Assembly: GCA_020721645.1 (NCBI GenBank)
Contig: DYMH01000019.1
Coordinates: forward strand, 3,742-38,124
Source of the DNA: Draconibacterium orientale
GTDB lineage: Bacteria; Bacteroidota; Bacteroidia; Bacteroidales; JAADGE01
Direction: 5' to 3'
DNA: 34,383 nt
The first letter of the stretch is position 1. Each line of letters starts with the position of its first letter. A model generated the notes under the pieces. It was given only the letters and a program-made list of their open reading frames with translations, made no database searches and was not told where the DNA came from. Positions 1-34,383 of this stretch are shown one piece after another. A program made the translations under genes and the position numbers.

Positions 1-169
1 GACATGGATTTGCAATTCTAATTTTTTGTATCTTTCAAATCAAAATATAAACCACTATTGGGGTTGAGAATGCCCCGTTGGCGGTTGAAAACCCCAACGG
101 AGGCTTAACTAAACGACATGGATTTGCAATTCTAATTTTTTGTATCTTTCAAATCAAAATATAAACCAC
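1..169. repeat. 55-bp perfect direct repeat flanking a 59-bp palindromic insert
   Basis: Bases 1-55 and 115-169 are identical, beginning GACATGGATTTGC and ending ATAAACCAC. The 59 bases between them (56-114) contain two mutually exclusive hairpins: TTGGGGTT (58-65) with AACCCCAA (90-97), and CCGTTGG (75-81) with CCAACGG (94-100). The insert ends CTTAACTAAACGACAT, running into the second copy. This closely matches the right end (CTTAACAAAACGACAT) of the 12.27 kb palindromic element. The arrangement looks like a small non-autonomous element with a long flanking duplication, or a tandem 114-bp unit. The window edge cuts the left side, so the true left end is unknown. Confidence 0.8.
123..150 (+). 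promoter_or_regulatory. Candidate Bacteroidota promoter for the kinase-like gene
   Basis: TTTG at 123-126 and TATCTTTC at 143-150 resemble the Bacteroidota -33 (TTTG) and -7 (TAnnTTTG) elements. The 16-base gap is shorter than usual and the last G of the -7 is C. The -7 lies 19 bases before the ATG at 170. The whole signal lies inside the second 55-bp repeat, so an identical copy is present at 9-36. Confidence 0.45.
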
Positions 170-1867
170 ATGGCTGCTATTATATTATATACCGAAAGTG
201 GGAAAACCTACAAAACCGATGATTCTATGGAAATTCATCGGGGCGGAGAGGGGCGGATTATGGCTTTGAGCTCATTTCCGGATTTGGTTGCAAAATTATA
301 TCACACAGGGAAAACGCCGATATCGCCGGCTCAAATGGATTTTTTAATGCACTTGGATTCATCGGTATTTGTTGCACCCCAAGAGATAGTTAAAAACAAA
401 AAAGGTGATATTTTGGGATTTACGATGATGTATTTGGGGCGTGAATATTTTCCGCTCTCGAACTTGTTTAGCAAAAATTATTGCATTTTGAACTCAATTG
501 ATGACGATTTTAAAAAGAAAATTGCCGAACAATTGATTAAAGCTGTTGAAATTGCACACAAAAATAAAGTTTTGTTGGGTGATTTAAACCAGTACAATGT
601 CTTAATTAATTTTGCCGGCGATTTGAAAATGATAGATACCGATTCGTACGGAACGCCGGCACAGTCTCACAGTGAAATTCTACTCGATGATATTCGCGAT
701 TATTTGTATGGAGGGCACGTATCTGAACAAAGTGATTTTTTCGCCCTCGCCGTTCTTATTTTTTATAAATTTACGTTTTCGCACCCATTTAAAGGCATAC
801 ATAAAAAACTGAGTACACTTGCCGAACGTATGATTCATAAAATTCCGGTTTTTATCGACGACCCAAACCTAATTCAGCCAAAAGTTTACAGTCCGATAAG
901 CGATACAAACATGCAAAATCAATTTCATCGGATTTTTGCACAAGGCGAACGTTTTATGTTTTCTGTTTCAGGTTCAAACTTTTTTACTCAACTTAAAAAG
1001 CCTTCGGATATAAAGAAAATTGAAGCCGAAAATATCGAAATAGTGTCGATTTTACCCGGTACGGAATTTATCAATATGATGTTTTCACAAAATACAGCAT
1101 GCCTCGAAACACAAGATAATTTCCTTATTTTCGATGCCTCTCAGCGAGGGAGTTTAAATAGAAAAACAACGATTTCAAAATTAAAATTCTCGAATGTTTA
1201 TCTGACTGCCGACAAAATCTATCTGCGAAAAGAAAATAAATTATTCTTGTATCAGTCTGATAATAATATAACAGAAATTATTAACTTTATTTTCCCCGAC
1301 GGAAGTTTTACCCAAATTTATGAAAATATTTTGTGCATTATCGCCACCAACACCATGTACACCGTTTATTTAGACGAAATTTTCAACAATTCGATAAAAG
1401 TAAAACGAACCGAGGTTTTCGATAGAAGTTTTAGTGTTCATTCGGGGGTGTTTCAAAATATTGGCGGAATTTATCGTTATTTTTACAATACGGGAAAAGA
1501 CTTGGCAATTGTTAAAACAGATTTTAAATTAAAAAAAATTGTCCAAATCGGTTTTGTCGGAATGATGCAATATATCGACAGCAATATTGTAAAAAACAAT
1601 TATTTTAGAATACAAGGACTTGATATTCAGCTTGGAAATGAAATTATGGAAAATATCCCCGATTTTGCATATATGGCTTCCGGTAAGGGAAACGGGTACA
1701 TTGCAGAGCCCGACGATAATAAAATTTTAATTCGCAGAATCGATGATTTTCAAATCGTTTCTCAACTCGAATGTCCGATTGCCACACGCTCTTCCAAATT
1801 GAGTTATTCCAAAGCGGGAATCTCTGTGTTAGAAAATATGTCAATCTATTTAATAAACAATGTTTGA
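170..1867 (+). CDS. Protein kinase-like protein with C-terminal propeller-like region
   Basis: Product of 565 residues. The N-terminal ~270 residues form a eukaryotic-like kinase fold. A glycine-rich loop (HRGGEG) is followed by VAKLY with the likely ATP lysine, LLGDLNQYNVL supplies the catalytic Asp and Asn (Asp plus 5), and MIDTDSYG takes the place of DFG. The GDLNxxN / DxDS form is typical of the bacterial kinase family found with PP2C and vWA proteins. The remaining ~290 residues have no motif I recognise; short beta-rich repeats suggest a propeller. No membrane helix or signal peptide is seen. I chose ATG 170 because a TTG at 140 would lie within the promoter's -7 region. Substrate and partners are unknown, and any upstream partners are outside the window. 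Confidence 0.75.
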   Translation: MAAIILYTESGKTYKTDDSMEIHRGGEGRIMALSSFPDLVAKLYHTGKTPISPAQMDFLMHLDSSVFVAPQEIVKNKKGDILGFTMMYLGREYFPLSNLFSKNYCILNSIDDDFKKKIAEQLIKAVEIAHKNKVLLGDLNQYNVLINFAGDLKMIDTDSYGTPAQSHSEILLDDIRDYLYGGHVSEQSDFFALAVLIFYKFTFSHPFKGIHKKLSTLAERMIHKIPVFIDDPNLIQPKVYSPISDTNMQNQFHRIFAQGERFMFSVSGSNFFTQLKKPSDIKKIEAENIEIVSILPGTEFINMMFSQNTACLETQDNFLIFDASQRGSLNRKTTISKLKFSNVYLTADKIYLRKENKLFLYQSDNNITEIINFIFPDGSFTQIYENILCIIATNTMYTVYLDEIFNNSIKVKRTEVFDRSFSVHSGVFQNIGGIYRYFYNTGKDLAIVKTDFKLKKIVQIGFVGMMQYIDSNIVKNNYFRIQGLDIQLGNEIMENIPDFAYMASGKGNGYIAEPDDNKILIRRIDDFQIVSQLECPIATRSSKLSYSKAGISVLENMSIYLINNV

Positions 1868-2013
1868 GTGTAAAATATACTTTGAGTGGTTGGTTTTTTG
1901 ATGTGCTGATATGCTGATTTCTTTTAATATCAAATAGTTAAACAATTTGTAACACGCAATTATTGCCCGTGCTTCGTATAATATTGAAGAGCTTATTCGT
2001 GTTAAAACATAGA

Positions 2014-5000
2014 TTAGCTCTCGAACAAATATAATTGTTCATCGATACTAACTTCCGTAATTTTATTTTTTTCAGCATAATATAATATACCTTTTGGTCT
2101 TTTTTGATATATCTCGAACAGTAATTGCATGTATTCTTTAATTTGAATTTCGTGTTCTTTACGTATTTCGCCGAATTTAAAATCGATAACAACAATTTCG
2201 TTGTTCTGAATTACGACACGGTCGGGGATTCTTAAAGTGCCTGATTTTGAAATAATTTCGCGCTCATTAAAAACTTCGGAGTCTTGCGAGAACCAATTTT
2301 TAACAACAGGGCGTGAAAGTATTTCGCGAACATTTTGTGCCAATTCCTGTTTCTGTATCTCGGAAAGGTAACCTGCAAAATATAAATTATCCAAAACCGA
2401 ATCGGCATCTTCGAGATGTTTTATTTTCGATAAAATTAAATGCATCAAACTACCGTAATCTACTTTTTCTTTCAGATAATCAACACTTTCGATACGAAAA
2501 TCATCGGAATCGCTCGAAATTTTCAGCCGCTCGGTGATGTCGAAACTTGGATAGGAATTGATTGTAATTCCGGAGCCGATTTCGTCTTTTAAATATTTTT
2601 TACTGTCTTTTTCGAGATAATTTGTTTTTAGTTCAAATATCTGATTTTCAGAATTATAATAGGTGGCAGGATTAATGAATTTCTGATTTTCGTGCTCCGA
2701 TGTAAAATCGTTCGATACGGCTGCATAGAGCAAATCGCTGACATCTGAAATTTTTTTTCGGGCTTTTTTGGCTTTTGCAAAAACAATGAGTTCTTCTTTG
2801 GGTCGAGTAAATGCGACATAAAGTACGTTTAATGCGTCGAGTGCCGCTCCCGATTTTTCTTCCGCCCAAGCGTTACTAAAATAGGTCGATTTTAAATTTG
2901 CCGAATACTTTATGGGTAACGGAACGTCAATATCGAAAGCCTGTTCGCTCGGTTTAGCCCAAATATTAGGCGAAACCATGGCTCCGTGGTCGAATTTCCA
3001 ATTTGCAAAAGGTACAATAACACATCGAAACGCCAGCCCTTTGGATTTATGAATGGTCATTACTTTAACAGCATTCTGTTTGTCCGACATTTGTAAAGAT
3101 TTTGTTTCGCCTTTCAAATTCCACCATTCCAAAAAATCAACTAAATCCGATGAATTTCGTTTGGAATAGTCGAGTAAAATATCCTGAAATGCTCCCAAAT
3201 AGGGAAAATTTTCTGATTTCGTGTTCAAACCAAAACCTGAAATTAATTTTTCACACAGTTCGTATATCGAATATTTTCTTAATTCATCAAGCACATTGAT
3301 AAATTCTGCGGGTAAGTTTTTTTTAAGTTTTTCTGTTTCATAGATTGATGTAAATAAATCATTTTCAGTCATATCCGACTTTAAATGCAATTTTTGATAC
3401 ATAAAAACCAATGAAGCCAAAGAAACAGTATCATTATTATCATTCAAATATTTAAGTGAATCGATAATGATGCGAATTGCTGTGTTGTTGCTTAAAAAAA
3501 GAGATTCGCCCGAAATGATTTCGTACGAAACGGTTTTTGTATTTTCTGTTTGATATTTTAATAATGAATCGACAATAGATTTTGCTTCTCCGTTTGTTCG
3601 TACTAAAATGCAAAAATCACGAGCTTCATAATTTTTATTTAAGAGCAATTCGTTTATTTCAATAGCAGTGGCTTTCCCGCAAGTTTCTTTGAAATTTTCG
3701 TCTTCTTCTTCCGATTCTAAAAACTTGATTTTTACTCGTCCGCCTTTAACCCCTTCTTTTACGGGAGGCATTTGGTACGAATCATTATAGGCTTCTGATA
3801 GTAAATTATCAAAATCGTTTTTAATGTCTTCTGTCTTAATAATTTCTTCATCAAGCTGATTTTGAATCAATTTAGCTGCAATTTCAAACACAAGGTTGTT
3901 GAAATCGATAATATTTTTTTTGCTTCGCCAATTGGTATCCAAACTGTTTTCGTGTATCAGTTCAGGGTCAATGTCTTCTCTAACACCGCGAAGCAGAAGT
4001 TTAAAATCGCCGCCTCGCCATCGATAAATGGATTGTTTTATATCGCCGACAATTAAATTTCTGTTGTTTTCAGATAAAGAATTTTCAATCAGAGGTTTGA
4101 AATTTGTCCATTGAAAGCCCGATGTGTCCTGAAATTCGTCGATTAAAATGTGATTGTAACGGTTACCGATTTTTTCATAGATAAACGGGGCATCGTTGTT
4201 TCCTATAATTTGTTTTAGTAAAAGAGAAGCATCGCTGATAAACATTAAATTGTTTTCGTTCCGATATTCGGGAAGTAATTTTGCAATGCTGCCTAAAATG
4301 CCAAAAGTGAAGAAATTATTCCGAATACTTTTGGCTGTCATATAGTTAAGGTATTCAGATGTATATAAATTTATAACATTTTCTAAAATTGGAACTAATT
4401 TTGGATAGATATTTTCTATATAATTAATGACAATAGGTTTTGCACTTTTTGCGTACCAATTTTCGATGCCGTTCAACGAATTTTGCACAGCTACAGTGTC
4501 CGGTTCGTATGATTTATTGTGAATTTTGTTAATTAAATAATTAACAATTGTGTCAAAATTTCGTCCCGGCGGCAGCTCGCAGGGATTCGTATTTTTGATA
4601 ATGCCGGTGGCTTTTTTTGAAAATCCGTCCATCTGATTTTCAAAACTTTTCACAGTTTCAAGTGTTAGAGAATTTAATTGAGACAAGGCTAGTTCAAATG
4701 ATTCATCAGATTGATTAATAGAGAATTGAGAAATAAAACCTTGAAAATTTTCTTTAAAAATCTCGCGTGCCAAAAGGCTTATTTCATCGCGAACAATCCA
4801 ACTTTTTCCTTCCCTAATTTTAGAATCGCTGAATTTAAGCAGCCAGTTGCGTAATTTATCATCTTTACCGATTTGAGAATATAAAATCCGAACCAAATCA
4901 TCAATCGATTTTTCGGTGTCCATTTCGATTTTGTAAGTAGAATTGACCCCTAATTCAAAGGAAAAAGCCCGGGCTATTTTTTGTACAAAACTGTCGATAG

Positions 5001-5346
5001 TTCCTACCGAAAATTGAGAATAGTTGTGCAAAATATTGTTACGAATTTGCAATGCTTTGGATATCAATTCGTTTTCGCTGCCACCGATATTTTTTTGGAT
5101 TTCGGCAAATTGTCCGGCTTGCTGTCCTTTTTTTATAATATTATCGATTTCCTCCACAATTCGCTCTTTCATTTCCTCTGCGGCTTTATTGGTGAAAGTT
5201 ACGGCAAGGATTTTGCTGAAATTGTTCGGATTTTCAAAAGCCAAAGTCAAATAAAAACCCGTGAGTAAATGGGTTTTTCCTGAACCGGCTGAAGCTTTGT
5301 AAATGAGAAGTTTATTCAATTTGATTGATTTTTTAACCGGAATCAA
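2014..5346 (-). CDS. AddA/RecB-like UvrD-family helicase with PD-(D/E)XK nuclease
   Basis: Product of up to 1110 residues with the full superfamily 1A helicase set. It has Walker A ASAGSGKT (18-25), motif Ia AVTFTNKAAEEM, Walker B LIDEFQDT (about 400), motif III GDIKQSIYRWRGGD, motif V MTIHKSKGLAF and motif VI LYVAFTRPKEEL. The C-terminal nuclease shows GSLMHLILS, VIDFKFG (Asp1055, Lys1057) and QIKEYMQLL, as in AddA/RecB exonucleases that process double-strand breaks for RecA. No ATG precedes Walker A. The start is TTG at 5346 or a later TTG at 5319, the latter giving a more typical MNKLLIYKASAG opening. An AddB partner is not adjacent. It is divergent from the TSUP gene and convergent with the kinase gene. 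Confidence 0.88.
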   Translation of the reverse strand: MIPVKKSIKLNKLLIYKASAGSGKTHLLTGFYLTLAFENPNNFSKILAVTFTNKAAEEMKERIVEEIDNIIKKGQQAGQFAEIQKNIGGSENELISKALQIRNNILHNYSQFSVGTIDSFVQKIARAFSFELGVNSTYKIEMDTEKSIDDLVRILYSQIGKDDKLRNWLLKFSDSKIREGKSWIVRDEISLLAREIFKENFQGFISQFSINQSDESFELALSQLNSLTLETVKSFENQMDGFSKKATGIIKNTNPCELPPGRNFDTIVNYLINKIHNKSYEPDTVAVQNSLNGIENWYAKSAKPIVINYIENIYPKLVPILENVINLYTSEYLNYMTAKSIRNNFFTFGILGSIAKLLPEYRNENNLMFISDASLLLKQIIGNNDAPFIYEKIGNRYNHILIDEFQDTSGFQWTNFKPLIENSLSENNRNLIVGDIKQSIYRWRGGDFKLLLRGVREDIDPELIHENSLDTNWRSKKNIIDFNNLVFEIAAKLIQNQLDEEIIKTEDIKNDFDNLLSEAYNDSYQMPPVKEGVKGGRVKIKFLESEEEDENFKETCGKATAIEINELLLNKNYEARDFCILVRTNGEAKSIVDSLLKYQTENTKTVSYEIISGESLFLSNNTAIRIIIDSLKYLNDNNDTVSLASLVFMYQKLHLKSDMTENDLFTSIYETEKLKKNLPAEFINVLDELRKYSIYELCEKLISGFGLNTKSENFPYLGAFQDILLDYSKRNSSDLVDFLEWWNLKGETKSLQMSDKQNAVKVMTIHKSKGLAFRCVIVPFANWKFDHGAMVSPNIWAKPSEQAFDIDVPLPIKYSANLKSTYFSNAWAEEKSGAALDALNVLYVAFTRPKEELIVFAKAKKARKKISDVSDLLYAAVSNDFTSEHENQKFINPATYYNSENQIFELKTNYLEKDSKKYLKDEIGSGITINSYPSFDITERLKISSDSDDFRIESVDYLKEKVDYGSLMHLILSKIKHLEDADSVLDNLYFAGYLSEIQKQELAQNVREILSRPVVKNWFSQDSEVFNEREIISKSGTLRIPDRVVIQNNEIVVIDFKFGEIRKEHEIQIKEYMQLLFEIYQKRPKGILYYAEKNKITEVSIDEQLYLFES

Positions 5347-5416
5347 AGTTAATATTTTTCGTGAAGATAAATTATTTGGACAGCATTAATTCCGGCATTT
5401 TTCAAAAAAAGTATTT

Positions 5417-6205
5417 ATGAACATACAAACAGATATTTGGGCACCGGAGATTCTATTGTTGTTGATATTTGTGGGGTTTTTGGTGGGAGTTGTAAACACT
5501 TTTGCCGGAAGCGGGACTGCTATTGGCTATGCTGTTTGCCTTATTTTGGGCTTAACACCTGCCGAGTCGAACGGAACAGTCCGATTGGGTGTGGTTTTTC
5601 AAACGTTTGCTGCAAGTCTGAAATTCTATAAAAAAAAATATTTGGACCTGAAAAACGGCTTGCTGATTGCTGTTCCCATAACACTTGGTTCTTTATTTGG
5701 TGCCGAAATTGCCGTAAATATTAATCAAGAAATTTTTCGCAAAATTATTGGGTTTACAATGATTTTGATGATGTTTTTTATGTTCTATAAGCCTTATCGT
5801 TGGATTCGTGAACACGATGACAAATTCGTTCCGCATACTAAAATTTGGCATCACATCTTATATTTTTTTATAGGAATTTACGGTGGTTTTATTCATATCG
5901 GAGTTGGAATTTTTATTTTAAGTGCATTGGTTTTAGTTTCGGGCTATAATTTAGCTTTTGCAAACAGTTTAAAAACTTTTATTGTGTTGATATACACACC
6001 GTTTACTCTGGCTCTTTTTATCTTTTACGGTGATATTCATTACGGAATCGGCTTTCTGATGGCTATTGGAAACGCAATAGGAGGTTGGTTCGCTGCTAAT
6101 TATATTATTAAGCTGAATATCAATTCATTGAAATGGATTTTAGCAATCATTTTGCTTGTTTTTTCAATATATCTATTTGGTATGTTAGATTTTATTAAAA
6201 CATAA
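5417..6205 (+). CDS. TSUP family (TauE/SafE) membrane permease
   Basis: Product of 262 residues, almost wholly hydrophobic, with about eight predicted membrane helices. The N-terminal helix contains the small-residue motif GVVNTFAGSGTAIG, and a second half starts near the segment IGIYGGFIHIGVGIF. This internal repeat and length are those of the TSUP (sulfite exporter TauE/SafE, formerly DUF81) family, which exports sulfur-containing or organic anions across the inner membrane. The substrate cannot be told from sequence. It starts at ATG 5417, 70 bases from the divergent addA-like start, so the two may share a regulatory region. Confidence 0.85.
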   Translation: MNIQTDIWAPEILLLLIFVGFLVGVVNTFAGSGTAIGYAVCLILGLTPAESNGTVRLGVVFQTFAASLKFYKKKYLDLKNGLLIAVPITLGSLFGAEIAVNINQEIFRKIIGFTMILMMFFMFYKPYRWIREHDDKFVPHTKIWHHILYFFIGIYGGFIHIGVGIFILSALVLVSGYNLAFANSLKTFIVLIYTPFTLALFIFYGDIHYGIGFLMAIGNAIGGWFAANYIIKLNINSLKWILAIILLVFSIYLFGMLDFIKT

Positions 6206-6271
6206 AAATTGAAAAATATAATCCTTTAATTTCCAATTCATTCTACTCGGGAGAAAAAATTTTAGACTCTG

Positions 6272-6997
6272 TTATCGAAACATTTTATATTTTACAATAC
6301 AATAAACGGCTCTGAAGCCATCTTTCCAGTTAATTTTTTTACCTTCTTCGTATGTGCGTCCGTAATAGGAAATGCCGACTTCGTATATTCGGATACCTTT
6401 GATACGACTGATTTTAGCCGTAATTTCCGGTTCAAACCCAAAACGATTTTCTTTCAATTTAATACGTTGTATAATTTTGGTATCGAACAATTTGTAACAG
6501 GTTTCCATGTCGGTCAAATTGAGATTTGTGAACATATTCGACAAAAAAGTAAGAAATCGGTTTCCTATTGTGTGCCAGAAAAATAGAATTCGGTGAGCAT
6601 TACCGCCGATAAATCGCGAACCGTAAACGACATCGGCAAATCCGTCGAGAACCGGTTTCAACAGAATGTTAAATTCCGAAGGGTCGTATTCTAAATCAGC
6701 ATCTTGAATAATTAAAAATTCGCCGGTCGCTTTTTGAATGCCTGTGTGAATTGCAGCACCTTTCCCACGATTTTTTTCGTGTTTTTCGTATTGAATATTC
6801 ATATCCGAATTTTTAGATATATATTCTGACAAGACTTCTTCCGTGTTGTCGGTCGAGCAATCATTTATCAGAATAATTTCCTTTCGGATATCGCATATCA
6901 ATTCGACTTTTTTTAGTTTGTCAAGTATCAAGTGTATTGTTTTGCTTTCGTTAAAAGCGGGAATGATAATGGAAAGTGTCGAAATTTTTTCGTTCAT
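6272..6997 (-). CDS. GT2 glycosyltransferase, polyprenyl-phosphate sugar synthase type
   Basis: Product of 241 residues with a GT-A fold. It has the opening strand LSIIIPAFNE, INDCSTDNT for nucleotide binding, the basic segment KNRGKGAAIHTG, and the metal-binding DxD in QDADLEYD (Asp99, Asp101). GSRFIGG and the later FGFEPEITAKI match dolichol-phosphate mannose/glucose synthase-like (DPM1-type) enzymes, which move a sugar from a nucleotide donor to a lipid phosphate. No C-terminal membrane helices are present. It is divergent from the adjacent GT39-like gene, which uses just this type of lipid-linked sugar, suggesting a functional pair in surface glycosylation. That link is inferred from context. 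Confidence 0.85.
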   Translation of the reverse strand: MNEKISTLSIIIPAFNESKTIHLILDKLKKVELICDIRKEIILINDCSTDNTEEVLSEYISKNSDMNIQYEKHEKNRGKGAAIHTGIQKATGEFLIIQDADLEYDPSEFNILLKPVLDGFADVVYGSRFIGGNAHRILFFWHTIGNRFLTFLSNMFTNLNLTDMETCYKLFDTKIIQRIKLKENRFGFEPEITAKISRIKGIRIYEVGISYYGRTYEEGKKINWKDGFRAVYCIVKYKMFR

Positions 6998-7105
6998 ATT
7001 TTTTGCTTAGGCAACCGGGACAATTTCTTTTAATTTGTGATTGAATTATGAAAAAATTCCGCAAATTTGAAGTTTAATTTTCCAAGTATATAATCAGTTA
7101 TTATA

Positions 7106-8635
7106 ATGAATTTATTATCGCCAAAAGTAAATAAAACTTCGTATTTAGATTCGATATGGGCATTTTTTTTCTCGAAAAAATCTTTATTATACGTTCTCGG
7201 ATTCGTCCTGTTTTTTTATGTTATAAGTCTTTGGAATCGCTATATTTATATCGATGATGCGTGGTTTGGCGAACAAGCCTATTGGTTTTCAAAATTAGGT
7301 TTCTCGAAAGCTTCATCTATTAAAGATTTATACGGCTGGGACCAACGCTTGTTTGTCTATCACAAACTCAACATCGTTATCGGAGCGGCAATTGTAAAAA
7401 TATTTGGCTGGTCGGTTTATTATTTTAAACTGTTTTCGCTATTTATTTATGCTCTATTTTTTGTAGTTTATGCTCGATATTTTAGGTTTTTTTATCAAAA
7501 TAATTCGATACACTATTATATCCTTGCATCGTTTTTTGTATTTGTCAGTCCTTTGATGATTTCATTGAGTTTTACATATCGCCCCGAAATATTAATTATG
7601 TTTTTTGGATTTCTTTCATATTTTTTAGTAGAAAAATATTTGAAAGAAAAAAAAAAATCGTTTCTCATTTTTTCCGGTATTTTTTCGGGATTAGCCTTTC
7701 TGACACACATTAACGGAATGGTTTTCGCAATTGCAGGTTTTTTAGTTTTGATATTTAATAAAAGAATAACAGGTGTATTCTATTTCTCGGTTACTGCATT
7801 TTTTACATCGATTTTATATTTCTACGATTTATGGCAAATAGGTCATTTTCAACAATTTCTATTTCAAATGACACATTGGCCCGATGATGTTGGCTCTAAT
7901 TATAATTCCTCCGGAATTGGTGGTTTGTTACTTAATATGGGACAAAAATTACTCGATGAACAGCAACGATTTCTTTGGAGCGACCGTGTTCAGGCAAGTT
8001 CCATACTGTTATTTCTTGCTTTAATCGCTTCTTTCAAAACCCTGAGAACCAAACATAAAACGCTGCTTATCTATTTGTTAATCTGTGTTTTATCTTTAAA
8101 TATTTTAGGCAGCCAAATTGCCGAAAGGTATTTAATTTATTTCTTTCCGCTTTTTGGAATCATTTTTGCAGTTTCGGTTGTTGATTTATTTGAACAGAAA
8201 AAAGTTTGGGCTAAATCACTTATATTTCTAATAATCGTTCTACAATTTGCATTTACAGCAAAAATGTTTGTCGAAATTTTCGATAAAAATCAAAATGCCG
8301 TTGCAAAACATCACAAAATTTTACAACACATTCCCAATCACAAAGATTTAACTCTTGTCCCCTACGAATTTGTTTTCAACGAACTCGAAACTCGCAATTT
8401 AACTGTTTACAAGGGGTTTGAGTATTATCAGAAACTTCACGGAACGTTTACTCAAAAAACATTTTTCGAGCGTGCCGATAAATTAGGAATTAAATTTATT
8501 GTTTTAGATGATATCATTCTTGAACAAAAAGATAAAACTTTTCCGATTTTTGCACATGGCAAAATATCCGAAAATCAATATTACAAAGTCTTTTATCAAG
8601 ATTCAAATGCTCTGATTTTAGAAAGTAAAAGATAA
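7106..8635 (+). CDS. GT39/ArnT-like integral membrane glycosyltransferase
   Basis: Product of 509 residues with about ten hydrophobic segments. After the first helix comes the acidic pair in YIDDAWFGEQ (Asp50, Asp51, Glu56), the usual catalytic position of the first extracytoplasmic loop in PMT_2/ArnT family enzymes. TYRPEI after a later helix also fits the family. A soluble C-terminal part of about 120 residues follows the last helix. Such enzymes transfer a sugar from a polyprenyl-phosphate donor to lipid A, protein or other acceptors on the periplasmic face. Acceptor and sugar are unknown. Its divergent neighbour is a plausible donor-making GT2 enzyme. Confidence 0.78.
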   Translation: MNLLSPKVNKTSYLDSIWAFFFSKKSLLYVLGFVLFFYVISLWNRYIYIDDAWFGEQAYWFSKLGFSKASSIKDLYGWDQRLFVYHKLNIVIGAAIVKIFGWSVYYFKLFSLFIYALFFVVYARYFRFFYQNNSIHYYILASFFVFVSPLMISLSFTYRPEILIMFFGFLSYFLVEKYLKEKKKSFLIFSGIFSGLAFLTHINGMVFAIAGFLVLIFNKRITGVFYFSVTAFFTSILYFYDLWQIGHFQQFLFQMTHWPDDVGSNYNSSGIGGLLLNMGQKLLDEQQRFLWSDRVQASSILLFLALIASFKTLRTKHKTLLIYLLICVLSLNILGSQIAERYLIYFFPLFGIIFAVSVVDLFEQKKVWAKSLIFLIIVLQFAFTAKMFVEIFDKNQNAVAKHHKILQHIPNHKDLTLVPYEFVFNELETRNLTVYKGFEYYQKLHGTFTQKTFFERADKLGIKFIVLDDIILEQKDKTFPIFAHGKISENQYYKVFYQDSNALILESKR

Positions 8636-8645
8636 AATAAGTAAT

Positions 8646-8684
8646 CGGACAGATTTATTTGCATATCAAAATGTCCGTATTCTT
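8646..8684 (+). terminator. Weak hairpin after the GT39-like gene
   Basis: CGGACA (8646-8651) pairs with TGTCCG (8672-8677) across a 20-base loop, followed by TATTCTTTT. It lies 10 bases after the stop codon. The long loop and imperfect T-tract make it only a possible terminator. Confidence 0.3.
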
Positions 8685-8753
8685 TTCAAAATCAAATTAT
8701 TACTTCATTAACCATTAATAATTAATAATTTACCATTACTTAATATCTTGCAA

Positions 8754-11546
8754 TTATTTAGTCGTTTGTTGTTTTCTTTCAAACAAATCCCTGAAAAAGT
8801 CGCCGAATCGTTGCCAAAATCCACGTTCGGCAGTATCTTTTGGTTTCGTAATTTCATCATTTTCAGGCAATATCGATGATTTTGTGATGTCTTTTTCCGA
8901 AACTTCAGGCGTTTTCAATTCTTCAGCTTTTATTTTTTCAAGCTCTTCCGGGGTGATGTTTGTAAAATCAAATTTACCTTCTTTTAAATCGATATAAATA
9001 ATTTTATCTTTTTGGATTTCAGATTTTAATATCCTGTCAGCCAATTCGTTGAGAATGAATTTTTGAATCGTTCGTTTTACGGGACGTGCTCCAAATTGCG
9101 GATTGTAACTTAAACGGCTTAATGCTGTAATTCCCAGCGAACTAACATGAAACCGTATTTCGTTTTTCAATAATTTTTTCGACAGACCTGTTAATTGCAT
9201 TTCCACAATTTTGCGAATATTCGTGAGTGAAATAGGCATAAACATGATGATTTCGTCAATTCGATTCAAAAATTCAGGACGCATCGTTTGTTTTAATACC
9301 TGCGACACTTCTTCTTTCGACTTGGCAAGCATTTCTTTGACGTTCGAGGCATTCATTTTCTCAAAATTTTCCGAAATTTTTTCCGAGCCGGCGTTTGATG
9401 TGATAATAATAACCGTATTTTTAAAATTCACCGTTCGCCCTTTGCTGTCCGTCAAATGTCCGTCATCGAGAACTTGCAGAAAGGTATTGAAAATATCGGG
9501 GTGAGCTTTTTCAACTTCGTCCAATAAAACCACGCAATATGGTTTTTGTCGAACCTGTTCCGTTAATTGCCCGCCTTCCTCGCTGCCCACATAGCCCGGA
9601 GGCGAACCGATGAGCCGCGAAATGGAATGTTTTTCTTGATATTCGGACATATCAACACGCACAATATTTTTTTCGTCGTCGAATAAAAATTCAGCCAAAG
9701 CCTTTGCCAGCTCGGTTTTCCCAACGCCCGAAGTTCCCAAAAAGATAAACGAACCGATTGGTTTTCCTTGGTCGCCCAATCCGGTGCGGCTGCGGCGTAT
9801 GGATTCGGAAACGGCACGGACGGCTTCTTTTTGCCCCAAAACACGTTTTTCGAGCTCTGTTTCGAGCTGTATAAGGCGTTCTGTCTCGTTTTTATTCATT
9901 TTTGCGATTGGTATTCCGGTGGTGTTCGACAGCACTTCGGCAACCAAATCCCGATCGACCATTTCTTTGCTCAAAACCACATTCGATTGATTTGCAGCCA
10001 AATCATCGTTCAATTTCAATAATTTCGTTTCGGCATCTTTGATGCTTTTATATTGAATTTTTGCAACCGTTTCAAAATCGCTTTCCTGCTTGGCTGCTTC
10101 GGCTTGTTTTTTGAGTTCCGAAATGTCATTTTTAACAGAAATAATGTCGCGAATAATTGTTTTTTCAGACTCCCAAATAGCACGAAGTTTTGTCGATTCA
10201 TCGCTCAAATCGGCAATTTTATTTTGTATTTCAATTAATGTTTTTTCGTTCGGTTCATCTTTCAGTAAAAATTTTTCGGTTTTCAGTTGTGTAATTTTCC
10301 GGTCCAATTCATCTATTTCTGACGGTAAGGTGTTGATTTCCAGTCGTAATTTCGATGCTGCTTCATCAATCAAATCGATGGCTTTATCGGGCAAAAAACT
10401 TTCGGGTTGATATCGTTTCGATAGTTCAACAGCAGCCACCAGTGCATCATCTCCGATATTGACTTTGTGAAATTCCTGAAATTTTTCCTTAATTCCTCTC
10501 AAAATCGAGACAGCATCTTCGCTTGATGGTTCTTCAATGATTACTTTTTGGAATCGGCGTACCAAGGCTTTGTCTTGTTCGATGTATTTTTGGTACTCCG
10601 AAGTTGTCGTTGCACCGATGGCACGCAATTCCCCCCGAGCCAGAGCCGGTTTCAGTATATTTGCGGCATCCATGGCACCGGCACCCGATTTTCCGGCACC
10701 TACCAAAAGATGAATTTCGTCCATAAACAAGATGATTTCGCCTGCCGATTCTTGTACTTCGCGAATAATCCCTTTCAAACGATTTTCAAACTCGCCTTGT
10801 TTCGATGCACCGGCAATAACCGATGCAATATCGAGTGAGAACAGTGTACAATTTTTCAAATTTTCGGGCACATCACCGCCAACTATTCGCTGTGCCAATC
10901 CTTCAACAACTGCGGTTTTCCCAACTCCGGGCTCGCCGACAATTATCGGATTATTCTTATTGCGGCGCGAAATTATTTGCAGAATCCTCCGAATTTCTTC
11001 TGTTCTGCCGATTACCGGATTCAACTTTCCGGAAATTATTTTTTCGTTCAAATTTACGGCAAATTGATTGAGAATAGCATATTTTTCTTCGAGTGTTTCC
11101 TTTTTCGGAGCACTTTTTCGTAATTCTTTGATTGCTTCGGTTAATTTTTCCTGATTGATACCTTTTTCAAGCATTAATTGCGAGGTGCTGTCGCCTGTTA
11201 TTAAAATACCTGTGAGAATGTGTTCTACCGAAATGTATTCATCTTTCAGTGCAGCAGCAATTTGCTTGGCTTTTGTAAGTGAAGTTTCAACATTTTTTGA
11301 AACTTCTGTTTTTTCGTTTGCTTCTAAAACGGGCAGTTCTTCTAATAATGAATCTATTTTTTTTTCAAATTCGCTCATATCAATGCCGGTTTTTCGCAAG
11401 ATAAAAGGAGTTACATTTTTATCAACATCCAAAATTCCTTTGAGAATATGAACATTTTCGATATTTTTGTGATTGAATTTTCGAGCCGAATCGGCACCGC
11501 TTTTGAGAGCTTTTTGAGTTATTTGAGTGAAATCGTTGTAATTCAT
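8754..11546 (-). CDS. clpB: ClpB disaggregase, AAA+ HSP100
   Basis: Product of 930 residues. It has a Clp_N double repeat (about 1-150), NBD1 with Walker A GEPGVGKTA (about 203-211) and Walker B ILFMDEIH, and the coiled-coil middle domain (about 405-530) that separates ClpB from ClpA. NBD2 follows with GTSGVGKTE (about 603-611), VVLLDEVEKAHP and sensor-2 FGARPVKR. It lacks the ClpP-binding loop expected of ClpA/ClpX, as far as I can see. ClpB works with DnaK to pull proteins out of aggregates. It is longer than the usual ~860 residues because of a C-terminal extension: a charged Pro/Glu/Lys linker, then an aromatic amphipathic tail (GFWQRFGDFFRDLFERK). It starts at ATG 11546. Confidence 0.95.
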   Translation of the reverse strand: MNYNDFTQITQKALKSGADSARKFNHKNIENVHILKGILDVDKNVTPFILRKTGIDMSEFEKKIDSLLEELPVLEANEKTEVSKNVETSLTKAKQIAAALKDEYISVEHILTGILITGDSTSQLMLEKGINQEKLTEAIKELRKSAPKKETLEEKYAILNQFAVNLNEKIISGKLNPVIGRTEEIRRILQIISRRNKNNPIIVGEPGVGKTAVVEGLAQRIVGGDVPENLKNCTLFSLDIASVIAGASKQGEFENRLKGIIREVQESAGEIILFMDEIHLLVGAGKSGAGAMDAANILKPALARGELRAIGATTTSEYQKYIEQDKALVRRFQKVIIEEPSSEDAVSILRGIKEKFQEFHKVNIGDDALVAAVELSKRYQPESFLPDKAIDLIDEAASKLRLEINTLPSEIDELDRKITQLKTEKFLLKDEPNEKTLIEIQNKIADLSDESTKLRAIWESEKTIIRDIISVKNDISELKKQAEAAKQESDFETVAKIQYKSIKDAETKLLKLNDDLAANQSNVVLSKEMVDRDLVAEVLSNTTGIPIAKMNKNETERLIQLETELEKRVLGQKEAVRAVSESIRRSRTGLGDQGKPIGSFIFLGTSGVGKTELAKALAEFLFDDEKNIVRVDMSEYQEKHSISRLIGSPPGYVGSEEGGQLTEQVRQKPYCVVLLDEVEKAHPDIFNTFLQVLDDGHLTDSKGRTVNFKNTVIIITSNAGSEKISENFEKMNASNVKEMLAKSKEEVSQVLKQTMRPEFLNRIDEIIMFMPISLTNIRKIVEMQLTGLSKKLLKNEIRFHVSSLGITALSRLSYNPQFGARPVKRTIQKFILNELADRILKSEIQKDKIIYIDLKEGKFDFTNITPEELEKIKAEELKTPEVSEKDITKSSILPENDEITKPKDTAERGFWQRFGDFFRDLFERKQQTTK

Positions 11547-11671
11547 GGTATTGGATTTTGAAAATCAATTTTGTTTTTTTGATTTTGGTTTGTTATAAAA
11601 AAACAATATTTTGCACTAATTTTAAAGATGAAGATATGACTTTTTTTTGATACAAAAAAATATCAATTTTT

Positions 11672-11695
11672 TGACATATTCATGTCATACTTTTA
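11672..11695 (+). promoter_or_regulatory. Inverted repeat and -7-like motif before the lipoprotein gene
   Basis: TGACAT (11672-11677), ATTC, ATGTCA (11682-11687) is a perfect 6-bp inverted repeat abutting TACTTTTA (11688-11695), a -7-like motif 27 bases before the ATG at 11723. The position would suit an operator overlapping a promoter. No clear -33 was found at normal spacing, and no regulator is identifiable. Confidence 0.3.
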
Positions 11696-11722
11696 TAGAA
11701 ATATCAATTCAAATATAAAAAG

Positions 11723-12220
11723 ATGAAAAAAAATTACATCAAATTAACTGTCATTGCTCTTGGTCTTTTTTTCGGGTCTTGCGGACCGGCGCCCAAGGAA
11801 GCTGCTGAGTATAACGATAAAATCGTGAATATTCAAAGTCAAATTATGCTTCAAATGGATTCGCTCGAAGCTGCAATGGCAACATACGAAGCAAAGGATA
11901 TTGAAAAATCTCTTAATTCGGTAAAAATAGTGGTTGAAAAAGGAATAAAAAGTGCCGAGGAGTTGAAAGATTTTGACGGAAAAACCGAGTTTAAGGAATC
12001 GGCTGTTAGTTATTTTAAAACGATACAAAGCGTTTTAGATTCTGAATTTGTAGCCATTCATCAAGTAATTTTGGTACCCGATTCGATGTACGGACCAAAA
12101 GAGGAAGATGTTTTCAACAAAATGAAAGAGTCTTACGAAAAACGTTTGAGTGAAAGTTTACAAAAATTCATTGAAACTCAGCAGGATTTTGCAAAAAACT
12201 ATAATGTTGAAATTCATTAA
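11723..12220 (+). CDS. Lipoprotein of unknown function
   Basis: Product of 165 residues. It has a type II signal peptide with lipobox LFFGSC, so Cys20 should be lipidated after cleavage. The mature part is mainly helical and charged, beginning with KEAAEYNDKIVNIQSQI, with no catalytic motif that I can see. It loosely resembles a family of helical surface lipoproteins (LIC11966-type) found in Bacteroidota and Leptospira, but that is recall, not a search. It is divergent from clpB across 176 bases and followed directly by the palindromic insertion element. Confidence 0.7.
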   Translation: MKKNYIKLTVIALGLFFGSCGPAPKEAAEYNDKIVNIQSQIMLQMDSLEAAMATYEAKDIEKSLNSVKIVVEKGIKSAEELKDFDGKTEFKESAVSYFKTIQSVLDSEFVAIHQVILVPDSMYGPKEEDVFNKMKESYEKRLSESLQKFIETQQDFAKNYNVEIH

Positions 12221-12252
12221 TTTTGATTTTAACAAGTTTTTGTGTAATTTAA

Positions 12253-12440
12253 TGGATATTAATTCAATGTCGTTTCGTTAAGAAATGTATTTGCTGTTCG
12301 GCTTAGGCTCTGCCTAAGTCGATTTATCACGACAGGCTCTGTCTGTCTGTCAAAGCAAGGCATAGCATTGCAAAATAAGCCCGACTGAGACAGAGCCGCA
12401 GCCGAACACATGCTTAACAAAACGACATTGGATATTAATT
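12253..12440. mobile_element. 164-bp palindromic MITE-like element with 12-bp target duplication
   Basis: TGGATATTAATT occurs at 12253-12264 and again at 12429-12440, as expected of a target-site duplication. The enclosed 12265-12428 has terminal inverted repeats: ATGTCGTTTCGTTAAG at the left, against CTTAACAAAACGACAT at the right, one mismatch. Inner arms also pair: TGTTCGGCT (12295-12303) with AGCCGAACA (12400-12408), and GGCTCTGTC (12335-12343) with GACAGAGCC (12389-12397). It has no coding capacity, so it would need a transposase in trans. Its right end is shared with the repeat at the window start. Confidence 0.75.
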
Positions 12441-12450
12441 GCTAAAAATT

Positions 12451-12801
12451 ATGGAAACAAAAACTGTGTATTATGCTCTTTTTAAAGCTTATCCAAAGTC
12501 CGAACCTCCGTTTCCGATACAATTGGGATTTGGGCAGGGTGAAAAATACGAGTTGAAGGACTGTCTTCATATTCCTGATGCCGTTGAGCGATTGGAACAT
12601 TTTTGTAAAGAAAAGTCGATTAAATTTAGTGATAACTTTACATTAATTTATCCGATTTATATGGAAATTATGGATACCGATTCTGAATCGACTATGCACA
12701 GCATCGCTTGGCTGATAAAAGACCAAGCTGATGCCAAGAAATGGAATTTCGACCGAATCGGAGGATATACAGGGAAAACGGCAGAAGATTTTGCAAAATA
12801 G
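12451..12801 (+). CDS. Small protein of unknown function
   Basis: Product of 116 residues. I do not recognise a family. It is soluble, acidic in the second half, without signal peptide, membrane segment or cysteine motif, and seems to be a compact alpha/beta protein (strands near YYALFKAY and NFTLIYPIYMEI). I chose ATG 12451 over an upstream in-frame TTG at 12439, because the TTG falls in the right-hand target duplication of the 12.27 kb element. The element sits 10 bases upstream of the ATG and probably separates the gene from its ancestral promoter. Confidence 0.6.
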   Translation: METKTVYYALFKAYPKSEPPFPIQLGFGQGEKYELKDCLHIPDAVERLEHFCKEKSIKFSDNFTLIYPIYMEIMDTDSESTMHSIAWLIKDQADAKKWNFDRIGGYTGKTAEDFAK

Positions 12802-12826
12802 GAGAAGATTTTGATTGAGGTAACTG

Positions 12827-13855
12827 TCAGAAGACAAAATTAAATGAAAGGCTGTATTCGATTCCTCGCAAGTTTCGGTTGTATTTGAACGGCACAAAAT
12901 AGCCTATTTTATTATCAATCAGGATATATCGATTTTTGAAAATTTCTAATCCTAAAAATGCCTTCATATATGGCAACATCGTATTTCGGGTATCGGAAGT
13001 TGCGAAAATTCCGCCTGCATTATATCCTGTGTAAAGGTTAAACCATTTTCGCTTGCCTCTGCCGAAATGTTTGGTATAAAAATCCTGCCCAAAACCGAAG
13101 TGGAAAAATTCTGTAAATTGAGTGGAATCTTTTGGCTCATTTGAGATTTTTTTGAGATTTCCAAGTGTAAAGTGTGATTTTCCTTTTGTAATCATATATT
13201 TGAGCGAATATCCCAGATATTGCTCAGCCGAAAGCCCGGAAACAGGCGTTTCGACAAAAAGCATATCAACCGAAGCCCCCGGCATATTGACCCAGTCGAT
13301 TGAATTGTCGGTATAATCAACATTATCATCGAAAATTGTAAAATCGACTGCCGTAATTTTATCGTTGCGGTATGAATTGAGTTCGGAATCGAGCTCAAAA
13401 ATTCGTTTTTCTATTGTTTGAAGTTCGTCCCAATAGGAATAATATTTGGAATCTTTATTTTGAAATGTATTGATTTCGGTTTCGTAATTTTTCTTTTTTT
13501 CGTTCAGATATTTCAGCTCGTTTTGTATTTTTGTTATTTCCTCTTCCGAAGACACGGTGGTAATATTTTTATAATTTAAAAAGCCAAGCACCTGAATGAT
13601 TGTATCTAACGCTTGCATTTGGTTTTCGGTGATATTGAATTTACCCGATAAACTCGTTGTATTTTCATTCATTTGAATGATTTGTGCATTCTTAATTTTG
13701 ATGAAATTTTTCAAGCGGTCTCTACTTTTTTCAAAATCCGAAGCGTACACTTTAAATTCGATGTTGGTTAAAAAGATATTTTTCTTTTGTGCAAAAAGTG
13801 TTTGAACCGAAAATGCCAAAATAATCAAGATAGGAAAAACTTTTTTCGTTGTCAT
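12827..13855 (-). CDS. DUF4349-like coiled-coil protein with C-terminal barrel-like region
   Basis: Product of 342 residues. The signal peptide is MTTKKVFPILIILAFSVQTLFA with cleavage before Gln23. The N-terminal half has the two-part pattern seen in DUF4349 proteins: a strand-rich region (IEFKVYASDFEKSRDRL), the second conserved part, then a coiled coil (about 105-170) and VDFTIFDD. The C-terminal part (about 220-342) has alternating hydrophobic/aromatic strands and ends in Phe (SLSFNFVF), as in outer-membrane barrels. Function is unknown; location in the outer membrane is inferred. It is last in the probable barrel-nth-dgt unit, 51 bases after dgt. Confidence 0.6.
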   Translation of the reverse strand: MTTKKVFPILIILAFSVQTLFAQKKNIFLTNIEFKVYASDFEKSRDRLKNFIKIKNAQIIQMNENTTSLSGKFNITENQMQALDTIIQVLGFLNYKNITTVSSEEEITKIQNELKYLNEKKKNYETEINTFQNKDSKYYSYWDELQTIEKRIFELDSELNSYRNDKITAVDFTIFDDNVDYTDNSIDWVNMPGASVDMLFVETPVSGLSAEQYLGYSLKYMITKGKSHFTLGNLKKISNEPKDSTQFTEFFHFGFGQDFYTKHFGRGKRKWFNLYTGYNAGGIFATSDTRNTMLPYMKAFLGLEIFKNRYILIDNKIGYFVPFKYNRNLRGIEYSLSFNFVF

Positions 13856-13906
13856 AATTTTTAAGATAGATGAATTTTTTTTGAGCAGATTTCCGTTCAG
13901 TAAAAA

Positions 13907-15010
13907 TTAAAAAATCGGAGCCGGAATTGTGAGTTGTTTTATGGCATCTAACACATATAAATCGGTCATTCCTGCAATATAATCGGTGATAATGACTTTT
14001 GGATTCAATTCATTTTTGTAAAAATCGTCCATTTCTTCCATATATTTTCCGAAAGTATGCTCCAATTTCAGACTTTGCTCTGTATATTTCGGATACTCTT
14101 TTCCTAATTTATCGTAGAGTTCGGAAAGATAGTCGAACAGGGTATTAATGATGATAACTGCTTGTTTTTTATATGCTTTGAGTTTTGTATTTTCGTAAAT
14201 ATGTTTATAATTGAAGCGTTGTAATTCGAGAAAAAGCTCGTAAATTGAATCGGAAAAACCGAGTTGTTCGCTGTTTTTTGAATGTTCTATGATGTCGTTT
14301 ACCAAAGTGTTGATAATATTACTGTTACGTTCACCGAGATATTTTCTGACATTTTGCGGAATATCATTGATTGTGATAAAATTAGCCGTCAGTGCATCTT
14401 CAATATCACGTCCCAGATAGGCAATTTTGTCGGCAAATCGAACGGCACAACCCTCGTAAGTTGCAGGTACAATGAGGCGATTGGTGATTTTGTCGAGATT
14501 TTTTACTTTACCGTCAGGTAGGAGATACTGTTCAAATTTTTCGCCGTTGTGGCTGATAATGCCGTCTTTTACGATGTAAGTCAGATTTAATCCAAGACCT
14601 TTGTTACTTAAATATTCAACAACTCTATAACTGTTTAACTCGTGCATAAACGCATGAGTTTTTCCGAGTTTTTGGCTTAAAATATATTCGCCTTCGTGCC
14701 CAAACGGCGAATGTCCTAAATCGTGCCCCAAACCGATTGCAAATGCGGCTTCTGTATCTAAATTCCAACCATTGAGATTCAAACCTTTGCAAATTGTTTT
14801 GGAGATTGTTGCTACGTGCATCACGTGTTCGATGCGTGTACACACGTGGTCGTTTTCGGGTGCGAAAAATACTTGTGTTTTATGTTTTAATCTGCGAAAC
14901 GCCATGGAATGAATAATCGCCGTTTGGTCGCGGAAATAATGACCGCGAATTTCGGGGTCAATTTCTCGTGTACGCTGCAAACATTGGGCTTCGCTGAGCA
15001 GATTTTTCAT
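13907..15010 (-). CDS. dgt: dGTP triphosphohydrolase, HD domain (dGTPase)
   Basis: Product of 367 residues that cleaves dGTP (or other dNTPs) to deoxynucleoside and triphosphate. The HD metal site is complete: RIEHVMHV with His62, GLGHDLGHSPFGHEGE with His96/Asp97, His100 and His105. The opening RRLKHKTQVF plus ENDHVCTR also matches dGTPase-like proteins. I chose ATG 15010, since the TTG at 15016 lies in a TTTTCAAA repeat. It starts 10 bases after the nth stop codon, so the two are probably co-transcribed. The dNTP preference cannot be read from sequence. Confidence 0.9.
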   Translation of the reverse strand: MKNLLSEAQCLQRTREIDPEIRGHYFRDQTAIIHSMAFRRLKHKTQVFFAPENDHVCTRIEHVMHVATISKTICKGLNLNGWNLDTEAAFAIGLGHDLGHSPFGHEGEYILSQKLGKTHAFMHELNSYRVVEYLSNKGLGLNLTYIVKDGIISHNGEKFEQYLLPDGKVKNLDKITNRLIVPATYEGCAVRFADKIAYLGRDIEDALTANFITINDIPQNVRKYLGERNSNIINTLVNDIIEHSKNSEQLGFSDSIYELFLELQRFNYKHIYENTKLKAYKKQAVIIINTLFDYLSELYDKLGKEYPKYTEQSLKLEHTFGKYMEEMDDFYKNELNPKVIITDYIAGMTDLYVLDAIKQLTIPAPIF

Positions 15011-15037
15011 TTTCAAATTTTCAAATTTTCAAATTTT
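15010..15037. repeat. TTTTCAAA octamer, 3.5 copies, across the nth/dgt junction
   Basis: TTTTCAAA repeats at 15010-15017, 15018-15025 and 15026-15033, with a partial fourth (TTTT) at 15034-15037. On the minus strand it spans the last nth codons and its TGA stop (15021-15023) up to the dgt ATG. Confidence 0.85.
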
Positions 15038-15671
15038 CCTCAAAATATTTGCAAAAAGCCGAAATTCCGCATTCTTCGCATTTCGGTTTTCGAGCCGTGC
15101 ACACGTATCTTCCGTGCAAAATCAACCAATGATGGGCGATTGAAAGTAATTTTTCGGGAATGTATTTTACCAATTGTTTTTCTGTTTCAGTGGGATTTTT
15201 TGCGTTTTCTGTCAATCCAATTCGAGCCGAAACTCTGAAAACGTGTGTATCGACAGCCATTGCCGGTTTGTCGTAAACAACTGAAACAATAACGTTGGCG
15301 GTTTTGCGACCAACACCGGGAAGTTGCTGTAAATCATTGATATCCGAAGGAATATCTCCGTTAAATTTTTCGACCAATATTTTAGCGGCGGCAACTAAAT
15401 GATTTGCTTTGTTGTTGGGAAACGAACAGCTTTTTATCAATTCAAAAACCGGTTCAACATCAGATTTTGCCAATTCAAAAGGAGTGGGGAACGAGTCGAA
15501 AAAACGGGGTGTTATCAAATTTACACGTTTGTCGGTGCATTGTGCCGAAAGAACAACCGCAACTAATAATTCATACGGATTGCGGTAATTCAATTCTGTT
15601 TTAGCATCAGGTTGATGTTCTTTAAAGTAAGCGATAATTTGGTTAAATCGTTCTTTTCGGTTCATGAGCAT
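15021..15671 (-). CDS. nth: Endonuclease III, DNA glycosylase/AP lyase
   Basis: Base-excision repair enzyme that removes oxidised pyrimidines and nicks the abasic site. Numbered from the ATG at 15665, the helix-hairpin-helix LPGVGRKTA contains catalytic Lys121, and VDTHVFR carries catalytic Asp139. The C-terminal 4Fe-4S ligands follow the C-x6-C-x2-C-x5-C pattern in the segment VCTARKPKCEECGISAFC. Length (214-216 residues) is normal. Two starts are possible: ATG 15671 overlaps the upstream stop (TAATG), and ATG 15665 gives MNRKERF. It is downstream of an outer-membrane barrel gene and upstream of dgt. Confidence 0.95.
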   Translation of the reverse strand: MLMNRKERFNQIIAYFKEHQPDAKTELNYRNPYELLVAVVLSAQCTDKRVNLITPRFFDSFPTPFELAKSDVEPVFELIKSCSFPNNKANHLVAAAKILVEKFNGDIPSDINDLQQLPGVGRKTANVIVSVVYDKPAMAVDTHVFRVSARIGLTENAKNPTETEKQLVKYIPEKLLSIAHHWLILHGRYVCTARKPKCEECGISAFCKYFEENLKI

Positions 15672-16279
15672 TAATCTTGAACAAAAAAGTAAGTAATTGA
15701 AATTGAGTGAACAAGATGCGAAGTTCCGCTGCCGATTGTCGAAACATCAGCCAATCCAAAATTGGCATTCCAAGACAGTTGAACGGGACCGAAATAGAAG
15801 CCAAAACCGGGAATAATTCCATAGTCGAGCGGCTTAAAATCATCGGTTTCTTCTTTTCCGAATTTTATTTTGTTGCCGTCTTGGTCTTTTCCTGCATAGC
15901 CGCCGCCGATATATCCTCCTGCCGATAAAAGGGTTCCGAAATGCCTTTGTTTACTGAATGCAATCTTATATTTCAAACTCATTGGAATTTCGATATAGTG
16001 AAGCGATTTTTGCATATCTGAATCTTCAATTTTAAAACCTCTGCCGGCTGCCAACAAGCTAAATTCTAAAAAAAACTTATTTTTTATTAAGGTGTTCTCG
16101 AAAGTAAAACCGCCTCTGTAAGTAGGTATGGAAAGAATTTTAAAATTCACGGCTCCTTCCGGGGCATCAAAATTCATTTTTGCAAATGAAATTCCGGCCG
16201 TTACACCAATATTTTGGGCTTGTAAATGCCCAAAAGCAAGAATAAACGAAGAAATAAGAATAAGTCGTGATAGTTTCAT
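15671..16279 (-). CDS. PorT/OmpA-type outer-membrane beta-barrel protein
   Basis: Product of 202 residues. Signal peptide MKLSRLILISSFILAFGHLQA is followed by QNIGVTAGISFAKMNF and alternating strands with aromatic ends to the C-terminus (HSISITYFFVQD), as in the small eight-stranded barrels common in Bacteroidota. Function is unknown; structural or receptor roles are both possible. I chose ATG 16279 because it gives a clean signal peptide and lies 33 bases after a good promoter. It is the first gene of the probable unit with nth, dgt and the DUF4349-like gene; its TAA overlaps the nth ATG by one base. Confidence 0.78.
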   Translation of the reverse strand: MKLSRLILISSFILAFGHLQAQNIGVTAGISFAKMNFDAPEGAVNFKILSIPTYRGGFTFENTLIKNKFFLEFSLLAAGRGFKIEDSDMQKSLHYIEIPMSLKYKIAFSKQRHFGTLLSAGGYIGGGYAGKDQDGNKIKFGKEETDDFKPLDYGIIPGFGFYFGPVQLSWNANFGLADVSTIGSGTSHLVHSISITYFFVQD

Positions 16280-16318
16280 ACAATTTTCAGATTGATAATT
16301 AATTGAGGTACGAGAAAA

Positions 16319-16349
16319 CAAATTTAAAATAAAAAATGAAAATTATCAA
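16319..16349 (-). promoter_or_regulatory. Promoter of the barrel-nth-dgt unit
   Basis: Read on the minus strand, TTG (16349-16347), a 20-base gap, then TAAATTTG (16326-16319), an exact match to the Bacteroidota -7 TAnnTTTG at the usual spacing. The ATG at 16279 follows about 40 bases later. Confidence 0.6.
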
Positions 16350-16370
16350 CGCTAAATTTAATAATCTAAA

Positions 16371-16399
16371 CTGTAATTGAGAACTTACACGTATATTTG
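16371..16399 (+). promoter_or_regulatory. Promoter of the ABC-F gene
   Basis: TATATTTG (16392-16399) is an exact TAnnTTTG -7 element, 28 bases before the ATG at 16428. CTG at 16371-16373, 18 bases upstream, is a one-mismatch -33. It is back-to-back with the promoter of the opposite-strand barrel unit. Confidence 0.5.
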
Positions 16400-16427
16400 C
16401 GTGCAAATTACTTTCTTAATTTTTAAG

Positions 16428-18296
16428 ATGATTAGTTACCTTCAAATAGAAAATTTAACCAAAACCTACGGTGAACGTGTTCTTTTTAAGGATATTTCGT
16501 TTTCCGTGGGCAAAGAGCAAAAAGTTGCATTGATTGCCAAAAACGGCAGCGGAAAAACATCGTTGATGAATATTTTAGCCGGGAGCGATGTCTCTGATTC
16601 CGGCAGTGTTGTGTTTCGTAAAGATATTGAAATCGGTTATCTGGAACAAGAGCCTGTTTTGAATGATAATTTTACGGTGATTGAGCAAGTTTTTACTTCA
16701 TCGCACGCTGTTGTTAAAGCAGTAAAAGAATATGAAGCAGCCATTCAATTGCACGATGATAAAATTCTGCAAAATGCAGCAGAACAAATGGATAGGCTGG
16801 GAGCGTGGGATTATGAATTGAAAATAAAACAAATACTCGATAAACTGAAAATTTCGGATTTAGAGCGTCCTGTCAAAGAATTATCGGGCGGACAAAAAAA
16901 ACGCTTGGCTTTGGCGAACGCTTTGATTAACGAACCGGATTTTTTAATGATGGACGAGCCAACAAATCACCTTGATTATGAGATGATTGAATGGTTGGAA
17001 GAATATTTTGCCAAATCAAAAATTACTTTGCTTTTAGTAACGCACGACCGTTATTTTCTCGACCGTGTTTGCGATGTGATTATTGAAATGGCAGATAATC
17101 AAATTTATACCTATTACGGCAATTATGCTCATTATTTAAGTAAGAGACGCGAACGCATTGAATTGTTTAATGCCGAAATCGAACGTGCCAAAAACTTGTA
17201 TCGCCGAGAAGCCGATTGGATGAATCGAATGCCGCAAGCACGAGCCACGAAAGCAAAATCGAGAATTGATAATTTTTACAAAGTCAAAGAAAAAGCCGGG
17301 CGAAAACTCGAAAATCAAGAAATGGAACTCGAAATTCAGACTCGTCGTCTGGGCAATAAGATTTTGGAATTGGAGCATATTTCAAAATCATACGGCGACC
17401 GGGTTCTGATAAAAGATTTTTCGTATAAATTTACAAAAAATGAAAAAATAGGTATTTTCGGTAAAAATGCAGTCGGAAAAACCACTTTTTTGAATGTGAT
17501 AACAGAAGCCATTTCGGCAGACAGCGGAACAATTGAAAAAGGAGAAACTGTTGTTTATGGCTATTACACACAGTCAGGAATAAAATTGGAAGAAGACAAG
17601 CGTGTGATAGATGTCATAAAAGATGTAGCCGAAGTTATCGAAACGGGCAGCGGAAAAACCCTTTCGGCATCGCAATTTCTCGATTATTTCCTGTTTCCTC
17701 CCGAAACACATTACAATATGGTTTCGAAACTCAGCGGCGGCGAAAAACGAAGGTTGTATTTGATGACAATTTTGATGAAAAATCCAAATTTTCTCATACT
17801 TGATGAACCTACAAACGATTTGGATATCATTACTTTAAATGTTTTGGAAGATTATTTGATTCAATTTCAAGGCTGTTTGCTGATTGTGTCGCACGACCGT
17901 TATTTTACCGACAGGGTTGTCGATAATCTTCTCATTTTTGAAGGTGATGGCGAAATTCGTAATTTTCCCGGAAATTACAGTGCTTACAACGACGAACTTC
18001 AAGCTCGAAAAAAAGAGGAAAAACGAAACGAAGAAAAATCAGAAAAAACAGCTATCGAAAAGCCTAAAATAAAGGATTCTTCAAAAATGTCGTACAAAGA
18101 AAAAAAGGAATTTGAAGAACTCGAAACTCATATTCAAAATCTGATTAAAGAAAAACACGAAATTGAAAAACTTTTAATTTCAGGTACTTGTCCGATAAAT
18201 GAATATTCCGAAAAATCGAAACGATTGAGTGAATTAGCTGAATTAATTGATGAAAAAGAATTTCGTTGGTTGGAATTGAGCGAGAAAAATGTTTGA
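16428..18296 (+). CDS. ABC-F family ATPase, Uup-like
   Basis: Product of 622 residues with two ABC domains and no membrane segment. First: Walker A AKNGSGKT (37-44, Ala in place of the first Gly), signature LSGGQ (about 152) and MMDEPTNHLD. Second: GKNAVGKTT (about 345), LSGGEKRR and LILDEPTNDLD. The linker near residues 250-310 (RREADWMNRMPQARATKAKSR) and a lysine-rich coiled-coil C-terminus match Uup-type ABC-F proteins, which act on ribosomes or branched DNA. I chose ATG 16428 over the upstream in-frame TTG at 16377, as it lies after a strong -7 element. It is followed 40 bases later by the pyrophosphatase. Confidence 0.9.
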   Translation: MISYLQIENLTKTYGERVLFKDISFSVGKEQKVALIAKNGSGKTSLMNILAGSDVSDSGSVVFRKDIEIGYLEQEPVLNDNFTVIEQVFTSSHAVVKAVKEYEAAIQLHDDKILQNAAEQMDRLGAWDYELKIKQILDKLKISDLERPVKELSGGQKKRLALANALINEPDFLMMDEPTNHLDYEMIEWLEEYFAKSKITLLLVTHDRYFLDRVCDVIIEMADNQIYTYYGNYAHYLSKRRERIELFNAEIERAKNLYRREADWMNRMPQARATKAKSRIDNFYKVKEKAGRKLENQEMELEIQTRRLGNKILELEHISKSYGDRVLIKDFSYKFTKNEKIGIFGKNAVGKTTFLNVITEAISADSGTIEKGETVVYGYYTQSGIKLEEDKRVIDVIKDVAEVIETGSGKTLSASQFLDYFLFPPETHYNMVSKLSGGEKRRLYLMTILMKNPNFLILDEPTNDLDIITLNVLEDYLIQFQGCLLIVSHDRYFTDRVVDNLLIFEGDGEIRNFPGNYSAYNDELQARKKEEKRNEEKSEKTAIEKPKIKDSSKMSYKEKKEFEELETHIQNLIKEKHEIEKLLISGTCPINEYSEKSKRLSELAELIDEKEFRWLELSEKNV

Positions 18297-18336
18297 AATA
18301 TCAGACCAAAAAATATTAACAAATATCAATAAAAAA

Positions 18337-19005
18337 ATGAAAACAAAAAGAAATACCATAGACCCAATCGGGAAATTAATGTCCTTGCGTTACAAGTCGC
18401 ACCCGTGGCATGGTGTGGACATTGGCGAAAATGCACCCAATGTTGTTACCTGTTTTATCGAAATGGTGCCAACCGACACTGTAAAATACGAAGTTGAAAA
18501 GGCGAGCGGATATTTAACAATCGACCGTCCGCAAAAATATTCGAGTATTTTGCCTGCATTGTACGGTTTTATACCACAATCTTATTGTGGAAAAACTGTT
18601 GGCGGTGTAAGTGCCGGTGTGCTGAAACGCCCGGAAATTGTGGGCGACGGCGACCCCTTAGATGTTTGCGTGCTCACCGAAAAAGAAATAACGCACGGCG
18701 ACATTCTTGTGCAAGCCCGACCAATAGGCGGTTTCCGTATGCTCGACGGCAACGAAGCCGATGATAAAATTATCGCTGTTTTGGTAGGAGATGCTGTTTA
18801 CGGCGAATATAAAGACATAACCGATTGCCCGAATGCCGTTGTCGAACGCCTGCGACACTATTTCTTAACCTATAAAGATATGCCCGGCGATGAAAAAAGC
18901 CGTTGCGAAATTACACACATTTACGGACGCAAAGAAGCCGTAGATTTAATTACAAATGCCATGGACGATTACCACGATTATGTGGAAAGTGTGTTGTTTC
19001 ATTAA
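18337..19005 (+). CDS. ppa: Family I inorganic pyrophosphatase
   Basis: Product of 222 residues hydrolysing pyrophosphate to two phosphates in the cytoplasm. DGDPLDVCV (Asp104, Asp106, Asp109) is the metal-binding signature of family I. IDRPQKYSSILPALYGFIP is the conserved substrate-binding strand and loop. The N-terminus (IDPIGKLMSLRYKSHPWHG) is longer than in E. coli Ppa and seems typical of Bacteroidota. I chose ATG 18337; an earlier ATG at 18289 overlaps the ABC-F stop and would add a non-conserved 16 residues. It converges with the next gene; the two stops overlap in the palindrome TTAA. Confidence 0.93.
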   Translation: MKTKRNTIDPIGKLMSLRYKSHPWHGVDIGENAPNVVTCFIEMVPTDTVKYEVEKASGYLTIDRPQKYSSILPALYGFIPQSYCGKTVGGVSAGVLKRPEIVGDGDPLDVCVLTEKEITHGDILVQARPIGGFRMLDGNEADDKIIAVLVGDAVYGEYKDITDCPNAVVERLRHYFLTYKDMPGDEKSRCEITHIYGRKEAVDLITNAMDDYHDYVESVLFH

Positions 19006-20060
19006 AACACAATCTTTATAAAATAATCTGTACCGGTTCTGATTTTTAAAATGAAGAAGCCTTTGTGCAGTTTGCTGAACATATCTGAAAACATTATTTT
19101 ATTAAATCCGGAATGCAAAAGAATTTGTTTTCCGGATATTTTTTTGCCCGAAACATCGAAAAGTTCAAAATTGGTATTAATCGACTGATTTGAATGTATT
19201 TGGAGTACCGAATTTGAAGAAATAGGGTTGGGATAAACAGAAATTTGAGAAACTGCGGGCAACTGAAATTCGGAAGTTGTTTGAACAATTACCGTCCATG
19301 TTGAAAAAGATCCATCGGCTGCGGTGATTTTATATGGCAATGAGCCGCCCGAAAAATCGTTTGTTGTAATACCACTTTCCTGCACAATTTCGTTTACTGA
19401 GGCTTGCGAATTTGCCGAAATCACAAAATTTGATACAATTGCATTTAAGTTGGTAGCTTCGGGCAGTTCGAGTGTAATATTTTTTTCGCCGGCATCAATT
19501 ATTCCGAATATTTCAAAAGTATTTATATTAACAGAGTATCTTAAAATTTCCTTACACGAACATATATTTTCGGTATATCCGTAGTAATGAAGCGTATCGA
19601 TTAGGTCGGTGGATTGTCCGATATTCATATTGTCGATCAAAATCTTATTTGCGGCATCAATCAATATTTTGTAAGGCGTGTAATTTACGTTGAAAATGTT
19701 GAAGACCTCATTCCCATTGCCTTCTATGCCGCTTGCAACCGGGAAATTCATGCCAAATTCTTGTGTAAAATCATAAACCGATTCGTCGTCTGCAAATTTG
19801 TTGATGCCCAAGAAAACGATATTGTCGCAATTGCAGCCAAAAGCTCGAAACACTGTATCAATAATTGGACTCAGTACTTGGCACGACACACAGCTTGTGG
19901 TAAAAAAGTCGAGGAATACCGATTTACCTTGGGCTTGATATTCGCTCAATGTGTGTCTGATGCCGTAAATATCGGTTACTGTAAAATCGTTGGATTTGTT
20001 TTGTGCCCAACTTGTTGAAATTGTGATAAAAAAGATTAAAATGAGAACCGAATTTTTCAT
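19002..20060 (-). CDS. Secreted thioredoxin-like protein with type IX secretion sorting domain
   Basis: Product of 352 residues. A signal peptide (MKNSVLILIFFITISTSWA) is followed by a thioredoxin fold with the redox motif CVSC (Cys57, Cys60) and cis-Pro in VNYTPYKIL. Next is a beta domain with ITAADGSFSTWTVIV, similar to DUF5018-like Ig-type modules. Last is a por/T9SS type A sorting tail starting SVYPNPISSN and ending GTDYFIKIVF. It is thus likely exported by the type IX system to the cell surface as a thiol oxidoreductase or disulfide carrier. Additional cysteines (CNC near 75, ICSC near 171) may take part. Partners are unknown. Confidence 0.82.
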   Translation of the reverse strand: MKNSVLILIFFITISTSWAQNKSNDFTVTDIYGIRHTLSEYQAQGKSVFLDFFTTSCVSCQVLSPIIDTVFRAFGCNCDNIVFLGINKFADDESVYDFTQEFGMNFPVASGIEGNGNEVFNIFNVNYTPYKILIDAANKILIDNMNIGQSTDLIDTLHYYGYTENICSCKEILRYSVNINTFEIFGIIDAGEKNITLELPEATNLNAIVSNFVISANSQASVNEIVQESGITTNDFSGGSLPYKITAADGSFSTWTVIVQTTSEFQLPAVSQISVYPNPISSNSVLQIHSNQSINTNFELFDVSGKKISGKQILLHSGFNKIMFSDMFSKLHKGFFILKIRTGTDYFIKIVF

Positions 20061-20081
20061 GATTTTTTTTTATAAAATGAA

Positions 20082-20097
20082 ACCGGCAATTGCCGGT
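20082..20097. promoter_or_regulatory. 16-bp perfect palindrome ACCGGCAATTGCCGGT
   Basis: A GC-rich perfect palindrome in an AT-rich gap, 22 bases upstream of the thioredoxin-like gene. It could be an operator of that gene or a 6-bp stem with AATT loop; the lack of a strong T-tract makes a terminator less likely. Confidence 0.4.
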
Positions 20098-20120
20098 CTT
20101 TACGCTCTTTTTAATATAGT

Positions 20121-20278
20121 TGAGTCAAGTATAAAAAGTATAAAGTTTGAAAGTGAAAAGTGTAAAAATCGTTCATAATCAGTAATTTATGTAAAGATGT
20201 AAATTTGACTTAAAGTCCTTATTTTCAGTATTATAACTTTATAAACTTTCTACTTTATGACTTTTTAAACTGAACTCA
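20121..20278. repeat. 158-bp imperfect inverted repeat element
   Basis: The left arm starts TGAGTCAAGTATAAAAAG at 20121. The right arm, read from 20278 on the minus strand, starts TGAGTTCAGTTTAAAAAG. The arms continue to match with small gaps over about 48 bases, through ATAAAGTTTGAAAG on the left and ATAAAGTAGAAAG on the right. No coding potential is seen. Its layout suggests a second family of non-autonomous palindromic elements, in the gap between the phosphatase 3' end and the thioredoxin-like gene. Confidence 0.6.
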
Positions 20279-20352
20279 TAGATGCTTCAAATGTTGAAAA
20301 TATAAATTGAAAAAAAATGTTATCAGATGTTTATTTAGACAAATGAGTGATG

Positions 20353-23300
20353 TTATATTTTCACACCAATCACCAAAATATCGTCAATTTGTTCGCTCAC
20401 ACCGTCTCTCCAGTTTTCGATGGTGTCATCAAGTAATTTGCGTTGCTCCTTCATCGAAAGATTTTGAATATCGGTCAGCAATTTTTTGAACCTTCCTGAC
20501 ATAAATTTTTTGCCTCGGCTCCCGCCAAATTGGTCGGCGTAGCCGTCCGAAAATACATACAGAGAATCGCCGCTTTGAATTGAAATGACATGATTTGTGA
20601 AACTGTTTTTATCGCCTTCAAATTCGTATATTCCGATAGGCATGTGGTCGGCATCGGTTGTTAATATTTCTTGATTTCGAACCAAATATAGCGGATTGAA
20701 TGCTCCGGCAAATTGTAATTCCATTTTTTCACGGTCTATAACACACAATGCAATGTCCATACCGTCTTTTGCTTCGTGCACTTCGCCGGTTTGATGCAGT
20801 GTTTCAATAATTTTTTGTCGCAATTGGTTCAGCACATCGGAGGCAGATAATTCCATACTTTGGCTGATGATATTGTTCAGGAAAGTAATTCCGAGCATGC
20901 TCATAAATGCACCCGGAACGCCGTGTCCGGTGCAATCGGCTGCGGCATAGTACAATTTGTTGTCTTTTGTTGCAACCCAATAATAATCGCCGCTGACAAT
21001 ATCGCGAGGCTTGAAGAGTATAAAATTCTCAGGCATTACGCTGTTTATGTAATTGTCAGGAGGTAAAATTGCATTCTGAATGCGTTTTGCGTACAAAATA
21101 CTTGCTTCAATTTCTTCTTTTTGATGAATAATTTCGTCGCGTTGCGATTCGGCTAAATCTCTTTGTGCTTGAATTTCATCACGTTGCGAAAGAATTTCCT
21201 CTTTTTGATGTTCTAATTCAACATTTTTTTCTCTGATTTCGTGGGTTCGTTCTTCGACAACTTTTTCGAGATGTTCATTGCGTTTTCTCAACAAACGAAC
21301 TCGCCATTTTATTATTAACCAAATAATTACAATAAAAGAAACGACAACGGAAATCAAAAACCACCATTCGGCGTAGAACGGTTTTTCGATTACAAAATCA
21401 ATGCCTTGGTAGTAGCTCCAAATGTCGTCTTTCCCTTTGGCACGATACTTAAAACTGTATGTACCGGGAGGCAAATTTTGATATTTTGCAACATTTTCTT
21501 TCCCGCGCGAAGCCACGTAATCGTTGTCCAATCCTTTTAAATAAAATTCATATTCTACCGATTTTTCATCTTTGAACGAAAGTCCGGAAATTTCAAAAGT
21601 GATGTTATTATCGTTGTGTTTCAATATTTTAGGAAGCGAATGAAGAACAACCCGGTTCAATTCAATGGATTCGATTCTTACAACAGGCACGGTTTTTTCC
21701 GATTTTTTCTTTTTGATGTCGAAAGTTGCTATGCCGTGATAACTTCCTATCCACAATATTCCGCGACCATCGAGAAACAGTCCGTCAATAGCTGTTTCAT
21801 TGCCCGGAAGACCGTCTTTTGAAGTAATCATAAATTCGACTGTATTTTTTCGGAGATTGTAATACATGACTCCATTGTCTGTTCCGAGCCATATTTTTTC
21901 GGGGTCGGCAGCGGGTATTACAGCATTGACAACCTTTTCGGAGAGAAATTCAGAGTCGATGTACTTGAATTTTTTATCTTTGTAATAGCCCAAACCCTTT
22001 TCGGTTCCCACCCAAATCACATTTTCGGGTTTATTGGTCTGTGGATTAAAAATATAGCCTTTGTTGAGCGACCACACCGGCGAGTCGGTATTATATAATT
22101 TGAAAAAAGAATCGAGAATAAAAATTACCAAGCCGGTGCTGTTGCCCCCGTATATTTTTCCATCAATTTCGCGTAATTGGTAAATTAGTCGAGTGGCATG
22201 GTTTTCAATTACAATTGGCTCTGCATCAAAATTTTTCAGATAATAGACCACGCCGTTTAATCCTGTAAGCAAGAATATTTCGCCTTTTGATGATATAAAA
22301 ATATCTTCGAGGTGGAATAACGTGTTTGAAAATTTTCGAGTTTTTTTTATTTTCAGCGTGTTTACATCTATTTCGTAGAGTGCATCAACGTTACCAATTA
22401 TGATATTTTTATTGGGTAAACTTGATATGACGAATGATTTATTGGTGCTTTTAAAAATATCCGAAAAATTGACTAATTTGTCTTTGAAATAATAAATGTC
22501 GTTGTTCATGCCAAACCAAATCCGAGAATTATTGTCTTCGAATATCGAATTGACATAGCTGTTTAATTTTTCGGGATAAAATGTTCGTAAACTTTTATTG
22601 GTTAGTTTTTGAATGCCGCCCGAAAATCCAAACCACATATTATCTTCATTATCAATCAAAAAGGATAATATTCGATATCGTTTCAATCCTATTTTATCAT
22701 CGTAAACAATGGGTTTTTGTTTCAGTGTGAGGATTTGAAGAACGTTGTAATCTGTTGTCAGCCAAACAGAACCGTCATCGGTTTGTTGAATTTTACGAAT
22801 AATTTCGTTTTCGAGATTTAATATCGAATTGACTTTTTTCCCTATGGATTTTTTTTCAATATCTTCTTTATCTGCGTAATACAAACCGGTTTGTGTTGAT
22901 GTCCACAATTTATTATCGGTGTCGTACATTGCAAAGTGGCAATATTCACTGCTGATTTTGTCGATTGTATTGTTTGAATGTAAAATAAAAAGACCTTCGC
23001 TGGCTGCAATGGCTAAATTTTTATTTTTAGGGTTTTGAGAAACCGAATGCACTTTTGTGGGTAAATCCCTAAGATTTTCATTGAGATTAATCAGTTTGTT
23101 GTTTTCGCTCAATTCGGTAATTCCGTGGTCTCCGTAGAAAAATTTATTATCGTTTCGGTCGATAAAAATATCGTAAAACGAAATGCCTTTAAAAATGGTT
23201 TTAATGGAGTCCGAATTTTTTTCGAGATACGAAACGCCGTCGAGAGTTGCAAAATAAATTGTCCCTTTTGCGTCTTGTTTGATGCTGTAAACAGCATTGT

Positions 23301-25074
23301 TCGATAAGCCTGTGTCGGAATTATAAACTTTCATTTTTCGCCCGTTATATTTAACTGCACCGGCGTAGGTTCCAAACCACATGTAGCCGTCTTGGTCCTG
23401 AAAAATGGATAATATATCTTCTTGCGGAATACCTGCTTCGGTTCCGTAGAAAACGAATGGGAAATAGCCTTCTTGGTAGCTTTCGTGCAACACAGTTAAA
23501 TAATTTTGTGCTGCTTTGAGGGTCATTCCGGTTTGTGTTTTAAAATAATAATCGAGTGTTCCGTCTTTTTGAGCCCATTCTACAAATTCCAGTATTTTTT
23601 GGCGTAACTTAGGTTGATTTTTTTTAATTGCCCAGCCCATTTTGTTGATTTCGCCTAATACAAATTTTGCTTCGAGGTCCGGATAATCTGCTAAATTGAA
23701 AACTTCAACATTGGAAATTGTGTAGTCGGCTTTACCTGATAATATTTCTTTAAAAAAGTCGTTTCCGTCGGTATAATAGTAATTTGTTATGGAATTTTTC
23801 AACAATTCGTTTTCGTAAGAAGAACCTTTTGAGGTAACACCGCGAAGATTTCGTAAATCGTTGATTGAAGAGATTTTGGTTTTTTTCTTCCCGATAACCA
23901 CTTTGGCATTAGGTAAAAAATCAATAATATCAACTTTTTTCAAACGCCAATCCAAGGGTTCAATCATATCGCAGGCGACATCGAATTTGTTGAACCAAGC
24001 AGGCAAATAGGAACTGTCTTTAACAATCGAGCCTTTGTCGTCTTCAAAATAGTCGGAAAATGTGGGTGTGATAACGATTTCAAATTCAACCCCGAGATAT
24101 TTAGCAAATTGTTCGGCTAATTCGTGGTTGAATTGTTTTTTTCCGTCTTTATGATATACCAATTCGCGGTCGCGTAGGGCGATGATGATTTTTCCGGATT
24201 CGAGAATTTCGTCTAAATCGCGGCTTTCGGAGTTTTGTTGCGATTGAGCGTATGAATTGATGATATCGAAATAAGTTGAATAGTTGATGCCGTATTTTTC
24301 GCGAAACAGCACGTCCATTTTGCCGTTTCCACGGATTGTGGCATAAAAATTTTCGATTTCGTTTTTCAGTGAGATATTGCCGTTTTCCACAGCCCAGCCT
24401 ACTTCGCTTGGGTGTGCTACCGGAAAGGCAAGTTTAAAGTCTTTTGAATTTTTGATATAGCCCAAAGCGAGATACGACGTGGTGATGAGCCCATCGATTT
24501 GTCCTTGGCGAAGAAGTGAGAGGGCATCTTCTTCGGAAGTTGTTTTGCTGAGTAAAATACCGCCTCCGATTTCTTTGTTTATGATGTTGATGTCGTTTTC
24601 GTAGCTCGAATTTTCGAGAAATCCAATTCTCAATCCTTTCAAATTCTCGTAACTTTTAACATCGTGCCCTTTTTTTTCTTTGAGATTGGAACGAACTATC
24701 AGCAAATCGCTGATACTGACCATTCCGGCATAATCGAAAAATTTTTTCCGCCAGTCAATAACATAAATTGTTCCGCCGATGATGTCGGCTTTTTTCAGTG
24801 CATCGGGAGTGTACGATATTTTAGGGTTGGTTTTGTAGTCTTTGTCAATGGTGCCGTTTTGGGAGAAAATTTCGTCCCAAGTTATCGGAACAGGCTCCAT
24901 TCTGACGTTCAGGAAGCGGGCAAATTCTTCGGCGGTTATAAAATTAATGGTGTTCATCCAACTTTGAGTGAACCCAACGTATAATACTCCGCTTCGTTTT
25001 ATTTCTTCCAAAGTTCTTGAAAATGAAATAAAAGGCAAAAAAACGATAAGGATTATACTGAAAATTTTTTTCAT
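20353..25074 (-). CDS. Dual solute-binding / Reg_prop receptor with SpoIIE (PP2C) phosphatase
   Basis: Product of 1573 residues. In order it has: a signal peptide (1-20); a first SBP_bac_3-like domain (about 22-275, starting EIKRSGVLYVGFT); a second (about 285-525, starting EILESGKIIIALRDREL); Reg_prop propeller repeats (about 540-1130, e.g. DGYMWFGT, GILWIGSYHG); Y_Y_Y (about 1145-1230, with LPPGTYSFKYRAKG); a membrane helix (about 1236-1257); a coiled coil with repeated SQRDEI/QRDEI (to about 1330); and a SpoIIE phosphatase with SGDYYW, ADCTGHGVPGAFM, DSLYVFSDGYADQFGG and QIDDILVI. Sensing is predicted in the periplasm and Ser/Thr dephosphorylation in the cytoplasm. The SiaC-like protein encoded 1.7 kb upstream is the likely substrate, by analogy with SiaA. 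Ligands are unknown. Confidence 0.9.
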   Translation of the reverse strand: MKKIFSIILIVFLPFISFSRTLEEIKRSGVLYVGFTQSWMNTINFITAEEFARFLNVRMEPVPITWDEIFSQNGTIDKDYKTNPKISYTPDALKKADIIGGTIYVIDWRKKFFDYAGMVSISDLLIVRSNLKEKKGHDVKSYENLKGLRIGFLENSSYENDINIINKEIGGGILLSKTTSEEDALSLLRQGQIDGLITTSYLALGYIKNSKDFKLAFPVAHPSEVGWAVENGNISLKNEIENFYATIRGNGKMDVLFREKYGINYSTYFDIINSYAQSQQNSESRDLDEILESGKIIIALRDRELVYHKDGKKQFNHELAEQFAKYLGVEFEIVITPTFSDYFEDDKGSIVKDSSYLPAWFNKFDVACDMIEPLDWRLKKVDIIDFLPNAKVVIGKKKTKISSINDLRNLRGVTSKGSSYENELLKNSITNYYYTDGNDFFKEILSGKADYTISNVEVFNLADYPDLEAKFVLGEINKMGWAIKKNQPKLRQKILEFVEWAQKDGTLDYYFKTQTGMTLKAAQNYLTVLHESYQEGYFPFVFYGTEAGIPQEDILSIFQDQDGYMWFGTYAGAVKYNGRKMKVYNSDTGLSNNAVYSIKQDAKGTIYFATLDGVSYLEKNSDSIKTIFKGISFYDIFIDRNDNKFFYGDHGITELSENNKLINLNENLRDLPTKVHSVSQNPKNKNLAIAASEGLFILHSNNTIDKISSEYCHFAMYDTDNKLWTSTQTGLYYADKEDIEKKSIGKKVNSILNLENEIIRKIQQTDDGSVWLTTDYNVLQILTLKQKPIVYDDKIGLKRYRILSFLIDNEDNMWFGFSGGIQKLTNKSLRTFYPEKLNSYVNSIFEDNNSRIWFGMNNDIYYFKDKLVNFSDIFKSTNKSFVISSLPNKNIIIGNVDALYEIDVNTLKIKKTRKFSNTLFHLEDIFISSKGEIFLLTGLNGVVYYLKNFDAEPIVIENHATRLIYQLREIDGKIYGGNSTGLVIFILDSFFKLYNTDSPVWSLNKGYIFNPQTNKPENVIWVGTEKGLGYYKDKKFKYIDSEFLSEKVVNAVIPAADPEKIWLGTDNGVMYYNLRKNTVEFMITSKDGLPGNETAIDGLFLDGRGILWIGSYHGIATFDIKKKKSEKTVPVVRIESIELNRVVLHSLPKILKHNDNNITFEISGLSFKDEKSVEYEFYLKGLDNDYVASRGKENVAKYQNLPPGTYSFKYRAKGKDDIWSYYQGIDFVIEKPFYAEWWFLISVVVSFIVIIWLIIKWRVRLLRKRNEHLEKVVEERTHEIREKNVELEHQKEEILSQRDEIQAQRDLAESQRDEIIHQKEEIEASILYAKRIQNAILPPDNYINSVMPENFILFKPRDIVSGDYYWVATKDNKLYYAAADCTGHGVPGAFMSMLGITFLNNIISQSMELSASDVLNQLRQKIIETLHQTGEVHEAKDGMDIALCVIDREKMELQFAGAFNPLYLVRNQEILTTDADHMPIGIYEFEGDKNSFTNHVISIQSGDSLYVFSDGYADQFGGSRGKKFMSGRFKKLLTDIQNLSMKEQRKLLDDTIENWRDGVSEQIDDILVIGVKI

Positions 25075-25138
25075 TCCGGTAATTTTCTCTGATTTTGGTG
25101 TTTGAAAAATATTTTAATCACACTGCAAAAAGCAGACC

Positions 25139-25171
25139 TAAAAGTAGAATATTTTATCAAATTACAACAAA
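25139..25171 (-). promoter_or_regulatory. Candidate promoter of the receptor phosphatase gene
   Basis: On the minus strand, TTTG (25171-25168), 21 bases, then TACTTTTA (25146-25139), one mismatch to TAnnTTTG. The -33 lies in the last codons of thrC. The gene starts 64 bases later, so it can be transcribed apart from thrC. Confidence 0.45.
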
Positions 25172-26406
25172 TTTTGTACCGCTTCGATATTTGGTTTTAC
25201 GGCTTGTGGAATGTTAAGAAATGGTTGAACAGCGTTTAGGTCTTTCAGTCCGCTGCCTGTAAGTAAAACAAGCCATTTTTCGTTGCGATAAAAAGTCGAT
25301 TCCCTGCTCATTTTCAGCATTCCGGCAAATGCGGCAGTTGCTGCGGGTTCTGAAAATATTCCACTGTTGCGGCTCAATATTATCGAGGCATTGATGATTT
25401 GGTCGTCGCTTACTTTTATCGTTTTTCCTTGATATTTTTCCAAAAATTGAGCTGCCATATAGAAATTACGTGGAATATCCACCGAAATCGAGTCGGCTTT
25501 TGTTGTTGCTGCTGCAAATTGAAATTCTTTGCGGTTCACATTATCAACCAAATTACTGCTTGTTTCTGCCTGAACAGCAACAATTTCGGGTATTTTATCA
25601 ATCAACCCGAGTTTCAGTAAATCTTCAAAACCTTTGTAAACGCCCGCAATGATAACTCCATCGCCTACCGAAACGAAAATTTTATCGGGCAGTGTGTCCG
25701 AAAATTGTGAGAAAATTTCTAAGGAAACCGTTTTTTTTCCTTCAATGGTTAGTGGGTTGAAAGCCGTATTGCGATTGTAGTATCCGTATTTTTCGCTTAC
25801 GGCGATACTTAAATCGAAGGCGGTGTCGTAATTTCCGTCCACAGGAACAATTTTAGCTCCGTACATCACAATTTGTGTTAATTTGGCTTTTGGTGCCGAA
25901 GCCGGAAGAAAAATCACGGCTTTTTGATTTTGCGAAGCACAAATTCCGGCGAGCGATGAACCGGCATTGCCCGTAGATGCCGCTATTATTGTGTCAATAT
26001 TTCGTTCTTTGGCAAACGCCGAAACCAGATACGAAGCTCGGTCTTTGAATGAATATGTCGGATTTTGCGAATCGTCTTTTATGTAGAGTTGAAACGGTAG
26101 AGCTTCTTTATCAATCGAATTTATTTTGTAAACGGGTGTTTGACCAACTTTGAGAGGCGGATAATTTACCGGATTTTCGATTGGCATGATGTCGGAATAA
26201 TCGAAATTCACTATTTTAGAAATCAGTTCTTGTCTTGTGTTTTCTGTTTTAATTTTATCGAAACGATAAAGTGTTTTCAAAACGCCCTGAGGTGGTTTGT
26301 CGGTTGTGTTTTTCGATTTACAAGCAGGGCAAAGATATATAATTGATTCCGATGTATATTCTGTTCCGCAATCGGTGCATTTGTAGTAGAATTTTGATTC
26401 GCTCAT
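25162..26406 (-). CDS. thrC: Threonine synthase with N-terminal zinc ribbon
   Basis: Product of 414 residues, PLP-dependent, converting O-phosphohomoserine to threonine. A zinc ribbon (Cys10, Cys13, Cys26, Cys29) precedes the fold-type II domain. PTYSFKDRAS contains the PLP-binding Lys121, STGNAGSS (144-151) is the phosphate-binding loop, and LTGSGLKD near the end contacts the ring. A close alternative is a threonine-synthase-like paralogue, since the family includes near relatives of unknown substrate. It begins at ATG 26406, 95 bases after xseB, and ends 87 bases before the phosphatase gene. Confidence 0.85.
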   Translation of the reverse strand: MSESKFYYKCTDCGTEYTSESIIYLCPACKSKNTTDKPPQGVLKTLYRFDKIKTENTRQELISKIVNFDYSDIMPIENPVNYPPLKVGQTPVYKINSIDKEALPFQLYIKDDSQNPTYSFKDRASYLVSAFAKERNIDTIIAASTGNAGSSLAGICASQNQKAVIFLPASAPKAKLTQIVMYGAKIVPVDGNYDTAFDLSIAVSEKYGYYNRNTAFNPLTIEGKKTVSLEIFSQFSDTLPDKIFVSVGDGVIIAGVYKGFEDLLKLGLIDKIPEIVAVQAETSSNLVDNVNRKEFQFAAATTKADSISVDIPRNFYMAAQFLEKYQGKTIKVSDDQIINASIILSRNSGIFSEPAATAAFAGMLKMSRESTFYRNEKWLVLLTGSGLKDLNAVQPFLNIPQAVKPNIEAVQNLL

Positions 26407-26469
26407 TTTTTTTGATGTGATGATTGTGTTGATGTGAAAATGAATTTAATAAAGACATTTTCTTCATTC

Positions 26470-26497
26470 TTGTGTCTTGCTACTTGCTACTTGTGTC
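26470..26497. repeat. Four heptamers TTGTGTC-TTGCTAC-TTGCTAC-TTGTGTC
   Basis: Four contiguous 7-bp units (26470-26476, 26477-26483, 26484-26490, 26491-26497) in an A-B-B-A order, between xseB and thrC. Too short and too few for a CRISPR; function unknown. Confidence 0.8.
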
Positions 26498-26501
26498 TAT
26501 A

Positions 26502-26696
26502 CTATTTGTCCTCAAAAATTGTTTCAATTTCTTTTTCGGTATTTCTCAATTTTTCGCTGCACGCTTTTATGAGTTCGGCAGCACGACTGACTTTTTTCGA
26601 GAGTTCGTCGATGTCTATTTCTTGGTTTTCGATTTGTCGAAGAATTTCTTCAATTTCGGCAACGGCTTCGGAGTAGTTTATTGTAGTTTTTTTCAT
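26502..26696 (-). CDS. xseB: Exodeoxyribonuclease VII small subunit
   Basis: Product of 64 residues, normal for XseB, forming a helical hairpin that binds the large subunit XseA. YSEAVAEIEEILRQIENQEIDIDELSKKV and the later KACSEKLRNTEKEIE match the family (sequence split here: INYSEAVAEIEEILRQ then IENQEIDIDELSKKV). Exonuclease VII degrades single-stranded DNA in mismatch and recombination repair. I chose ATG 26696; the extra ten upstream residues read from the terminator region and are not conserved. XseA, which usually lies just upstream, is not in the window. It comes directly after the siaC terminator, so it must use its own promoter or read-through. Confidence 0.85.
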   Translation of the reverse strand: MKKTTINYSEAVAEIEEILRQIENQEIDIDELSKKVSRAAELIKACSEKLRNTEKEIETIFEDK

Positions 26697-26723
26697 TTTT
26701 TTGTAGATATTCTGTTGATAAAT

Positions 26724-26773
26724 CATTAAAAAGGAATAATTATCAAAACCGAAGTTAAGATAATTATTCCTTT
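26724..26773 (-). terminator. Intrinsic terminator of the siaB-siaC unit
   Basis: A 15-bp perfect stem: AAAGGAATAATTATC (26730-26744) with GATAATTATTCCTTT (26759-26773), with a 14-base loop. On the minus strand the stem ends in TTT and continues TTAATG, 28 bases after the siaC stop. A-runs on the other side may give it activity in both directions. Confidence 0.7.
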
Positions 26774-26800
26774 AATTCACAAAGTGAACAAAATATTTTG

Positions 26801-27184
26801 TTAGAAAGGAATCAGATTGATTTCCAAGCCGGTATCAATCATATAGTCTTCAATATCCTCTTCCATGTCGGTGTCGTTTTCATCGTAATGCCAATTCACA
26901 ACCACTTCACCGCCTTCATCTTCATAATCTTTCAGCACGTTGAGCAGGTCGAGAATACATCGCGAAGTACTTGTGTTGAAATACGTGAGTTTAATAATGA
27001 AAGCGATAGGCTTTTTAACTGTTGTCGTATAGCTTTCGAGCCAATCTATCAATGGTTTGTAAAATTCAACGGTGTCTTCCAAAAACGATTCACCGGACAA
27101 CTCGCAAATGCCTGTTTTTAAGTTAAAATTTACCGACGGTGTGAAAAAATTGTCGTGTGCACCTTCTATGATTAAATCTTCCAT
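26801..27184 (-). CDS. SiaC-like (DUF1987) regulatory phosphoprotein
   Basis: Product of 127 residues. The pattern IEGAHDNFFTPSVNFN, then ICELSGESFLEDTVEFYKPL, LTYFNTSTSRCILDLL and VVVNWHYDENDTDMEEDIED is that of DUF1987. In Pseudomonas SiaC, a Thr in the YFNTS segment is phosphorylated by SiaB and dephosphorylated by SiaA; the matching residue here would be Thr71. It is the last of a four-gene unit behind three SiaB-like genes (24-base gap). In Pseudomonas the dephosphorylated form activates the cyclase SiaD, but no cyclase is in this window, so the target is unknown. Confidence 0.85.
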   Translation of the reverse strand: MEDLIIEGAHDNFFTPSVNFNLKTGICELSGESFLEDTVEFYKPLIDWLESYTTTVKKPIAFIIKLTYFNTSTSRCILDLLNVLKDYEDEGGEVVVNWHYDENDTDMEEDIEDYMIDTGLEINLIPF

Positions 27185-27208
27185 AAAAAAGAAATTATTT
27201 ACAATTTT

Positions 27209-27751
27209 TTATTTATTTATTTTAACAGCTATCGAAAAGTATGATTTTTCATCATCGAGTGGGCTGACTTCAATATCCAGAGGGTTTGCCGCTGTCAAAG
27301 CGACTTGTATCAGCCCGATGTGTGCATTTCCCAAATTTCCTTGCGGATGACGTCTTTGTTCGCGTTTGTATTCGCGTAAGCTTTCTCTATCCAACGAATT
27401 TATAAATTCACATTTTTCTATCAGTGGTATGATGTTGTCGTTCAATACGGCGTTTCCGGTGATAAAACTATACGAATCGGGAAATTCCATTATCAGCAAT
27501 GTTCCGTAACCGATGTGTTTGTCGGGTGCAAAATCTGATTTTTCTGCCGAATAATAGGATATATTTTGTGCCAATTCTATAAAAATTTTGAAAAGTTTTC
27601 GGCTTGCCTGTGGGTTGTTGTTGAGTATAACTTCAATATAACTTCCGATGACAGCCAGAATTTTTTCGTCAATAGGTCCCTTGTAAGATATCTTAACATC
27701 TTGATTTACAAAGTTTAAATAATCGTATAGGTTCCGGTTTTTTGCGTTCAT
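27209..27751 (-). CDS. SiaB-like (DUF6272) kinase, third copy
   Basis: Product of 180 residues. A GHKL-like N box is seen as FIELAQNISYYS (Glu59, Asn63), followed by a glycine segment GYGTLLI (81-87) and GNAHIGLIQVALT (141-153). The strongly conserved stretch LDRESLREYKREQR (120-133) is shared with its paralogues. By analogy with Pseudomonas SiaB it would phosphorylate the SiaC-like protein encoded 24 bases downstream. It is close to the first copy (28488-29039) and more distant from the middle one. No membrane segment, so it is cytoplasmic. Confidence 0.8.
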   Translation of the reverse strand: MNAKNRNLYDYLNFVNQDVKISYKGPIDEKILAVIGSYIEVILNNNPQASRKLFKIFIELAQNISYYSAEKSDFAPDKHIGYGTLLIMEFPDSYSFITGNAVLNDNIIPLIEKCEFINSLDRESLREYKREQRRHPQGNLGNAHIGLIQVALTAANPLDIEVSPLDDEKSYFSIAVKINK

Positions 27752-27805
27752 TTATCGAAATTTTCGACCGTTAAAAATAATAAATATTTTACTTTTTTTA
27801 CAGTT

Positions 27806-28405
27806 TTATTTAACTTTTATATTTTCTTTTTGAATATTGACATATATCGTGAAATAAAATCGATTTCTGTCGAGTTGTAAAAATTCGTATGTGATTTGTT
27901 TTTTTGTTGTTAAAGCTGTCATTATTAAACCAATATGAGCATTTCCGTTACTTCCCGGTAATAAATTTCGTTGTTCTTTTTTATATTTTCGCAATTCATC
28001 TTTTTCAAGGGCATTGATGATTTTAATTTTACGTTCCAAGGTATTTTTTGAGGCAAGAAAGATGATATTTCCGGTTACAAAATAATATTCCGATGCCTTT
28101 TCGCCGATAAGTAAAGAGCCTGCACCCGTATTTTTTTTGTCCGAAATTCGGCTTTTTTCGTTCGAGTAGAAAGCAACATTTTGTGATAATTCGATAAATG
28201 TAAAAAATAATTTCCGCCCGGCTTGTTGGTCTTCGGTTGTGAATAATTTCAACTTTTCGGCAAAACTCTTGATAATATCAGAATCGAAAGGTCCCGAATA
28301 ATCAATCAATATTTCTTCCGGTTTTAGGCGGTATATTTCTTTCAAATCGGGTTTAAAATCCAATTCGTAAGTATTATTAAGCGTATTTGTAACTTCGGGA
28401 ATCAT
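27806..28405 (-). CDS. SiaB-like (DUF6272) kinase, middle and most divergent copy
   Basis: Product of 199 residues. It keeps the N box FIELSQNVAFYS (Glu72, Asn76), AGSLLIGE, and GNAHIGL (154-160). The middle stretch is ALEKDELRKYKKEQR, in place of ALDRESLRDYKR. It has a longer N-terminus and a lysine-rich end (NIQKENIKVK). Key GHKL positions are kept, so activity is possible, but the drift suggests a different partner or a regulatory role. Gaps to neighbours are 82 and 54 bases, consistent with one operon. Confidence 0.75.
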   Translation of the reverse strand: MIPEVTNTLNNTYELDFKPDLKEIYRLKPEEILIDYSGPFDSDIIKSFAEKLKLFTTEDQQAGRKLFFTFIELSQNVAFYSNEKSRISDKKNTGAGSLLIGEKASEYYFVTGNIIFLASKNTLERKIKIINALEKDELRKYKKEQRNLLPGSNGNAHIGLIMTALTTKKQITYEFLQLDRNRFYFTIYVNIQKENIKVK

Positions 28406-28487
28406 TTTTGCCTTTAAATAATTATATTTTATAATGTTTTAACATTTCTTAAATAATATTTTCACATTCTCACATTTTCAAATTATC

Positions 28488-29039
28488 TCATTCTTTATTA
28501 ATTTTCACGGCAACAATATAGAATGCGAGCGTTTCATCAATAGGTATTAATCTGTATTCCAAAGGGTTTTCGGCTGTTAAAGCCACTTGAATCAGACCGA
28601 TATTTCCGCCGCCTTTTTCGCTCGGTGCTTGTTTTCGTTGAATGCGTTTATAATCGCGCAAAGATTCTCTGTCTAAGGCGTTAATTGCATTGCATTTATC
28701 AATAACCGGCTGTATTTTGATTTTATCGGTGATATTTCCCGTTGCAAAAGTAAAATAATCGTCAAATTCCTGTATCGTTAATGTGCCAATGCCCGAAATG
28801 CTGCCATCGGAAGCTTTTTGTTGTTCGTGTGAATAAAACGAAATATTTTGAGCCAGTTCAATAAAAATTTTAAACATCTTTTTATTGACACGGGGATTTT
28901 CCGAAAGTGAATATTCGATATTCTTTGCAATTACAGACAACACCTGCCCATCGAAAGCTCCGGTATATGATATTTGCACGTTTTGAGCAAGCATGCTCTG
29001 ATAAATGTGCTTTTTATCTTCCAACAATTCTGTTTTCAT
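28488..29039 (-). CDS. SiaB-like (DUF6272) kinase, first copy
   Basis: Product of 183 residues from ATG 29039. An upstream in-frame start at 29147 would add 36 hydrophobic residues that are not conserved in the paralogues and would overlap the promoter. N box: FIELAQNISFYS (Glu61, Asn65). Glycine segment: GIGTLTI. ALDRESLRDYKRIQR and GGGNIGLIQVALT (143-155) follow, where the paralogues read GNAHIGL. It is the promoter-proximal gene of the siaB-siaB-siaB-siaC unit, divergent from sbcC. Confidence 0.8.
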   Translation of the reverse strand: MKTELLEDKKHIYQSMLAQNVQISYTGAFDGQVLSVIAKNIEYSLSENPRVNKKMFKIFIELAQNISFYSHEQQKASDGSISGIGTLTIQEFDDYFTFATGNITDKIKIQPVIDKCNAINALDRESLRDYKRIQRKQAPSEKGGGNIGLIQVALTAENPLEYRLIPIDETLAFYIVAVKINKE

Positions 29040-29078
29040 CTTTATATTTTGACTGTCTTTCAAATTACATAAATCGTG

Positions 29079-29086
29079 CAAAACTA
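29079..29086 (-). promoter_or_regulatory. -7 element of the siaB-siaC unit
   Basis: TAGTTTTG on the minus strand is an exact TAnnTTTG, 39 bases before the ATG at 29039. No clear -33 is seen in the A-rich DNA upstream. Confidence 0.45.
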
Positions 29087-29313
29087 AAAAAAAAATGAAA
29101 AATTCTTGATATTTCCCGTAAAAATCAGAAAATTTGATATTTAACAAAAAATTTTTGTGTTTCGAAATCGAACTTTTACAAACTCACTACAATTTTCAAA
29201 CGCTAATTTATACAGATATTTTTAAAAACAAAACTTTACTTTTTTGATAAGCCGATACTTTTGATAAAAAATACATTTTTTGAGCTTCGAAAAAGAAATT
29301 TCGCTGTCATTTT

Positions 29314-29347
29314 TTGCTTTTCTCTGAATTTAAAATTCTTAATTTAG
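29314..29347 (+). promoter_or_regulatory. Candidate sbcC promoter
   Basis: TTG (29314-29316), 23 bases, then TAATTTAG (29340-29347), one mismatch to TAnnTTTG, 24 bases before the ATG at 29372. The exact -7 motif at 29256 is a competing choice. Confidence 0.35.
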
Positions 29348-29371
29348 CCGTTGAAATAATTCATTTTTCTG

Positions 29372-32300
29372 ATGAAAATATTGAAACTCCGTTTTAAAAA
29401 TATCAATTCACTGAAAGGCGAAAACAGCATCGATTTTAGTGCAAAACCCTTTGTTGATGCCGGAATTTTTGCAATTGTCGGTCCAACAGGAGCCGGTAAA
29501 AGCTCGATTCTTGATGTGATTACTTTAGCTTTGTTTAACCGAACGCCCCGAACCGGAGCTCTTTCATCGAATTTAATCGAATCGCTTGGTGCTGTTATCA
29601 CAAGAAACACTGATGATGCTTTTGCCGAAATTGATTACGAAACCGATGGAAAAAAATATCGCTCAAATTGGAGTATTCATCGGGCTAAAAGCGGAAAATT
29701 GCAAGATTACAACATGGTTTTGTCGGAAATCGAAAAGTCGATATTCGATGTAAAAAAAAGCGAAATTCCTGCCAAAAACGCCGAAATTATTGGTTTGAGT
29801 TTCGACCAATTTGTGAAATCTATTTTACTTTCTCAGGGCGAATTTGCTGCTTTTCTCAAAGCAAACTCCGACGAACGAAGCGAATTGCTCGAAAAAATTA
29901 CCGGAATTTCTATCTATCGACAAATCGGGAAAGCTGTGTTTGAAAAACAAAAATCAGAAAAAGAATTGTTAGACAGATATTTAGATAGAAATCAAAATTT
30001 AAAACTCCTGTCGCCCGAACAACGAGCCGAAATTACGGATAGGTTTGAAAATTTGAAAATTCGCGAAATTTCAATTTCAAACGAAAAAAAAGAAACCGAA
30101 AAAAAATTAGCGGTAAAATATGCCATAAAAAAAATTGAAAGTGAATTAGTGCAGTTACAAACCGAAAAATTTCAAATCGACCTGCAAGCTCAAGCGATGA
30201 AAAATGACCGGAATCTCTTGGAAAAACACGAAAATTTTGCACCTCTGAAATCGGAAATCGACTCCTGTTTTCGATTGATTTTTGAAATAAAAGAGGCTGA
30301 TTTAAAAATTATCATGAAAAATGATATTTTAGCTGAAAAAAATACACAAAAATCGAAATTTATAGAAATTTTAAATCATACAAAAAATTTAAAGAATGCT
30401 GTCATAAAGGATTTTGAAATAATTAAACCGATATTGGAAGATGTTCGTGCGGCTGAAAGTAAAATTATCGGGATTGACCAAAATTTGAAAGAATTAAAGG
30501 CTGAAAAAGAAAAGAAAGGGCTTGAAATACATAATTTTACCAAAAGTTTGAACGAATTAGCCGAAAAATCGGCAAAAAATCTGCTATTAAAACAAAAACT
30601 CGAAAAATCGAACATCGAACACGCCTTTTTGGGCGATTTGAATGCCGAACTATCTTTGTTGAACGAAAATCTTTTTCGGTATCGAAAAGATTCTGAAAAT
30701 TCACTGTCTGCATTAAGAAACCTGTCGGTAAACAGCCGGGGAAAATTTCAAAATCCGAAAAACAGTGTCGAAACTTCATATCAAATTCAATCGGAAATTC
30801 ACGAACTAAATAAAGAAAAAAATCAAGTGTCAGAAATATTACACGGTAATGACGCTTCAGTTTCCGAAATTGACTTTAAAATCAGCGACTTACGTTCCGA
30901 ATTTTCCGTTCTTAGAGATTTGAAAAATTTGACAGAAAAATATTTTTTTCTGGCAGACAAAAAATCAAAATCGGAAAATGAAATAAAAGAAATTTATGAA
31001 AAATTAGATTTACAAACAATTAATATTAATGAAATAAAACAAAAGACTAAACATCTAACTCATCTTATTTCGGAATATGAACTGTTGATTCAAAAACAAA
31101 ATTTTGAAAAAAAATACGAAGACGACCGTAAAAATCTCAAACCCGATGAGCCATGTTTTTTGTGCGGTTCCAAGCATCATCCCTATGTTTTGGAATATGT
31201 AAAACACAGCAACGAAACACAAATAAAACTCGATTCGTTGAAAAATGAATTACAAAAATATGATGAACTGAGATTTCAAACTGAAAAACAAATATCAGAT
31301 TTACAGGCAAATATCGAGTATCTTAAAAAACAAATCAGCGATATTAAAATCGAAATTGATGATATTGTACAAAAATTTCGGAACATCGATAATTTGAATC
31401 GTTTTGAGTTGAATATCAATACTATCAGTGCTTTTTCGACAAAAATGGAAGAAATCGAAATTGAAGGAAAACAATTGAAGCATATTTCCGAATCGAAAAC
31501 GAAATACGAGAAACTTATCGGCGAACAGCGAGAACTCGAAATCCTGCTCGATAAATTCAATTCGGTTGCCGAATCGGAGAAATATTTGAGCTCAAAGATG
31601 TCCAAATATTCAAAGTTTTGTAATGGCAACCAATCTTTTGAACAACAAATTGACGAACTCGCACAAAAACTGATTGAATTTAATTTCAATCTCGAATCGT
31701 TGAAAAAGACAGAAAATAATATTGTTTCCGATGAAAATCTTAAAATTGAGAAAATCAGCTACCTGCAATCGCTAAAACCGGAACTCGAAAGGTTGAATTT
31801 ATCTATTTTAGATAAAGAAAATCAAATTCATGGATTAAACGAAGAAATCAAGTTAAAATTAAATGGAAAAAATGCAAAAGATGTTGAAAACCAATTTAAT
31901 AGTTCAATTCTAAATATTGAAACAGAAATTGAAATAAATGGAAAAAGTTTGAACGCTGTTATAAGCGAAATGTCTGCCGAAACTGCTGTATTATCAAAAT
32001 TTCTTGAAGATTTGGAATCTAATAGGCGACAACTCGAAAATATTAAAGAAAATTTGGTACCTGAACTTGGAAAACTCAATTGTTTAAATATAGAAGATGC
32101 AAAACAAAATTTATTAGAAAACAGCGTTTACGAAGAAATAAAATTCCGAAAAGAAAAGACTCAAAAACAGATGATTGAAATTGCTTCAAAAATCAATCAG
32201 AAAACAGAAAATCTTGAAGAGCAAACAAAATTGGACTTCCCCGAAATGAGTATCCAAGAGCTTGAAAAAATTCTTGCGGAAGCCGAAAACTCTGTCAAAG

Positions 32301-32917
32301 AAGTAAATCAAACAATCGGAACACTACACAACCAATTGTCTGCCGACAATAAACTTCGACTGCAAGCCTCAGAAATTGAACAATTAATTGCAAATCAACA
32401 AAAAGAAACCAATCGTTGGTCTATTCTCAACAATCTCATTGGCGATGCTACCGGGAAAAAATATGCCAAATTTGCCCAAGAACTTACTATGATTCAGCTT
32501 ATTGCGATGGCTAATAAACATTTACATGATATTTTTGGACGTTATTATATTAAGAAAAGCACTAATGGAAATACCGATTTACTTATCGTTGATACATTTT
32601 TGGCAGACACCGAACGTTCTGTTAAAACACTTTCGGGCGGCGAAAGTTTTATGGTGAGTTTGGCTTTGGCTCTGGCATTGTCTGATTTGGCAGGGCAAAA
32701 CACCCGAATCGACAGCCTGTTTATCGACGAAGGTTTCGGAACGCTCGACTCCGAAGCACAAGAGGCTGCAATGGCGGCTTTGGAAAATTTACAGTCGAAA
32801 ACCAATCGAACTATCGGTATTATTTCGCACATTCAGGCACTCAAAGACCGAATTCCCGTTCAAATTCAAGTGAAAAAAACAGGAAACGGATACTCGAAAA
32901 TTGTTTTGAGTGATTGA
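29372..32917 (+). CDS. sbcC: SbcC/Rad50-like DNA repair ATPase
   Basis: Product of 1181 residues. The N-terminal ATPase half has Walker A GPTGAGKSS (about 37-45) and the Q-loop LSQGEFAAFLKA. Long coiled coils flank the zinc hook CFLC (Cys595, Cys598). The C-terminal half has signature LSGGES (about 1086) and Walker B SLFIDEGFGTLD, followed by the His switch IISHI. With SbcD it forms the nuclease that cuts DNA hairpins and blocked ends. SbcD is not adjacent, though it usually precedes sbcC. This partner could act on the palindromic elements found in this window; that is inference only. Confidence 0.93.
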   Translation: MKILKLRFKNINSLKGENSIDFSAKPFVDAGIFAIVGPTGAGKSSILDVITLALFNRTPRTGALSSNLIESLGAVITRNTDDAFAEIDYETDGKKYRSNWSIHRAKSGKLQDYNMVLSEIEKSIFDVKKSEIPAKNAEIIGLSFDQFVKSILLSQGEFAAFLKANSDERSELLEKITGISIYRQIGKAVFEKQKSEKELLDRYLDRNQNLKLLSPEQRAEITDRFENLKIREISISNEKKETEKKLAVKYAIKKIESELVQLQTEKFQIDLQAQAMKNDRNLLEKHENFAPLKSEIDSCFRLIFEIKEADLKIIMKNDILAEKNTQKSKFIEILNHTKNLKNAVIKDFEIIKPILEDVRAAESKIIGIDQNLKELKAEKEKKGLEIHNFTKSLNELAEKSAKNLLLKQKLEKSNIEHAFLGDLNAELSLLNENLFRYRKDSENSLSALRNLSVNSRGKFQNPKNSVETSYQIQSEIHELNKEKNQVSEILHGNDASVSEIDFKISDLRSEFSVLRDLKNLTEKYFFLADKKSKSENEIKEIYEKLDLQTININEIKQKTKHLTHLISEYELLIQKQNFEKKYEDDRKNLKPDEPCFLCGSKHHPYVLEYVKHSNETQIKLDSLKNELQKYDELRFQTEKQISDLQANIEYLKKQISDIKIEIDDIVQKFRNIDNLNRFELNINTISAFSTKMEEIEIEGKQLKHISESKTKYEKLIGEQRELEILLDKFNSVAESEKYLSSKMSKYSKFCNGNQSFEQQIDELAQKLIEFNFNLESLKKTENNIVSDENLKIEKISYLQSLKPELERLNLSILDKENQIHGLNEEIKLKLNGKNAKDVENQFNSSILNIETEIEINGKSLNAVISEMSAETAVLSKFLEDLESNRRQLENIKENLVPELGKLNCLNIEDAKQNLLENSVYEEIKFRKEKTQKQMIEIASKINQKTENLEEQTKLDFPEMSIQELEKILAEAENSVKEVNQTIGTLHNQLSADNKLRLQASEIEQLIANQQKETNRWSILNNLIGDATGKKYAKFAQELTMIQLIAMANKHLHDIFGRYYIKKSTNGNTDLLIVDTFLADTERSVKTLSGGESFMVSLALALALSDLAGQNTRIDSLFIDEGFGTLDSEAQEAAMAALENLQSKTNRTIGIISHIQALKDRIPVQIQVKKTGNGYSKIVLSD

Positions 32918-32939
32918 ATTTTAAATTGAAATTCAATTT

Positions 32940-33310
32940 CTATTTTGCCAATCGCAAATTTGGAATATATTGAAAATCTTTTACATTCAGCGTCAATAGC
33001 GGATAATCAAAGTACAAGGCAGTAGCGGCAATCAACATATCCCCGATAAACGGACGATGACTCAGTGAAAATTTCTTCATTAATTCCAAAAAAATTAACG
33101 TAATTTCAGGTGTTAAATTCAAAATTTCGTAGTTTAATAAATGTTTCAAAATTTGTTGAAGCTCACGTTATCCAATGCTCCAAAATAAAATTCACCCACA
33201 GTTACTGCACTTATCGACAAATTTTCTGTACCAATATTTTAAAATTTTTCAATACTTTCTTCTTTGTTTTTAAAAAGCTCTATAATAATATTCGTATCGC
33301 AATTTATCAT
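32940..33310 (-). pseudogene. Broken vapC-like PIN-domain toxin (nonsense codon plus frameshift)
   Basis: Reading from ATG 33310 gives MINCDTNIIIELFKNKEE, a typical PIN start, then TAA at 33241-33239 after 23 codons. The frame then goes on with NIGTENLSISAVTVGEFYF until TGA at 33148-33146. One base lost near 33147-33155 would join it to the last part, which reads KHLLNYEILNL, RPFIGDMLIAATAL and LLTLNVKDFQYIP. Restored, it would be about 124 residues with all PIN acidic residues (Asp5, Glu of VGEF, Asp of IGDM, Asp of NVKDF). The ATG overlaps the antitoxin stop as ATGA. It is probably inactive; the 32940-33149 fragment alone lacks the first catalytic Asp. Confidence 0.8.
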
Positions 33311-33573
33311 GGTTTTGTCCTCCAAGATTCTTTTCTGTTAAATTCACGATTTTCCCAAATTCCGCATATATCAAAAAAATTCGATTTTTTTTTATTTTCG
33401 ATATTTTGAAATTTTTCTTCTGAATTTATTTTTTCTAAAATATTATCAAACGAACTTTCGTTTTTATGAATATAATAAGAAAACAATTGTTTAACTGCGT
33501 TGATAAATTCCTCATCATCAATCAAATCAATTTGTTTTTTAAGATGTTCTTTTTCTGTTAATATAGTTTTCAT
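33307..33573 (-). CDS. Antitoxin of the vapC-like pair
   Basis: Product of 88 residues from ATG 33573 (MKTILTEKEHLKKQIDL). The N-terminal part is helical and charged, and the C-terminal part ends in an aromatic/basic tail (FDICGIWENREFNRKESWRTKP, shown in two parts: FDICGIWENREF and NRKESWRTKP). This is like the toxin-wrapping region of small VapB-like antitoxins in Bacteroidota. The family cannot be named with certainty. The reading frame is intact, unlike its toxin. Its stop overlaps the toxin ATG (ATGA), supporting translational coupling in the ancestral pair. Confidence 0.65.
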   Translation of the reverse strand: MKTILTEKEHLKKQIDLIDDEEFINAVKQLFSYYIHKNESSFDNILEKINSEEKFQNIENKKKSNFFDICGIWENREFNRKESWRTKP

Positions 33574-33578
33574 TTTGC

Positions 33579-33632
33579 AAATATTTTTACGATGCAAGTT
33601 ACAAATTATTTCAAATATTTGCGTAAATATTT
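33579..33632. promoter_or_regulatory. Three AAATATTT octamers upstream of the antitoxin
   Basis: AAATATTT, itself a palindrome, occurs at 33579-33586, 33613-33620 and 33625-33632; the last two are separated by GCGT. They lie just before the antitoxin ATG at 33573, as an autoregulatory operator would. AT-rich background makes chance a real alternative. Confidence 0.35.
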
Positions 33633-33778
33633 ATATCAAACTTAAATTATGAATTATAACTGCAAATTTCCCCCGTGAAATATAAATTTTCAAAATAAAT
33701 TTTGAAAAATAACGTTTTCCATTAAACTTTTTTACCAATTTTGCAGTCTAATCAGCATTACACAATTTTACTAAAATT

Positions 33779-34189
33779 ATGAAAAAATATTTTTTTATTT
33801 TAATTTTCGCAACAATAATCGGTTCGGTTTCTGTAAACGCCCAAACATGGAATTCGGGCAAAAATGATTTAAGTTCGGGAAAAAACGGTGCTGTTTCGTG
33901 GGACACAAAAGATATTGATTTGGGCACAATGAAACAGGGTAAACCCGGGAAAGCCGTTTTTAAAATGAAAAATACCGGTGGGCAGCCAATTTTTATTTCA
34001 AAAGCCGAAGGTTCGTGCGGTTGCACACAAATCGAATATCCGAAACGACCGATAAAACCGGGAGAAGTAGTTAATATAACGACAATTTACGATGCCGAAG
34101 ATGTAGGTGTTTTCGCCAAAACAGTTACTTTAACATTGAATATTGAAGAATCGACACAAATTCTGTATATTACCGGAGAAGTTAAATGA
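33779..34189 (+). CDS. DUF1573 secreted protein
   Basis: Product of 136 residues. The signal peptide MKKYFFILIFATIIGSVSVNA is followed by one DUF1573 domain with the family hallmarks: DIDLGTMKQGKPGKAVFKMKN, the CGC motif in EGSCGCTQIEYP, KPGEVVNITTIYD and a final TLTLNIEES strand. These small Ig-like domains are very common in Bacteroidota, and their role is not established. It is alone in its direction here, with 194 bases of mostly AT-rich DNA and a G-rich tract after it. Confidence 0.88.
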   Translation: MKKYFFILIFATIIGSVSVNAQTWNSGKNDLSSGKNGAVSWDTKDIDLGTMKQGKPGKAVFKMKNTGGQPIFISKAEGSCGCTQIEYPKRPIKPGEVVNITTIYDAEDVGVFAKTVTLTLNIEESTQILYITGEVK

Positions 34190-34320
34190 GTTGAAAAGTA
34201 GAAAATTGAAAATACTTATCTGCAAAGTGCACTAAAAAATTTAAATTGATAAAATTGAGGGTTTTTCAATACAGCTAATATGTTAATTAAATGTATGTTG
34301 CAAACTTCCCCATAAAAAAA

Positions 34321-34339
34321 GGGGGGGTGGGCTGGGGGG
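34321..34339 (+). repeat. G-rich tract, potential G-quadruplex
   Basis: Runs of 7, 3 and 6 G (GGGGGGG-T-GGG-CT-GGGGGG) in otherwise AT-rich DNA, preceded by CCCCATAAAAAAA and followed by ATTTTTATTT. The first run could split to give four G-tracts. It may be a dispersed repeat or an artefact-prone assembly site. Confidence 0.6.
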
Positions 34340-34383
34340 ATTTTTATTTAATTTATATGCTTATCCCGGATAATACCTAAAAT

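Follow-up and report, generated by a model that had tools for sequence, protein, structure and literature searches.

Here we describe a cluster of candidate signalling genes in a 34,383-nt stretch of DNA (hereafter the window) from a 3.8-Mb Bacteroidales-related MAG that is 97% complete. Three SiaB-like genes, siaB1 (28488-29039; 183 amino acids), siaB2 (27806-28405; 199 amino acids) and siaB3 (27209-27751; 180 amino acids), follow one another in the same orientation on the minus strand (29039-26801) and run into one siaC (26801-27184; 127 amino acids), with successive gaps of 82, 54 and 24 nt. They are assigned to clades alpha, beta, gamma and C-gamma, respectively. A terminator-like hairpin with a U run lies 3' of siaC on the same strand (about 26730-26775; 15 bp, A+T-rich, -23.3 kcal/mol, fold z = -5.98). 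It fits the shared terminator proposed in a first-pass annotation of the sequence, although a G+C-based terminator scan did not list the site. Promoter searches (a sigma-70 scan and a Bacteroidetes-type pattern) gave counts at chance level and nothing usable. Farther along the minus strand are xseB, encoding the small subunit of exonuclease VII (26502-26726; TIGR01280 above cut-off, and synteny), a threonine synthase-like gene (thrC; 25162-26406) and a gene for a SiaA-like membrane phosphatase (20353-25074), recognized by its domain profiles and its adjacency in relatives. An assembly artefact was ruled out, as an independent MAG (G001; L054/L152) shows the identical gene order.

Protein families, residues and the linked phosphatase

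The three SiaB proteins score above the cut-offs of Pfam DUF6272 (PF19788; 106, 99 and 113 bits for siaB1, siaB2 and siaB3; cut-off 26.6) and of the NCBIfam SiaB-family kinase model (NF038262; 121, 113 and 124 bits; cut-off 85), and below that of the SiaB equivalog (NF038264; 52, 47 and 69 bits; cut-off 225). siaB3 matches the SiaB of 6KKO (phmmer, 1.1e-12). SiaC reaches 137 bits with PF09345 (cut-off 24.5), matches 6KKO/6K4F (phmmer, 7e-16) and scores 82 bits with the SiaC equivalog NF038265, below its cut-off of 150. These scores bear out the first-pass description of three tandem SiaB-like genes beside a single SiaC gene, as do the sizes and gaps given above. DUF6272 was not found by name in the open literature searched; DUF1987 is named there in one paper.

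Among 27-28 diverse SiaB proteins, eight positions are invariant (G27, E61, N65, G85, N102, L127, G148 and L149 in siaB1 numbering). siaB1 and siaB2 retain all eight, and the same motifs are seen in siaB3; the N-box pair Glu61/Asn65, which the annotation had noticed, and the Gly-Leu of the lid are present in all three. AlphaFold models of siaB1 (pLDDT 90) and siaB2 (pLDDT 88; a confident GHKL fold) both have the SiaB chain of 6KKO as their best match (Foldseek E values of 1.4e-9 and 4.6e-9); siaB3 was placed by sequence only. All three are thus predicted, by homology, to be kinases. Identity is 49-50% between siaB1 and siaB3, 34-35% between siaB1 and siaB2, and 41% between siaB2 and siaB3. The picture of two close outer kinases and a drifted middle one is therefore right about the outer pair, whereas siaB2 is better seen as belonging to a separate old clade and is the fastest-changing of the three (52% identity between the window and L054, versus 69-71%), not a decayed copy. 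All three look to be under purifying selection, with dN/dS ≤0.24 wherever dS could be estimated; dS was saturated for the window-L054 comparisons of siaB1 and siaB2. In SiaC, Thr71 aligns with the phosphorylated Thr68 of Pseudomonas SiaC, and of 98 SiaC proteins, 92 have Thr and 6 have Ser at the equivalent site.

The SiaA-like protein (1573 amino acids) consists of a signal peptide, two SBP_bac_3-type solute-binding domains, a propeller, a Y_Y_Y domain, one transmembrane segment (near residues 1237-1255) and a PP2C/SpoIIE domain (PF07228; 67.7 bits, cut-off 25) with the acidic metal-site motifs SGDYYW, DCTGHG, SDG and DD. Among curated models its C-terminal part, including PP2C, is closest to SiaA (NF038263), at 172 bits for that part only and below the equivalog cut-off of 700. 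The phosphatase adjoins siaC-xseB in at least 14 family relatives, usually with xseB between, and it also lies near C-gamma in another family (f63). Because the gene order continues to the phosphatase in so many relatives, we count it as part of the module, and it is likely to be the phosphatase of the switch. The annotation had overlooked this gene, and also how many SiaB, SiaC and PP2C domains the genome encodes. xseB adjoins siaC in most relatives. The threonine synthase-like gene was not found between xseB and the siaA-like gene in the relatives examined; in the window genome this gene and the hairpin part the phosphatase from the switch genes. The phosphatase is also adjoined by a gene for a thioredoxin-like protein with a type IX secretion C-terminal tail (19002-20060); in L062 and L063 the phosphatase is followed by a gene 37-39% identical to it.

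Kinase lineages and gene orders in relatives

We compared the locus with those of 20 family relatives (21 genomes with the window genome). Nineteen of the 20 have a close SiaC orthologue, full-length in 18 (69-90% identity) and truncated at a contig end in one. The siaB1 orthologue is the first gene of the operon in 18 of 20, with one further contig cut off there, and the siaB3 orthologue stands immediately before siaC in most. The order alpha-gamma-SiaC occurs in 16 of 20 relatives; in one (G019) the order is alpha-SiaC, gamma being missing at the locus, and one contig ends inside gamma. The full order alpha-beta-gamma-SiaC is shared by the window and one relative of another genus (G001; L054 = L152), the only family relative with a siaB2 orthologue at this place. 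The search for tandem copies with genomic context, which the annotation had suggested, thus shows that a kinase pair is the rule in the family, that the triple is common to two genera, and that more than one kinase per SiaC is no quirk of the window genome.

Other orders are seen in the wider Bacteroidales. Fifteen loci in other families, many from ruminant MAGs, read alpha-Calpha-gamma-Cgamma-C', and in L117 and L120 alpha-Calpha-gamma-Cgamma is followed by PP2C and the same solute-binding type of SiaA. Six loci, including L165/L166, read beta-Cgamma-C', with beta as the sole adjacent kinase; L105 reads beta-gamma-Cgamma-C', L155 gamma-Cgamma-C' (gamma sole), L156 alpha-Cgamma (alpha sole), and three loci (L193, L196 and L214) alpha-Calpha. 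Each kinase clade is therefore somewhere the sole adjacent kinase beside C-gamma and away from a contig end (alpha in L156, gamma in L155, beta in L165/L166); L172 and L179, two single-gamma loci that begin close to the end of a contig, were left out of this evidence. Between L104 and L107, C-gamma is the best-conserved part (83% identity), compared with 60% and 56% for the other two SiaC proteins (C-alpha and C') and 52-54% for the kinases. A lone beta-like SiaB gene was observed in L224 (6036-6626) and L225 (6022-6660), with the SiaC operon elsewhere in those genomes; the L224 copy is flanked by PP2C genes.

Phylogenetic trees place siaB1 in alpha and siaB2 in beta (support 100/100 in each case), the latter a clade that spans other Bacteroidales families, whereas gamma forms a weakly resolved grade and not one clade, so the ancestry of alpha and gamma is not fully fixed. 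A single clade of the three window SiaB proteins is rejected by the AU test (p = 2.1e-8). This result, together with the orthologues in other families, rules out recent tandem duplication confined to this genome, the circumstance under which the annotation would have dropped its proposal. Inferred from sequence, the three window kinases are anciently separate lineages. In the ancestor, alpha and gamma may each have had its own SiaC, in the alpha-C-gamma-C order of relatives; loss of the first SiaC in the window family would then have left two kinases on one SiaC. A two-module operon losing one SiaC is the simplest reading of the orders. Beta would be a further old kinase, gained or retained, and is present as the third kinase in two genera. 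Given the wider orders alpha-SiaC-gamma-SiaC(-SiaC) and beta-SiaC-SiaC, the window-family kinases have probably outlived SiaC partners of their own.

Several kinases and one SiaC

We lean towards reading the locus as a partner switch of the SiaABC type whose single SiaC is acted on by several kinases, which may form mixed dimers; this mechanism is proposed from homology and comparison. SiaC (26801-27184) would be the hub and would be off when phosphorylated on Thr71. A periplasmic solute would be sensed by the membrane phosphatase (20353-25074), which would dephosphorylate SiaC, and dephosphorylated SiaC would bind and switch a target. Each of alpha, beta and gamma would phosphorylate this one SiaC, either as a homodimer or in mixed dimers, and its phosphorylated fraction would thereby reflect the sum or mix of the kinases. 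This reading draws on family membership and fold, the kinase pair before SiaC in 16 family genomes and the triple in two, the retained residues, the Thr71 site, the conservation of C-gamma, purifying selection, the adjacency of the phosphatase in the window family and in f63, the sole-kinase loci, and the fused two-kinase chains of 18 genomes described below. Against it, beta beside C-gamma elsewhere usually comes with a second SiaC, C', possibly its true substrate; alpha elsewhere pairs with C-alpha alone (in L193, L196 and L214); orphan SiaC proteins might be served in trans by the extra kinases; and the hairpin and thrC separate the phosphatase from the switch in the window genome.

A stricter arrangement, possible but improbable, is an obligate alpha-gamma heterodimer with one mainly catalytic and one mainly regulatory subunit, for which beta would be an alternative subunit. 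The SiaB-SiaC complex of Pseudomonas is 2:2 (PMC7647112), and the window genome itself encodes a single-chain SiaB-SiaB-SiaC protein of 525 amino acids (G000:C224:6033-7607; L236; L008:532-2106, minus strand). Of the 21 family genomes, 20 encode an orthologue, complete or partial, and in 18 the whole chain of three domains could be read; there the lid of half 1 is always GGAGLGL, and half 2 has an altered lid and keeps the Glu/Asn pair. In another fused group (G000:C181, that is L011, and L257-L259), half 2 of a double SiaB is without the N-box Glu (VK or VN) and the lid Gly-Leu, and judging by these residues it is likely to be a pseudokinase. Genus g5 combines a gamma that has an ELAENIS N-box and an xSPNIGL lid with an alpha that keeps GTGNIGL, which may point to a division of labour between the two. 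However, alpha is the sole kinase in G019/L156, and gamma is in L155, which indicates that neither always depends on the other; the lid of window gamma and beta is GNAHIGL, as it is in sole-kinase loci such as L132; and the fused halves belong to a SiaB subgroup distinct from the window kinases. As far as sequence goes, the fusions show that the window lineage makes use of a design in which one SiaC goes with two SiaB, a canonical and an altered one; they are no proof of mixed dimers in the window but lend indirect support to hetero-oligomers, which may form there. A family-wide version may also be proposed, tentatively: SiaB kinases of the window family would work as asymmetric pairs of a canonical and an altered-lid subunit, encoded as alpha-gamma genes and as single chains, to which two genera would add a third subunit that can be exchanged, and would constitute a heteromeric GHKL protein kinase whose SiaC has an output other than c-di-GMP synthesis.

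Two further arrangements were observed among these fused genes. In L011 and L257-L259 the SiaC gene lies on the opposite strand from the fused double SiaB, and at G000:C211:12945-15434 (L007, L045) a fused double SiaB is followed by three tandem SiaC, in all of which the phosphosite is Ser, not Thr.

It is doubtful that the kinases are insulated from one another, such that the adjacent SiaC would be served by gamma only and alpha and beta would phosphorylate other SiaC proteins of the genome. In relatives, the partner of alpha is C-alpha and that of beta is C', and the window genome holds 20 DUF6272, 15 SiaC and 41 SpoIIE/PP2C domains, with four SiaC proteins (C110, C113, C183 and C196) encoded without an adjacent SiaB. 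But no C-alpha or C' member was recognized elsewhere in the window genome, the orphans being only distantly related, the alpha-gamma-C linkage is retained across the family, and alpha alone and beta alone each occur beside C-gamma. Next to the C110 orphan, the opposite strand carries a PP2C gene.

Two readings are very unlikely. Redundant recent duplicates without separate roles would suit the commonness of tandem paralogues and the missing gamma in G019, but not the AU test, the separate lineages across families or the purifying selection. Nor is siaB2 at all probable as a non-catalytic brake, a role that the annotation had considered for one of the three and to which the fast change of siaB2 might have lent weight: it keeps every invariant residue and gives a confident GHKL model, a beta kinase is the sole adjacent kinase in six loci, and a dead-kinase brake of any kind is improbable in the window genome because all three kinases keep their catalytic residues and look to be under purifying selection.

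Comparison with known partner switches

The usual picture of a partner switch has a single kinase, a single phosphatase and a single phosphoprotein. In the present case several conserved kinases would converge on one SiaC, and related fusions join two kinase domains and their substrate in one chain; what we see appears to be a real and conserved multi-kinase version of the one-kinase switch of Pseudomonas. With its 20 SiaB, 15 SiaC and 41 PP2C domains and no diguanylate cyclase, the lineage could serve to examine how switches of this kind are wired and kept apart or merged, and what SiaC controls outside c-di-GMP signalling.

The GHKL-fold kinase, small STAS-like protein and PP2C phosphatase are also shared with SpoIIAB-SpoIIAA and RsbW-RsbV, and the window SiaB models give weak fold matches to SpoIIAB and RsbW; however, the sequence families are different and the window locus has no sigma factor. 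Another close counterpart is SiaABCD of Pseudomonas aeruginosa (SiaB kinase, SiaC phosphoprotein, SiaA PP2C phosphatase and SiaD diguanylate cyclase), in which SiaB phosphorylates SiaC on Thr68, SiaA removes the phosphate and free SiaC activates SiaD (PMC7647112, PMC7278518, PMC8457831). The two systems have in common the SiaB and SiaC families, the catalytic Glu61 and Asn, the phospho-Thr in NTS(S/T) and a membrane PP2C phosphatase nearby (PMC7647112, PMC7278518). The annotation's comparison with SiaABCD thus holds for kinase and substrate and breaks down at the output: no GGDEF domain was found in the 21 family genomes, including that of the window (controls were positive in 8 of 14 named genomes), so a c-di-GMP output is ruled out and the Pseudomonas model applies to the A-B-C part at most. 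Unlike the one-kinase SiaABCD, there are three kinases per SiaC in the window and two in 16 relatives, and the phosphatase sensor comprises two solute-binding domains and a propeller, whereas that of SiaA is HAMP-type. The fused SiaB-SiaB-SiaC proteins (G000:C224 and its orthologues) place two SiaB domains before one SiaC, as in alpha-gamma-SiaC, and differ in being one chain, of another SiaB subgroup, with an altered ATP lid in half 2.
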